Both the position numbers and the translations under genes were made by a program. A stretch of DNA of 64,000 bases from positions 593,575 through 657,574 of the forward strand of contig NZ_CP023018.1 in the NCBI RefSeq assembly GCF_022406875.1. Direction: 5' to 3'. This stretch comes from Ectothiorhodosinus mongolicus (GTDB taxonomy: Bacteria; Pseudomonadota; Gammaproteobacteria; Ectothiorhodospirales; Ectothiorhodospiraceae). Position 1 is the stretch's first letter. Each line of letters opens with the position of its first letter. This document shows, piece after piece, positions 1 through 64,000 of the stretch. The notes beneath the pieces are model-generated. The model did no database searches. It had not been told where the DNA came from and saw only the letters and a list, made by a program, of their open reading frames with translations.

Positions 1-465
1 ACCATGGCCTGCGGCCAGTGTTGCCTGCAACCCCGCCATCACGACCTGTGGCGAAGCATCAGCCGGAGTAATCACATAACGAGACGGCAATTGCAACGCC
101 GCCACAATACTGCGGTTGGCGGCAGGAAAGTCCACATCACCCAAAGCCTCAGCACCTACCCAGGTCAGCGGCTGACCTTCCAAACCTTGTGGCTCACCGC
201 GATAATCAGTCACCAAAGCCACATGCAAGACCACGCTCAACTCAGGATAATGATGGGTCAGGGTGATCAAAGGCTCCCACGCTAGGACTTCGACACCCAA
301 TTCCTCACCGCACTCGCGCTTTAACGCCGCATCCACATCCTCGCCGGGCTCCAGTTTTCCGCCGGGAAACTCCCACAGCCCGCCTTGAAATTTATGGGCT
401 GCCCGCTGCGCCAACAAAACCTCGCCATCGGCATTACGAATGACCGCTACGGCCACCTGCATCAT
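1..465 (-). CDS. Nudix (MutT-type) hydrolase, probably fused to a ThiE-like domain; cut by window edge
   Basis: This is the 5' part of a gene that runs off the left edge; about 155 codons are visible. The Nudix box is clear ([16 protein letters not shown] followed by RECGEELG), so the N-terminal domain should hydrolyse oxidised or non-canonical nucleoside diphosphate derivatives such as 8-oxo-dGTP. After about residue 130 the sequence [15 protein letters not shown] resembles the start of the thiamine-phosphate-synthase-like domain found in long MutT proteins of pseudomonads; this is inference because the rest is missing. The ATG overlaps the argJ stop (ATGA), so it is probably the last gene of the secA-argJ transcript. 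Confidence 0.85.
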
Positions 466-1676
466 GAACGGTATTCCGCGTTGATGCGCACATAGTCATA
501 GGAAAAATCGCAGGTATAAATACTGGCCTTGGCCGTGCCGCGACCACCCAGTAAGACCCGTATCAGAATCTCATCCTGCGCCATCACCGCAGCCCCCTGA
601 GCTTCGGTATACGCCGGCGCTCGCCCACCATCCGCAACGATTTGCACCTCGTCTAGCCAGATGGCTACTTGATCGACATCCAAATCCACCAATCCGGCCC
701 GCCCCACGGCAGCCAGAATACGTCCCCAGTTAGGATCCGAGGCAAATAAAGCGGTTTTCACCAGCGGCGAATGGGCAATCGTATAGGCCACCTGCCGAGC
801 CTCCGCCTCATCGCGCCCCCCCTCAACCTGAACCGTGACGAACTTATTGGCACCCTCGCCATCGCGCACAATGGCCTGAGCCAAAGCCAAACACACGCGC
901 TGCATCGCGGCTTCAAAGCGCACGGCATCCTCGGGTGTCTGTAATGTCACGCCTGAGCGACCGGTGGCCATCAACACACAGGCATCATTGGTTGAGGTAT
1001 CGCCATCCACACTAATAGCGTTAAAGCTTTGCGCATTACACCGCTCGAGCATCGCTTTGAGACTCTGCGGTGCAATCTGCGCATCGGTGGCGATATAAGC
1101 CAGCATCGTCGCCATGTTCGGACAAATCATGCCCGAGCCTTTGGCAATGCCGGTGATACACACCTCGCCACCCGACAACACCACACGCTCACTAAAGCCC
1201 TTGCCCACGGTGTCGGTGGTCATGATGGCGCGCATCGCCGCCAGCCACTGATCCTCTGCTAAAGCCGCATGGGCTGCTGGCAATGCTGCAGCAATGCGGT
1301 CCACCGGCAGCAACTCACCAATCACACCCGTGGAGAAAGGCAATACCGATTGCGGCTCCACCCCGGCAACCGAGGCCAGGGCATGACAACTGGCGATGGC
1401 TGCGGCCAAGCCGGGCTCACCGGTACCCGCATTGGCATTGCCCGCATTGATCAACAAATAGCGTGGCGACGCCACCCGCAGATGCTGCTTAGCAACCTGC
1501 ACCGGTGCCGCACAAAAAGCGTTTTGGGTAAACACCGCCGCACAACTACTGCCCTCAGCCAGCTCAATCAGCAACAGGTCGGCGCGATCACGATAGCGAA
1601 TTCCCGCCGCCACCGCCGCCAGCCGCACCCCGGCCACAGACCACAATTGCGTCGGTTCAGTCAGCCCTACCGCCAT
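462..1676 (-). CDS. argJ: Bifunctional glutamate N-acetyltransferase / amino-acid N-acetyltransferase ArgJ
   Basis: ArgJ moves the acetyl group from N-acetylornithine to glutamate, recycling acetyl in cytoplasmic arginine synthesis; bifunctional forms also use acetyl-CoA. The 404 residues match the usual length. The conserved self-cleavage site is visible as NMATML with the nucleophile at about Thr190, preceded by the GSGMICP motif, so the precursor should split into alpha and beta chains. The ATG lies 12 nt after the secA stop and the stop overlaps the Nudix gene start, indicating cotranscription. Whether this copy is mono- or bifunctional cannot be read from sequence alone. Confidence 0.97.
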
Positions 1677-1688
1677 GACCGTGCTATA

Positions 1689-4496
1689 TCACTCGCCCAA
1701 TTTGCCGTGGCATTGCTTGTATTTTTTGCCGGAGCCACACCAGCAGGGGTCATTTCTGCCCAATTTTGGACCTTCGCGGCGCACGGGCTGCTGCGCCTCT
1801 TGACCACCGGGACCCTGAGCGGCGCTGGGGGCGGGCGCTCCCAGCACGCTACCCGGTTCAGCATGCTTGAACTCCATTTTCGCGGGCGCAGGACTGGCCT
1901 GAGCTTCCATCGCCGCCAGATCTTCGGGCGAACGGACTTGCACCCGCATGAGCATGGTCACAACATCATGCTTAACCCGATCCAGCAAGGATTCAAACAG
2001 CGCAAAAGCCTCGCGCTTGTATTCCTGTTTAGGATTTTTTTGCGCATAGCCTCTAAGGCCGATGCTTTGACGCATGTAATCCATGGCCGCCAAATGCTCC
2101 TTCCATTGGGTATCGAGGATCTGCAACATGACGTCTTTTTCGATACGCCGCATCATTTCCTCACCAAACTGAGCTTCTTTGGCTTTGATGGCATCACGAA
2201 ATACGCCCTGAAGTCTCTGCAGCAGGGTCTCTTCGTGCAAATCCGGATCGGTCTCCAACCACTCAGCGATGTCCAGGGACACACCAAAATCCGCCTCTAA
2301 GGTCTGCACCAAACCGGGCACATCCCACTGATCTTCAATAGAGCCAGGCGGAATAAAACGCGCCATGGTCTCAGTCACCACATCTTCGAATACCCGCTCG
2401 ATGGTCTCGGCGATATCCTCGGACTCGAGCAACTCGCGCCGCTGTTCATACACCACCCGACGCTGATCATTAGCGACGTCGTCGTACTCCAAAAGGTTCT
2501 TACGAATATCGAAGTTATGGCCTTCAACCTTGCGCTGAGCATTCTCAATGGCCTTGGTCACCCACGCATTTTCAATCGCCTCGCCCTGCTGCATGCCGAG
2601 TTTTTGCATGATGGCTTTCACCCGATCAGAGGCAAAAATGCGCATCAAATTATCTTCTAAGGAGAGGAAGAAGCGACTAGAACCCGGATCGCCCTGACGT
2701 CCCGCACGACCCCGCAGCTGGTTATCAATACGGCGCGATTCGTGACGTTCAGAGCCAACAATATGCAGCCCACCCGCATCTAAAACCGCCTCATGGCGCT
2801 TTTCCCACTCTTCGCGAATGGCTTGACGCTTTGCTTCATCGATCTCAGGGCCCCATTCGGCCAGTTCGGCTTCTAAGCTGCCGCCCAAGACGATGTCAGT
2901 GCCGCGACCCGCCATATTGGTGGCGATGGTGACCGCTCCGGGACGACCGGCTTGCGCGACGATCGGAGCCTCGCGATCATGCTGTTTGGCGTTGAGCACT
3001 TCGTGTGGAATTTTGGCCTTTTTAAACATGCCGGAAAGAATTTCCGAGGCTTCCACGGAGGCGGTACCCACCAGCACAGGTTGTTGGCGCTCCACACAAT
3101 CTTTGACTTCCTCCAAGATCGCGGCAAACTTCTCGCCCTGAGTCATATAGACCAGATCTTGCATATCATCGCGTATCATCGCCCGATTGGTGGGAATGAC
3201 CACCACTTCAAGCGCATAAATATGCTGGAACTCATAAGCCTCGGTATCGGCCGTCCCCGTCATCCCTGATAATTTTTCGTACAAGCGGAAGTAGTTCTGG
3301 AAAGTGATTGAGGCCAGGGTCTGATTTTCATTTTGAATCGGTACGCCTTCTTTGGCTTCGATGGCTTGATGCAGACCATCTGACCACCGCCGACCGGCCA
3401 TAATGCGGCCGGTAAACTCATCGATGATCATCACCTGTTTGTCGCGCACCAGGTAATGCACATCGCGCTGAAACAACGCATGAGCGCGCAAAGCAGCATT
3501 TAAATGATGCAACAGCGGAATACTGGCGGCATCAAACAGACCCTGCTCTTCACTCAACAAACCGGCCTCATGCAAAAGCTGCTCAGCTCTTTCTTGACCT
3601 TCTTCCGAGAGAAACACCTGCTTCATTTTCTCTTCGATCATATAGTCGCCTTCCGACTCCTCATCTTCCTGAGGCCGGAACATCGGCACGATATCCTTCA
3701 TACGCATATAGAGCTCTGAATTCTCACCCGTGGGCCCCGAGATAATCAGCGGGGTACGCGCCTCGTCGATCAGAATCGAGTCGACCTCGTCGATGATGGC
3801 GTAAGCCAAGCCGCGTTGGACGCGGTCTTCGGCACGAAACGCCATGTTGTCGCGCAGATAGTCAAAGCCATACTCGTTATTCGTGCCATAGGTAATATCG
3901 GCCCCATAAGCCTCGCGACGGGTGCAAGGGCGCAGTTGGGCATAACCTTCACCGTCACCCTCGGGCTGATAATCGGGGTCGTAGAGAAATGAACTCTTGT
4001 CTTGGCCGCGACCGCCGGAAGCATTAATGACTCCGACGCTCAATCCCAACGCATGATAAATCCGCCCCATCCAAGTGGCATCGCGTCGCGCCAAGTAATC
4101 ATTCACGGTAATGACATGCACGCCACGCCCGGGCAGCGCGTTCAAATAAGCGGACAGGGTGGCCACCAGGGTTTTACCCTCACCGGTGCGCATCTCAGCA
4201 ATCCGCCCATCATTGAGCACCATGCCGCCAATCATCTGCACATCAAAGTGACGCATGCCCATGATGCGATGCCCGGCCTCGCGCACCACGGCAAAGGCCT
4301 CGGGCAAGATCGATTCTAGAGCCCCACCGGCGGCAAGACGCTTTTGAAAATCATGCGTCTTTTCCCTCAGCGCCTCATCGCTGAGACTGCGCAGCGTGTC
4401 CTCATGCGCATTGATTTGCGTGACCAGCTTAGAGTAACCCTTGACCAGGCGATCATTGCGGCTGCCGAATATTTTTTTTACAAGATTCCTGACCAT
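1689..4496 (-). CDS. secA: Preprotein translocase ATPase SecA
   Basis: SecA is the motor ATPase that pushes unfolded precursors through SecYEG. At 935 residues it is full length. Seen in order: Walker A loop MRTGEGKT (GEGKT at 105-109), the Walker B/DEAD-like region [20 protein letters not shown], the second nucleotide-binding domain with [14 protein letters not shown] and [10 protein letters not shown], a proline/alanine-rich linker, and the C-terminal zinc and SecB-binding tail [14 protein letters not shown]. It is transcribed away from dciA, leaving an 86-nt divergent region for promoters of both. No SecM-like gene lies upstream, as expected outside enterobacteria. Confidence 0.99.
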
Positions 4497-4582
4497 GAAT
4501 CCATCGCGTCTTGGAGAAACGTTAAGCGCCGCATGATAACCTATCCGCTGCTATTACGCAGGGGCGCAGGACATCAAAACCG

Positions 4583-4897
4583 ATGAGCATGCAATCAGCA
4601 CGCAGCCTACTCAACTCAGAACTGATGCAAAAAGCCGCGCTTTATGAGCGGATTAGTCGAGATATTTGGTCTTTACTGCCCTCGGATATGCGGGCGCATT
4701 GCTGGGTGAGTGGCTTGGATAAGGGCCTGTTAACCCTGGTGACCGACTCTGCCAGTCGGGTTCACCCGCTGCGTTTCATGCAACGCGAGATCATCAAGCT
4801 GCTGCGCGACCACTATGGACTGAGCGTGAAGAAAATTCAGCTCAAGGTCCGGCCTGGTGTTACAGAGAGCCTCTCGCAGCTCTCTCAACGGGGCTAA
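4583..4897 (+). CDS. dciA: DciA-type DUF721 protein (replicative helicase loader)
   Basis: This 104-residue protein has the DUF721 pattern: an N-terminal helix, then the W-x6-MRAHCWV-x6-LLTLVTDSASRVHPLRFM block and a second basic segment (REIIKLLRDHYGLSVKKIQLKVRP). DUF721 proteins of the DciA group load or activate the DnaB helicase in bacteria without DnaC. It is short for the family; the usual disordered C-terminal tail is nearly absent. It is the only plus-strand gene in the first 24 kb, diverges from secA and converges on lpxC with adjoining stop codons (TAA then TTA, no spacer). The DUF721 call is firm; the loader role comes from the family. Confidence 0.85.
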   Translation: MSMQSARSLLNSELMQKAALYERISRDIWSLLPSDMRAHCWVSGLDKGLLTLVTDSASRVHPLRFMQREIIKLLRDHYGLSVKKIQLKVRPGVTESLSQLSQRG

Positions 4898-5809
4898 TTA
4901 GACAGCGCCAACAGCCTGAGAATAGGAGATAGGGAGATCGCCTTTGGCCTCATCAAAGCTGATGAGCTCAAAGCTTTTTTCGTTTTGCACCAAATGGCGG
5001 ATGAGCTGATTGTTGAGAGCATGTCCTGACTTATAACCCTTAAATGCCCCAATCAAGCTGTAGCCGAGCTGATAGAGATCGCCGATGGCATCGAGGATTT
5101 TGTGTTTCACGAACTCATCCTCGTAACGCAGCCCATCCTCATTCAAGACCCGGTAATCATCCAGCACCACAGCGTTTTGCAGACTGCCGCCCAAGGCTAG
5201 GTCGCAGGACCGCAGACTCTCAATATCGCGCATGAAGCCAAAGGTACGCGCCCGACTGACTTCCTTAACAAACGAAGTCGTCGAGAAATCCAATTCAGCG
5301 CTTTGCACGCCTCCCGAAAATACGGGGTGTTCAAAATCAATCTCAAATGCGACTTTAAAGCCGTCGTAAGGATCAAAACTGGCGAATTTATCGCCGTCGC
5401 GCACTTCCACATGTTCTTTGATGCGAATGAAATGCTTGGGCGCTTTGAGATCCACAATCCCGGCCGACTGGATCAAAAATACGAAGGGACCTGCGCTGCC
5501 ATCCATGATAGGCACTTCGGGAGAATCCAAATCCACATAGAGATTATCAATCCCCAAACCCGCTAGCGCAGACAGCAAATGCTCCACCGTGGAGACGCGA
5601 ACACCCTCATTCACCAAGGTGGTGGACAAGCGGGTATCGCCGACATTTTCCGGAGCCGCCTTGATTTCCACTACCGGATCTAGGTCTACGCGACGAAACA
5701 CAATCCCTGTGTTAGCGGGTGCCGGACGTAACATCAAATAAATCTTTTTGCCCGTATGCAAACCAACACCGGTAGCCCGGATGCTGTTCTTCAGCGTTCT
5801 TTGTCTCAT
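4898..5809 (-). CDS. lpxC: UDP-3-O-acyl-N-acetylglucosamine deacetylase LpxC
   Basis: LpxC is the zinc deacetylase that commits UDP-acyl-GlcNAc to lipid A synthesis in the cytoplasm. The 303 residues match the family. Zinc ligands are visible as His77 ([12 protein letters not shown]) and His236/Asp240 ([10 protein letters not shown]), with the general acid-base His263 in KSGHALNN. It follows ftsZ at the end of the dcw cluster as in most gammaproteobacteria, with a 128-nt gap that could hold its own promoter; I see no clear -35/-10 pair there. Its C-terminus (YSQAVGAV) ends in small and hydrophobic residues, which in E. coli is the FtsH degradation signal. Confidence 0.98.
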
Positions 5810-5937
5810 TACCGTTCCGTTCCCTAACCGCGCGCCCTGTGCGTGCGGTGTGGCTAAAGAGCAAACCTCGCCACTTGGAGATGTACTTTATCACACATCC
5901 CAGTGGCAACCGATACCCCAAAAATCAGTAAATTTCA

Positions 5938-7116
5938 TTAGTCCGCCTGTTTGCGCAAGAAAGCAGGAATATCCAAGTAATCCATGTTGCTATCCGCGGA
6001 CAAATCATAGGCCGCATTGCCATGAGTCTGAGGACGAGCAGGCATCCGCTCGGCACTATCCATACCCAAGGCATGATCCTCTGCCGGCACCGAATCCTGC
6101 GTCGGGGCAGGCTCGACCAACTTCATCGCCGAACGATCAAGGTTAGGACGCGTGGTAGCCGCTTGATTGAGTCCCGTAGCCACCAAAGTGACGCGTAATT
6201 CGTCCGATAAATCCGGATCAATCACGGTACCCACCACCACGGTGGCATCCTCAGAAGCAAACTGCTTGACGGCATCACCCACAGCCTCGAACTCACCGAT
6301 CGACATATCCAAACCAGCTGTCACATTCACCAAAATGCCCCGGGCACCAGCGATATTCACGTCTTCCAACAAAGGACTGGCAATGGCGGCTTCCGCGGCC
6401 TCACGCGCCCGATCTTCACCGCTGGCCGTGCCCGTGCCCATCATCGCCATACCCATCTCCGACATCACCGTGCGCACATCCGCAAAGTCAACGTTGATCA
6501 AGCCCGGGCGGGTAATGAGCTCGGCAATGCCCTGTACCGCACCCAACAACACGTCATTGGCGGCTTTAAAAGCCTCGAGCAGAGAAACGTTCTTGCCCAG
6601 CACGGTCAGCAGCTTGTCGTTGGGAATAGTGATCAGCGAATCTACGTACTTGCCGAGATTTTCGATACCAGCCTGCGCAATCTGCATCCGCTTCTTGCCT
6701 TCAAAGGGGAAGGGCTTGGTCACCACTGCGACCGTCAAAACACCCATTTCTTTGGCAATTTGCGCGACAACGGGAGCCGCACCGGTGCCAGTACCACCGC
6801 CCATGCCGGCGGTGATAAACACCATATCTGCCCCATCGATGATTTCGCGGATTTTCTCGCGGTCTTCCAATGCCGCTTCACGTCCCACAGCGGGATCAGC
6901 ACCCGCCCCCAGGCCTTTAGTGATGTGCGAGCCCAGTTGCAGCTGAATCTTGGCGCCGACACGTTTTAAAGCCTGCGCATCGGTGTTGGCGCAAACAAAT
7001 TCCACGCCATCGATATTGGCATTGACCATGTGGTGTACGGCATTACCGCCACCGCCACCGACACCGATGACCTTGATTTCCGCGTTCTGGGTGTAGCTAT
7101 CTAAAAGTTCAAACAT
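5938..7116 (-). CDS. ftsZ: Cell division GTPase FtsZ
   Basis: FtsZ is the tubulin-like GTPase that forms the Z ring. The 392 residues include the GTP-binding signature GGGTGTGA at 106-113, the T7-loop region [15 protein letters not shown], a variable linker from about 320, and the conserved C-terminal peptide [12 protein letters not shown] that binds FtsA and ZipA. The start is set by a very strong Shine-Dalgarno sequence (AAGGAGGGTT) just upstream, one of the best in the window, fitting the high FtsZ demand. It follows ftsA by 34 nt in the same transcript. Confidence 0.99.
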
Positions 7117-7150
7117 GATGTAACCCTCCTTACTCTAGGGGATGAATGCA

Positions 7151-8386
7151 TTAAAAACTGCGTTGAAACCACTGACGCATACGCGTCCAAACCGACTTCA
7201 TTCCACTGCCCTGCAGGGGGTCACCGACCCGATTCCTGCGACTCTCCTGACCAAACAGCAACAAACCAATACCCGTTGAATGAATGGGATTACTGACGGT
7301 ATCGGCCATGCCGGTAACGAACTGGGGCAGGCCCAAGCGCACCGGCATGTGAAACACTTCCTCAGCCAAATCCACCACGCCTTCCATCCGTGCCGAGCCT
7401 CCCGTGAGGACGATGCCCGCAGCGATTAAATCCTCACAGCCAGAGCGGCGCAGCTCAGATTGAATGAGGGTCATGAGCTCTTCATAGCGCGGCTCAACTA
7501 CTCCCGCCAAACTCTGGCGCGCCAGGCGCCTGGGAGCACGATCACCCACGCCTCGCACCTCGATACTTTCCTCGGGATTGGCCAGTTGACGCAGAGCGCA
7601 CCCGTAGCGGATCTTCAGTTCTTCGGCGTTCTGAGTGGGAGTGCGCAGCGCCACAGCGATGTCATTGGTGACTTGATCACCAGCAATGGGGATCACCGCG
7701 GTATGACGAATCGCGCCTTCGGTGAACACCGCGATATCAGTCGTGCCGCCACCGATATCCACCAAACACACACCCAGCTCTTTTTCGTCATCGGTGAGCA
7801 CGGCATAACTCGAGGCCAACTGCTCGAGAATGATGTCATCCACCTCAAGACCGCAGCGACGCACACACTTAATAATATTTTGCGCGGCAGACACAGCCCC
7901 TGTAACCAGATGCACTTTGGCCTCCAGACGCACTCCCGACATACCAATAGGCTCGCGAATACCCTCCTGGCCATCGATGGTGAACTCCTGAGGCAGTACG
8001 TGCAGAATGCGCTGATCAGCCGGGATGGCCACGGCACGCGCAGCATCCAACACCCGATCCACGTCGACGCGCTGGACTTCCTGTTCCTGAATCGCCACCA
8101 CGCCCGTGGAGTTCAGGCTTTTGACATGACTACCGGCGATGCCGGTGAACACCGAATGAATCTGACACCCTGCCATCAACTCGGCTTCCTCGATGGCGCG
8201 CTGAATCGACTGCACGGTGGACTCAATATTGACCACCACGCCCTTTTTCAAGCCGCGCGAGGCATGAGAGCCAATGCCAATAATCTCGATGCGGCCGTCA
8301 TCGCCAATCTCACCCACAATGGCTTCGACTTTGGATGTGCCAATGTCCAGGCCAACAATCATGCCTTTGTCTGAACGTTTAGCCAT
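7151..8386 (-). CDS. ftsA: Cell division protein FtsA
   Basis: FtsA is the actin-like ATPase that tethers FtsZ to the membrane and recruits later division proteins. The 411 residues show phosphate 1 (VGLDIGTSKVEAIVGE), phosphate 2 (CLVDIGGGTTDIAVF) and the adenosine loop (AGIVLTGGSARMEGV). The C-terminus (SVWTRMRQWFQRSF) is a basic amphipathic helix, the expected membrane-targeting sequence. It sits 15 nt after ftsQ and 34 nt before ftsZ in the usual ftsQ-ftsA-ftsZ order. Confidence 0.98.
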   Translation of the reverse strand: MAKRSDKGMIVGLDIGTSKVEAIVGEIGDDGRIEIIGIGSHASRGLKKGVVVNIESTVQSIQRAIEEAELMAGCQIHSVFTGIAGSHVKSLNSTGVVAIQEQEVQRVDVDRVLDAARAVAIPADQRILHVLPQEFTIDGQEGIREPIGMSGVRLEAKVHLVTGAVSAAQNIIKCVRRCGLEVDDIILEQLASSYAVLTDDEKELGVCLVDIGGGTTDIAVFTEGAIRHTAVIPIAGDQVTNDIAVALRTPTQNAEELKIRYGCALRQLANPEESIEVRGVGDRAPRRLARQSLAGVVEPRYEELMTLIQSELRRSGCEDLIAAGIVLTGGSARMEGVVDLAEEVFHMPVRLGLPQFVTGMADTVSNPIHSTGIGLLLFGQESRRNRVGDPLQGSGMKSVWTRMRQWFQRSF

Positions 8387-8401
8387 GGTATTCCCCTTGT
8401 G

Positions 8402-11013
<2,612 letters not shown>

Positions 11014-11017
<4 letters not shown>

Positions 11018-12444
11018 GCGCCACCTCCCGCAGCACTCAAGCCCTCGGGCAGTTGTGCGGACAAGGCCCCGACATTACCGGCCCCTTGGGTGAGCAGCAC
11101 ATCGCCGTCTTCCAACACACCCTGCAAGGCATCCACCAAGCGTTCAGGGGATTCCACGAACACCGGGTCCACTTTGCCGCGAGCGCGAATGGCGCGCGCC
11201 AAGGTGCGCCCATCAGCACCGCTAATCAAGCGCTCACCCGCGGCATAAACATCCAACAAAACCAAGGCATCAGCCTGTGATAAGACTTCAGTGAAATCCT
11301 CAAATAAGTCGCGGGTACGCGTGTAACGATGTGGTTGAAAGACCAACACCAAACGCCGCTCGGGCCATGCCGCTCTTGCCGCCGCCAGTGTCGCGGCGAC
11401 CTCAGTGGGATGGTGACCATAATCATCCACCAACAGCACAGAACCCGCCGCGATCGCCAGCTCGCCATGCACCTGAAAACGCCGACCAATTCCTTGGAAA
11501 GCCGCCAAGGCGCGAATAATCGCCGCATCATCCACGCCCAGCTCATGAGCCACCGCCACCGCAGCCAAAGCGTTCAAAACATTATGCTGACCGGGAAGAT
11601 TCAAGGTGACCGCCAAAGGTTCGGAACGCTCAGGCAAACTCAGATTAAAATGCGTGCGCGTGCCTTCGGCGCGCAGCTCACTGGCGCGAATATCCGCCGG
11701 CTCGGTGATGCCATAGGTCAACATCGGCCGTCCGACTTGATCCAACAGGCCGCGAATCTGTGCATCATCAGCACACAACACCGCCAAGCCATAAAACGGC
11801 AAGTGATGTAAAAACTCCAAGAAGGCCTCGCGCAGCCGCGCAAAATCTCCCTCATAAGCCGACAGGTGATCAGCATCGATATTGGTGACAATCGAAATCA
11901 TCGGCTGCAAACACAAAAACGAAGCATCTGACTCGTCGGCCTCGGCCACCAGATAATGCCCTTGACCCAGGCGTGAATGGCTGGCGGTGCTGTTCAAACG
12001 CCCGCCAATCACGAAGGTGGGATCCAATCCCCCCTCGGCCAGCAAACTCGCCACCAAGCTGGTGGTGGTGGTTTTACCGTGGGTACCCGCCACGGCAATG
12101 CCGTAACGAAAGCGCATGAGTTCAGCCAGCATTTCCGCCCGTGGCACCACAGGAATGCGTTTTTCGCGCGCCGCCAGCCACTCGGGGTTATCGGCCATGA
12201 TGGCACTGGAGACGACCAAAGCATCAGCACTGGCCACATGCGCGGCGTCATGGCCAATCGCCACCTCCACACCCAAATCTTCTAAGCGCCGAGTCATGGC
12301 GTTTGCAGCCACATCCGAACCACTGACGCGATAGCCTAAATTGGCTAGCACCTCAGCGATGCCGCCCATACCCGAACCACCGATGCCGACAAAATGAATG
12401 CGGCGAATGCGGCGCATACCAATCACGGGTGTTGGCGCACTCAT
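11014..12444 (-). CDS. murC: UDP-N-acetylmuramate--L-alanine ligase MurC
   Basis: MurC adds L-Ala to UDP-MurNAc, the first step of stem-peptide assembly. A Rossmann start ([18 protein letters not shown]) is followed by the Mur-ligase P-loop [14 protein letters not shown], the NIDADHL motif and a C-terminal domain with [18 protein letters not shown]. The 476 residues match the family. Both ends overlap their neighbours by 4 nt (murG before, murB after), so translation is probably coupled. Confidence 0.98.
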
Positions 12445-13523
12445 GCCCCACCCCCTTCAGCCAGCATTTGGCAGGCGCGAGCCACTTGTTCAGTCGCATC
12501 CACCTTGGCCTGCTGCCGTGCCTGCACCGCCATAGCTTGTAAGCGATCGCGATCCAAAGACTTTAAGGTCTCAGCCAAGCGCTCCGCGCTGAGCTCGGAC
12601 TGCGGCAGCAACAGCGCCGCGTCGACATCAGTAAGATAAGCCGCATTCGCAGTTTGGTGATCATCCACCGCATGCGGGAAAGGCACCAAAATCGAAGCCA
12701 CACCAGCAGCCGCCAACTCCGAAACCGTGAGCGCACCGGCACGACAAATCACCACGTCCGCCCCGGCATAGGCTGCCGCCATGTCCTCAATAAACGCCGT
12801 AACTTCAGCCACCACACCGGCCTCGGTGTAAGCCTGCTGCGCCTGAGCTAAGGTTCTCTCGCCTGCCTGATGACGCACCACAAAAGTGTCGGCGGGCAAC
12901 TGCGCCAGAGCCTGCGGCACGATGGTATTTAAAGCCAGCGCTCCCAAGCTGCCGCCCACCACGAGGATCTGCAGCGGCCCCGAGCGCTGCGCATAACGCT
13001 GTTCAGGGGCTGGCAAATCAGCAATCTCAGTGCGCACAGGATTGCCCACAGTGACCGGCTCAAGGGCTGGCGCAAACGTCCCCGGGAAGGCCTGCAACAC
13101 CAAATCTGCGCGCTTAGCCAACCAGCGATTGGTCATACCGGCAATGGCATTTTGTTCGTGGATCACCAGCGGATAGCCCAAAGCCGCCGCCACCAATCCG
13201 CCCGGGCCCGAAGCAAAGCCGCCTAGCCCCAGGACTGCACGAGGCTTAAGCCGCCACAGCAAACCCAGCGCCGCCCACATCGCCACACCCAGCTTCCATG
13301 GCGCCAGCAACCAAGTCATCAGCCCCTTACCCCGCAGGCCGCTGACAGGAAGGGTATGCAATGTGATGTTCGCGGCTGGCACCAAACGCGCCTCAAGACC
13401 CGTCGCCGTTCCCAGCCAACGTACCTCATGCCCCTGCTGACGCAGCAGCTTAGCCACAGCCAAACCCGGGAACACATGGCCGCCGGTGCCACCGGCCATA
13501 ACAAGAATGCGCGCGCCGCTCAT
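12441..13523 (-). CDS. murG: Undecaprenyldiphospho-muramoylpentapeptide GlcNAc transferase MurG
   Basis: MurG adds GlcNAc to lipid I to make lipid II on the inner face of the membrane. The glycine-rich loop [13 protein letters not shown] starts near residue 10 and the second glycine loop is [12 protein letters not shown]; the UDP-GlcNAc site is [23 protein letters not shown]. An in-frame extension upstream to 13805 exists but lies wholly within ftsW and has no MurG character; the ATG at 13523 overlaps the ftsW stop (ATGA) and gives 360 residues, the normal length. Confidence 0.97.
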
Positions 13524-14719
13524 AATCCAGCCCCCGCGCGCGCTCTGGGTAAATCCCCCAAAGCAAAGTAAGTCTCGCGGTGGACCCGCATTAACAAGCC
13601 CAACGCCGCACATGTCACCAACATCGAGCTGCCGCCATAGCTCAGCAGGGGCAGGGTCAGACCCTTGGTGGGCAGAATGCCCATAGTCACGCCCATATTG
13701 ATGCCCGCCTGAATGCCCAACCACAGGCCAACGCCATAGGCCAGATGCGCGCCAAACACATGACCCACCTTTTCTGCGGCTGCGCCAATGACAAAACAGC
13801 GCCACACCAAAACAGCAAATAACAAGACCACGGCAACCACGCCGATCAAGCCCAGCTCTTCGGCCAAAATCGCAAAAATGAAATCGTTATGCGCCTCAGG
13901 CAGATAAAACAGCTTTTGCACACTGCCGCCCAAGCCCGTGCCAAACCACGAACCACTGCCAATGGCGATCAACGATTGGGTCAGCTGAAACCCGCTATTA
14001 AACGGGTCCGCCCAGGGGTCCGAAAATCCGGTCAGGCGCGCCAAACGATAGGGCGTTTGCACTGCGAGCAAAGCCAAACTGCCGGCGGCGGCGGCCATCA
14101 ACAACAAAAATTGCCAAAGCCGCACGCCACCCAGCCAAAGCATCCCTAGGCAAATACTGGCCAACACCACCACCGCGCCAAAATCCGGCTGCCGCAACAA
14201 AGGAATGGTGGCCAGACCCAACAACAGCAGCGGTTTCACAAAGCCCTGCAAACCCTCGCGCAACTTATCGCCATGCTGGACGATATAGGCTGCGAGGTAG
14301 AGGGTGAAAAACAGTTTCACCACCTCCGAAACCTGCAGGTTAAAAATCCCCATCGGGATCCAGCGCGTCGAACCATTGACGGTTTTGCCCACGCCCGGGA
14401 TTAACACCAAAATCAATAAAAGATAGGCTGCTAAGAGCAGCAGCATGCGGGCATTTTCCCAATGCAGCAGGCGAATGTGATAAAGCACAAAGGCAATACC
14501 CCCGCCCAAAGCCACAAAGAAAAGCTGGCGAGAGAAAAAGAAGAAAGGATCGCCATTATTGCGGTCTGCAACCCCAATAGACGCGGAAGCCACCATCACC
14601 AGACCCACACACAAAAGCAGCAACACGCTGAGCAACAAAGGCACATCCACATGCTGCTGCCAACTCAGGCTGAGCTGGCGATGGGCATCACGGGTGGCGT
14701 GTAGGCTAGCGGCGCTCAT
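13520..14719 (-). CDS. ftsW: Peptidoglycan glycosyltransferase FtsW (SEDS family)
   Basis: FtsW is the septal SEDS glycan polymerase that pairs with FtsI. The 399 residues hold about ten hydrophobic segments after a soluble N-terminus of some 25 residues. Family stretches include FNLQVSEVVKLFFTLYLA, LLRQPDFGAVVVL, the large periplasmic-loop region SGFQLTQSLIAIGSGSWFG with LPEAHNDFIFAILAEELG, and the C-terminal PTKGLTLPLLSYGGSSM. It overlaps murD and murG by 4 nt at its two ends. Confidence 0.97.
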   Translation of the reverse strand: MSAASLHATRDAHRQLSLSWQQHVDVPLLLSVLLLLCVGLVMVASASIGVADRNNGDPFFFFSRQLFFVALGGGIAFVLYHIRLLHWENARMLLLLAAYLLLILVLIPGVGKTVNGSTRWIPMGIFNLQVSEVVKLFFTLYLAAYIVQHGDKLREGLQGFVKPLLLLGLATIPLLRQPDFGAVVVLASICLGMLWLGGVRLWQFLLLMAAAAGSLALLAVQTPYRLARLTGFSDPWADPFNSGFQLTQSLIAIGSGSWFGTGLGGSVQKLFYLPEAHNDFIFAILAEELGLIGVVAVVLLFAVLVWRCFVIGAAAEKVGHVFGAHLAYGVGLWLGIQAGINMGVTMGILPTKGLTLPLLSYGGSSMLVTCAALGLLMRVHRETYFALGDLPRARAGAGL

Positions 14720-16044
14720 GCCCCCAACCTCCGCACGGCCGAGGTAAAGACCTCACCGCGATGCTCATAATTGCGGTACATATCCAAACTGGCACAAGCC
14801 GGCGACAGTAAAACACTGTCATTGCGCCGCGCCATGCGGGCTGCTTCGGTCACCGCCTGTTCCATATCGCTGACGCGCACCACCGGCGCGGCATCCGCAA
14901 GGGCTTGTTCAATGCGACCCGCATCCTGACCCAACAACACCACGCCGCGTGCCTTGTCAGCGACCAGGGGACGAAGTGCTGAAAAATCCTGGCCTTTGCC
15001 CTGACCACCGGCAATCAGCACCACAGAACCCGGCAACCCCGCCAAAGCCGCCATTGTTGCGCCTAAATTCGTGCCCTTGGAATCGTTGTACCAATCCACG
15101 CCGCGATAGCGGCCGACAAACTGACAGCGATGCGGCAGGCCAGTGTAGCTCGCCAAAGCCTCAATACAGGGCTCCATGGGAAGACCCGCCGCTCTCGCCA
15201 GCGCCAGAGCCGCCAAAGCATTGGCCTGATTGTGGCGTCCGGCCATCAGCAAGCGCGACACCGCCATCACCGCCTGATCGCCCACACTCAGCCAGTCCTC
15301 TCCGGCGATATGGCGCAGCCCCAAATCCCCCGCAGCCGGCTCATCCAAGCCAAAGCTGATGCGCTGCTTGCCGCCAGGCATAGACACCACCCAGGGATCA
15401 TCACGATTGATGATGGCCAGCTCAGCGCCTTGAAAAATGCGCTGCTTAGCCGCGGCATAAGCGGTCATATCCGCGTAACGATCCAGATGATCCTCGGCCA
15501 GATTCAGCACGGCCGCGGCAGCACATTTCAAAGAGCCGGTAGTTTCCAGCTGAAAACTCGACAACTCCAGCACATACAAATCCGGTTCTGGGTCAGTCAA
15601 CAAGTCCAGCGCCGGCGGCCCCAAATTGCCACCCACACCAACGCGCCGACCACTGGCGGCAGCCATATGACCCAGCAAACTGGTCACCGTGCTTTTACCA
15701 TTCGACCCGGTGATCGCCACCACGGGCGCACGGGCGGCACGCGCAAAAAGTTCGATATCTCCCAAGATTTCCGCCCCAGCCTCAGCCGCCTGCGCAATCG
15801 CCGGTTCCTGAGTACTGATACCGGGACTGACCATCAAGCGTCGATACTGCGCAAAAACTGCCGCATCAAACGGCCCAAGCAATATCGATACTTCACCGCC
15901 CAAAGCCTTCAAGTCCTTAAGGCCTGGCGGATCTTGGCGGGTATCAGCCACAGCAAACGATTCGCCACGCGCCCGCAAATAACGCGCCACCGACAGCCCC
16001 GTGCTGCCCAGCCCCACAATCAGATTGTCTTTGGCATCATGCAT
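14716..16044 (-). CDS. murD: UDP-N-acetylmuramoyl-L-alanine--D-glutamate ligase MurD
   Basis: MurD adds D-Glu to UDP-MurNAc-L-Ala. The N-terminal domain starts NLIVGLGSTGLSVARYL, the ATP site is ITGSNGKSTVTSLLG, then NLAEDHLDRY, YNDSKGTN and the C-terminal LLSPACASLDMYRNYEHRG, all typical. The 442 residues match the family. It follows mraY by 7 nt and overlaps ftsW. Confidence 0.98.
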   Translation of the reverse strand: MHDAKDNLIVGLGSTGLSVARYLRARGESFAVADTRQDPPGLKDLKALGGEVSILLGPFDAAVFAQYRRLMVSPGISTQEPAIAQAAEAGAEILGDIELFARAARAPVVAITGSNGKSTVTSLLGHMAAASGRRVGVGGNLGPPALDLLTDPEPDLYVLELSSFQLETTGSLKCAAAAVLNLAEDHLDRYADMTAYAAAKQRIFQGAELAIINRDDPWVVSMPGGKQRISFGLDEPAAGDLGLRHIAGEDWLSVGDQAVMAVSRLLMAGRHNQANALAALALARAAGLPMEPCIEALASYTGLPHRCQFVGRYRGVDWYNDSKGTNLGATMAALAGLPGSVVLIAGGQGKGQDFSALRPLVADKARGVVLLGQDAGRIEQALADAAPVVRVSDMEQAVTEAARMARRNDSVLLSPACASLDMYRNYEHRGEVFTSAVRRLGA

Positions 16045-16051
16045 GTGCGCC

Positions 16052-17134
16052 TCAACGAATCTTCAACGTGGCCAAACCGATCAACACCAAAATCACGGTG
16101 ATGATCCAAAACCGCACAATGACCCGAGGCTCGGGCCATCCCTTGAGTTCAAAATGGTGATGCAGCGGCGCCATGCGAAAAATGCGCCGGCCAGTAAGCT
16201 TGTAGGAAGCTACCTGCAAGATGACCGACAAAGTTTCCACCACGAACACACCGCCCATAATGATCAAGACGATTTCCTGACGCGTAGCGACCGCCAAAAG
16301 CCCCAAAGCTGCGCCTAGTGCCAGCGCGCCCATATCGCCCATAAACACCTGCGCCGGATAGGCGTTAAACCACAAAAAGCCCATACCAGCACCGACAATC
16401 GCTGCGGAAAACACCACCAATTCGCCAACACCGGGCACCAAGGGAATCCCCAAATAAGTGGCGAACACTGCATGACCGGAGACGTAAGCAAAAACCCCCA
16501 AAGCCCCGGCCACCAAAACACAGGGCATGATCGCCAGCCCATCCAAACCATCGGTGAGATTCACCGCATTACTGCTGCCAACAATCACCAACCACGTCAG
16601 CGGGATAAACCACAGCCCCAAATCGATGGCGACGTCCTTAAACACCGGCACGATCAAGGTGGTTTCTATCGGCGTTTGCGCGGTGTGAAATAAAACACTG
16701 GCGGCGATAAACGCCACCACGGACTGCCAAATCAGTTTATGGCGCGCCGATAAGCCCTTGCTGTTGCCATAGCGCAGCTTGAGATAGTCATCCCAACCGC
16801 CGATCAAGCCAAACAACAATGTGACAATCAGCACCACCCAAACAAAGCGATTACTCAAATCACTCCAAAACAAGGTAGCCACCGCGACCGCCACCAAAAT
16901 CAATGCACCCCCCATGGTGGGCGTACCGGCTTTTTCTAAATGTGTCTGTGGCCCATCAGTGCGCACGGTCTGACCCACTTTGTAGTGAGTCAAGCGGCGA
17001 ATCATGAATGGCCCAACGATAAAGGCAATCATCAAAGCCGTGAGCACACCCAAGATCGCGCGCAGTGTCAGGTACTGCACGACCACCAACGGCGCATAAA
17101 ATTGGCTGAGATAATCAAATAAAATCAGCAGCAT
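16052..17134 (-). CDS. mraY: Phospho-N-acetylmuramoyl-pentapeptide-transferase MraY
   Basis: MraY transfers phospho-MurNAc-pentapeptide to undecaprenyl phosphate, forming lipid I at the membrane. Some ten membrane segments are predicted by eye, and the catalytic aspartate motifs are present: [24 protein letters not shown] and [13 protein letters not shown], plus the C-terminal [18 protein letters not shown] loop. The ATG at 17134 overlaps the murF stop by one base (TGATG); a six-codon in-frame extension into murF is less likely. The result is 360 residues, as usual. Confidence 0.98.
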
Positions 17135-18465
17135 CAGGCAGCCTCCCTGCACAAAGCTTCGACCACGCGCTCCATACGTGCAGACCGTGAGCCCTTGACC
17201 AAAACACTCACCGTGCCCGACAAAGCGCGTTGCAAGGCATCAATCAATTCCTCGATGTCCATGAAATGCCGACCGGCGGCCCCAAAACCGCGCACGGCAT
17301 GAGCGGACAAAGGCCCCAGCCCGTACATGACATCAATGCCGCAAGCGGCGGCATAAGCCCCAATGCCCGCATGCATGCTCTCGGCGTCCGCGCCCAGCTC
17401 ACCCATATCACCCAGCACCAAGACGCGATAACCGGGTTCAGCAGCCAAAACATCGATGGCGGCGCGGGTCGAGGCGGGATTGGCGTTATAACTGTCATCA
17501 ATCAAGGTCCAGCCAGCAGGAGTGGTCTGGCGTTTGAGCCGCCCCGGCACCGGCTGTAAGTTGACCAGCGCTTCGGCAATACGCTCGAGTTGAACCCCCA
17601 CGGCCCAAGCAGCCGCTGCAGCCGCCAAAGCATTCATACGGTTATGCTGGCCCGCCAAGGGCAAGTTCACGGCCACAGTTTCGCCCGCCAAGCTGATGGC
17701 AAACCCGCCATCGGCCAGCGGCACACCGCGCACATCGGCCTGTTCAGAAAAGCCAAAGCGAATCATGCGTCGCTCGGCATTCAAGCCACACCACAAATCG
17801 GCGTAGTCATCATCGGCGTTGACCAAAGCGATCCCGGTAGTTCCCAGGCCCTGATAAATCTCCGCCTTGGCATGCGCCACGCCTTCGATGCTGCCAAAGC
17901 CTTCGAGATGCGCAGGACCGGCGTTGGTAATCAAGGCCACATGCGGCTGGGCGATCTGTGTCAGGCGGGCGATTTCGCCGGCATGATTGGCGCCCATCTC
18001 GATCACCGCGAATTGATGCTCAGGATCTAAGCGAAGCAGCGTCAACGGCACACCGATCTCGTTATTCAAGTTGCCCTGGGTATAAAGCGTATGGCCCTCA
18101 CGGCGCAGAATCGTCGCCAGCATTTCCTTGGTACTGGTCTTGCCATTGCTGCCGGTCAAAGCGATGCGCCGCGCCGCGCATTGCTGCGCCCAAAAATGTG
18201 CCAGATCGGCCAATGCCTGACGGGTATCACTGACCAACACCTGCGGCCTACCCATTTCAACCGGGCGTGCGACCAGCAACCCTGCTGCCGGTAAATCCGC
18301 AGTGATGTGTTCATGCGCGTCAAAGCGTGGCCCGCTTAGGGCGATCAACAGCTCACCCGGCTGCGTTGTGCGGGTATCGGTGCTCACGCCAAATACTTCC
18401 ACATCATCACCGACCAAACGACCACCAACCGCCGTCGCCACCTGACTGAGCAGTAGCCGCATCAT
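17134..18465 (-). CDS. murF: UDP-MurNAc-tripeptide--D-alanyl-D-alanine ligase MurF
   Basis: MurF adds D-Ala-D-Ala to the UDP-MurNAc-tripeptide, joining the product of ddlB to that of murE. Motifs in order: the N-terminal MurF domain with [18 protein letters not shown], the P-loop [28 protein letters not shown], and the C-terminal [18 protein letters not shown]. The 443 residues match the family. It overlaps murE by 4 nt and mraY by 1 nt. Confidence 0.98.
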
Positions 18466-19973
18466 GCCGCCACCTCGCTGAGCTCAGCAGCAATCGCGCG
18501 ATCACTGAACGGCTGTTGCTGATCACCAATTTGCTGCCAGGTCTCATGACCCTTACCGGCGATCAACACCATGTCCTTGGGACCCGCTTGTGAGAAAGCC
18601 AAACGAATCGCCGCCTCGCGCTCGACTTCAACAAGCACCTCTTGGGGGCGGGCAAAGCCGCGCAAGATATCGCTGATAATGGCCTCGGGATCTTCATGAC
18701 GTGGGTTATCGCTGGTGACGATCACCTGATCGGCATACTGCTGCGCCGCTTGCGCCATCAGCGGACGCTTTTTCACGTCGCGGTTACCACCGCAGCCAAA
18801 CACACAAAACAAACGCCCCGGGCAATGCACTCTGGCGGCTTGTAACACCGATGCCAGAGCCTGCGGCGTGTGCGCATAATCCACAATCAGTGCCGGACCC
18901 TGAGCATGGCTGGGATACAACTCCATGCGCCCCGGGACGGTGGGAATACGGGCGATGCGATCCAAGGCATCACTGAGCGTCACATCCAAATGCAACAATG
19001 CGCCGAGCACGGCCAATAAATTCGAGACATTAAAGCGGCCCAAGAGGCGACTGCTGAGCTCACCCGAACCCCAGGGAGTGCTCACCTGAAAACGCAGGCC
19101 ATCCGGAGTGAAACTCAAGTCACTGGCCACCAACTGTTCGGCCACGCCCGGATACGCCTGCAAGCCGTAACCCAAAACCGGCAAGCGGCCCTCGAGGTTT
19201 TCTGCGAGTTGGCGGCCAAAGGCATCGTCTAAATTCAGCACCGCCAGCTTCAGATTCGGCCAGCGAAACAGCCGCGCCTTAGCCTGACCATAGGCATCAA
19301 CACTGCCGTGATAGTCCAAATGGTCATGGCCCAAATTGGTGAAGATCGCCACATCAAAATCCACGCCATTGACCCGATGTTGGGATAAGGCATGCGAGGA
19401 CACCTCCATCACCAGCTGATGAATGCCGGCAGCGCGCTGCTGCGCCAGCAGGCTTTGCAGGGCGATGGCATCGGGCGTGGTCATACCAGTGGCGGGACTT
19501 AAATGACCATAAGCACCCACACCCAAGGTGCCCACCACGCCGCAGGGCCGCGTATCGCTATGCAACGCCGCAGCCAGACATTGGCTCACCGAGGTCTTGC
19601 CATCCGTGCCGGTCACGCCCACCACCTGCATGGCATGGCTAGGATGATCATAAAAAGCGGCCGCCATCAGGCCTACCCGCGAGGCCAGTTCAGGCACGGG
19701 CAACACCAGGGCGCCTAAAGCCTCCCTATCCATCGACCCCGCTCCTGCCGGATCAAAAAGCACACAGGCAGCGCCACGATCCAGCGCCTGCTGAGCATGC
19801 ACCAAGCCATGCTCACGCGTGCCGGACAAAGCCAAAAACAACTCTCCAGCGCGTATCTGACGACTATCCAAACACAGGCCGCTGACTTGCACCTGATGAG
19901 CTTTCGCTAAGGGCACTGCCGCACCCAGCAAATCCGTGAGTGAACGACTGCGCTGTGTCATCACCGCCGTCAT
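18462..19973 (-). CDS. murE: UDP-MurNAc-L-Ala-D-Glu--meso-diaminopimelate ligase MurE
   Basis: MurE adds the third stem-peptide residue. The P-loop is GVTGTDGKTSVSQCLA. The substrate motif TSDNPRHEDP carries the DNPR signature of enzymes that add meso-diaminopimelate rather than lysine, so the wall is of the usual Gram-negative A1-gamma type. VEVSSHALSQHRVNGVDFDVAIFTNLG and LIVDYAHTPQAL are further family marks (both runs are split here by structural elements). At 503 residues it is normal, and it overlaps ftsI and murF by 4 nt. Confidence 0.97.
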   Translation of the reverse strand: MTAVMTQRSRSLTDLLGAAVPLAKAHQVQVSGLCLDSRQIRAGELFLALSGTREHGLVHAQQALDRGAACVLFDPAGAGSMDREALGALVLPVPELASRVGLMAAAFYDHPSHAMQVVGVTGTDGKTSVSQCLAAALHSDTRPCGVVGTLGVGAYGHLSPATGMTTPDAIALQSLLAQQRAAGIHQLVMEVSSHALSQHRVNGVDFDVAIFTNLGHDHLDYHGSVDAYGQAKARLFRWPNLKLAVLNLDDAFGRQLAENLEGRLPVLGYGLQAYPGVAEQLVASDLSFTPDGLRFQVSTPWGSGELSSRLLGRFNVSNLLAVLGALLHLDVTLSDALDRIARIPTVPGRMELYPSHAQGPALIVDYAHTPQALASVLQAARVHCPGRLFCVFGCGGNRDVKKRPLMAQAAQQYADQVIVTSDNPRHEDPEAIISDILRGFARPQEVLVEVEREAAIRLAFSQAGPKDMVLIAGKGHETWQQIGDQQQPFSDRAIAAELSEVAA

Positions 19974-21682
19974 GCCGGCCCACCCCGGGACGGATCAGCG
20001 ACCGTGCGCAACTCCGGCAAATGATCCGGGGGAATATCCAAAAGGCGCAAAGCGCCGCTCATGATGTTGCGAAACACCGGCGCTGCCACCTGACCGCCGA
20101 AAAATTCGTTGCCCGATGGCTCGTCAATCATGACCACCAGCGCCAAGCGGGGATCACTGGCTGGCGCCACACCGGCAAACAGCGCCTGATAACGCCCTTC
20201 CAAATAGCCACCCGGACCCGCTTTACGGGTCGTCCCGGTCTTACCGGCAATACGATAACCCTCAATCGCCGCGCGCCAACCCGTGCCCTCGCGACCCACC
20301 GATGACTCGAGCATCTGCATCACTAACTCGGCGCTCTCCACCGGCATCACCGTCTCAAATCGCGGGGCTGCTTCCGTCATCAGTAAACGCGGCTGCACCA
20401 TTTGCCCCTCATGGGCCAAAGCCGCATAGGCCCGCGTCAACTGCAACAGGGTCACCGATACCCCGTAACCAAAACCCAGCACAGCACGATCGACCTCGCG
20501 CCAATCGATAAAATCCCGCAAGATGCCGCTCGCTTCACCGGGAAAGCCGCTGCCGGTGCGCTGACCAAACCCAGCACGAAACAAGGTTTGCCACATTTGC
20601 CGCGGCTCAAGCTGCAACGCCAACTGGGTGGCGCCCACATTAGAAGACTTGACCAACATAGTGCTGACGTCGATACGGCCGTAGTTACGAATATCGCGGA
20701 CCGTATGGCTACCGACCCGCATCGTGCCGGGACTGGTTTCCAGCAGGCTACTGGGCTGCACCTGACCACTCTGCAAAGCTGCCATGACGATAAAGGGCTT
20801 GAGCGTCGAACCGGGTTCTAAAACATCAATAAAAGCGCGATTTCTGAAGCTGTCCGGATGCAAGGTCTCGCGGTTATTCGGATTCAGTGAAGGCTGATTA
20901 ACCACCGCCAGCAAATCACCGGTGCGGATATCCATCAACACGGCCGAGCCAGCGCGGGCGCCATGGGCTTGGACCGCAGATTTCAGCTCGCGATAAGCCA
21001 AATACTGCAAGCGCTGATCGATGGTCAGCTGTAAGTTCTGGCCCGGTCGCGGCGCGCGAATATGTTCGACATCGCGGATCACCCGGCCATGCAAATCTCT
21101 GAGTACGCGCTTAGCGCCCGGTGCCCCAGCAAGCTGGGATTCAAACGCCAGCTCCAAACCCTCCTGACCCTCATCATCGATGTTGGTCACACCCAACAGC
21201 TGCGCCGCCGCTTCACCCAGCGGATAGTAACGACGATATTCACGCCGCAAACCCACGCCAGCGATGTTGAGCTCCGTCACTTGCGCAGCGACATCCGGGG
21301 TCACCTGACGCCGCAAATACACAAATTCGCGTTGGGCGCGGGAGCTCAAGCGTTCATTGAGCGCCGCCTCATCCATACCCAAAACCGCCGCCAAGGCACT
21401 TAAATCGGGTGCCTGCGCTAAAGTGATGCGGGGATTGGCCCACACGGCATCCACGGGCGTACTGACCGCCATGGGCTCGCCATGGCGATCTAAAATCATG
21501 CCGCGATGCGCTGGCAAAGACACTACCCGTAGCTGACGCGCATCGCCCTCGCCCTGCAGGAAATCGCGCTGCATCACCTGCAGATCAAAGGCACGCACAA
21601 TGACCAAGGAAAAGCCAAGCGCAAAGGCGCCCAATACCAACCAACGCCGAGTCCGAACTTGATAGGCCGCCGGCTGTTTCAT
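19970..21682 (-). CDS. ftsI: Septal peptidoglycan transpeptidase FtsI (PBP3)
   Basis: FtsI is the class B penicillin-binding protein that crosslinks septal wall together with FtsW. A short cytoplasmic tail and one membrane segment (VLGAFALGFSLVIVRAF, about 16-32) precede the PBP dimerisation domain and the transpeptidase domain. Active-site motifs are in place: S292-x-x-K295 (GSTLKPF), SSN at 346-348 and KTGT at 481-484. The 570 residues match PBP3. It overlaps ftsL and murE by 4 nt. Confidence 0.98.
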   Translation of the reverse strand: MKQPAAYQVRTRRWLVLGAFALGFSLVIVRAFDLQVMQRDFLQGEGDARQLRVVSLPAHRGMILDRHGEPMAVSTPVDAVWANPRITLAQAPDLSALAAVLGMDEAALNERLSSRAQREFVYLRRQVTPDVAAQVTELNIAGVGLRREYRRYYPLGEAAAQLLGVTNIDDEGQEGLELAFESQLAGAPGAKRVLRDLHGRVIRDVEHIRAPRPGQNLQLTIDQRLQYLAYRELKSAVQAHGARAGSAVLMDIRTGDLLAVVNQPSLNPNNRETLHPDSFRNRAFIDVLEPGSTLKPFIVMAALQSGQVQPSSLLETSPGTMRVGSHTVRDIRNYGRIDVSTMLVKSSNVGATQLALQLEPRQMWQTLFRAGFGQRTGSGFPGEASGILRDFIDWREVDRAVLGFGYGVSVTLLQLTRAYAALAHEGQMVQPRLLMTEAAPRFETVMPVESAELVMQMLESSVGREGTGWRAAIEGYRIAGKTGTTRKAGPGGYLEGRYQALFAGVAPASDPRLALVVMIDEPSGNEFFGGQVAAPVFRNIMSGALRLLDIPPDHLPELRTVADPSRGGPA

Positions 21683-21954
21683 TGGCCCTCCCGCAGAATC
21701 ACGCTGCTACCGGCTTGCGGCTTGCGCATCCCCAGACGCTGGGTGGCGACTTCCTCAATCCGCGCATGGGTTGCCCAGGTACTTTGCTCAAGCTGCAACT
21801 GCCCCCACTCGATATCCAAAGCATCACGCTCAGCGATGGCGCTTTGCAGTTGCACAAATAGCATGCGGCTTTGGTGTTTTTGACTCACCACAGCCACGCC
21901 ACTGATTAGGCTGGCGCCCAAAAGCGCAAATAAAATGAGGCCGCGGGATTTCAT
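21679..21954 (-). CDS. ftsL: Cell division protein FtsL
   Basis: FtsL is a small bitopic protein forming a coiled coil with FtsB that activates FtsWI. The 91 residues show a single membrane segment at about 6-25 (GLILFALLGASLISGVAVV) followed by a heptad-rich periplasmic stretch (SRMLFVQLQSAIAERDALDI) and a short tail. Sequence conservation in this family is low; the assignment rests on topology and on its place between rsmH and ftsI with 4-nt overlaps on both sides. Confidence 0.93.
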   Translation of the reverse strand: MKSRGLILFALLGASLISGVAVVSQKHQSRMLFVQLQSAIAERDALDIEWGQLQLEQSTWATHARIEEVATQRLGMRKPQAGSSVILREGQ

Positions 21955-22889
21955 GACAAACGCTCCGCCACCCGCAACACAGCACTGCGCGACCGAGGAT
22001 TGGCAGCGACCTCCGCTTCACTGGGCCGAATCGCCTTACCCAAAAGCCGGAACTGCTTACCCGGCGCCTCGCCACGAATCGGCAAATGCCTGGGTAGGGT
22101 CTGACCCCGTGCTTCACGGCGCATGAATTGCTTGACGCGTCGGTCTTCCAAGGAGTGAAAACTGATCACCGCCAGACGGCCGCCAGGCGCCAACAGCGAC
22201 GGCGTGCCGGCCAATGCCGCATCCAGCGCCGGCAATTCCTGATTCACATGCAAGCGAATCGCCTGGAAACTGCGGGTAGCAGGATGTTTGTGCAGCTCTC
22301 GATAAGGCATGGCCTCAGCAATCAATGCCGCCAGCTGCGCAGTGCGCGTGATCGGCGCTTCTTGCCTGGCTGCCAGCAAATGACGAGCAATACGCTTAGC
22401 AAAGCGCTCCTCGCCCAGATCCTTAAGCACGGTGACAATGTCTTTCTCAGACGCGGTAGCCAACCACTGCGCCGCCGATTCGCCCACGGCCGGGTTCATG
22501 CGCATATCCAAGGGACCATCCTGACTGAAACTAAAACCCCGCTCCGCACAATCCAGCTGCGGCGAAGACACACCCAAATCCATCAACACACCATCCACTC
22601 GCCCCAGCCAACCCTGCTCTGTGACAATCTCGGCCAACTGACTAAAAGAAGCCCGAACAAAAACAAAGCGTGGGTCCGCAGAAAATCGCTGCTCGGCAGC
22701 CTGCTGCGCCTCAGGATCCTGATCCAGGGCCAGCAAACGACCTTCGGAGCCCAGCCGCTCAAGAATCGCGCGACTGTGCCCACCGCGACCAAATGTGGCA
22801 TCCACATAAATACCGTCCTGTCGCACTTGCAGCGCAGTCAGGACCTCTTCGAGCAAAACGGGGCGGTGCAGCTGCGCGACCGTCGCCAT
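21951..22889 (-). CDS. rsmH: 16S rRNA (cytosine1402-N4)-methyltransferase RsmH
   Basis: RsmH (MraW) methylates N4 of C1402 in 16S rRNA with SAM; its partner for the 2'-O-methyl at the same base, RsmI, lies upstream near 24 kb. Key stretches are HRPVLLEEVLTAL, the SAM loop DATFGRGGHSRAILERL, GVLMDLGVSSPQLD and the C-terminal ISFHSLEDRRVKQFMRR. The ATG at 22889 gives 312 residues; the longer in-frame extension lies inside mraZ in another frame and is not family-like. It follows mraZ by 4 nt. Confidence 0.97.
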   Translation of the reverse strand: MATVAQLHRPVLLEEVLTALQVRQDGIYVDATFGRGGHSRAILERLGSEGRLLALDQDPEAQQAAEQRFSADPRFVFVRASFSQLAEIVTEQGWLGRVDGVLMDLGVSSPQLDCAERGFSFSQDGPLDMRMNPAVGESAAQWLATASEKDIVTVLKDLGEERFAKRIARHLLAARQEAPITRTAQLAALIAEAMPYRELHKHPATRSFQAIRLHVNQELPALDAALAGTPSLLAPGGRLAVISFHSLEDRRVKQFMRREARGQTLPRHLPIRGEAPGKQFRLLGKAIRPSEAEVAANPRSRSAVLRVAERLS

Positions 22890-22893
22890 GGGC

Positions 22894-23346
22894 TTATAAC
22901 GTGAGGGAATCGAGCGCAGCACCGGCATCATGGTCTTCGTCCTCTTCGCGGAACCAGACATCCCTGCTTTGCGCCCACTTCTCCTCATCCCACAATTCAA
23001 ACTTGTTACCCTGACCCACCAAAACAGCGCGCTTCTCCAAACCGGCATACTCGCGCAGCGGCGGCGGCAACAAAATGCGGCCCTGGCCATCCAACTCCAC
23101 TTCCGTGGCATGCCCAACCAGCAAACGCTGCAAGCGCCGCACCTGGCGGTTCATATTGGGACGAGACATCAGCGAGCGTTCAATGCGCTCCCATTCGGGC
23201 AATGGGTAAACCAGCAGGCAACCATCCCGATCCACCGTCAGCACCAACTGCCCACGGCAAAGCTCCACCAGGCTCTCGCGGTAACGCGAAGGCATGGCTA
23301 GCCGGCCTTTGACATCGACATTCAAGTTGGTTACGCCGCGAAACAT
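22894..23346 (-). CDS. mraZ: Transcriptional regulator MraZ
   Basis: MraZ is an AbrB-like DNA-binding protein with two SpoVT-AbrB repeats that forms rings and represses its own dcw operon. The first repeat begins [23 protein letters not shown] (read as two halves), the second is [26 protein letters not shown]. The start at 23346 gives 150 residues, normal for MraZ; a 27-codon in-frame extension runs through the operator repeats and is rejected. A promoter and three GTGGG boxes directly upstream support autoregulation. Confidence 0.96.
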
Positions 23347-23364
23347 CATGATCAGGGTTAAAAA

Positions 23365-23389
23365 CCCACTTTTCCCCACAATTCCCCAC
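23365..23389 (-). promoter_or_regulatory. MraZ operator: three GTGGG boxes at 10-bp spacing
   Basis: On the minus strand the mraZ leader reads GTGGGGAATT, GTGGGGAAAA, GTGGG in exact 10-bp steps (boxes at 23385-23389, 23375-23379, 23365-23369). E. coli MraZ is known to bind tandem TGGGN boxes separated by 5 nt at the start of its own operon, so this fits that operator very well. The boxes lie just after the predicted transcription start and before the ATG at 23346. Confidence 0.85.
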
Positions 23390-23397
23390 CTCGGCAC

Positions 23398-23427
23398 ACT
23401 ATAGGTAGGGAAACTCGTGGGTGTCAA
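23398..23427 (-). promoter_or_regulatory. sigma70-type promoter of the dcw cluster (Pmra)
   Basis: On the minus strand TTGACA (23422-23427) and TATAGT (23398-23403) are separated by 18 bp, a near-consensus housekeeping promoter. The predicted start falls near 23390, directly against the MraZ boxes. It is the strongest promoter match I saw and should drive mraZ through at least the early dcw genes. The remaining bases up to the RNase P RNA (23428-23599) show no gene. Confidence 0.8.
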
Positions 23428-23599
23428 GCAAAATCACGACCCAGCAAAGGAAAAATTCTGCTTTACCGACAATTACTTAGCGTCATTCGTTAGCTGGGGA
23501 ACAGAGTGGGGAGAGATGGCGACAAAAACCCTCCATGAGGATCATGACCTTGTCCAAAACTGTTGATAATTTACTTTAATTGGCGGCAAAAAGTGCAAA

Positions 23600-23950
23600 G
23601 GGAGTTGGCCGATAAGCCGGGTTCTGTCGGGGGCAATCATTCCTCTGGGATGTGTGTCACCACACACCTCAAGCAGCCTACCCGGATGCCATGCGGGCCA
23701 CATGAAAGCATCCCTATTTGGCCTTGCTCCAGACGGGGTTTACCCTGCCACGACGTGTTACCACGTGCGCGGTGCGCTCTTACCGCACCATTTCACCCTT
23801 ACCTGTGCCTTGCGGCCATCGGCGGTATATTTTCTGTGGCACTTTCCATCGACTCGCGCCGTCCAGGCGTTACCTGGCGTCTTGCCCTATGGAGCCCGGA
23901 CTTTCCTCTGCTGTCCTGACGACAACAGCGATTGCCTGGCCAACTCCCGA
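23600..23950 (-). ncRNA. rnpB: RNase P RNA, bacterial class A (M1 RNA)
   Basis: The minus strand holds the conserved class A landmarks: near the 5' end GAGGAAAGTCCGGGCTCCAT, then GCCAGGTAACGCCTGG, AGGGTGAAATGGTGCGGTAA, GTAAACCCC, and at the 3' end GACAGAACCCGGCTTATCGG. The outer helix P1 is visible as GGGAGTTGGCC at the 5' end pairing with GGCCAACTCCC at 23600-23610. The RNA is the catalytic subunit that trims tRNA 5' leaders. It lies 27 nt after rsmI on the same strand; a TAACAT at about -12 could be its -10 element, but no convincing -35 was seen. Confidence 0.97.
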
Positions 23951-23976
23951 CCCGATGTTACCATCCCCAAGCCGAT

Positions 23977-24822
23977 TTAGGGTTTTTCCTGCAAAGCCCA
24001 TTGATACAGTTGATTGCGCGACAGTCCGGTAATCTCTGCCGTCAGTCGGGCAGCGCTTTTCACTGGCAACTGCTGTAAACACAAACCCAGCACGCGGCGC
24101 GCCTCAGCCTCACCTGCAGCCTGCTCTCCCGGTTCATGACCGGCCACCATCACCACAAACTCACCGCGCTGGTGATCGGTGTCTGCCTCTAACCACAGGC
24201 ATAAATCAGCCAGACTGCCGTCCTGGATTTGCTCAAAGGTCTTGGTTAACTCACGCGCCACCACTGCCCGGCGCTCTGCCCCCAAAGAGCTCGCCATATC
24301 GGCAAGAGACGCTTGGATGCGATGTGAGGACTCATAGAAAATCAGCGTGTGCGGAAAATCGGCCAGCACTTTAAGCCGCTCTTGACGGGCACTGGCGCGC
24401 GCCGGCAAAAAACCCTCAAAAAAGAAGCGATCCGAGGGCAGGCCACTGACCGATAACGCCGCAATCAAAGCGCTGGCGCCGGGGATGGGCGTCACCCGCA
24501 CATCCGCCTCACGCGCTGCCTTCACCAACCGATAACCCGGATCACTGATCAAAGGCGTGCCAGCATCACTGATCAAGGCTAGGGTCTGCCCCCCTTTTAA
24601 GCGGTCAATGAGGCCGGGGACTTGCTGTTGTTCGTTGTGCTCATGCAAGCTTTTGCAGGCGGTGCGGATGCCAAAGTGCTGCAACAAACGCTGACTGTGG
24701 CGGGTATCTTCCGCCAAAATTAAATCAACCGCCTCGAGCACCTGACGCGCCCGCGGCGATAAGTCTTCTAGGTTCCCAATAGGGGTCGCCACCACATAAA
24801 GACAGGCCTGTTCGATTGACAC
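23977..24822 (-). CDS. rsmI: 16S rRNA (cytidine1402-2'-O)-methyltransferase RsmI
   Basis: RsmI adds the 2'-O-methyl at C1402 of 16S rRNA, complementing RsmH. The tetrapyrrole-methylase-like fold shows LYVVATPIGNLEDLSPRA, AEDTRHSQRLLQHFGI, SDAGTPLISDPGYRLV and IPGASALIAALSVSGLP. The start is GTG. The 281 residues match the family. It is divergent from lpoA, with an 85-nt shared upstream region, and precedes rnpB on the same strand. Confidence 0.97.
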   Translation of the reverse strand: MSIEQACLYVVATPIGNLEDLSPRARQVLEAVDLILAEDTRHSQRLLQHFGIRTACKSLHEHNEQQQVPGLIDRLKGGQTLALISDAGTPLISDPGYRLVKAAREADVRVTPIPGASALIAALSVSGLPSDRFFFEGFLPARASARQERLKVLADFPHTLIFYESSHRIQASLADMASSLGAERRAVVARELTKTFEQIQDGSLADLCLWLEADTDHQRGEFVVMVAGHEPGEQAAGEAEARRVLGLCLQQLPVKSAARLTAEITGLSRNQLYQWALQEKP

Positions 24823-24907
24823 TGCACACCCCGGTCAAGATACTGATACTCCGTGAAATACTCGCTCTCAGTCTAACCTGCTGCCCTGCCCCGGTCGACC
24901 CATATCC

Positions 24908-26350
24908 ATGCATGCACGATTGCTCTTTCTGACCCCGCGCCTTGGCCTGCTTCTGCTCTTGCTGGCCTGGTTGGCTGGCTGCGCCGTGGCCCCACCCACT
25001 CCACGACCCGCCCCCGAACCAGTCGGGCTGGAGCCGCTGGCCGATGACGTGGCTTTTCGCACCCAACAAGTGGCTCTATTGCTGCCCTTATCCGGGCGTC
25101 TGGCGGCGGCCGGTGAAGCGGTACTAGAAGGCGTTAGCGCCGCGCATTTCAGCCTGCCACCCGCGCAGCGCGGTGAATTGCGCATTTACGATACGGGCGA
25201 GCGCCCCGAAGCCACTTGGCAACAGTATCAACAAGCCGTCGGCGATGGCGCCACACTCGTGATTGGCCCGCTGGATCGCGCTGCGGTCGACGACTTAGCT
25301 CGCCGGGATAGCTTAAGCGTGCCCGTGATCGCCTTGAACCGCAGCACGCTGCCGGGACCCTATCCACGCGGCCTGCATCAATACGCTTTATCGCCCGAGG
25401 ATGAAGCCTCACAAGTAGCCTTGCGCGCCGCCCAACAAGGTCTATTTGATGCGGTCATCATGGCCTCACGCGATGAGTTGGGCGAGCGCATCGTCGATGC
25501 CTTTAGCGCCCGGTATCGCCAGCTGGGGGGGACGATTCGTGACGTGCAGTTCTATGTACCCGGCGGCGTCGATTTTCGCGACACCATTGTCAGCGGCCTA
25601 GAAGTCATCGACCCGCTGCCCACCCACAGACAACGCGCTGATGCCCATCGCATGGAACCCGAGGAAATAGAAACCCTGGTCGCCCGTCTGGATTGGATGG
25701 ACATCGCTTTAGATGAGAACTGGATGGAGAATCCCAATATCATTCGCCTAATGCGTGGCGGTATTACTGCTGAAGAACTATCAGAGCAGTTGATGAGCGC
25801 GGTGACAGAACCCGAGGTAGAGACGCAAATGCAGCGCCTAGAGCGTTTAGATAATCCGCCGCCCAGACGTCAGGACGTGGACATGGTGTTTTTGGTCGGC
25901 GATACCCGGCAGGCCCGCCTGATTCGTCCGCAGCTGCGTTACTACCATGCCGGCAATCTGCCCGTACTCAGCACCTCACAGGTATATAGCGGCCGGCCCG
26001 ATGCCCGTGCTGATGCGGATTTGGACGATATTATTTTCGCCGATATGCCGTGGCTGGTGGATCCCAACCACGCGGCCCGTTTGGACTGGTTGGAAGACTT
26101 ATCACCCAGCGCCCAGCAACGCCGGCGTCTAGTGGGCTTGGGCCACGATGCCTTAATGCTGGGCTGGGAGATTGACCGCCTGAACTTACACACCGAGCAA
26201 AGCTTTGCGGGACTGACCGGGCGCTTATGTTTGGATGATCAAGGCTGGATTCGTCGTGAGCTTAGCTTTGGACAATTCCGCCGCGGTGTACCGCAGCCGG
26301 CACGCACGCCGCCTCAAGGGTTCTACCAACCCTTTGAGGGGCAGCCATGA
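24908..26350 (+). CDS. lpoA: Penicillin-binding protein activator LpoA (LppC family), short form
   Basis: LpoA is an outer-membrane lipoprotein that activates PBP1A from outside the wall. A lipoprotein signal is clear (hydrophobic core, then LAGC with Cys25). Only about 25 residues later the LppC domain starts (FRTQQVALLLPLSGRLAAAGEAV) and continues as a PBP-I-like two-lobe fold to the end (DMVFLVGDTRQARLIRPQL, LGHDALMLGWEIDRL). At 480 residues it lacks the N-terminal TPR-like domain of the E. coli and Haemophilus proteins (about 575-680). An acidic insert at about 235-315 separates the lobes. yraN follows with a 4-nt overlap. Confidence 0.88.
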   Translation: MHARLLFLTPRLGLLLLLLAWLAGCAVAPPTPRPAPEPVGLEPLADDVAFRTQQVALLLPLSGRLAAAGEAVLEGVSAAHFSLPPAQRGELRIYDTGERPEATWQQYQQAVGDGATLVIGPLDRAAVDDLARRDSLSVPVIALNRSTLPGPYPRGLHQYALSPEDEASQVALRAAQQGLFDAVIMASRDELGERIVDAFSARYRQLGGTIRDVQFYVPGGVDFRDTIVSGLEVIDPLPTHRQRADAHRMEPEEIETLVARLDWMDIALDENWMENPNIIRLMRGGITAEELSEQLMSAVTEPEVETQMQRLERLDNPPPRRQDVDMVFLVGDTRQARLIRPQLRYYHAGNLPVLSTSQVYSGRPDARADADLDDIIFADMPWLVDPNHAARLDWLEDLSPSAQQRRRLVGLGHDALMLGWEIDRLNLHTEQSFAGLTGRLCLDDQGWIRRELSFGQFRRGVPQPARTPPQGFYQPFEGQP

Positions 26351-26697
26351 ACACCAAAGAACGCGGCGATCAGGCGGAGCGACGCGCCCTAGAATTTTTC
26401 ATCGGACGTGGCTGGAAACCCCTCACCCAACAGTATCGCTGTCGCCAAGGCGAGATCGATCTCATCCTACAAGACGCAGACACACTGGTCTTTGTCGAAG
26501 TGCGGCAGCGCAGCCGTACCAGTTTTGGCGGCCCAGCCGAGAGCATCACGGCGACTAAGATCCGGCGCCTGTGGCTGGCGGCTCAACACTACTGCCAATC
26601 CATACGTTGGGATGGCCCCTGCCGCTTTGATGTCTTGACCATTGATGCCGACCAGCAGCTACATTGGCTACCCGACGCCTTTGAGGCCTGTGCATGA
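26347..26697 (+). CDS. yraN: UPF0102 (YraN) endonuclease-like protein
   Basis: This 116-residue protein has the YraN pattern: GDQAERRALEFFIGRGWKPL, QYRCRQGEIDLILQD, VFVEVRQRSR, and a C-terminal FDVLTID. The E...GEIDL...VEV spacing is that of the restriction-endonuclease-like fold, so it may act on DNA, but the cellular role of the family is not settled. The usual order lpoA-yraN is kept, with 4-nt overlaps to both neighbours, indicating one operon with the downstream oxidase. Confidence 0.93.
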   Translation: MNTKERGDQAERRALEFFIGRGWKPLTQQYRCRQGEIDLILQDADTLVFVEVRQRSRTSFGGPAESITATKIRRLWLAAQHYCQSIRWDGPCRFDVLTIDADQQLHWLPDAFEACA

Positions 26698-28112
26698 ACG
26701 CCACTTCGTTCGCCGCGCAACCCGCAGCGCCGCTGAGTGCGGCCATTATTGCTGACCTGCAAGCCGCGGTGGGCGCAGCCAATCTCATCACCGATCCGGC
26801 AGAGTGCTGGACTTATGGCGGCGACAATTCCCGCTTACATGCCCTACCACAGGCTGTGGTGTTCGCCACCAACACCGAGCAAATCGCCGCCTTAGTGAAA
26901 ACCTGCCGGCGCCATCGCCTGCCTTTGATTGCCCGTGGCCGTGGCACCGGCACCACGGGTGCCGTGGTGCCCGATCAAGGCGGCGTGATCTTATCGCTGG
27001 AGCGCATGAATCAAATCCTCGAGGTCGATGCCGCAAACCGCCTACTCGTCGCTCAACCCGGTGCTACCAATCAGGAAATTCAACAGGCCGCAGCGGCTGC
27101 TGGCTTTTTCTGGCCACCCGACCCCACCAGCAACGCCTATTGCTCGCTCGGCGGCAACTTGGCTTACAACTCTGCAGGACCACGCGCCGTTAAATATGGC
27201 ACGCCCCGCGAAAACACCTTGGGCCTGACTGCGGTTACGGGTACGGGCGAGATCATGCGCACCGGCGTCTACACCACCAAGGGCGTGGTTGGCCTAGATT
27301 TAACACGGCTGCTGATTGGCTCGGAGGGCCTATTGGGCATCATCACCGAGGCAGTATTAAAACTTACGCCCCTACCGCCCGCCAAACGTCTTTTGGCTGC
27401 GGTATATGAAGACGTTAGCAGCGCCGCCGAGGCGGTCTCCGCCATCATGGCCCAGCCGGTGGTGCCCTGCGCCCTTGAATTCATTGATGCGCAGTGCATT
27501 GAGATGATCCGCGACTATGCCCAGGCGGATTTGCCGCGGCACGCTGGCGCCATGCTCATGATCGAAGTCGATGGCGAGGCTGAGCAGCTCACACAAGCGG
27601 CTGACCGCGTCGCTGAGGCCGCCCGCGTTGCCGGTTGCATGGACATTCGCATCGCTCAGACCGAGGCGGAGACGGCGGATTTATGGGCCATGCGCAAAGC
27701 CCTATCTCCAGCGCTGCGGCAGGTTGCTCCGAAAAAAATCAATGAAGACGTCGCCGTACCCGTGTCACACCTGCCCAAGCTAATCCAGGGCCTGGAGGCG
27801 CTTTCCCAAACCCACGGGATTCGCATCGTCAGTTTTGGCCATGCCGGCAACGGCAATATCCACGTCAACCTGTTACTCGATCCTGAAGACGCCCAGCAAA
27901 TGCAGGCCGCAGAACCCTGTTTGGCAGCGGTCTTTGCGCTGGTGATGCAGTTGCGCGGTACGCTGTCTGGGGAACACGGGGTGGGGCTGGCGAAGCGGGA
28001 TTATGTGCACTTGGAGTTATCACCCGAATCACTGCGCCTCATGCATGACATCAAGCGCTGTTTTGATCCGGATAATATTCTCAATCCGGGCAAAGCCCTG
28101 CCGCCTATTTAA
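26694..28112 (+). CDS. FAD-linked oxidase, GlcD / D-lactate dehydrogenase-like
   Basis: The 472 residues form a FAD-binding PCMH domain (ARGRGTGTTGAVVPDQGGV near residue 83, then PDPTSNAYCSLGGNLAYNSA and TTKGVVGLDLTRLLIGSEG) and a C-terminal FAD-oxidase domain (SFGHAGNGNIHVNLLLDP, LSGEHGVGLAKRDYV, CFDPDNILNPGKALPP). Such enzymes oxidise D-2-hydroxy acids such as D-lactate, glycolate or D-2-hydroxyglutarate. The substrate cannot be fixed from sequence; no GlcE, GlcF or iron-sulfur partner lies nearby. It overlaps yraN by 4 nt and converges on sspB with an 8-nt overlap. Confidence 0.9.
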   Translation: MNATSFAAQPAAPLSAAIIADLQAAVGAANLITDPAECWTYGGDNSRLHALPQAVVFATNTEQIAALVKTCRRHRLPLIARGRGTGTTGAVVPDQGGVILSLERMNQILEVDAANRLLVAQPGATNQEIQQAAAAAGFFWPPDPTSNAYCSLGGNLAYNSAGPRAVKYGTPRENTLGLTAVTGTGEIMRTGVYTTKGVVGLDLTRLLIGSEGLLGIITEAVLKLTPLPPAKRLLAAVYEDVSSAAEAVSAIMAQPVVPCALEFIDAQCIEMIRDYAQADLPRHAGAMLMIEVDGEAEQLTQAADRVAEAARVAGCMDIRIAQTEAETADLWAMRKALSPALRQVAPKKINEDVAVPVSHLPKLIQGLEALSQTHGIRIVSFGHAGNGNIHVNLLLDPEDAQQMQAAEPCLAAVFALVMQLRGTLSGEHGVGLAKRDYVHLELSPESLRLMHDIKRCFDPDNILNPGKALPPI

Positions 28113-28491
28113 CCACGCGCAAACTGGGGCCTGACTTGGGCGCCGGTTTATCCTCCGCGCCCTCGCCGGGCGGCGGTTCATCGCCGTCTTGCGGGGTAAA
28201 CATCATACCCTGGCCATTCTCCCGCGCGTAAATTGCCAGCACTCGCTCCACCGGGACAAACACGTTCATGGGGCGACCGGCAAAGCGCGCGCTAAAACTG
28301 ACCTGATCATTTTCCATGGCCAAGCCGTTGACTGCCATCGGCGCGACATTGAGCACGATACGGCCCGCTTCGACATACTCTAGGGGCACCACCACATCAT
28401 CAGCAGCGTCCACCAACAAATGTGGCGTCATCTGATTATCAACAATCCAGGAATAGATGGCACGAATCAGATAAGGGCGACTGGAGGTCAT
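28105..28491 (-). CDS. sspB: ClpXP protease specificity-enhancing factor SspB
   Basis: SspB binds ssrA-tagged peptides and hands them to ClpX. The substrate-binding domain is clear (SSRPYLIRAIYSWIVDN, TPHLLVDA, GRIVLNVAPMAVNGL, FSARFAGRPMNVFVPVERVLAIYARENGQGM), followed by an acidic, proline-rich linker and the short C-terminal ClpX-docking tail PSLRVVK. I chose the ATG at 28491; an in-frame GTG lies two codons upstream. It follows sspA by 17 nt as in E. coli and Pseudomonas. Confidence 0.96.
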   Translation of the reverse strand: MTSSRPYLIRAIYSWIVDNQMTPHLLVDAADDVVVPLEYVEAGRIVLNVAPMAVNGLAMENDQVSFSARFAGRPMNVFVPVERVLAIYARENGQGMMFTPQDGDEPPPGEGAEDKPAPKSGPSLRVVK

Positions 28492-28508
28492 CAACACACA
28501 CCCCCAGC

Positions 28509-29132
28509 CTAACGTAATTCGCGTTCGGCTTCGGTCAGACTCAGCTGAAAGGCCTCACGATTGAACATGCGGCGAGCGTAATCACGGATTTCTTGGGGCA
28601 ATTTCTCATCAGCAATCCCTAGGCTGGGCAGGCGCCACAACACCGGACTAATGGCCGCATCGACCAAGCTAAACTCCTCGCTGAGGAAGAACGGCTTTAA
28701 ACCAAAAACCTCACTCGAGGAAGCCAGGCTCTCAAATAAGGCTTTGCGCAGCTTAGAGGCGGCGCGATCCCCGACCTCCAAGACCTGCTCTACACCGCGC
28801 CACCAGTCTTGCTCGATGCGATATAAAGCCAGACGCGCCGTTGCCCGAGAGACCGGATCCACGGCCATCAGCGGCGGATGCGGAAACCGCTCGTCGAGAT
28901 ATTCTTGAATGACCTGTGTACCGTATAAAACCAGATCACGATCCACCAGGGTGGGCACCGTGCCATAAGGATTAATTTGATAGAGGTCCTCGCGCATGGT
29001 CACTTCATCCATTTGGATGATGTCCACCGTGATGTCTTTTTCTGCCAGTACAATTCTGGCGGCATGACAGCGCAGGCAGGCGGGTGCCGAAAACAGCGTC
29101 ATAACAGATCTGCGATTAGCAACCAGACTCAT
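28509..29132 (-). CDS. sspA: Stringent starvation protein A
   Basis: SspA is a glutathione-S-transferase-fold protein that binds RNA polymerase and affects stationary-phase and stress gene expression. It begins SVMTLFSAPACLRCHAARIVL, with an N-terminal thioredoxin-like domain (NPYGTVPTLVDRDLVLY, VIQEYLDERFPHPPLMA) and an all-helical C-terminal domain. The ATG at 29132 follows a GGGGAAG ribosome site; a TTG five codons upstream is less likely. The order petABC-sspA-sspB matches Pseudomonas. Confidence 0.96.
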   Translation of the reverse strand: MSLVANRRSVMTLFSAPACLRCHAARIVLAEKDITVDIIQMDEVTMREDLYQINPYGTVPTLVDRDLVLYGTQVIQEYLDERFPHPPLMAVDPVSRATARLALYRIEQDWWRGVEQVLEVGDRAASKLRKALFESLASSSEVFGLKPFFLSEEFSLVDAAISPVLWRLPSLGIADEKLPQEIRDYARRMFNREAFQLSLTEAERELR

Positions 29133-29226
29133 GCTTGGCTTCCCCAAAGCATCCCATCGAGCGGGCCACGCGGCCAGTCAATCAATGAGATCACGGACAT
29201 CCCTGTCCCTTGTTGACGCGTCCGCT

Positions 29227-29961
29227 TCAATGCACGTCGCGCCAGTATTCTTTCTTCAACAGGTAGGCCACAAAGGTGAACAGAATCAAAAAGGCAATCA
29301 CCCACATCCCTATTTGCGTACGCTCAAGCCGCACCGGCTCACCTATGTAAGTCAGGAAAGCAGTGATATCGCGGACCACCTGATCATACTCTTCGGTGCC
29401 CAATGCCCCCTGAGAGACCATTTCAAGCTGTGGTTCTTCCAGACTACCTGCATTGCGCTGCCATCCCTGGAGATTCCATAACACGTGTGGCATACCCATA
29501 TTTTCAAATGCCGCATTATTCACGCCCAAAGGACGGCTATCATCCAGATAAAAGCTGCGCAAGACGGTATAGATCCAGTCCGGACCGTGAAGACGCGCCG
29601 TCAAGGTCAGGTCGGGTGCCGGCTGAGCAAACCACTCCTCAGCATCCGAAGCGCGCATGGCAATATGCACCTGATCACCTATCCCGGTGGGATCGCCTTC
29701 CATATTGGTGGTGTGAATCAGATTCTCTACCACAAAATCGTCACTCAAACCCAAGTCACGCCCAATACGGTTGTAGCGCGCGAACTCCAAAGAGTGGCAA
29801 CCGACGCAATACTGAAAGAAAAAGCCCGCCCCGCGCTGCAAAGATGCCTGATCCTTCAGATCGATATTCGCGCGATCCAGTGGCACAGAGGGACCCGCAG
29901 CGATGGCCGTACCAGCGCCCAGCAGGCTGAACAAAAACACAAGTGTCAGAAGCTTTTTCAT
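29227..29961 (-). CDS. petC: Ubiquinol-cytochrome c reductase, cytochrome c1 subunit
   Basis: Cytochrome c1 passes electrons from the Rieske centre to soluble cytochrome c in the periplasm. A signal peptide (KKLLTLVFLFSLLGAGTAIAAG) precedes the single haem-binding site YCVGCH, with a methionine-containing distal region and a C-terminal membrane anchor (VIAFLILFTFVAYLLKKEYW). About 244 residues, typical of the bacterial subunit. The ATG overlaps the petB stop (TGATG); a GTG one codon before is possible. Confidence 0.97.
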   Translation of the reverse strand: MKKLLTLVFLFSLLGAGTAIAAGPSVPLDRANIDLKDQASLQRGAGFFFQYCVGCHSLEFARYNRIGRDLGLSDDFVVENLIHTTNMEGDPTGIGDQVHIAMRASDAEEWFAQPAPDLTLTARLHGPDWIYTVLRSFYLDDSRPLGVNNAAFENMGMPHVLWNLQGWQRNAGSLEEPQLEMVSQGALGTEEYDQVVRDITAFLTYIGEPVRLERTQIGMWVIAFLILFTFVAYLLKKEYWRDVH

Positions 29962-31346
29962 CACGCAGTCACCCTTTCCGGAACCGGCTTTTCTTCATTC
30001 AATTGGGTATACAGCGGACCCAGCAAACATAGAGCCGCATAAGCAGTGGGCAACAACCACCATGTGGCGACCATGCCAAACTCAGCCGCACCAGCCTGCA
30101 GTCTCATGAAATCCCACAAGGTGTAGGCGCCGACAATCACCGCGAAGGAGATCCAACTAAAGGCAGCTGACCGCGGCTTGCTGTGGAACCAGATCACATA
30201 GAAGAAGGCCAAGTAAAGAATGGTGAAGCGCAAGCTCATCTCCGCATACAGCGGCTCCACAGCCTTCAGACCCAACCAACCCAACACGGCAAAGGAAACG
30301 CCAAAGATGATCAGGTTGGCTTTATGGATGCTGCTGCGATAGCGCCAGGATCGAATCGGGTTGCGATCCAGCCAAGGCAGGAAGAACAGGATCAGCACAG
30401 CGCCAAACATCAACAGCACACCCAAGAACGGGTCAGGCACCACACGCAACACGGTGTAGAAAGTCCCAAAGTACCAAACCGGGTGGATCAGCTCGGGTGT
30501 CACCAGTGGGTTTGCCTGCTCGTAGTTGGCGCGTTCGATAAAGAAGCCACCGGCATCCGGGGCGAAGAACACAACGCCAAAGAACAAGATCAGGAACACG
30601 CCATAACCCACAAAGTCTTTGTAGGTGTAGTACGGGTGGAAGGGGATGCCGTCCAGCGGCTTGCCATTCTCATCTTTGAACTTCTTGATTTCCACACCGT
30701 CGGGATTGTTGGAACCCACGGCATGCAAAGCAACGATGTGCACAAACACCAGCATGATCAATACCAGCGGCAAGGCCACCACATGCAAGGCAAAGAATCG
30801 AGTCAACGTTGCATCAGAGATCAAAAAGTCACCGCGAATAAACGTCACCAGATCGCCACCGATAAACGGTATCGTGGCAAATAGGTTCACAATCACCTGG
30901 GCGCCCCAATAAGACATCTGACCCCAAGGCAACATGTATCCCGCAAAGGCCTCAGCCATCAGCACCAGGTAAATCACCACGCCGATCACCCAGACCAGCT
31001 CACGTGGCGACTTATAAGAGCCGTATAACAAAGCCCTAAACATATGCAGATACACCACAATGAAAAAGGCCGAGGCCCCCGTGGTATGCATGTATCGAAT
31101 AAACCAGCCCCACTCGACATCACGCATGATGTATTCGACCGAGGCAAAAGCCAGATTGGCATCTGGCTTATAGAACATGGTCAGAAAGATTCCGGTGACA
31201 ATCTGAATGACCAGCACCAGCACTGCCAGCGAGCCGAAGTAGTACCAGAAGTTGAAATTTTTCGGCGCATAGTATTCCGCGAGGTGCTCATTCCACACCT
31301 TGGTCAGCGGATAGCGCGCATCAACCCATTCGAGCAAAGCTTTCAT
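29961..31346 (-). CDS. petB: Ubiquinol-cytochrome c reductase, cytochrome b subunit
   Basis: Cytochrome b carries the two quinone sites of the bc1 complex in the inner membrane. The 461 residues form the full eight-helix protein. Conserved stretches include FIRYMHTTGASAFFIVVYLHMF (haem ligands in helix B), GYMLPWGQMSYWGAQV, HVVALPLVLIMLVFVHIVALH (helix D ligands), and PEW-loop equivalent LIHPVWYFGTFYTVLR (here PVW rather than PEW). It overlaps petA by one base and petC by one or four bases. Confidence 0.97.
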   Translation of the reverse strand: MKALLEWVDARYPLTKVWNEHLAEYYAPKNFNFWYYFGSLAVLVLVIQIVTGIFLTMFYKPDANLAFASVEYIMRDVEWGWFIRYMHTTGASAFFIVVYLHMFRALLYGSYKSPRELVWVIGVVIYLVLMAEAFAGYMLPWGQMSYWGAQVIVNLFATIPFIGGDLVTFIRGDFLISDATLTRFFALHVVALPLVLIMLVFVHIVALHAVGSNNPDGVEIKKFKDENGKPLDGIPFHPYYTYKDFVGYGVFLILFFGVVFFAPDAGGFFIERANYEQANPLVTPELIHPVWYFGTFYTVLRVVPDPFLGVLLMFGAVLILFFLPWLDRNPIRSWRYRSSIHKANLIIFGVSFAVLGWLGLKAVEPLYAEMSLRFTILYLAFFYVIWFHSKPRSAAFSWISFAVIVGAYTLWDFMRLQAGAAEFGMVATWWLLPTAYAALCLLGPLYTQLNEEKPVPERVTA

Positions 31347-31942
31347 CAGGCAGCTCCTTCTTCGTCTTCGCCAATCAATAGCAGCGTGTCAGACAGATAG
31401 CGATGCGGAGGAATAACCAGGTTGGTCGGTGCCGGCACATTACGCCATACGCGACCCGCCATATCAAAACGTGAACCGTGGCAAGCGCAGAAATACCCAC
31501 CGCGCCAGTTTCCACCCAGATCAGCCGGCGCCACTTCCGGACGATAGGAAGGCGAGCAGCCTAAGTGGGTGCAAATACCAATAAGCACGGAGTATTCAGG
31601 CTTGATGGAGCGCGTCGCATTCTGCGCATAGGCTGGCTGCTGTGCCACATTAGAATCGGGATCCGCCAATAGCGGACGGTTCTCCTCCAGCGAGGCGATC
31701 ATCTCGGGCGTACGGTGAGTCACCCAAACGGGTTGACCACGCCAGCCGACTCGAACCAGCTGACCGGGCTCAACTTGCGCCACATCAAACTCGACTGGTG
31801 CGCCTGCCGCCTGTGCTCTTGCACTGGGCTGCCAAGTCGCCAGGAAGGGATAGGCCAAGGCCACAACCCCTGCACCCCCAACAACACCAGTGGCTCCAAC
31901 CAGCAGTCGACGCCGACCCTGGTTCACGCCTTCATTTGCCAT
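31346..31942 (-). CDS. petA: Ubiquinol-cytochrome c reductase, Rieske iron-sulfur subunit
   Basis: The Rieske protein takes electrons from ubiquinol through a [2Fe-2S] cluster. A twin-arginine type N-terminus (NQGRRRLLVGATGVVGG) leads into one membrane anchor, then the soluble domain with the cluster boxes CTHLGCSP and CACHGSRFD. The 198 residues match the family. It is first in petABC. The upstream region contains tandem TTGACC motifs on the minus strand (32003-32016 area) that could belong to its promoter, but I could not fix a -10. GGGAGA just before the ATG is a good ribosome site. Confidence 0.97.
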   Translation of the reverse strand: MANEGVNQGRRRLLVGATGVVGGAGVVALAYPFLATWQPSARAQAAGAPVEFDVAQVEPGQLVRVGWRGQPVWVTHRTPEMIASLEENRPLLADPDSNVAQQPAYAQNATRSIKPEYSVLIGICTHLGCSPSYRPEVAPADLGGNWRGGYFCACHGSRFDMAGRVWRNVPAPTNLVIPPHRYLSDTLLLIGEDEEGAA

Positions 31943-32057
31943 GCCATTCTCCCGTTAAAACCGTAGTGACCCAGCGGGACTTATAAAGCAGTTAAGGATT
32001 GCCTAATAAGCCCACGAGGTCAAGGGTCAAGCCGTTTTCAAAACGCAGTTTATTGAT

Positions 32058-32807
32058 TCAAATAGGGTTTTCAATATCAATGAATTCATGAGAAATCGCT
32101 AATGCGCTACCCAAGTGCTCGCCCAAGGCTTGGGGGCCGCCGCGCTCGGTGGCGTGATGCCCCGCGGAAAAGTAGTGAATACCCGCCTCACGAGCCACAT
32201 GCACGGTTTGTTCGGAGACTTCGCCACTGATATAAGCATCCACCCCTAATGCAACCGCTTGATCGATCATGCCTTGCGCTGCCCCGGTACACCACGCCAC
32301 CCGTCGGATCTGCTCTGGGCCGCCCTCGATCCAGGTTGGAGCGCGCCCCAAGCGATGCTCAATGCGCTGCGCGAACTCAGCTGCGGCCATAGGGCTGGGC
32401 AAATGCCCGGTATTACCGATACCGTCCTCGCGCAGGACGCTCTCGGTCACGAGACCCAAAAGCTTTGCCAGTTGCGCGTTATTGCCCAACTCAGGATGCG
32501 CATCTAACGGCAAGTGGTAGGCCAAGAGACTGACATCGTGATCCAAAAGCAGTTTCAAACGCTGGCGCTTCATTCCCACCACGCGCGCATCCTCGCCCCG
32601 CCAGAAATAGCCGTGATGCACCAAAATAGCATCCGCCCCCGCATCAATGGCGCGCTCAATCAAGGCCTGACTGGCGGTAACACCGGTAATCAAACGCCCC
32701 ACCTGACCCCGGCCCTGCACCTGTAAGCCATTGGGACAATAGTCTTTGAAGGCACGCGCATTAAGCAGCGTGTCTATATGGTCAACAAGATCAGTGAGTG
32801 CCGGCAT
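32058..32807 (-). CDS. Nif3-like dinuclear metal-centre protein (YbgI type)
   Basis: The 249-residue protein has the NIF3/DUF34 signature: ALIERAIDAGADAILVHHGYFWRGE near the N-terminus, LLAYHLPLDAHPELGNNAQLA, and C-terminal DAYISGEVSEQTVHVAREAG and YFSAGHHATERGGPQALG. The paired histidines and acids bind two metals in a toroidal hexamer; reported activities (GTP cyclohydrolase-like or damage-related hydrolysis) are not settled. It diverges from algW with 62 nt between, the same neighbour as in Pseudomonas. Confidence 0.93.
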   Translation of the reverse strand: MPALTDLVDHIDTLLNARAFKDYCPNGLQVQGRGQVGRLITGVTASQALIERAIDAGADAILVHHGYFWRGEDARVVGMKRQRLKLLLDHDVSLLAYHLPLDAHPELGNNAQLAKLLGLVTESVLREDGIGNTGHLPSPMAAAEFAQRIEHRLGRAPTWIEGGPEQIRRVAWCTGAAQGMIDQAVALGVDAYISGEVSEQTVHVAREAGIHYFSAGHHATERGGPQALGEHLGSALAISHEFIDIENPI

Positions 32808-32869
32808 GCGCGAGGGAAAACGGGTTTAGATTTGGTCTCAGTGTATACGCTCTATGATATCGTAATGCC

Positions 32870-34039
32870 ATGACGCGAATCAGCCCTTTTTTGTTGCAGA
32901 TGACGGCTATCGGCATTGCCGTGGCGGCGCTGATCTTGGCCATCAGCCCTGATCAGAGTGCAAGCCCCGAGGCCCCGCCGGCGGTGGTTGAAGTCCGCCA
33001 GAGCGAACCGGTCGCGCTGAGCGCTCAGCAAGGCCCGGTTTCCTATGCCGAGGCGGTGAATCTTGCGGGTCCGGCAGTGGTCAATATCCACACACGCAAG
33101 ACCGTGGTGCAACAAGCCCACCCCTTCGCTGATGATCCTTTCTTCCGGCATTTCTTTGGCGACCGTTTTGGGCCCCCAACGCAACAGCGCGAGCAAACCA
33201 GTCTCGGCTCTGGCGTGATCATCAGCGCCGCCGGCTACATGCTCACCAACAATCACGTCATCGAGGGCGCCGACGAGATCCAAGCCACCCTCGCCGATGG
33301 CCGCAGCTTCCCGGCGCGCATCGTCGGCACTGACCCGGAAACCGATCTAGCGGTGCTGCGCATCGACACGGGCAACGAACCCCTGCAAAGCATTGTCATG
33401 GGCCGCTCCCGAGACCTTCTGGTCGGAGATGTGGTGCTGGCGGTAGGCAATCCCTTTGGCGTTGGCCAAACCGTCACCTTAGGCATTGTCAGTGCCACCG
33501 GCCGCAGTCGCCTGGGGATCAGCACCTATGAAGACTTCATCCAAACCGATGCGGCCATTAACCCCGGCAACTCAGGCGGCGCACTGATCAACGCCCACGG
33601 CGAGCTCATTGGCGTTAATACTGCCATCTTCACCCGCTCCGGCGGTTCACAGGGTATTGGCTTTGCCATCCCCATTGACCTGGCCCGCGACATCATCACC
33701 CAAATTATTCAATCGGGCACAGTAGTGCGCGGCTGGCTGGGTATCGAAGTCCAAGAAATCACGCCACAACTGGCGCGCTCTTTTGGGCTAGAAGATACGC
33801 GCGGCGTGATTATTGCGGGCCTACTCGCCAACGGTCCGGCGGCGCGCGCTGGCATCCGCCGCGGTGATGTATTAACCCACATGGATGGTGACCGCATTAC
33901 CGATGGCCAAGACGCACTGAATTTTATTGCCCGTAGAAAACCCGGTGAAACTTTGCAAATGCAGGGCCTGCGCAACGGCCAAGCCTTTCGCGCCGAGGCT
34001 GAAGTCGGGCAAAGACCCCGACCCCAAGTGCAGCGCTAG
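32870..34039 (+). CDS. algW: Periplasmic serine protease AlgW/DegS type
   Basis: AlgW/DegS is an inner-membrane-anchored HtrA protease that senses misfolded porins through its PDZ domain and starts cleavage of the anti-sigma-E/AlgU factor. An uncleaved N-terminal anchor (MTAIGIAVAALILAIS) leads to a trypsin-like domain with His129 (TNNHVIEG), Asp159 (ETDLAVLRID) and Ser235 (NPGNSGGAL), then one PDZ domain at about 285-385. One PDZ plus a membrane anchor separates it from DegP. TATGAT about 7-12 bases before the start could be a -10 element, leaving a very short leader. Confidence 0.93.
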   Translation: MTRISPFLLQMTAIGIAVAALILAISPDQSASPEAPPAVVEVRQSEPVALSAQQGPVSYAEAVNLAGPAVVNIHTRKTVVQQAHPFADDPFFRHFFGDRFGPPTQQREQTSLGSGVIISAAGYMLTNNHVIEGADEIQATLADGRSFPARIVGTDPETDLAVLRIDTGNEPLQSIVMGRSRDLLVGDVVLAVGNPFGVGQTVTLGIVSATGRSRLGISTYEDFIQTDAAINPGNSGGALINAHGELIGVNTAIFTRSGGSQGIGFAIPIDLARDIITQIIQSGTVVRGWLGIEVQEITPQLARSFGLEDTRGVIIAGLLANGPAARAGIRRGDVLTHMDGDRITDGQDALNFIARRKPGETLQMQGLRNGQAFRAEAEVGQRPRPQVQR

Positions 34040-34066
34040 CGTCCGCTTAAGTCGCTAAAATTTGGC

Positions 34067-35140
34067 TTAGAGGCTCTGTTTGAAGGCGGTCAAAAACGCC
34101 GCATTCTCCTCAGGCGTGCCAATGGTGACGCGCAAACAATCAGCCAATAAGGGATTTTGTTTTGAGACATTTTTGATCAAGATGCGCCGCTCGCGCAGCC
34201 CCTCAAAAACCGCATCAGCCCGCCCCAGCGGCACGCGCACGAGAAGAAAATTAGCCTCGCTGGGAAATACCTCAACACCAGGAAGCGCCGCCAAAGCCGC
34301 GCTCAAAGCTGCCCGCTCCGCGCGAATCAAACCGGCCTGCTCATGTAGAACCGCATTATGTTCCAGCGCAAAGCTGGCTGCTGCCTGAGTCAAGACATTG
34401 ATGTTATAGGGAAGGCGCAGCCCATCCAGCGCTTGAATCCATTCACCCGGCCCCGCCAAATAACCCAAGCGCAGACCGGCCAAACCCAATTTAGACACTG
34501 TGCGCATCACCATCAGCTTCCCCTGCCCCACCTCAGACAAAAAACTATCATCAGCAAACGGCCCATAGGCCTCATCGACCACCACCAAACCGGGAGCTGC
34601 CTGAATTAAGGCCTCGACATCGGCTCGCGGCCAACGATTACCGGTGGGATTATTCGGCCATGCCAAAAACATCACTGCCGGCGCCTGATCTTCAATCGCC
34701 GCTAGCATAGCCGGCATATCCAAGGAAAAATCTGGCTGCAAAGGCACGCCCGTATAAGGCACATCCAGCCACTGCGCAATCAACCGGTACATCACAAAAC
34801 CCGGCTCCGGCGCCAGCACCCCACGACCACTGCCAGCCATCGCCATCAGCAAAATTTGAATCAATTCATCCGAGCCATTGCCCAGCATCAACCCCGCAGT
34901 TTCAGGCACGCCCATCACCGCCCGCAGTTGCTGGGTTAAGGCCTCAGCGCGGGGGTCGGGATAGCGATTCAGCTCGGCCTGCGCCAGCACTCGGCCCAGC
35001 TGCGCCTGCATATCTGCGGGCCAGTGATAAGGATTTTCCATCGCATCCAGCTTGATCATGCCGCGACTATCGGGCACGGAATAAGCTCCCTGAGCCAATA
35101 GCTCAGGACGCATCAAGTCACTGGGTTGCAACCCGCTCAC
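34067..35140 (-). CDS. hisC: Histidinol-phosphate aminotransferase
   Basis: HisC is the PLP enzyme converting imidazole-acetol phosphate to histidinol phosphate. The 357 residues show the start typical of the family (MIKLDAMENPYHWP), LMLGNGSDELIQILLMA, FLAWPNNPTGNRW, and the PLP-lysine region VMRTVSKLGLAGLRLGYL. The start codon is GTG, 4 nt after the hisD stop. It closes the murA-hisG-aroG-hisD-hisC series; the remaining his genes are not in this window. Confidence 0.95.
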   Translation of the reverse strand: MSGLQPSDLMRPELLAQGAYSVPDSRGMIKLDAMENPYHWPADMQAQLGRVLAQAELNRYPDPRAEALTQQLRAVMGVPETAGLMLGNGSDELIQILLMAMAGSGRGVLAPEPGFVMYRLIAQWLDVPYTGVPLQPDFSLDMPAMLAAIEDQAPAVMFLAWPNNPTGNRWPRADVEALIQAAPGLVVVDEAYGPFADDSFLSEVGQGKLMVMRTVSKLGLAGLRLGYLAGPGEWIQALDGLRLPYNINVLTQAAASFALEHNAVLHEQAGLIRAERAALSAALAALPGVEVFPSEANFLLVRVPLGRADAVFEGLRERRILIKNVSKQNPLLADCLRVTIGTPEENAAFLTAFKQSL

Positions 35141-35144
35141 CCGA

Positions 35145-36449
35145 CTAACGGGCTTTCACGCGGTATTCCGCGGAGCAGGCATGCGCCTCCAGACCTTCAC
35201 CGCGCGCCAGTGTGGCTGCGGTGCGCCCCAAATCCGCTGCGCCCTCGGGTGAACAGAAAATCACGCTAGAGCGTTTCTGAAAATCATAAACCCCCAAAGG
35301 CGAGGAAAACCGCGCCGTGCGTGAGGTCGGCAACACATGATTCGGCCCGGCACAATAATCCCCCAAAGCCTCGGGCGTATGCCGTCCCAAGAACATGGCC
35401 CCAGCGTGACGAATCTTTGCCGCCAGCGCCTCGGGATCAGCCACCGATAGCTCCAAATGCTCGGGCGCAATATGATTGGCAATCTGCGCCGCCTCATGCA
35501 AATCCGCCACTTGAATCAAGGCGCCGCGCCCGGCCAGCGAGGCGCGAATAATATCGCCCCGCGGCATAGTCTCGAGTAAGTGATCCATGGCATCCGCCAC
35601 CGCATCCAAAAAGGTCGCGTCGGGGCTCAATAAAATGGCTTGCGCCTGTTCATCGTGCTCAGCCTGAGAAAACAAATCCATGGCAATCCATTCAGGATCG
35701 GTTTGCCCATCACAAATGACCAAGATCTCCGATGGACCGGCGATCATATCGATGCCCACCGTGCCAAAAACCAAGCGCTTGGCCGCCGCCACATAAATAT
35801 TGCCCGGACCCACGATCTTATCCACCGCCGGCACGCTTTGCGTCCCATAAGCCAAAGCCGCCACAGCTTGCGCGCCGCCGATGGTGAAGACGCGATCCAC
35901 GCCCGCCACGGCGGCAGCGGCCAAAACCAAAGGATTGACCATGCCATGGGGCGTGGGCACCACCATTACCACTTCCGGCACACCCGCCACTTTGGCCGGC
36001 ACTGCGTTCATGATCACGGAAGAAGGATAAGCCGCCTTGCCGCCGGGCACATAAAGCCCGACCCGATCCAAGGGCGTCACGGTCTGACCCAGCACCGTGC
36101 CATCTTCTTCGGTGTACTGCCAAGCGGCCATTTTTTGCCGCTCAGCATAGCGCCGCACCCGCTCAGCCGCTCGCTCCAAAGCCTCGCGCTGCTCCACCGG
36201 TAAACTCGCCAGCGCCTCGGCCAGTCGGCTGGCCGGTAACTCCAAATCCGCCATGGTGGTCACATCGAGGTGATCAAACTCGCCGGTATATTCGATGACC
36301 GCCGCATCCCCCTCAGCGCGCACCCGCGCGAGGATCTCGGTGACGGTGTGCATCACCTGTGCGTCAGCCACACCCTCCCAAGCCAGAAGCGCATCCAGGC
36401 GGGCAGCAAAGTCCTTGCTGCGACTATCGAGTCGATGAATCTGCGGCAT
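35145..36449 (-). CDS. hisD: Histidinol dehydrogenase
   Basis: HisD is the zinc enzyme making the last two oxidations of histidine synthesis. Landmarks: [80 protein letters not shown] and the catalytic [10 protein letters not shown], then the zinc-site region [13 protein letters not shown]. The 434 residues match the family. It lies 18 nt downstream of the DAHP synthase and 4 nt upstream of hisC. Confidence 0.98.
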
Positions 36450-36467
36450 CTCGCTAGACCCTTAAAG

Positions 36468-37532
36468 TTAAGCGGCAGCGTGTAAGCGGCGCTCGCGCAC
36501 CCCAGCAGCCAGCTCCCGCAAGACCGAAGCGGTGTCATCCCAGCTCATGCAAGCATCGGTAATACTCTGACCATAAACCGGCTCCCGATCGGCTGACCAG
36601 TCCTGACGTCCCGCCACCAAATGGCTTTCCAACATCACGCCCATGACGCGGCGATCACCATGCCCCAGCTGACGGGCCACGGTAAGCGCTACCTCGACTT
36701 GGCGCGCCGGATCCTTGCGGCTATTGGCATGGCTGCAATCCACCATTAAATTCGGCGGCAAACCCGCATCTTCCAACGCCTGGGCGGCATCATCTAAGCT
36801 GGCCGCGTCGTAATTCGGCTGACGACCACCGCGCAGAATAATGTGACAGTCACTATTACCGGCAGTCGAGAAAATCGCCGAACGACCGGCCTTAGTCACC
36901 GACAAGAAATGATGCGGCCGGGCGGCGGAGCGAATCGCATCAATAGCCACCTGCAGACTGCCATCGGTGCTGTTTTTAAAGCCCACCGGGCAAGATAGAC
37001 CCGAGGCCAGCTCACGGTGCACCTGACTTTCGGTGGTGCGCGCGCCAATAGCGCCCCAAGCCACCAGATCCGCTACATATTGCGGGCTGATCAAATCCAA
37101 ATATTCAGTGGCCGCCGGCATGCCTTGGCTGGCCAAATCCAACAGCAGACCACGCGCCAAACGCAGGCCCTTATTGATCTCGAAACTGCCGTCTAGATCC
37201 GGATCATTAATCAACCCTTTCCAACCGACAATGGTGCGCGGCTTCTCAAAGTAGACGCGCATGACGATTTCTAAATCCGCGGACAACTCATCGCGCAGGG
37301 CTTTTAAATGCCCGGCGTATTCCATCGCCGCTTTGACGTCATGAATCGAGCAGGGTCCGGCGATCACCAACAAGCGGTCGTCCTCGCCAGCCAAAATATT
37401 TTTGATCGCCGCGCGCGAAGCGAATACCGTCTGGGCCGCTGCGTCGCTAATGGGCTGCTCTTCATGCAGGGTCTGGGGCGCCAGAACCTCTCGGATATTC
37501 AAAATGCGCAAATCGTCAGTGGGGTGTTTCAT
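36468..37532 (-). CDS. aroG: 3-deoxy-7-phosphoheptulonate (DAHP) synthase, class I (AroF/G/H type)
   Basis: DAHP synthase joins phosphoenolpyruvate and erythrose-4-phosphate, the first shikimate step. Family motifs: LLVIAGPCSIHD, RVYFEKPRTIVGWKGL, PAATEYLDLISPQ, GARTTESQVHRELASGLSCPVGFKN (read as ARTTESQVHRELASG and CPVGFKN), FLSVTKAGRSAIF and DCSHANS. The ATG at 37532 gives 354 residues, the AroG/F/H size; the longer frame reaching into hisG is less likely. Which of the feedback-sensitive paralogues it is cannot be told, so the symbol is only a class label. Its place between hisG and hisD is unusual. Confidence 0.93.
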   Translation of the reverse strand: MKHPTDDLRILNIREVLAPQTLHEEQPISDAAAQTVFASRAAIKNILAGEDDRLLVIAGPCSIHDVKAAMEYAGHLKALRDELSADLEIVMRVYFEKPRTIVGWKGLINDPDLDGSFEINKGLRLARGLLLDLASQGMPAATEYLDLISPQYVADLVAWGAIGARTTESQVHRELASGLSCPVGFKNSTDGSLQVAIDAIRSAARPHHFLSVTKAGRSAIFSTAGNSDCHIILRGGRQPNYDAASLDDAAQALEDAGLPPNLMVDCSHANSRKDPARQVEVALTVARQLGHGDRRVMGVMLESHLVAGRQDWSADREPVYGQSITDACMSWDDTASVLRELAAGVRERRLHAAA

Positions 37533-37554
37533 GCTGTGTTTCCAAACCGCTTTC

Positions 37555-38205
37555 TTAAGATGAACTGCGCCGGGTCTCAACTGCCGACTGCAGCGCCTGT
37601 ATCAAACGCTTAATGCGCGCTGACTTCATTTTCAAGGACGCCTTATTCACCACCAGGCGCGAACTGACCTCGGCGATGGTCTCCACCGGCTCAAGTCCAT
37701 TGGCTTTGAGGGTGTTGCCGGTATCCACCAAATCCACAATGCAATCCGCCAAGCCTACCAGAGGCGCCAGCTCCATGGAGCCGTAGAGCTTAATAATCTC
37801 TACTTGCTCGCCCTTGGCTGCATAAAATCGCCGTGTGGTCTCGACGAACTTGGTGGCCACCCGCAGCCGCCCACTTTTGGCAGCAAAGCCCACAGGACCA
37901 GCCACCATCAAACGACAGCGGGCAATCTCTAAATCCAGCGGCTCATAAAGCCCCTCGCCACCATGCTCCATCAACACATCTTTACCAGACACACCGACAT
38001 CCGCGCCGCCATACTGCACATAAGTCGGCACGTCCGTGGCACGAATCACCACCAACTTCACCTGCGGATCATTGGTGTCCAAAATCAGCTTGCGGCTGGT
38101 CTCTGGGTCATCTTTGGGGACAATATCGGCAGCCGCCAATAGCGGCAGCGTTTCTTTAAAAATACGACCTTTGGATAAAGCAATGGTTAACAGCGGTGTT
38201 GTCAT
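37555..38205 (-). CDS. hisG: ATP phosphoribosyltransferase, short form
   Basis: HisG starts histidine synthesis by joining ATP and PRPP. The sequence [18 protein letters not shown] opens it, and [25 protein letters not shown] and the PRPP loop [17 protein letters not shown] follow. The ATG at 38205 lies 4 nt after the murA stop and gives 216 residues. That is the short form, without the C-terminal regulatory domain, which works only in complex with HisZ; hisZ must lie elsewhere. The in-frame extension to 38313 would overlap murA and is rejected. Confidence 0.96.
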
Positions 38206-38209
38206 CGGC

Positions 38210-39517
<1,308 letters not shown>

Positions 39518-39820
39518 TCAGGCTGGGGCAAATAGCGGCTGCAGATTGGCCAACTCAACCAATGCCCGCATGTGTTCGGGCATCTGCGCAAACCTGAGTG
39601 ACACCGACCGCGCCAGACAAAAACGTTGGCATTCCAACAAAAAAGCCACGCCAGCTGAATCCATACGGGTTGCCCCAGAAAGGTCAATTTGGGCCTCGCC
39701 TTTGAGTCGCTGCAAGCGCTCGGGGGCTTGCTTCCATAGGTCAGGGACGCTGTGACGCGTCAGCTCACCACTCAAGGCCAGCACGTCTTCGCCGCCCGCC
39801 TGCCATTGGCCCTGGCTCAC
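39518..39820 (-). CDS. mlaB: STAS-domain protein MlaB
   Basis: MlaB is the cytoplasmic STAS subunit that stabilises the MlaFEDB lipid transporter. The 100 residues form one STAS domain with the marker IDLSGATRMDSAGVAFLLECQRF (read as AQIDLSGATRMDSAGVAFLL). It overlaps mlaC by 4 nt at the end of the mla operon. Sequence of this family is divergent; position after mlaC supports the call. Confidence 0.9.
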   Translation of the reverse strand: MSQGQWQAGGEDVLALSGELTRHSVPDLWKQAPERLQRLKGEAQIDLSGATRMDSAGVAFLLECQRFCLARSVSLRFAQMPEHMRALVELANLQPLFAPA

Positions 39821-40467
39821 TGGCGCGCCGCCTCCGTTGCATCTTCAATCAGTGACTCATCGCCCTGTTCCAAACGAGCGATCAAACGATCCAATCCCTG
39901 ACGCTCGATTTCCGCGCCAAAATTGGTGCGGAAATTCCCCACCAAGCTCAGCCCCTCGACCGTCAGATCAAACACCTTCCACTCACCGTCAACAGGGCGC
40001 AGGCTGTAGATCACCGACACATTCGACTGCCCTTGACCCATGACGATCTCGGTGGCCACCTGCGCCATACGTTCATCTTGGTGACTGCGATGCGACAAGA
40101 CCCGAATGTCTTTGTCCAAATGATCGGCCATCTGCAGCGTATACGTGCGCACCAACATGCCGCGGAAGGCGTTTACAAAGCGCTCACGCTGCTCAGGCGT
40201 GGCCGAGCGCCAATGACGCGCCAAAATCAATCGCGACACCCCCTCAAAATCGATAATCGGCAGGATGATTTCTTCCACCACACCATACAAAAATTCTGAG
40301 TCATTGCGGGTGCGCTCGGCGTCTTCGCGCAGGGTCTCAAATACCTGCTGAGACGCGTGCTCGATCAAAGCCACGGTCTCATTTTTGGCCCACGCGCTGG
40401 TGGTCACAGCCATACTGAGCATGCCAGCCAGCAACCATACCCAGCCCATTTTGATCACCACTTGCAC
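39817..40467 (-). CDS. mlaC: Periplasmic phospholipid shuttle MlaC
   Basis: MlaC carries phospholipids between the outer-membrane MlaA complex and MlaFEDB. A signal peptide (WVWLLAGMLSMAVTTSAWA, cut near residue 27) precedes the Tgt2/MlaC domain with VEEIILPIIDFEGVSRLILARHW, NAFRGMLVRTYTLQMADH and SNVSVIYSLRPVDGEWKVFDL (each of about 20 residues). The 216 residues match the family. It lies 16 nt after mlaD. Confidence 0.95.
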   Translation of the reverse strand: MQVVIKMGWVWLLAGMLSMAVTTSAWAKNETVALIEHASQQVFETLREDAERTRNDSEFLYGVVEEIILPIIDFEGVSRLILARHWRSATPEQRERFVNAFRGMLVRTYTLQMADHLDKDIRVLSHRSHQDERMAQVATEIVMGQGQSNVSVIYSLRPVDGEWKVFDLTVEGLSLVGNFRTNFGAEIERQGLDRLIARLEQGDESLIEDATEAARQ

Positions 40468-40483
40468 GTGCTTTTCGCTCCCA

Positions 40484-40942
40484 TTAATTGCTGGTCATAT
40501 TGACCATAAACTGACCGATCAATTCTTCCAAAATGACCGCAGACTGGGTAAACAGCAGGCGATCACCCTGCGCCAGCACCGCGTCCTCACCACCTGGCTC
40601 CAAAGAAACATACTGTTCCCCCAAAAGTCCGGCGGTATAGATGCTGGCCTGCGTATCTGCTGGCAATTGATCGTATTGACCATTGATGCGCAAAGTCACG
40701 CGCGCCTGAAAACGCTCAGGGTCATAACGAATATCCGACACGCGACCGACGCGCACACCGGCCATGGTCACCGGCGCCCGGACCTTCAAGCCGCCGACAT
40801 TATTGAAGTAGCCATGCACCTCATAGCCCTGAGCATTGCGATGCTCTGTGATATTGCTCACTTGGAAAGCCAAGAAGAACAACCCGGCCAGACCCAGTGC
40901 CACAAAGAGTCCGACCACAATCTCCAGCGTACGTGTACTCAT
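40484..40942 (-). CDS. mlaD: MCE-domain lipid transport protein MlaD
   Basis: MlaD is the membrane-anchored MCE protein that forms a hexameric ring on MlaFE. One membrane segment (EIVVGLFVALGLAGLFFLAF) is followed by the MCE domain with YEVHGYFNNVGGLKVRAPV, MAGVRVGRVSDIRYD and AGLLGEQYVSLEPGG. The 152 residues match E. coli MlaD without the long C-terminal needle of other MCE families. It lies 12 nt after mlaE. Confidence 0.96.
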   Translation of the reverse strand: MSTRTLEIVVGLFVALGLAGLFFLAFQVSNITEHRNAQGYEVHGYFNNVGGLKVRAPVTMAGVRVGRVSDIRYDPERFQARVTLRINGQYDQLPADTQASIYTAGLLGEQYVSLEPGGEDAVLAQGDRLLFTQSAVILEELIGQFMVNMTSN

Positions 40943-40954
40943 TGATTCATCCTG

Positions 40955-41737
40955 TCAGATGTCACCGAACATCAGGCCGGTGAGAATAAAGTCTAAAGCC
41001 AGAATCGCCAGCGCCGAATGCACCACCGTGCGCGTCGTTGCCCGACTCACCCCCTCAGAGGTAGGGGCCGCATCATAACCCTCAAACACCGCAATCCAAG
41101 ACACCACCACACCAAAGACCACGCTCTTGATCACGCCGTTCATGATGTCATCGTAGTAATCCACACTGGACTGCATTTGCGACCAATAAGCGCCGCCATC
41201 CACACCCAAAGCGCCCACACCCACCAAATAACCGCCCATGATGGCTACCGCACTAAAAATTCCGGCCAACAGCGGCATGGCAATCACCCCCGCCAAAAAG
41301 CGCGGTGCCAAAACCCGCTTATACGGATCGACCGCCATCATCTCCATGCTGGAGAGCTGCTCGGTGCTCTTCATCAAACCAATCTCGGCGGTCAGTGCCG
41401 AACCCGCGCGCCCGGCAAATAACAAGGCGGTGACCACGGGACCCAGCTCACGCACCAAGGACAAAGCCACCATCGTGCCCAAAGCCTCGGCCGCGCCGAA
41501 ACGCACCAGAGTGATATAACCCTGATAACCCAGCACCATGCCCACAAATAAGCCCGACACAGCGATGATCAACAGCGATAAAACGCCCACTGAATAAAGC
41601 TCGCGGATCAACAGCCCGGGGCGCGGCAACATGCTGCCCATGCTGATCAAGGTGCGCGCTAAAAATAGATGGCCGCGCCCCAAACGCTCGAGAATCCCCA
41701 AACTCCAGGCGCCGAGTTTTTGCAAAGCGTCGATCAA
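40955..41737 (-). CDS. mlaE: Mla transporter permease MlaE
   Basis: MlaE is the inner-membrane permease of the Mla phospholipid ABC system. The 260 residues contain about five or six hydrophobic segments and family motifs [27 protein letters not shown] (in two adjoining blocks), [20 protein letters not shown] and [21 protein letters not shown]. It overlaps mlaF by 4 nt and precedes mlaD. Confidence 0.97.
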
Positions 41738-42537
41738 GAGCGATTCTCCCGCATCAATTCCTCAAGATAATCAGGCGCCGGGTAATGAAACGGCACAGGC
41801 CCATCGGGCAACCCATCCAAAAACTGCCGTGACCAGTCCGTGGCCTCAGCGCGCAGGTGCTCGGGCGAGCCCTGATCAACGACCTTACCGTCGGAAATCA
41901 AATAAATCTGATCGGCGATTGAGCTGGTTTCGGCGACATCATGCGAGACGATAATACTGCTCATACCCAAGGCATCATTCAGGCGTCGAATCAGGGTGAC
42001 GATCACCCCCATAGTGATGGGATCTAAACCCGCGAATGGCTCGTCATACATCATCAGCAAGGGATCCAAAGCAATCGCCCGGGCCAGAGCCACGCGCCGC
42101 GCCATACCGCCGGAGAGTTCGCTGGGCTGCATTCGCGCCGCGCCTCTTAGCCCCACCGCCTCCAGTTTCATCAGCACCAAAGTGCGGATCATCGACTCGG
42201 GTAGGTGCGTATTCTCACGCACCGGAAACGCCACATTGTCAAAAACATTCAAATCGGTCAGCAAAGCTCCGCTTTGAAACAGCATGCCCATGCGCCGACG
42301 TAAAGCGTAAAGATCACGCCGCGACAGACGATGGACATCTTTACCTTCAACCAGGATCTGTCCCTGATCAGGGCGCAGCTGTCCACCAATCAGCCGCAGC
42401 AGCGTGGTTTTTCCGCTACCGCTGGGGCCCATAATCGCCGTCACCTGCCCCTGCGGAATGGTGATATCGATGCCGTCAAAAATCTTGCGATGGCCGCGGC
42501 TAAAGTGCACATCGCGAATCTCAATCCAAGGGTTCAT
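41734..42537 (-). CDS. mlaF: Mla transporter ATPase MlaF
   Basis: MlaF is the ATPase of the Mla system that keeps outer-membrane lipid asymmetry. Walker A is GPSGSGKT at 37-44, the signature is [16 protein letters not shown], Walker B is [14 protein letters not shown] and the switch histidine lies in IIVSHDVAE. The 267 residues match the family. It is first in the mlaFEDCB-murA series. The 121 nt upstream contain a perfect 42-bp palindrome (42615-42656) and no obvious promoter. Confidence 0.97.
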
Positions 42538-42614
42538 GGATCACTTAAAAGGAAACAAAGTTGCCGCTCATGTTCAAGCCCCCAACCCCAAGCTGTCAAT
42601 GGGGCACCACAAAT

Positions 42615-42656
42615 GGGGTACGACCCCATTTGAAATTTCAAATGGGGTCGTACCCC
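42615..42656. repeat. Perfect 42-bp palindrome of the GGGGTACGACCCC repeat type
   Basis: Bases 42615-42635 are the exact reverse complement of 42636-42656, with GGGGTACGACCCC at the left and GGGGTCGTACCCC at the right, meeting at GAAATTTC. It lies 2 nt from the stop of the 42659-43243 gene and 78 bases before mlaF. On the plus strand it is followed by TTTT. The same 13-mer recurs at 50816-50828 and 52447-52459. It could be an extruding cruciform, a terminator, or two REP-like elements in head-to-head array. Confidence 0.9.
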
Positions 42657-42658
42657 TT

Positions 42659-43243
42659 TTAAGCTAAGCCCAACAAACTGAGGATCGCCTCAGCCTGATC
42701 CAAAGCTGCCGGAGACGCATCGATAAACAAGACAGCCTCCTCGCTCTCGCAGGCCCCAGCAAAGGCCTCAATCTGCGCCCGCAAAGCGCGCAAATCAGAA
42801 AAATCCGCCTGCTTTAAGAGCCCGACAGGCCCGCAAGACACAGCCCCCGAATCAGCAGTCCAAACCCGATGCGAAGCCTCAGGCGCCGCGATTGACCAAA
42901 CCGGCACGCCCGACGCCAGCAAAACCGGCTCGCCAGCGCATTGCACCAACCCCACCAGCTGCGGCCCCAAAACAGCCCTAGCCGTTTCCAATGCCGCCAA
43001 CTCGAAACTCTCCGGCTGCTCCAACTGCAGATAAAACCCAAACCCCTCGGACACCTCAGATCGCCACTCTTGCCAGTCATCGCGACTGGCCGCCTGCCAG
43101 CGCTGCTGCGGCAGCAGCACCTGGGCATACTCATTGGCATAAAACGGCAACTGCCAATCCTCGGGAAGATCCGCGGGATAAAACCCATTTTGGAACTGTG
43201 GTCCAGCCCAGTCCCAACCACCGACACGGATTTTCGGCTGCAT
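42659..43243 (-). CDS. Uncharacterised protein, N-terminus faintly DUF72-like
   Basis: I do not recognise this 194-residue protein with confidence. It starts MQPKIRVGGWDWAG and continues FYPADLPEDWQLPFYAN, a layout reminiscent of the opening of DUF72 (YecE-like) proteins, but it lacks their length and the remaining signature. The C-terminal part (LRALRAQIEAFAGACESEEAVL, AILSLLGLA) is helical and acidic. No signal peptide or membrane segment. The ATG at 43243 has a clear AGGAG site 4 to 5 bases upstream, better than the ATG at 43264. It is likely soluble; function unknown. Confidence 0.75.
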   Translation of the reverse strand: MQPKIRVGGWDWAGPQFQNGFYPADLPEDWQLPFYANEYAQVLLPQQRWQAASRDDWQEWRSEVSEGFGFYLQLEQPESFELAALETARAVLGPQLVGLVQCAGEPVLLASGVPVWSIAAPEASHRVWTADSGAVSCGPVGLLKQADFSDLRALRAQIEAFAGACESEEAVLFIDASPAALDQAEAILSLLGLA

Positions 43244-43325
43244 GTCTTCTCCTGATGAATGCATGACATGATACGCATTTTGCGCGCAATTTCATGACGA
43301 CCAGACCACAAATAAGGTAATGTTG

Positions 43326-44309
43326 ATGGCCATGGAATTGCATGCTGACTCAACCCTGAAATTGGCCCAGGCCGTACTCAAGACCGAAGCCCAAAGTATT
43401 TTGGACTTACTGCCTCGCCTCGACGAGAGCTTTGTACGCGCCTGTGATTTTTTATTGCATTGCCAAGGCCGCGTCGTCGTCACAGGAATGGGCAAATCCG
43501 GGCACATCGGCAGCAAAATCGCCGCCACCCTAGCCAGCACCGGCACCCCCGCGTTTTTCGTGCATCCCGGCGAGGCCAGTCACGGCGATTTGGGGATGAT
43601 CACGCCCACCGATGTGGTCCTCGCCCTATCCAATTCCGGCGAGACCGATGAGATCCTCACCATCGTGCCCCTGATTCGTCGCCAAGCCGTGCCCTTGATC
43701 GCCATGACCGGCAACCCCAACTCCAGCCTCGGTCGCGAAGCCAGTGTCCACTTAGACATCAGCGTCAAAGAAGAAGCCTGCCCATTGGGCCTTGCGCCCA
43801 CCTCCAGCACCACCGCCACTTTAGCGATGGGCGATGCGCTGGCCGTGGCTTTACTCGAAGCGCGCGGCTTTACCGCCGATGATTTTGCCCGCTCCCACCC
43901 GGGCGGCCGCTTGGGTCGCCGCCTATTGCTGCATGTGGCGGACATCATGCACAAAAACCAGCGCATCCCCCGCGTCAGCGAAGATGCGCCTATGGCCCAA
44001 GCGCTGATGGAAATCACCAAAAAAGGCCTAGGCATGACCACCATCACCGATCCCCAAGGGCAGCTCCTTGGCGTCTACACCGATGGTGATCTGCGCCGCA
44101 ACCTAGACCAAGGCATGAACGTGCATGACATTCGTATCGGCGATGTGATGACTCGACAATGCAAAGCCGCTCGCCCGGATATGCTGGCCGTCGAAGCATT
44201 AAAACTCATGGAGGACCACGCCATCAGCGCCCTGCCCGTGGTCGATGCTCAAGGCCAGCTGCTCGGCGCGATACATATGCATGACTTGCTGGTGGCGGGA
44301 GTGGTTTAA
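43326..44309 (+). CDS. kdsD: Arabinose-5-phosphate isomerase KdsD
   Basis: KdsD interconverts ribulose-5-P and arabinose-5-P, the first step to KDO. A SIS domain (VVTGMGKSGHIGSKIAATLASTGTPAFFVH in two blocks; LALSNSGETDEIL; GLAPTSSTTATLAMGDALA) is followed by two CBS domains from about residue 205 (VADIMHKNQRIPRV; IGDVMTRQCKAARP). About 327 residues, as usual. The ATG at 43326 has AAGG at suitable spacing; two codons earlier is another ATG. It opens the kdsD-kdsC-lptC-lptA-lptB-rpoN run. Confidence 0.97.
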   Translation: MAMELHADSTLKLAQAVLKTEAQSILDLLPRLDESFVRACDFLLHCQGRVVVTGMGKSGHIGSKIAATLASTGTPAFFVHPGEASHGDLGMITPTDVVLALSNSGETDEILTIVPLIRRQAVPLIAMTGNPNSSLGREASVHLDISVKEEACPLGLAPTSSTTATLAMGDALAVALLEARGFTADDFARSHPGGRLGRRLLLHVADIMHKNQRIPRVSEDAPMAQALMEITKKGLGMTTITDPQGQLLGVYTDGDLRRNLDQGMNVHDIRIGDVMTRQCKAARPDMLAVEALKLMEDHAISALPVVDAQGQLLGAIHMHDLLVAGVV

Positions 44310-44312
44310 ACG

Positions 44313-44840
44313 ATGAGCCAAAACCTCCTAGAACGCGCTCAAGCCGTGCGCCTACTGATTTTGGATGTCGATGGTGTACTCACCGACGGCAGCCTCTTCA
44401 TCGGCGATGATGGTCAACAATATAAAGCCTTTAACAGCAAAGACGGGCATGGCCTGCGCATGCTGATGGATGCTGGCATCGAAGTGGGCATCCTCACCGG
44501 ACGCCAATCCGATGTCGTGCTCCATCGCTGCCGCGACTTAGGCATCCAACACATCATCCAAGGCCGCCGCGACAAACTCGATGCCCTAACCGGCCTTTTA
44601 GAAGCGGTCGGCGTTAGCGCCGAACAATGTGCGTTCATGGGCGATGATCTGGTTGATTTACCGGTGATGCGCCGCGTCGCTTTGGGTATGGCAGTAGCCG
44701 ATGCCACCTTGCAGGTTCGCGAACACGCGCATTGGGTCAGCCACTACCCGGGCGGACGTGGCGCGGTCCGCGAGGCCTGTGAGTTCCTTTTGGAAACACA
44801 AGGTCGATTGGAGGCGGCACTGGCACCGTATTTGTCATGA
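44313..44840 (+). CDS. kdsC: KDO-8-phosphate phosphatase KdsC
   Basis: KdsC removes the phosphate from KDO-8-P. It is a small HAD phosphatase without a cap: motif I LLILDVDGVLTDGSLF, motif II GILTGRQSD, lysine in QGRRDKLDAL, and motif III CAFMGDDLVDLPVM. The 175 residues match the tetrameric enzyme. It lies 3 nt after kdsD and overlaps lptC by 4 nt. Confidence 0.97.
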   Translation: MSQNLLERAQAVRLLILDVDGVLTDGSLFIGDDGQQYKAFNSKDGHGLRMLMDAGIEVGILTGRQSDVVLHRCRDLGIQHIIQGRRDKLDALTGLLEAVGVSAEQCAFMGDDLVDLPVMRRVALGMAVADATLQVREHAHWVSHYPGGRGAVREACEFLLETQGRLEAALAPYLS

Positions 44841-45409
44841 AGAAACGTCGCGGCTTGTTTCTCGGAGTCATTCTTGGCTTGGCGCTCGTGGTGTGGCAAC
44901 TGCAAACCCAAGAGCAGCCGGCTCAGCTGTTGCTGCTGGAGAGAGATGCAGACACCGACCCCGTGGAGTTTTTCCTAACCCAGTTCCACAGTTGGGTCAT
45001 GGACGAACAAGGCCAGCTGGTGCGCGAGATCACCGGCACGCGGCTCGAGCAATACCAAACCGAAGGTGACGGCAGCATTTGGAACCCCATCATGGTGTTA
45101 TACGGCGAAGAACCTGCGCCCGCCTGGACCGTCCAATCCGAGACCGCCTGGGTTTCCCCAGAAGGCGATGAGATCTTGATGCAAGGCGCTGCCACCATGC
45201 GTCGACCGGGCGCCGAGGGCTTTGAGCCGGTGACCGTGAATAGCTCTGAGGTCACGGTATTCCCCGATCTGCAGCAAGCCACTACCCGGCAACACGCGCA
45301 CATCATCACCCCCACTCGTGAAACCCAAAGCATCGGTATGAGCGCGGATCTAAGCAAAGACACCTTGGATATGGATGAGCGTGCGAGGACTATTTATGTG
45401 CCGCAATAA
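44837..45409 (+). CDS. lptC: LPS export protein LptC
   Basis: LptC is the bitopic inner-membrane protein that receives LPS from LptB2FG and passes it to LptA. A positively charged start (MKKRRG) and one membrane segment (LFLGVILGLALVVWQL) are followed by a periplasmic beta-jellyroll domain, seen as alternating strands such as VQSETAWVSPEGDEILMQG and VTVNSSEVTVFPDLQQATT. The 190 residues match the family. It overlaps kdsC by 4 nt and lptA by about 14 nt. Confidence 0.94.
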   Translation: MKKRRGLFLGVILGLALVVWQLQTQEQPAQLLLLERDADTDPVEFFLTQFHSWVMDEQGQLVREITGTRLEQYQTEGDGSIWNPIMVLYGEEPAPAWTVQSETAWVSPEGDEILMQGAATMRRPGAEGFEPVTVNSSEVTVFPDLQQATTRQHAHIITPTRETQSIGMSADLSKDTLDMDERARTIYVPQ

Positions 45410-45911
45410 ATCCTCTCTCTTCGCTGTCTTGGCCTTGGCCCTACTCACCGCCGCGCAAACCGTGTGGGCGCAAAACCAAAATCAGCGCCAACTGCCGATC
45501 TACATCGAGTCCGACAGCGCCACTCTAGATGATCAAACGGGTCTGGCGGTCTACCGCGGCAACGTCGTGATCACCCAAGGCGACACCGTCATCACTGGCG
45601 ATACCGTCAAGGTATTCGCGCCGCAGCGCCAGATCGAATGGATGACCTCTGAAGGCCAGCCAGCCACCCTGCTGACCTTGGATGAAGAGGGCCAAGAAAC
45701 CCGCGCCAATGCCGAGCACATGGAATATCGCCTGCAAGAAGAGTTGGCCATACTCACGCGTCATGCCGTGGTCTGGCAGGGCGAAGATGAAATTCGCGGT
45801 GATCGCATCGAGTACTTTTTAAACACCGAACAAATGCAGGTCTATGGCGGCCCCACCGGGCGCTTCCAAGGCGTGTTCAAGCCACGCGAAGAAGCCGAGG
45901 CCGCGCCATGA
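45396..45911 (+). CDS. lptA: LPS transport periplasmic protein LptA
   Basis: LptA forms the periplasmic bridge for LPS between LptC and LptD. A signal peptide ([18 protein letters not shown]) is followed by the OstA-like domain: [56 protein letters not shown]. The ATG at 45396 lies inside lptC with AGGA upstream; an in-frame ATG at 45375 is an alternative. About 171 residues, as usual. It overlaps lptB by 4 nt. Confidence 0.95.
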
Positions 45912-46633
45912 GGCACTTAGTGGCCACAGATTTGGTGAAGCGTTACCGCTCCGCGACCCCGGTCAATGGCGTGAGCGTCGATGTCAAAAGTGGCGAAGTT
46001 GTGGGCTTGCTGGGCCCCAATGGCGCTGGCAAAACCACCTGTTTTTACATGATCGTCGGGCTGGTTCCCTGCGATGGTGGACAGATTCTCTTGGATGGCG
46101 AGGATATGACCGCCCTGCCCATGCACACCCGCGCTCGCCGGGGTCTGGGTTACTTACCCCAAGAAGCCTCGGTGTTTCGCAAGCTGTCGGTGCGCAACAA
46201 CATCATGGCGGTATTGGAGTTGCGCCAGGACTTAGATCGGGCCGAGCGCGAAGCCAAGCTCGAAGCCTTGCTCGAGGAATTTCAGATCGGGCACCTGCGC
46301 GATAACATCGGTATCAGCCTCTCTGGCGGTGAACGTCGGCGCGTGGAAATCGCCCGCGCCCTAGCCATGGAACCCGCCTTTATCTTGCTGGATGAGCCCT
46401 TTGCCGGCGTCGACCCGGTCTCGGTGATCGAGATCCAGCGCATCGTCACACATCTCACCAGCCGGGAAATCGGCGTTCTCATTACCGACCATAACGTGCG
46501 TGAAACCCTAGGCATTTGCAGCAGAGCTTATATACTCAGTGAAGGCCGTATTATTTGTGAGGGCGATACCCAGGCGGTGCTGGCCGATCCGCAGGTACGC
46601 CGCGTCTATTTAGGCGAACATTTCCGGCTTTGA
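45908..46633 (+). CDS. lptB: LPS export ATPase LptB
   Basis: LptB powers LPS extraction by LptFG. Walker A is GPNGAGKT at 36-43, signature [16 protein letters not shown], Walker [14 protein letters not shown] and switch region [14 protein letters not shown]. The 241 residues match the family closely, including the C-terminal [12 protein letters not shown]. It is followed after 22 nt by rpoN, the common order in proteobacteria. Confidence 0.98.
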
Positions 46634-46655
46634 ATATCACGTAATCCACAACCCT

Positions 46656-48134
46656 ATGCTCAAATCCTCCGTCCAGCTCCGCCTCGGTCAAAATCTGACC
46701 ATGACGCCGCAGTTGCAACAGGCCATCCGCCTGCTGCAACTCTCGACGCTGGAACTTCAGGCCCAAATCCAGGAGACCCTCGAGACCAACCCCATGCTCG
46801 AAGCCGAGGATGGCAACGAATCCGGGGCCGAAACAGACGAAGATTCCTTAGAAACTTCGGCATTACCCGGCGCCGAACCAAGCGATCACTATGATGCCAG
46901 CGGCAACCCCGAAGCCGAGGTCATTCCCGAAGAGCTTCCCGTAGACAGCCAATGGGACGATATTTACGACATGCCCGTGAGTTTTGGCTCGGCGGACAGC
47001 GAGCAAACATTGGACGTTTTCGAGAACCAAACAGGCCCGGGCGAAAGCCTGCAGGATCACCTGCTCTGGCAGCTCAATCTATCTCCCATGAACGACCGTG
47101 ACCGCAGCATCGCCATCACGCTCATCGATGCGATTAACGACGACGGCTATTTAGGCGAGCCGCTGGAGAATATCTATGCGGGCCTGATGGCTCAGGGCAT
47201 GTCGGACCTGGAGATGGATGAAGTCGAGGCCGTGCTGCGCCGGGTGCAGTATCTCGATCCGGTGGGCGTGGGCGCCCGCAGCCTGGCCGAGTGTTTGAGT
47301 TTGCAGCTGCTGCAATTTGATGCCAGCACGCCACATCTAGATCTGGCGCGCACCATGGTCAGTGATTATCTCGATCAAATCGGCGCCCGCGACTTTCGCC
47401 GCGTGCAAAAACAGCTGGGCATCGACGATGAGGTTCTCAAAGCCGCTATCCAGCTGATTCAAAGCCTGAACCCGCGCCCCGGCGCCCTAATCAGCAGCAC
47501 CTCGACCGAATACGTCATTCCCGATGTCTTTGTGCGCCGTGTGGGCGGGACTTGGCGCGTTGAACTCAATCCCGACATTGCCCCGCGCCTGCGCATCAAT
47601 CCCTTGTACGCCAGCTTTGTGCGCCGCGCCGACACCAGTCAGGACAACCAATATCTGCGCGATAATTTACAAGAGGCGCGCTGGTTCATCAAAAGCCTAC
47701 AAAGCCGCAACGAGACCCTGCTGCGCGTCGCCACCGCGATTGTCGAACATCAGCGCAGCTTTCTCGAAAAGGGCGATGAGGCCATGAAACCGTTGGTACT
47801 GCGCGACATCGCCGAGCAACTAGAGATGCACGAATCCACCATCTCGCGCGTCACTACCCAAAAATTCATGCACACACCGCGCGGCGTGTATGAATTCAAA
47901 CACTTTTTCTCCAGCCACGTCGGCACAGCCGATGGCGGCGAATGTTCAGCCACGGCCATTCGTGCGATGATTCGTAAGCTGGTGGCTGAAGAGCCGCAGG
48001 GCAAACCGATGAGCGACAGCAAGATTGCGCACATTTTGGTGGACCGCGGCATACACGTAGCAAGACGGACAGTGGCCAAGTATCGTGAGGCCATGGACAT
48101 CCCACCATCCAATGAGCGCAAAAGCCTGCTTTAG
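46656..48134 (+). CDS. rpoN: RNA polymerase sigma-54 factor RpoN
   Basis: RpoN directs polymerase to -24/-12 promoters and needs enhancer-binding ATPases. Region I is glutamine- and leucine-rich ([40 protein letters not shown]), region II is acidic (60-115), and region III holds the core-binding domain, the helix-turn-helix ([16 protein letters not shown]) and the RpoN box [11 protein letters not shown]. The 492 residues match the family. Confidence 0.99.
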
Positions 48135-48179
48135 GCCGCACTCATTCATTCATGCAGTTCCAAAAGAAAGGAGTTCATC

Positions 48180-48503
48180 ATGCAGATCAACGTTACCGGT
48201 CATCACGTCGAACTGACCGATGCGCTGCGCAACATCATCAACGAAAAATTCGAGCGCCTGGAGCGCCATTTTGACAATGTCATCGACGTCCATGTGGTTC
48301 TCACCGTCGAAAAACTGCAACAAAAAGCCGAAGCAACGATTTTGGTGTCCGGTAACCGCATTCATGCCGAAGCCAGCAACACCGATATGTATGCGGCGAT
48401 CGACGCCATGATTGACAAGCTGGATCGCCAGGTCGTCAAGCACAAAGAAAAACTCAAAGACCATCACCGCGCCGAAGGCTCGCATCGCAATCATCTGGAA
48501 TGA
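48180..48503 (+). CDS. hpf: Ribosome hibernation promoting factor HPF (short form)
   Basis: HPF binds the 30S decoding centre and helps make inactive 100S ribosomes in stationary phase. The 107 residues carry the S30AE fold (MQINVTGHHVELTDALRNII, FERLERHFDNVIDVHVVL, MYAAIDAMIDKLDRQVVKHK) and no C-terminal dimerisation domain, so this is the short type. AAAGGAG seven to thirteen bases before the ATG is a strong ribosome site. The stop overlaps the ptsN start. Confidence 0.97.
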   Translation: MQINVTGHHVELTDALRNIINEKFERLERHFDNVIDVHVVLTVEKLQQKAEATILVSGNRIHAEASNTDMYAAIDAMIDKLDRQVVKHKEKLKDHHRAEGSHRNHLE

Positions 48504-48970
48504 CTATGAATCTTGCTGCTTTACTGGATCCAGAGCGTATTGCCCACCTGCCTGAGGTGAGCAGCAAAAAACGCGCCCTGGAAATGCTCAGTGACATGCT
48601 CTCCAAAGCCATGCCGACACCTGATGGTGAGGACATCTTTGATAGCCTGTTGGCGCGCGAGCGCCTTGGCAGCACGGGCCTGGGCCATGGGGTAGCCATT
48701 CCCCATGGTCGCATGGCCGGGCTCGAAGAGGCGGCTGCAGCTTTGATCACTTTAGATACGCCGGTGGATTACGATGCCCCCGATGGCGAGCCAGTGGATA
48801 TTCTGTTTGCCCTGATCGTGCCGGAAGAAAGCACTGAAGAACACCTCCAGATCTTGGCGCAGCTGGCCAAAATGTTCTCCGACAACCAAATCCTGTCCAA
48901 TCTGCGCGAGGCTTCCACGCAAGAAGCGCTGCTCGCCCTCATCCAACACTGGAGCGAGACCCAGGTCTAG
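48500..48970 (+). CDS. ptsN: Nitrogen-regulatory PTS component EIIA(Ntr)
   Basis: EIIA(Ntr) is the output of the nitrogen PTS, which is regulatory and not a sugar transporter. The phosphorylated histidine is His69 in LGHGVAIPHGRM. Other marks are ERLGSTG just before it and ILFALIVPEES further on. The 156 residues match the family. ATGA overlap with hpf; hprK follows after 3 nt. Confidence 0.97.
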   Translation: MTMNLAALLDPERIAHLPEVSSKKRALEMLSDMLSKAMPTPDGEDIFDSLLARERLGSTGLGHGVAIPHGRMAGLEEAAAALITLDTPVDYDAPDGEPVDILFALIVPEESTEEHLQILAQLAKMFSDNQILSNLREASTQEALLALIQHWSETQV

Positions 48971-48973
48971 CCC

Positions 48974-49519
48974 GTGAGCAGCCCCTGCGCCAAAGCGTTG
49001 ACCCTGCATGGCGTGTTCTTGCGGGTCTTTGAGCAGGGCGTGTTACTCACCGGCGCCAGCGGTATTGGCAAAAGCGAGCTCGCCCTGGAGTTGGTGAGCC
49101 GTGGCCATGCGCTCATCGCTGATGACACCCCAGAGTTCACCGCTGAGGCCGATCAAGTCATCGGCCGCTGTCCGGAGCTCTTACAAGGCTTTATCGAGGT
49201 CCGTGGGCTGGGGATACTGCACTTGGGCCGCCTGATGGGGGAGAATGCCATCGCCAAGCAACAGCGGCTGGATCTGCTGATTGAACTGATCTCCCCGGCT
49301 GCTGCCAAAGTCGATAATCGCTTAAGCGCCAAACAAGAGGACCGCGAGATTCTCGGCAGACCATTCCCCGTGTGGCAGCTGTCCATGGCCTCCGGCCGCA
49401 ACCTCGCGGTGATGGTCGAGATGGCGGCGCGCTCCCATGCGCTGGCGCAAAGCGGGTATGATGCCGCCAGCGATTTGCAAAACCGTCTGCGCCAACAGCT
49501 AAGCACCGATACCCCATGA
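48974..49519 (+). CDS. hprK: HPr kinase/phosphorylase, kinase domain only
   Basis: HprK phosphorylates Ser46 of HPr with ATP and removes the phosphate again. The Walker A loop GASGIGKS at 27-34 continues into ELALELVSRGHALIADD, and the HprK signature is IEVRGLGILHLGR. The start is GTG. At 181 residues it holds the C-terminal catalytic domain only; typical Firmicute and beta/gamma-proteobacterial enzymes are about 310-320 residues with an extra N-terminal domain. ptsN ends 3 nt upstream, so no lost N-terminal half is hidden there. The HPr encoded at 52.6-52.9 kb keeps Ser46, so a substrate exists. Confidence 0.92.
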   Translation: MSSPCAKALTLHGVFLRVFEQGVLLTGASGIGKSELALELVSRGHALIADDTPEFTAEADQVIGRCPELLQGFIEVRGLGILHLGRLMGENAIAKQQRLDLLIELISPAAAKVDNRLSAKQEDREILGRPFPVWQLSMASGRNLAVMVEMAARSHALAQSGYDAASDLQNRLRQQLSTDTP

Positions 49520-50382
49520 GATTGTTCATCATCAGCGGCTTGTCCGGATCCGGCAAAACCATTGCCTTACACGCCTTGGAAGACGCCGGCTTTTACTGCA
49601 TGGACAATCTGCACCTCGGTCTGGTGAGCGGTGTGGAGCGCGAGTTGCTCAACACCGAACCCCACCTCTATGAGGACGCAGCCATCGGCATCGATGTGCG
49701 CAGCGGCCTGGAAAAACTCTCCAAACTCGATCGCATCATCGCCGAGATGCGCGGCATGGGCGTCGATTTGCATCTCATCTTTCTCAAAGCCGACAACGAG
49801 ACCCTGCTGCGCCGCTTTAGCGAAACCCGCCGCAAACACCCCCTGTCTCGCGATGACACGCCGCTGTTAGACGCCATTGAGCGGGAACAGCAGCTACTCT
49901 CACATGTGGCGGATATGGCAGATCTGGTGATCGATACCACCCCCTTAAATGTCCACCAACTCACGCAGCTGATTCGTGAGCGCACCGGCATGGGCAAGGA
50001 CAAGTCCAAAGGCCTGTCGCTGCTCATCCAATCCTTTGGCTTTAAGATGGGTGCGCCTTTGGATTCGGACTTTGTGTTTGATGTACGGTGCCTGCCCAAC
50101 CCCCACTGGGAACCACCGCTGCGCAAGCTCACCGGCCATGACCATGAGGTCATTGAGTTTCTGCGCCGCCATGAGTCGGTCGAGCAAATGCACCAGTCAT
50201 TAAAAGACTTCCTCAGTCAATGGATACCGGTTTTTGAGAAGGAAAACCGGCGTTATGTCACGGTTTCGGTCGGTTGTACTGGCGGACAGCACCGCAGCGT
50301 CTATTTAGTGGAGCGTTTGGCCGATCATTTCCGTAAACTACGCGGCCATGTGGTGACGACACGTCACCGAGAACTGTCTTAA
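49516..50382 (+). CDS. rapZ: RNase adapter protein RapZ
   Basis: RapZ is a nucleotide-binding adapter that, in E. coli, delivers the GlmZ small RNA to RNase E and so tunes glucosamine-6-phosphate synthesis. The N-terminal P-loop is GLSGSGKT at 8-15; the C-terminal RNA-binding domain has SFGFKMGAPLDSDFVFDVR (19 residues), LPNPHWEP and VSVGCTGGQHRSVYLVE. The 288 residues match the family. It overlaps hprK by 4 nt. Confidence 0.97.
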   Translation: MRLFIISGLSGSGKTIALHALEDAGFYCMDNLHLGLVSGVERELLNTEPHLYEDAAIGIDVRSGLEKLSKLDRIIAEMRGMGVDLHLIFLKADNETLLRRFSETRRKHPLSRDDTPLLDAIEREQQLLSHVADMADLVIDTTPLNVHQLTQLIRERTGMGKDKSKGLSLLIQSFGFKMGAPLDSDFVFDVRCLPNPHWEPPLRKLTGHDHEVIEFLRRHESVEQMHQSLKDFLSQWIPVFEKENRRYVTVSVGCTGGQHRSVYLVERLADHFRKLRGHVVTTRHRELS

Positions 50383-50400
50383 ACAAACCCGAGTTGTCTC

Positions 50401-50793
50401 ATGTCTGTTGGTCTGTTGCTCATAACCCATAACCAAATCGGTGAAGACTTATTGCACACTGCCGCCTCGATGATGGGCGAGGTGCCGCTGGAGACGCGCT
50501 GTTTGCCGGTCTCTCAAAGCGAGGACCCGGATCAGCTGTACGAACAAGCCATGGAAGCCTACGAGGCGCTGCACACCGGCGATGGCATGTTAGTCCTCAC
50601 CGACATGTACGGCTCAACGCCCAGCAACATCGCCAATCGGCTGCTGCACCAACCCAAGGTGCAAGTCATCGCCGGCGTCAACCTGCCGATGCTGGTGCGC
50701 ATCCTCAACTACCCCAGCCTGCGCCTCCACGAACTCGTCAACAAAGCCCTCAGCGGCGGCCACGACGGCATCCTCCTCTGCGAACGCCCCTAA
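50401..50793 (+). CDS. PTS EIIA component, mannose (ManX/EIIA-Man) family
   Basis: This 130-residue protein is a lone EIIA of the mannose class, with the phosphorylatable His10 in LLLITHNQIGEDLL and the family stretch MLVLTDMYGSTPSNIANRLL. No IIB, IIC or IID follows, so it is likely regulatory and belongs with PtsN, HPr and HprK. In other proteobacteria ptsH follows directly; here that place is taken by an accessory segment. A possible terminator follows at 50836-50854. Confidence 0.95.
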   Translation: MSVGLLLITHNQIGEDLLHTAASMMGEVPLETRCLPVSQSEDPDQLYEQAMEAYEALHTGDGMLVLTDMYGSTPSNIANRLLHQPKVQVIAGVNLPMLVRILNYPSLRLHELVNKALSGGHDGILLCERP

Positions 50794-50797
50794 AAAC

Positions 50798-50854
50798 GGG
50801 GACAGATTTATTTTTGGGGTACGACCCCCAATAATGGGGACAGACCCCTTTTTT
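50798..50854 (+). repeat. REP-like composite: GGGGACAGATTTATTTTT, GGGGTACGACCCC, GGGGACAGACCCC-T6
   Basis: Directly after the EIIA gene stand GGGGACAGATTTATTTTT (50798-50815), the palindrome GGGGTACGACCCC (50816-50828) and GGGGACAGACCCC followed by six T (50836-50854). The last part could end transcription of the rpoN-pts operon, although the stem is only four or five pairs. A closely similar composite lies at 52429-52483 in the same orientation. Such GGGG...CCCC words recur at gene ends in many proteobacteria and are often linked to REP-associated transposases; no transposase is seen here. Confidence 0.8.
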
Positions 50855-50885
50855 GAGAGCAGCGGTAATTCCTAGTTGGGGCTTT

Positions 50886-50963
50886 GGCGGTTATCCGTCG
50901 CGAGCCGCCGTGAATCCATCCTTGGAGGCTTGACTGCCGCATCCCTGCGGCAGACACTCGCGC
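50886..50963 (+). repeat. Inverted repeat, left copy (57-bp core at 50907-50963)
   Basis: The core from GCCGTGAATCCATCC to GCAGACACTCGCGC is found again inverted at 52533-52589 with a single mismatch (one C/T difference). Weaker similarity extends 21 bp outwards in both copies. Inside the core is a hairpin, TGCCGCA-TCCC-TGCGGCA. The left copy lies downstream of the EIIA gene, the right copy downstream of ptsH, so both have the same orientation relative to the gene they follow. Confidence 0.9.
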
Positions 50964-51000
50964 CGCGCCAACCCCCCAAATCCCCTAGAGCCCCCGGCCG

Positions 51001-51051
51001 AAACATGGGGTCAGACCCCTCGCAGACGTCAGAAACATGGGGTCAGACCCC
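51001..51051 (+). repeat. Two 19-bp direct repeats containing GGGGTCAGACCCC
   Basis: AAACATGGGGTCAGACCCC occurs at 51001-51019 and again, identical, at 51033-51051. Each contains a palindrome with stem GGGGTC/GACCCC around a central A. The rest of 50794-51151, a 358-base stretch without a gene, holds the REP-like composite, the inverted repeat and the region upstream of ccdA. Confidence 0.85.
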
Positions 51052-51115
51052 GTTTTCTGAAGTGGACGGTAGCGCCGCCGATTCGACGATAGACGATGTT
51101 GAAGATGCGGGTTAT

Positions 51116-51131
51116 GATATGCACATATATC
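51116..51131 (+). promoter_or_regulatory. Possible CcdAB operator
   Basis: GATAT-GCACAT-ATATC is an interrupted palindrome 20 bases before the ccdA start, in a locally AT-rich stretch that also offers -10-like words (TATGAT, CATAAT). CcdA/CcdB complexes are known to repress their own promoter. This is suggestive only. Confidence 0.35.
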
Positions 51132-51151
51132 CATGCGCATAATGTATCACT

Positions 51152-51415
51152 ATGCCAATCCCAAAAAGTCTTGAGCGTAACGGCCGTGCAAAACCGGCAA
51201 AACGCGCCACCAACCTGAGCCTCAGCACCGATGTTCTTCAGGCTGCAAAAGATCTCGACATCAATATTTCGCAAGTTTGCGATAGCTACCTGCGCGAGTA
51301 CGTGAGGACTGAGCTCGAACGCCACTGGCGCAAGCAACATGCAGAGTTCATCTCGGCGTACAACGCGACCATCGAGCGAGAAGGTTTACCGTTAGAAGAG
51401 TGGAAGAGTTTCTGA
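51152..51415 (+). CDS. ccdA: Type II antitoxin, CcdA family
   Basis: This 87-residue protein has the CcdA layout: an N-terminal ribbon-helix-helix (KRATNLSLSTDVLQAAKDLD, INISQVCDSYLREYV) that would bind DNA, and a charged, likely flexible C-terminus (HAEFISAYNATIEREGLPLE, EW) that wraps the toxin. The stop overlaps the start of the toxin gene by one base (TGATG), the usual translational coupling that keeps antitoxin in excess. Confidence 0.9.
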   Translation: MPIPKSLERNGRAKPAKRATNLSLSTDVLQAAKDLDINISQVCDSYLREYVRTELERHWRKQHAEFISAYNATIEREGLPLEEWKSF

Positions 51416-51732
51416 TGGCGCGCTTCGATGTCTACCTCAACACCGGTAAGCATGCCAAAACCACTCCGTATTTGTTAGATATCCAGAGCGATCTTCTTGA
51501 TGAGCTTGATAGCAGGGTGGTCATCCCATTACGACGACTCAGTGATTTCCCCCAAGTAAGACTCCCGACGCGGCTGACGCCAATCGTAGCCATTGAAGGC
51601 AAGGAGTTTATTATCGAGACTCCGAAAATGGGTGCGGTGCCACGCTCGGTATTAAAATCACCTATTTCAACACTCGCTGATGAGCAAACAGTAATCACAG
51701 CCGCTCTCGATTTCCTATTCCAAGGCTACTAG
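51415..51732 (+). CDS. ccdB: Type II toxin, CcdB family (gyrase poison)
   Basis: CcdB poisons DNA gyrase by trapping cleaved complexes. The 105 residues align with the family: FDVYLN near the start, PYLLDIQSDLLDELDSRVVI, PLRRLSD, LTPIVAIEGKEFIIETPKMG (20) and the C-terminal helix ending ALDFLFQGY. In F-plasmid CcdB the last residues are WGI and are needed for toxicity; here they are QGY, closer to chromosomal forms that end in TGI. The ATG at 51415 is chosen over one five codons upstream because of the TGATG overlap with ccdA. Gyrase action is inferred from the family. Confidence 0.9.
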   Translation: MARFDVYLNTGKHAKTTPYLLDIQSDLLDELDSRVVIPLRRLSDFPQVRLPTRLTPIVAIEGKEFIIETPKMGAVPRSVLKSPISTLADEQTVITAALDFLFQGY

Positions 51733-51785
51733 CTATGGCGAATACCCGATCCCCAACTGAGTAAAACCATCACTCCGAGCGGATT

Positions 51786-52034
51786 TCATGCCTTACGCTC
51801 AGCGAGCCGTTTCCGAATTGCAGCATCCATCTCTTCAGGCGTTAGCGCCTTTTGCTTGCGCTTGCCAAGCCGTCCAAAGACCTCATCCACACGACGCGTA
51901 ACTGGCTTAAGCAGGACTTCACCAGACTTGGTTAGGGTGAAATCCACTTTGTCGCCCGTTTGCAGCAACAGATGTTGCCGGATGTCCTTCGGAATGGTGA
52001 TCTGGCCTTTCGTCGTGAGTGTGGCCGTGGTCAT
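51786..52034 (-). CDS. AbrB/MazE-type antitoxin without a toxin partner
   Basis: The 82-residue protein begins TATLTTKGQITIPKDIRQHL, the standard swapped-hairpin AbrB DNA-binding domain, and ends in a basic helical tail (LTPEEMDAAIRKRLAERKA), the pattern of VapB-like antitoxins. The toxin normally follows the antitoxin on the same strand; here only 53 bases separate its end from ccdB on the other strand, and no PIN or MazF gene is present. It therefore looks like an orphan. It may regulate itself through the inverted repeat just upstream. Confidence 0.85.
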   Translation of the reverse strand: MTTATLTTKGQITIPKDIRQHLLLQTGDKVDFTLTKSGEVLLKPVTRRVDEVFGRLGKRKQKALTPEEMDAAIRKRLAERKA

Positions 52035-52061
52035 GGCAATATCCCTTACTTTTCAAATAAA

Positions 52062-52079
52062 TCTTACTTAGTTGTAAGA
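52062..52079 (-). promoter_or_regulatory. Inverted repeat upstream of the AbrB-type gene
   Basis: TCTTAC-TTAGTT-GTAAGA forms a six-base inverted repeat 28 bases before the start of the antitoxin gene, and a further TTACTT lies at about 52046. AbrB-type antitoxins bind such repeats in their own promoters, so this may be the operator. Inference from position and symmetry only. Confidence 0.4.
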
Positions 52080-52428
52080 AGGAAAAACCAGTGGATCAAC
52101 AGAGCACTGTTAAACCGGTGAAACAACTACTCTAGAAGGCTCACACCACTTACAGATTCCAGATTTTACGAGCCTTGCTTCCGAGATTTACGAGATAATT
52201 TTCTGGGATAAATCTTACCCCAACCACCACAAACCCAAAGGGTTAATGCCGAATTGCCATACCTGACTCTTCGAGCGACAAGCCCTTGTGGACGCGCTTA
52301 CCGAGCGGAGCATAAAACGCAAACGCATCTCAATGAAACGATTAAGTCTCTAATCCGCATAGGTTTTGTGACCCTCGCAATATTTTTGTTTCATCATTTT
52401 TGAAACGAAAAGGCTAAAGGAGGCTAAA
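52080..52428. other. Intergenic stretch with no recognisable gene
   Basis: No convincing reading frame is present on either strand. The stretch appears richer in A and T than its surroundings. An inverted repeat GTTTCA...TGAAAC near 52388-52407 is the only structure noted. It may be degraded remains of an accessory gene, perhaps the missing toxin partner of the AbrB-type gene, but nothing recognisable survives. Confidence 0.6.
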
Positions 52429-52483
52429 GGGGACGGATTTATTTTTGGGGTACGACCCCAAACGGGGTCTGACCCCTTTTTTT
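52429..52483 (+). repeat. REP-like composite, second copy
   Basis: GGGGACGGATTTATTTTT (52429-52446), GGGGTACGACCCC (52447-52459) and GGGGTCTGACCCC followed by seven T (52464-52483) repeat the composite at 50798-50854 in the same orientation with few changes. The two composites are direct repeats that bracket the toxin-antitoxin segment. Confidence 0.85.
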
Positions 52484-52532
52484 CTGCAGTCGGTCGGCTT
52501 GCCTCCCACACAGGGCTTGGCTGATTAACGGC

Positions 52533-52610
52533 GCGCGAGTGTCTGCCGCAGGGATGCGGCAGTCAAGCCTCCAGGGATGGATTCACGGCGTCCCGCGCGA
52601 GTTAACAGCC
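52533..52610 (-). repeat. Inverted repeat, right copy (57-bp core at 52533-52589)
   Basis: This is the reverse complement of 50886-50963, with 56 of 57 core bases identical and looser similarity over the outer 21 bases. It lies 5 bases beyond the ptsH stop and carries the same TGCCGCA-TCCC-TGCGGCA hairpin, which could protect or terminate the ptsH transcript. Confidence 0.9.
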
Positions 52611-52615
52611 AAGCG

Positions 52616-52885
52616 CTACTCTGGTTCGCCAAACCGATCGTTAATCAACGCCTCACAAGCATCCAGCGCCGCCTCAGCGTCTTCCCCCTCAGCCATCAAG
52701 GTCACGCTACTGCCGCGACTCGCCGCCAGCATCATCACTCCCATGATGCTCTTACCATTGACCCGCTTCTCGCCCTTCTCCACAAAGAGCTCCGAGACAA
52801 AGCCACTGGTCAGGTTGACGAACTTCGCCGCGGCCCGAGCATGCATACCCAGCTTATTGATAATCGTAATTTCCCGCGTAACCAC
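52616..52885 (-). CDS. ptsH: Phosphocarrier protein HPr (NPr-like)
   Basis: HPr passes phosphate from enzyme I to EIIA proteins. From the GTG at 52885 the protein is 89 residues with His15 in KLGMHARAAAKF and Ser46 in NGKSIMGVMML, both the known phosphorylation sites; Ser46 is the target of HprK. A GAGGT site 8 bases upstream supports the GTG; a longer in-frame version inside thiC is not HPr-like. It begins one base after the thiC stop and so is probably cotranscribed with it. Its usual neighbours (EIIA, hprK, rapZ) lie 1.8 kb away on the other strand; no ptsI is in the window. Confidence 0.93.
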   Translation of the reverse strand: MVTREITIINKLGMHARAAAKFVNLTSGFVSELFVEKGEKRVNGKSIMGVMMLAASRGSSVTLMAEGEDAEAALDACEALINDRFGEPE

Positions 52886-52886
52886 C

Positions 52887-54890
<2,004 letters not shown>

Positions 54891-55026
54891 CATGAGCCCC
54901 ACACTAGCCCTGAATGGGCAGTTTTGCAAGCGCCATTCCTTGGGTACAGCTTGCGAGAAACACGGTTTGCTGGGTACTCTTAGCAGGTTACGAGCACCTG
55001 CCTATCAGGCAGAGGACATTAACGAC

Positions 55027-55683
55027 ATGAACTTAGAGCAAGCGCGCTTTAACATGGTGGAACAGCAGATCCGCACTTGGGAGGTGTCGGACCAAAGCAT
55101 TCTCGAGACCATGGAGGCTATTCCGCGCGATCATTTTGTGTCCCAAGCGCAAAAAAACCTCGCCTACGCCGAGCTGCAACTGCCCATCGGTCATGGTGAG
55201 ACGATGATGTGGCCCACCATCGAGGCCAAACTGCTGCAGGCTCTGGAGATTCGCCCCAGTGATCACATCGTTGAGGTGGGTACGGGTTCGGGCTATCTCA
55301 CTGCGCTACTCGCCAAGTTGGGCAACCGCGTTGAATCCTTGGAATACCACGAGGACCTGAAACAACAAGCGGCCGAGCGACTGAAATCGCTGAATATCAA
55401 TAACGTGAAACTGCGCAAAACCGATGCGCTAGGCGACTGGAAGGGCGACCTGCCTTATTACGATGTCATTGCTGTCACTGGCTCGATGCCTGTGGATGCC
55501 CGTGTGTTTGCCAAGCGGCTCGCGATTGGTGGGCGCTTATTTGTCGTGCTCGGTGAGCCACCGGTGATGCGCGCCACCTTGATTACGCGCGTCGCCGACA
55601 AAGAATTCACCCAGCAAGGACTGTTTGAAACCCGTCTCAAACCCCTCATTGGCCTCGAGCCAAAGCCCGATTTTGTCTTTTGA
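55027..55683 (+). CDS. Protein-L-isoaspartate O-methyltransferase family protein
   Basis: The 218 residues show the Pcm/COG2518 layout: ARFNMVEQQIRTWEVSD, IPRDHFVSQAQKNLAYAE, and the SAM-binding loop VEVGTGSGYLTALLAKLG followed by VESLEYHEDLKQQAAERL. Pcm repairs isoaspartyl residues, but this subgroup next to a rhodanese and tolC is divergent from E. coli Pcm, so the substrate is open. I chose the ATG at 55027 (AGAGGA upstream); the frame extends back to 54892 into the thiC leader and is not used. Confidence 0.88.
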   Translation: MNLEQARFNMVEQQIRTWEVSDQSILETMEAIPRDHFVSQAQKNLAYAELQLPIGHGETMMWPTIEAKLLQALEIRPSDHIVEVGTGSGYLTALLAKLGNRVESLEYHEDLKQQAAERLKSLNINNVKLRKTDALGDWKGDLPYYDVIAVTGSMPVDARVFAKRLAIGGRLFVVLGEPPVMRATLITRVADKEFTQQGLFETRLKPLIGLEPKPDFVF

Positions 55684-55704
55684 ACGCCCAATAAAGGCCT
55701 GTTA

Positions 55705-56025
55705 ATGAAACGCTTTACCGCTACTGAACTGCGCGAGTATCTGGACTCCGCTCCTAAAAAACCCCTGCTGATCGATGTGCGTGAGCCTTGGGAGTACGAA
55801 ATCGTTAAGATCGAAGGCTCTAAGCTACACCCTCTAGGCCGTCTGCCTGAGCTTTTAGATGAGGTCGACTCCACAGATGAAGTGGTCTTGATTTGTCATC
55901 ATGGCAATCGCTCCCGTTATGCCGCGCATTTTCTGCAACAAAACGGCATCCCGAACGTGATTAACCTCGAAGGTGGCGTTGATGATTGGGCGCGCAGTGT
56001 CGATACCAGCTTGGCCACCTACTAA
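55705..56025 (+). CDS. Rhodanese-like domain protein
   Basis: A single rhodanese domain of 106 residues: LLIDVREPWEYEIVKIEGS, and the active loop CHHGNRS with Cys64, then GIPNVINLEGGVDDWA. Such small proteins move sulfane sulfur, in many cases with thiosulfate as donor in vitro. The order methyltransferase-rhodanese-tolC-waaA is also seen in Pseudomonas. Function in this place is unknown. Confidence 0.92.
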   Translation: MKRFTATELREYLDSAPKKPLLIDVREPWEYEIVKIEGSKLHPLGRLPELLDEVDSTDEVVLICHHGNRSRYAAHFLQQNGIPNVINLEGGVDDWARSVDTSLATY

Positions 56026-56066
56026 GTGCAACATTACCCATATTAGCGTATGCTAATGGAATGAAC

Positions 56067-57398
56067 ATGGCGAAACGCATCACCCGCAAATCTCTGGCAC
56101 TGGGACTGGCTTTGTCTTTGTCGGTATTCGCCTTGCCAGCGCATAGCATCGACTTGTTTGATGTGTATCGCCAAGCGCTTGATCGCGATCCCGAGCTGCG
56201 CCGCGCCGAAGCAGAGTTCCGAGCCGCACAGCAGCTTCGCCCACAGGCAAGATCTGCCTTGCTGCCGCAACTTGATGCGGGCGCCGGATACTCAGCGATT
56301 GATCGAGATCCGCAGGGCGCCGAACGCTTTGATTACCGGTCATTGAATTATGACCTCACACTGAATCAACGCATTTTTGATCAGCGCGTCTTCACCGGCG
56401 TGCGCCAAGCCCGCTTATTAACTTCAGAGGCTCAGGCGTTTCGTGACGCCGCTCGCCAAGGGCTGATCCTGCGCGTTGCCGAAGCCTACTTCGGTGTGCT
56501 CTCCGCCAAAGACAATCTCTCTTTTGCCGAAGCTGAAAAAGAAGCTATTGGCCGCCAGCTAGAACAATCCGAGCGGCGTTTCGAAGTCGGTCTGATCGCC
56601 ATTACCGACGTCAAAGAAGCCCAAGCCCAATTCGATTTATCTGTGGCAGAAGAAATCGCCGCGCAAAACCGTCTTGATCGGGCACGTGAGGACCTCGCGG
56701 TCATCACGGGTCAGTATTACGAAGCCATGGCGCGACTCTCTGAGCGTATGCAACTGGTCAGCCCCGAACCCGCCGATAAACAGCAGTGGGTCGAAACGGC
56801 CCTCGAACAGAACTTAGCGCTGGCCGCGCAGCGCTTGGCTACCGAACGCAGTGCCGAAGAAATTAAACGCCAACGGGGCGGACACTTACCCACGCTGAAC
56901 TTGAGCGCCAGCTACCGCGATGAAGAGATTCGCAACCCCAGCAGCGGCGTTCCCGATAATATTAGAGATTCAAAGGGCACTGAGATCGGCTTGCGCCTTA
57001 ATGTGCCCATTTTCGCTGGTGGTAGCACCGTGGCGCTCACCCGCGAAGCCCGCGAAAACTTTGAAGCCGCTCAAGAGAGCCTTGAACTGCGCCAACGCCA
57101 AACCGTGCGTGAAGCCCGCAACGCCTTCCAATCGGTCAATGCCGGCATCTCCCGCGTCCGCGCCTTAGAGCAGGCATTGGAATCTACCCGCGCTGCATTT
57201 GAAGCAACCCAAGCGGGATTTGAGGTTGGAACGCGTACCGCCGTTGAAGTCCTACTAGAACTGCGCCAGGTCTTTCGCGCCGAGCGTGATTTTGCTGAGG
57301 CGCGCTATGCGTATCTGCTCGACACGTTGCGCCTGAAACAAGCCGCGGGCGTTCTCACGGAAGAAGACCTCATCGCCATCAATAACTGGCTGGACTAG
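56067..57398 (+). CDS. tolC: Outer-membrane efflux channel TolC
   Basis: TolC forms the outer-membrane exit duct for efflux pumps and type I secretion. A signal peptide (SLALGLALSLSVFALPAHS) precedes two OEP repeats: the first with LFDVYRQALDRDPELRRAEA and LNYDLTLNQRIFDQRVF, the second with TEIGLRLNVPIFAGGSTVAL and VEVLLELRQVFRAERDFAEA. About 443 residues, normal for TolC. The ATG at 56067 has GGA at suitable distance; ATG 56061 is an alternative. Its TAG overlaps the waaA TAG on the other strand in a shared CTAG. Confidence 0.95.
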   Translation: MAKRITRKSLALGLALSLSVFALPAHSIDLFDVYRQALDRDPELRRAEAEFRAAQQLRPQARSALLPQLDAGAGYSAIDRDPQGAERFDYRSLNYDLTLNQRIFDQRVFTGVRQARLLTSEAQAFRDAARQGLILRVAEAYFGVLSAKDNLSFAEAEKEAIGRQLEQSERRFEVGLIAITDVKEAQAQFDLSVAEEIAAQNRLDRAREDLAVITGQYYEAMARLSERMQLVSPEPADKQQWVETALEQNLALAAQRLATERSAEEIKRQRGGHLPTLNLSASYRDEEIRNPSSGVPDNIRDSKGTEIGLRLNVPIFAGGSTVALTREARENFEAAQESLELRQRQTVREARNAFQSVNAGISRVRALEQALESTRAAFEATQAGFEVGTRTAVEVLLELRQVFRAERDFAEARYAYLLDTLRLKQAAGVLTEEDLIAINNWLD

Positions 57399-58660
57399 GC
57401 TCGTGAAGCCACAAAGCTGAGAATCCGGTCCACCGCCCCGCGATTGGCTTTTAACACCTCTTTGGCGGCCGTAATCATCTCTAGGCGTGCGACCTGGTTA
57501 GCCAAAAGCCACAACAAACTGCCGGCGAGAGCCTCGGAATCCGCGACCTTTTTCGCGCCCCCACGGGCTTCCAACGCAGCATAGATGCTTTCAAAGTCCG
57601 CGATATCTGGACCAGTAATAATCGGCACTTGCTGCGCGGCCGCTTCTAAGGGATTATGACCGCCCGCAGACACCAAGCTGCCGCCAATAAACGCAGCATC
57701 CGCAATGCCATACATCAGCAGCAGCTCCCCCATGCTATCGATCAGCCAGGCTTGATGCTCCGACGTGGGATTAGCGTGTGCGCTTCTAGAGACATAACTC
57801 AGGCCTGCCTCATCTAAAGACTGAGCGGCATCTTCAAAACGCTCGGGGTGCCGCGGCACCCAAACCAGCAAAGCATCGGGCATCTCCATCAAGACCGCCT
57901 GATGTGCCGCGATCACCACGGCCTCCTCGCCCCCATGCGTGCTGGCGGCAATCCAAATGGGTCGCGCGCCCAATTGGTCACGCAGCTCTAGCGCCGCCTC
58001 GCGCAAATTCGGGTCAATCGCCAGGTCAAACTTAATATTGCCAGTAACCTTTACGGCCGCGGGATCCACACCCAGCCCAATAAACGCCTGTCGATCACTC
58101 TCATCACGAGCTGCGATGCCACTAACCGCCGCTAATACCGGGCGTAATAAAGCCGAAAACCGGCAATAACGCCGAAAGGATCGCGGCGATAAGCGCGCAT
58201 TAAGCAAGAACACCCGCACCTCGCGCTGATAACAAGCGATCAGCAAATTTGGCCAGATCTCAGTCTCCATCACCCACAGCTGATCCGGCTGCACCCGCTC
58301 CAAAAATCGCCGCACGGCGCCAGGCAGGTCATACGGCAGGTAATGGTGCTGCACCTCATCACCCAGCTGGCGCTCAAGCTCCGCCGCTCCAGTAGGAGTC
58401 GTGGTCGTGACGATGACCTCAAGCTCCGAATGCGAAGCCATGTGCGCGCGAATTAAGGGCACAGCCGCCATCACCTCGCCCACGGAGACGGCATGCACCC
58501 ACAAACGCCCATGAGAGGCCGAGTCATATCGAGGAACATATCCAAAACGCTCAGCAATGCGCTGCCGATAAGCCGGATTGACCCGCCCCCGCCAATACAG
58601 CCGCAGCAGCACCCAAGGGGTGAGCACATACAGCAGCAAGGAATAGAGCTTCAGGGCCAT
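57395..58660 (-). CDS. waaA: 3-deoxy-D-manno-octulosonic acid transferase WaaA (KdtA)
   Basis: WaaA attaches KDO to lipid A in the inner membrane. An N-terminal membrane segment (LYSLLLYVLTPWVLLRLYW) is followed by the GT-B domains: WVHAVSVGEVMAAVPLI (catalytic Glu), FLLNARLSPRSFRRYCRFS, AASTHGGEEAVVIAAH and FIGGSLVSAGGHNPLEAAAQ (20). The ATG at 58660 gives 421 residues and matches the start of the family. A terminator-like hairpin lies directly before the start and no ribosome site is visible there. Confidence 0.96.
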   Translation of the reverse strand: MALKLYSLLLYVLTPWVLLRLYWRGRVNPAYRQRIAERFGYVPRYDSASHGRLWVHAVSVGEVMAAVPLIRAHMASHSELEVIVTTTTPTGAAELERQLGDEVQHHYLPYDLPGAVRRFLERVQPDQLWVMETEIWPNLLIACYQREVRVFLLNARLSPRSFRRYCRFSALLRPVLAAVSGIAARDESDRQAFIGLGVDPAAVKVTGNIKFDLAIDPNLREAALELRDQLGARPIWIAASTHGGEEAVVIAAHQAVLMEMPDALLVWVPRHPERFEDAAQSLDEAGLSYVSRSAHANPTSEHQAWLIDSMGELLLMYGIADAAFIGGSLVSAGGHNPLEAAAQQVPIITGPDIADFESIYAALEARGGAKKVADSEALAGSLLWLLANQVARLEMITAAKEVLKANRGAVDRILSFVASRA

Positions 58661-58664
58661 AAAC

Positions 58665-58692
58665 AAAAAACGCGCGTGGGCATCAACGCGCG
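58665..58692 (-). terminator. Intrinsic-terminator-like hairpin directly before waaA
   Basis: Read on the minus strand, CGCGCGT, an eight-base loop and ACGCGCG form a seven-pair G+C stem, followed by TTTTTT (58665-58670), then GTTT and the waaA ATG. This has every mark of a rho-independent terminator but is placed in the leader of waaA, where a ribosome site would be expected. It may be a leader attenuator or a stop for antisense transcription from the lpxL side. Confidence 0.7.
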
Positions 58693-58769
58693 CATCTTAG
58701 CATGCAGCCTGTAAAAGCTCTGGATGTTAAACTCCATTCACATGCTTTTTGAGCCCTTAATGTCTTCTC

Positions 58770-59675
58770 GTGAACCTTAGCTTACTGCACCCAAAACACT
58801 GGCCCTTGTGGATTGCGGCTGGCATATTTCGGCCACTAACTAGAGTGCTTCCATGGCGATCCCAAATCAGTATTGGTAGAGCGATTGGGGCCACTATCTA
58901 TTATTTAGCCCCCCATCGTCGGAGAATTGCACTAACCAACCTACAACTTTGCTTTCCCGAAAAAACCGACACAGAGCATACCCAACTCGCGAAAAAGCAT
59001 TTCAAGGCAATGGGCCCGGCTATTTTTGAAACGATGTTGAGTTGGTGGGGTGCAGACAAGCAACTGCTATCATTGGCACACTTTCAGGGCCTCGACCATC
59101 TCATCGATGCCAAAAACCGGGGCAAAGGCGTATTGCTGGTCTCCGCGCATTTTGCTCCGTTAGAAATCACAGGCCGCTTACTGGCTATGCAGGTGCCGTT
59201 TGCTTTCATGTATCGCCGCGAACGAAGTGCGCTCTTGGAACATTTTTTTGCTACCTATCGGGTAAAACACTATCGAAAGGCAATTCGCAGCGATGATATC
59301 CGGGAAGCGATAAAGTTATTAAAGGGGGGCGAAATTGTCTGGTATACCCCCGATCAAGCCTATCAGGGACCACGCCACTTAAACGTGCCTTTTTTTAACG
59401 TCCCCGCAGCCACCAACTCCGCAACAGCGCGCATCGCTAAGGCTACTGGTGCAGCTGTGATACCGTTCTTCGGCTATCGTCTCTCCGATCAAGAGGGCTA
59501 TCGACTTGAAATCCTCCCAGCTCTGCAAGGTTTCCCAGGTGGAAACCTTGAAGCTGATACGGCGCGCATTAATCGGATTATTGAGGAGGCGGTGAGAAAG
59601 CACCCAGAGCAGTATTTTTGGACGCATCGGCGTTTTCGCTACCCGCCTGAGTCTGGACTGACAACCCCTTACTGA
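58770..59675 (+). CDS. lpxL: Lipid A acyltransferase, LpxL/HtrB family
   Basis: LpxL-type enzymes add a secondary acyl chain to KDO-lipid A at the inner membrane. The active-site H-x4-E is seen in VSAHFAPLEITGRLLA, with FMYRRERSALLEHFF, IVWYTPDQAYQGPRHLNVPF and the C-terminal YFWTHRRFRYPPE. The 301 residues match the family. The start is GTG; no strong ribosome site precedes it. Which acyl position it serves (LpxL, LpxM or a related late enzyme) cannot be told from sequence alone. Confidence 0.92.
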   Translation: MNLSLLHPKHWPLWIAAGIFRPLTRVLPWRSQISIGRAIGATIYYLAPHRRRIALTNLQLCFPEKTDTEHTQLAKKHFKAMGPAIFETMLSWWGADKQLLSLAHFQGLDHLIDAKNRGKGVLLVSAHFAPLEITGRLLAMQVPFAFMYRRERSALLEHFFATYRVKHYRKAIRSDDIREAIKLLKGGEIVWYTPDQAYQGPRHLNVPFFNVPAATNSATARIAKATGAAVIPFFGYRLSDQEGYRLEILPALQGFPGGNLEADTARINRIIEEAVRKHPEQYFWTHRRFRYPPESGLTTPY

Positions 59676-59696
59676 AGTTAACCGAGGCGAAGCCTC

Positions 59697-60452
59697 TCAG
59701 CGCCAATGCTCATCAATCCAGGGCGTTGGCTTAACCGTTTTATAAAACCGCTTATACCACGGCACTGGCGACCCCCAACGACCAGCGATAGCATCTGGGG
59801 GATTCGGGTTTCCATGAAATGTGATGATTTTAGCACCGGCAGGGATCTTGGTGGGCGCGATAAAACTGTTCAAAACCCCACCAGGCATGCAATGGTCTTT
59901 GAAGCTGATCACCCATTCTTTGGGCAACCAGGCGATGTTGTCCCAGCCCAATGTCTCGGGGATGTAGTTCTGTTCTGAGTCAAAGCGCTTATAGATAGCC
60001 GGTGCATCCCGGCGCCAGTTCTCAAGCAACTCTGGGAACTGGCCCATATTGAAGCAAATCACCGACCCCTGACCAAATAGTCTTCCAGGCTTTGACCAGT
60101 TCTCTGGCATGACCAATTTGTCTGAGAACGTGAATAAGTCGTCGATGTTATCCACGATCACCACATCAAGATCGATAAGCAGTGTTTTGCCCTTGAGGTC
60201 ATGGTACTCAGCATCGAATAAAGCCAGCTTACGCCAGCACTGACAACGCGGCAGATACTCGGCCGTCGGCTCCTCAAACTCTGGCAGCGGAAAAATCTCC
60301 ACGCCATCATCAATCCCCTCAGCGTCTTCCGTGATGCAGATGAACCTCAGAGGCAGTGTGACGTGGCGCTTACACATGTTGTGCAATTTGTTCACATACT
60401 CGGGACCATACTTGGTACCAAATTTGAGACAAACAACATTCACTGGATCCAT
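59697..60452 (-). CDS. Putative glycosyltransferase (DLD motif), LPS locus
   Basis: I recognise a GT-A-like pattern but not a named family: NVVCLKFGTKYGPEYVNKLH at the N-terminus, FICITEDAEG, then KTLLIDLDVVIVDNIDDLF with the DxD metal/nucleotide-sugar motif, and GSVICFNMGQFPELLENW. This layout resembles GT8-like proteins. There is no membrane segment. The ATG at 60452 has GGGGAAAG upstream; a TTG five codons before is possible. It likely adds a sugar to the LPS core, judged from its neighbours lpxL and the O-antigen ligase-like gene. Confidence 0.7.
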   Translation of the reverse strand: MDPVNVVCLKFGTKYGPEYVNKLHNMCKRHVTLPLRFICITEDAEGIDDGVEIFPLPEFEEPTAEYLPRCQCWRKLALFDAEYHDLKGKTLLIDLDVVIVDNIDDLFTFSDKLVMPENWSKPGRLFGQGSVICFNMGQFPELLENWRRDAPAIYKRFDSEQNYIPETLGWDNIAWLPKEWVISFKDHCMPGGVLNSFIAPTKIPAGAKIITFHGNPNPPDAIAGRWGSPVPWYKRFYKTVKPTPWIDEHWR

Positions 60453-60505
60453 TAATTCTTTCCCCAAAAAATCATTCTGGTAAGCATCACAAAATTACAG
60501 GCCAA

Positions 60506-61465
60506 TCAGACCGCATCCTTTGGCTCATATGCATGATGCTCTGGCCTGAAAGAGCCATCGATGCGGCAATGTGTGAATAAGCCTGTGCCCTGTGCAACCT
60601 TGAAGTTTTTGCGGCGCCACCAACCCCCAGCTAAACATATTTCGGGTGCCTGAAAACCGTTAGGAGTGCGAGACCTTGATGGATGAGCATCCACATATTT
60701 CATTAACACATCTAAAAAAAATGATCGCCTCATCATGACGCATTGATCGGAGAATTCCAGAGCTCGACTACGCACCACCAGGAATTCCTCCCCACTAAGC
60801 GTTCGCGTGCGATGAATATCCTCTGGAAAGAACTTTTCAGGGGACTCCTCAATAAAGATACTACTCCCGACGAGACGACGCGCCTTAATGGGCCGCAGAG
60901 AACGAAGAAATCTTTTCTTGGTTGACTCTGGAAAACCCTGAGGGCCAACCTCATGGAATTCAGGCTGCCACTCAGGGGATGCATGCCTTATAGGGTAATA
61001 ACGGCAGTACCTGTCAACCAGACAGAACCCTTCGCCAACTCGCCAACGATGCTGAAGCCGAACAACATGTGCCACCTCAGACCGCAGCAATTCAAGGGCC
61101 CCCTCGAGGTGCTTCTTAGCAAATTCAGTTCCCACTACCAGAGGGTTATCATTCTGCAACAAAATCACATACGGAGTATCTAGGCTCTCAGCGAGGCGCT
61201 TCATTCCCCCAGCAATACCCTGATTAACGCCCCCATTAACCTGCCAACCGAACTCTCTTGCCAGTTCCCTGTCAGCTTCTGAGATATCTGAGAAGAAAAT
61301 CAACCGCTTACCAAACAGATCTAGAAAATCAGCCGTGTTCTGGTAGGACGTGAGACTCCCTCGCAGTGTCTCATGGGCTTTCCACGACAATATGCCAAGT
61401 CCCAGATCTTTGAACATCGCCATTCTTATTTTTGAGCCATTATCCGTTAAATGCTGTAGTGACAT
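60506..61465 (-). CDS. Uncharacterised protein, GT2-like, LPS locus
   Basis: The 319 residues contain GLGILSWKAHETLRGSLTSY and VNGGVNQGIAGGMKRLAESL followed by TPYVILLQNDNPLVVG, which resemble the nucleotide-sugar part of family 2 glycosyltransferases, with NDN where a DxD would be expected. The rest has no match I know. No signal peptide or membrane segment. The ATG at 61465 has GGAG upstream, but an ATG at 61423 or 61417 may be used. A role in LPS core decoration is inferred only from position, upstream of the 59697 gene on the same strand. Confidence 0.6.
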   Translation of the reverse strand: MSLQHLTDNGSKIRMAMFKDLGLGILSWKAHETLRGSLTSYQNTADFLDLFGKRLIFFSDISEADRELAREFGWQVNGGVNQGIAGGMKRLAESLDTPYVILLQNDNPLVVGTEFAKKHLEGALELLRSEVAHVVRLQHRWRVGEGFCLVDRYCRYYPIRHASPEWQPEFHEVGPQGFPESTKKRFLRSLRPIKARRLVGSSIFIEESPEKFFPEDIHRTRTLSGEEFLVVRSRALEFSDQCVMMRRSFFLDVLMKYVDAHPSRSRTPNGFQAPEICLAGGWWRRKNFKVAQGTGLFTHCRIDGSFRPEHHAYEPKDAV

Positions 61466-61564
61466 GATGCTCCGCGCCAAACTTCAACACAATGCTGCAA
61501 ACTCACTGGATGAATTTTAGAAAAGAGGCAATAATGATAGCGCTTACTCCCACACGCATGCCTG

Positions 61565-62863
61565 ATGCTCAGCAAAGCTCCCCGTGAAAATATGCCTTCT
61601 GCGTTAGCAGTGCTCAGAGACTGGCATGTACCAGCCCTCCTCCTATTGTACGTATTCCTTATCCCATTGGGTGAGTCGAGTCTCGCCGTCATATTGTTTT
61701 TCGCCATCGGCGGCTCCCTCCTTCTTTATCATGATGGCAAAGAGCTCTTCGAAGAATACCGTGACTGGATTTATCTATCACTCGCCCTATCAATCCCAAT
61801 TGCAATCTCCCTACTCACTGCTGTGCGTTTCGAAAAAACGCTTATTTCCTTTATTGTCTTCTTTGCGCATGGACTAGCAGGAATCTATGTCTTCGTATGG
61901 TGCGCAAGAAATTGGACACCCAATTTCCTTCTCTACGGGATTGTGACCATCCTGAGTTTCTGGATGGTAACCGCGCTGCCAAATCTGCTAAGCGGTAATC
62001 TAGTGATGGTTTGGCAGGAATGGTTAGGTGCGCTAACAGGATATATCGGCAGCAATCGAAACCCGGGAGCATTGCTCTCGCATTTTTCCCCGATATATTT
62101 TGAAGCTCTATATCGAGCTTCACTGAGACTGCGAAACCGAGTTCCGTGGCTCCTGGCAATCCCCTACTTACTGGTAATACTTTTAGCTGGCAACCGCACC
62201 AGCTGGATGATTGTGAGCCTTGTGATCGTCATTTTCCTCGTGAGATTACTGGTGCTTCGGCACTTCTCCATACGGGCAGCGATTGCATCATTCTTTGTCG
62301 TGGGATTAACGCTGTTTCTCACCATGCAGTACTTCCCACATTTTGAACAACGACTAATGCGCAGCCTGCAAGCTTTTCAGGGGAATATTGAAAGTATTAA
62401 CTATGCAGGTTCCTCTCGAGTTGAGATTTGGCAAGGAGGGATGAGCCTTGCCAAGGACAGTCTACTAACGGGCAAAGGAACATATGCGTTTGGCCTGTTG
62501 AATTACGAACGAGGTTACGTGCGCAACAACTGGGGCCACGCGCATTTATATTGGTTAGAAGTCTTGGTGGCCACAGGGTTATTAGGCCTTCTCTTGTATT
62601 TGGCCGTATTCACATACCTAGTCAATCGGCTTTTTTGGCACATTCCCTGGAGCAGTTCTGCCTTTTCTGTGATGCTGACCGCCGTGGCAATGATCCTCCC
62701 CTTTAATCCGAATTGGGACTTTTATTCCTCTAGGGTAGCCTCCCTAATATGTTTCACCCTGATTCTGGGTTTTGCATTTATGTATGGAACACAGTCCTCT
62801 CGATCCCAGCACAACACTAAGCCTTCCTGTCACAAACCCAGCGATCAGGAGTCGCTGCAATGA
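61565..62863 (+). CDS. O-antigen ligase family protein (WaaL/Wzy-C)
   Basis: The 432-residue protein has ten or more hydrophobic segments and the Wzy_C-type periplasmic loop: YAGSSRVEIWQGGMSLAKDS, LLTGKGTYAF, then WGHAHLYWLEVLVATGLLG with the conserved histidine pair region. Such proteins join O-antigen or a similar glycan to lipid A-core, or polymerise it. The ATG at 61592 is an alternative start. The stop overlaps the next glycosyltransferase start (ATGA), so the two are cotranscribed. Confidence 0.85.
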   Translation: MLSKAPRENMPSALAVLRDWHVPALLLLYVFLIPLGESSLAVILFFAIGGSLLLYHDGKELFEEYRDWIYLSLALSIPIAISLLTAVRFEKTLISFIVFFAHGLAGIYVFVWCARNWTPNFLLYGIVTILSFWMVTALPNLLSGNLVMVWQEWLGALTGYIGSNRNPGALLSHFSPIYFEALYRASLRLRNRVPWLLAIPYLLVILLAGNRTSWMIVSLVIVIFLVRLLVLRHFSIRAAIASFFVVGLTLFLTMQYFPHFEQRLMRSLQAFQGNIESINYAGSSRVEIWQGGMSLAKDSLLTGKGTYAFGLLNYERGYVRNNWGHAHLYWLEVLVATGLLGLLLYLAVFTYLVNRLFWHIPWSSSAFSVMLTAVAMILPFNPNWDFYSSRVASLICFTLILGFAFMYGTQSSRSQHNTKPSCHKPSDQESLQ

Positions 62864-63912
62864 AGATCCTAATGCTCCTTCCCGAACTAGATGAGGGCGG
62901 AGTGGAGCGCCATGTCATCATGCTCTCTGACGCTATGCAGCAAGCAGGGCATTCTGTGGATATTGCATCTTGGGGAGGGAAGCTTGAAAAACAACTACCC
63001 CGAGGAATCCAACACTACAAAGTCAGAGTACATAGCAAAAATCTCCTTACCTTGTATTGGACTGCGCGAGAAATATCGCGTCTTGTTAGAAAAAATGGGT
63101 ATGACGTCATCCATGCCCATGCGCGTGCACCCGCATGGGCCGCTATGTGGGTGTCGAGAGCCACTAAAACACCCTTGGTTGTAAGCGCCCACTGCAGCTA
63201 TGGCAACAAATCTAAATGGATCTATAAGCCCCACCGCAGCGCGTCAGCTGTAATTTGCGTCAGCGAATCGGTACGCCAAGATATGACCACATGCTTTTCC
63301 GACAACGCGATTGTGATAAGAAACGGGCTTCCACCTGCGCCATCATGGGAAACGCCAATCAAAGCGGAAGCAACAAAACTTTTGTTTATAGGACGACTCG
63401 CGTCAGTTAAGGGTCTTCAGGATGCGTTACATGCACTAGCGCAAGTTCGGTCAGAAAAGCTTTGGACCCTAGATGTCGTTGGGGATGGCCCGATGGAACA
63501 AGACCTCAAAAATTTGACAAAAGAACTGGGTTTAAAAGATAAAGTTCATTTCCATGGGTTTCGTGATGACACGGACCAATGGATGCTAAACAGCGATTGC
63601 CTACTCTTCCCAAGCTATCGTGAGGGTCTGTCTCTCACCTTAGCACGGGCAATCCAAATGGGGATGCCTGTATTGGCATCCAATATCCCATCCGTAAAAG
63701 AGCTCAGCGCTGGAGAAGCCTACTACCCAGAGCCCGGGGATATTCCAGCATGGAGCACTGCTTTAACCTCCTTGGTAGAGGGGCAAATGCCCCAGAGTGA
63801 CTTTATTCCTAAAAAAATACCCACTGTGACACAAATGGCTGCCAATACCCTGGGAGTCTATGCTGGTGTTTTAAACAGGAGTGACGCAAAGGCGAATGGT
63901 GAGCTCTCGTGA
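62860..63912 (+). CDS. Glycosyltransferase family 4 (GT-B) protein
   Basis: The 350 residues start MKILMLLPELDEGGVERHV, the typical glycine-rich GT4 opening, followed by VIHAHARAPAWAAMWVSR. The C-terminal nucleotide-sugar domain has LLFIGRLASVKGLQDALHAL, VVGDGPMEQDLKNLTKELG and LLFPSYREGLSLTLARAIQM, with the E-x7-E motif region. It should add a sugar to the LPS core or a linked glycan; donor and acceptor are unknown. It overlaps both neighbours. Confidence 0.9.
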   Translation: MKILMLLPELDEGGVERHVIMLSDAMQQAGHSVDIASWGGKLEKQLPRGIQHYKVRVHSKNLLTLYWTAREISRLVRKNGYDVIHAHARAPAWAAMWVSRATKTPLVVSAHCSYGNKSKWIYKPHRSASAVICVSESVRQDMTTCFSDNAIVIRNGLPPAPSWETPIKAEATKLLFIGRLASVKGLQDALHALAQVRSEKLWTLDVVGDGPMEQDLKNLTKELGLKDKVHFHGFRDDTDQWMLNSDCLLFPSYREGLSLTLARAIQMGMPVLASNIPSVKELSAGEAYYPEPGDIPAWSTALTSLVEGQMPQSDFIPKKIPTVTQMAANTLGVYAGVLNRSDAKANGELS

Positions 63913-64000
63913 AGATCTTGCATTACGTTGATGACAAAAACCTATCATGGGGCAAACCTTGGATCGATCTGCTACTAGCCATGGGGGAAATGAACCCGTC
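63909..64000 (+). CDS. Start of another gene, probably a glycosyltransferase; cut by window edge
   Basis: Thirty codons are visible from a GTG that overlaps the previous stop (GTGA): MKILHYVDDKNLSWGKPWID and LLLAMGEMNP. The opening and the overlap suggest another LPS glycosyltransferase in the same operon, but too little is present for a family call. Confidence 0.55.
   Translation, partial: MKILHYVDDKNLSWGKPWIDLLLAMGEMNP

Follow-up and report, generated by a model that had tools for sequence, protein, structure and literature searches.

Does the hairpin that lies directly before the start codon of waaA end the transcription of this gene, or does it belong to the place where transcription begins? 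The window, i.e. the whole stretch of 64,000 nucleotides analysed here, carries waaA on its minus strand (57395..58660); the gene encodes a Kdo transferase of 421 aa (NF004388, 509.8 bits, cut-off 438), and the most similar waaA proteins share 51-55% identity with it. A gene for an lpxL/htrB-like acyltransferase (58770..59675, plus strand; TIGR02207, 303 bits, cut-off 297.8) is its divergent neighbour, and a tolC-like gene points towards waaA from the other side. The earlier note had regarded the hairpin as terminator-like and had offered two ways out, a regulated attenuator or an RNA that starts inside or after the element. The second proposal is favoured, since an extended -10 element directly adjoins the 5' arm of the hairpin on its upstream side, and the first is left unsupported. 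The hairpin element probably marks where an ordinary extended -10 promoter begins transcription, and the ensuing leader would be short and U-rich, with no Shine-Dalgarno site.

The inverted repeat before waaA

The repeat (58671..58692, minus strand), recognised in the sequence, by scanning, and by folding, has the terminator-stem-like form CGCGCGT-8-ACGCGCG. Along the minus strand, the element TGCTAAGAT is followed by a single G, the 5' arm CGCGCGT (58692-58686), the 8-base loop TGATGCCC (58685-58678), the 3' arm ACGCGCG (58677-58671), the T tract TTTTTT (58670-58665), GTTT, and the waaA ATG at 58660. The geometry reported earlier (a 7-bp stem, an 8-base loop, six T, and four bases before the ATG) is confirmed by the sequence. 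The placing of the start codon by the family alignment holds as well, with five g4 waaA sequences beginning with M in the same column; an in-frame TTG at 58666, 6 nt upstream of the ATG, would leave the argument unaffected if it were used. A wider, imperfect inverted repeat, AGAGCTT(TTA)CAGG / CCTGAAGCTCT, extends across the promoter and the first waaA codons (58720-58640, minus strand).

In the DNA, a GC-rich stem with a short loop is followed by six T on the coding strand, as in intrinsic terminators and attenuators. The hairpin scan yields a stem of eight pairs (one G-T pair added), with six G-C pairs, around the 8-base loop. The stem-loop alone reaches a dG of -12.9 kcal/mol (z -2.1), with 5/200 shuffles equally good, and together with 30 nt of downstream context its z-score is only -1.33 (15/200 shuffles).

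A comparable hairpin with a T tract arose in 8/5000 dinucleotide shuffles of the 39-nt leader, in 0/5000 shuffles of the 109-nt intergenic region, and in 34/5000 sequences in which the middle was shuffled and the 5' arm and the T tract were kept fixed. Such a combination is seldom obtained by local shuffling, which weighs against the promoter reading, and it is less striking across many genes. A genome sample of 464 kb (the window and 400 kb) contains 36 sites with hairpin and T tract vs 21 in the reversed sequence, and by energy the waaA hairpin is the 19th of the 36. For eight of these sites a called start follows within 60 nt, and for two, including that of waaA, within 20 nt, based on crude gene calls (354 genes, with lpxL itself missed).

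Extended -10 element and predicted RNA start

The element TGCTAAGAT (58694..58702, minus strand) abuts the 5' arm of the repeat and begins 42 nt before the waaA ATG. It follows the extended -10 pattern TGnTAnnnT on the right strand, and its distance to the start codon suits a promoter. The stretch 58661-58769 harbors a single TGNTANNNT on each strand, TGCTAAGAT towards waaA and TGTTAAACT towards lpxL, and scans of the intergenic region revealed no promoter candidate on the waaA strand farther upstream than TGCTAAGAT. The search for a waaA -35 hexamer at spacings of 15-19 gave no good match (at most 3/6). Taken alone, the motif is weak, and its strength rests on its recurrence in relatives: by chance, it appears on the waaA strand in 165/2000 intergenic shuffles (~8%), on both strands together in 12/2000, and in 25% of 140-nt sequences obtained by base shuffling. 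Within the 464-kb sample, TGNTANNNT is most frequent in the bin 40-49 nt upstream of called starts, with five places among 140 genes, one of them waaA; its overall frequency, 0.275 per kb, would lead one to expect about 0.4 there.

For most discriminators, the modal start lies 7 bp downstream of the -10 element, as stated in PMC5730371. On the basis of this modal position, transcription of waaA is predicted to start at G58687 (minus strand), 7 bp after the -10 element, a purine with a C before it. The sequence between the -10 element and the predicted start, GCGCGC (58688..58693, minus strand), would represent the discriminator and accounts for the greater part of the repeat's 5' arm. The predicted start falls inside the 5' arm, and the hairpin would therefore be a feature of the DNA that is absent from the predicted waaA mRNA. 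Folding of RNAs that end with the 3' arm gave -12.9 kcal/mol when the start was set at 58693, -10.2 at 58691, -4.7 at 58689, and -1.8 from 58688 to 58684; accordingly, a start 5 bp or less after the -10 element would leave a partial hairpin.

It is supposed that RNA polymerase recognises TGCTAAGAT (58702-58694) and initiates at about G58687. Most of the 5' arm would then act as an untranscribed GC-rich discriminator, the waaA mRNA would carry the 3' arm only, and no terminator hairpin would form in it. The predicted leader of 27 nt (58661..58687, minus strand) would be single-stranded and is U-rich near the ATG; a Shine-Dalgarno site was sought before the waaA ATG and is not present, and the ribosome would initiate without one. 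In the genome sample, a 4-base Shine-Dalgarno match is absent at 173/351 called starts vs 276/351 random places. The leader also contains a possible upstream ORF of 10 codons (MPTRVFCLWP; 58651..58683, minus strand), which begins at the fifth base of the predicted RNA, overlaps the waaA start, and may well be due to chance.

With extended -10 (TGn) sigma-70 promoters, the locus shares the element itself, its distance to the start codon, the lack of a good -35 hexamer, and a purine at the modal start. It differs from them in that the GC-rich discriminator happens to pair with a downstream part of the leader that runs into a T tract. The differences from intrinsic terminators and attenuators are the location of the 5' arm, most of which precedes the predicted RNA start, and the lack of a conserved leader, of a detectable switch structure, and of a counterpart in relatives. 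Searches of the literature on waaA, hldE, and lpxL promoters, kdtA attenuators, RNA starts within terminators, discriminators, and promoter-terminator overlap brought up nothing on this arrangement. The locus serves mostly as a warning: what looks like a textbook terminator in front of a start codon can in one half be a promoter, and terminator scans should be compared with predicted RNA starts.

Upstream regions in relatives and apparent loss of heptose genes

The comparison comprised 22 upstream regions of relatives, nine of hldE and 13 of waaA; left out were G001 and G008 (two of the nine genus mates, with no lpxL near their hldE), the waaA genes located behind hldE in genus mates, the remaining g3 members, and other families. 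The extended -10 recurs in the direction of waaA or hldE in 11/22 regions. These are not independent; only g1 and g4 are represented among the 11, and G012 and G017 each supply an hldE and a waaA region. TGNTANNNT is located 43-65 nt before the hldE start in six of nine relatives and 46-51 nt before waaA in five of 13, in the variants TGGTAAGAT (four), TGATACAAT, TGATATCAT, TGCTAACAT (three), and TGCTACCAT (two). It is absent from three of the nine hldE regions (L048-L050) and eight of the 13 waaA regions (L017, L019, and L025-L030). The three hldE regions, which belong to genus mates, show TTGTATCAT followed by GCGCGGG or GCCCGGG, with ATGCGCGGG as the discriminator in L048 and L049 and ATGCCCGGG in L050. 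Because the discriminators ATGCGCGGG resemble ATGCGCGCG of the window, the comparison suggests that the 5' arm of the repeat is older than the hairpin.

The hairpin was sought upstream of waaA and hldE in the relatives and was seen in none of the regions shown. Apart from the own genome, a DNA search of 47 family genomes, the same set being covered by the order-level search, matched the early part of the waaA coding sequence in three genus mates and nothing else, and no examined genome aligns to the locus beyond coding sequence. Nine distant loci (L031-L039) came from a scan of named genome contigs, and none from a scan of viral sequences.

This lack of conservation argues against a regulated attenuator or riboregulator, in which RNA from farther upstream would fold into the hairpin and a factor would determine whether transcription stops or waaA is expressed. 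The stem, loop, and T tract match such a device in shape, and the 81 nt from 58720 onwards form a better fold than 200/200 shuffles (z -3.62). This fold is judged irrelevant to the RNA of the promoter TGCTAAGAT because it needs bases upstream of the -10 element, absent from that RNA, together with waaA codons. An attenuator would further call for a promoter candidate farther upstream on the waaA strand of the intergenic region, which is missing there, and an Rfam search gave no match at E up to 5; with neither a conserved leader nor a known family, the attenuator put forward in the earlier note is very unlikely.

That the hairpin was not seen in relatives likewise weighs against a roadblock terminator nested in the promoter, an unlikely arrangement in which minus-strand transcripts from upstream would stop at the hairpin and RNA from 58687, without the 5' arm, would pass. 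The incoming RNA would derive from the gene at 59697-60467, with transcription continuing across lpxL. A roadblock would be compatible with the promoter; the hairpin with its T tract is, as described, seldom yielded by local shuffles, its energy falls within the range of the terminator-like sites of the genome, and it is the first minus-strand terminator-like site after the end of that gene. Of the eight hairpins in the sample that precede a called start by no more than 60 nt, that of waaA alone has its 5' arm bordered by an extended -10, which also speaks against a roadblock. Quite improbable is the combination of a nested promoter-terminator, with the 5' arm as discriminator, upstream RNA stopped, and local RNA immune, with re-initiation at waaA via the upstream ORF.

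For the preferred reading, the start region of an extended -10 promoter, LPS biology offers a reason for the odd layout in this small genome (one contig, 1,995,095 bases, 99.95% complete), where waaA stands beside lpxL. In 9/9 genus mates, hldE adjoins waaA directly upstream, and the divergent lpxL is located beyond hldE in 7/9. For domain I of hldE, the own genome yields only weak matches (57 bits vs a cut-off of 345), which are presumably of the PfkB type. Domain II has no match there, and all nine genus mates exceed its cut-off; heptosyltransferases I and II have no match either, with 9/9 genus mates matching below the curated cut-offs. The HldD family TIGR02197 was uninformative, as no genome reached its cut-off. 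The genome thus appears to have lost HldE (both domains) and heptosyltransferases I/II, and its LPS core is probably heptose-less. The position of waaA right behind the promoter opposite lpxL would be a young arrangement, which plausibly arose because the heptose branch and with it hldE were lost. The ancestral promoter would be either that of hldE or waaA's own, and G012 and G017 possess both. In the gap between hldE and waaA of G009 (L002), some 40 bases ahead of waaA, lies a palindrome, GGGGACGGATT-TG-AATCCGTCCCC, that has no T tract.

The lpxL side and farther neighbours

On the plus strand, TGTTAAACT (58725..58733) is the candidate extended -10 element of a divergent lpxL promoter, detected in the motif scan and compared with relatives. 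Its -35 hexamer, sought at spacings of 15-19, has no good match (at most 2/6). An element of the TGNTANNNT type is present in 10/18 of the relatives' lpxL upstream regions, a count that leaves out two overlaps with the element of the other strand; six g3 members have none. In the underlying comparison, the downstream start had been picked wrongly by the automatic procedure at several loci (e.g. L052, L054, L055, L057, and L058).

With two putative promoters facing apart, the inverted repeat may be pictured as a DNA operator between them, as its dyad CGCGCGT-8-ACGCGCG overlaps the discriminator and the predicted waaA start. The exact repeat has a single match in the whole genome, and at up to two mismatches 21 sites are found vs 39 for the reversed control pattern; an operator is the least probable of the readings weighed here. 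Membership of the repeat in a repeat family was rejected on the same counts, with no second exact copy and near matches no commoner than those of the control. Related GGGGTACGACCCC / GGGGTCTGACCCC hairpins recur at three other loci of the own genome (L082, L086, and L089) and may form a repeat family.

Beyond lpxL, two minus-strand ORFs (59697-60467 and 60506-61480) gave no Pfam hit at E up to 0.001, and the first of them lacks an NCBIfam match as well; they stand beside genes for an O-antigen ligase-like protein and a glycosyltransferase.
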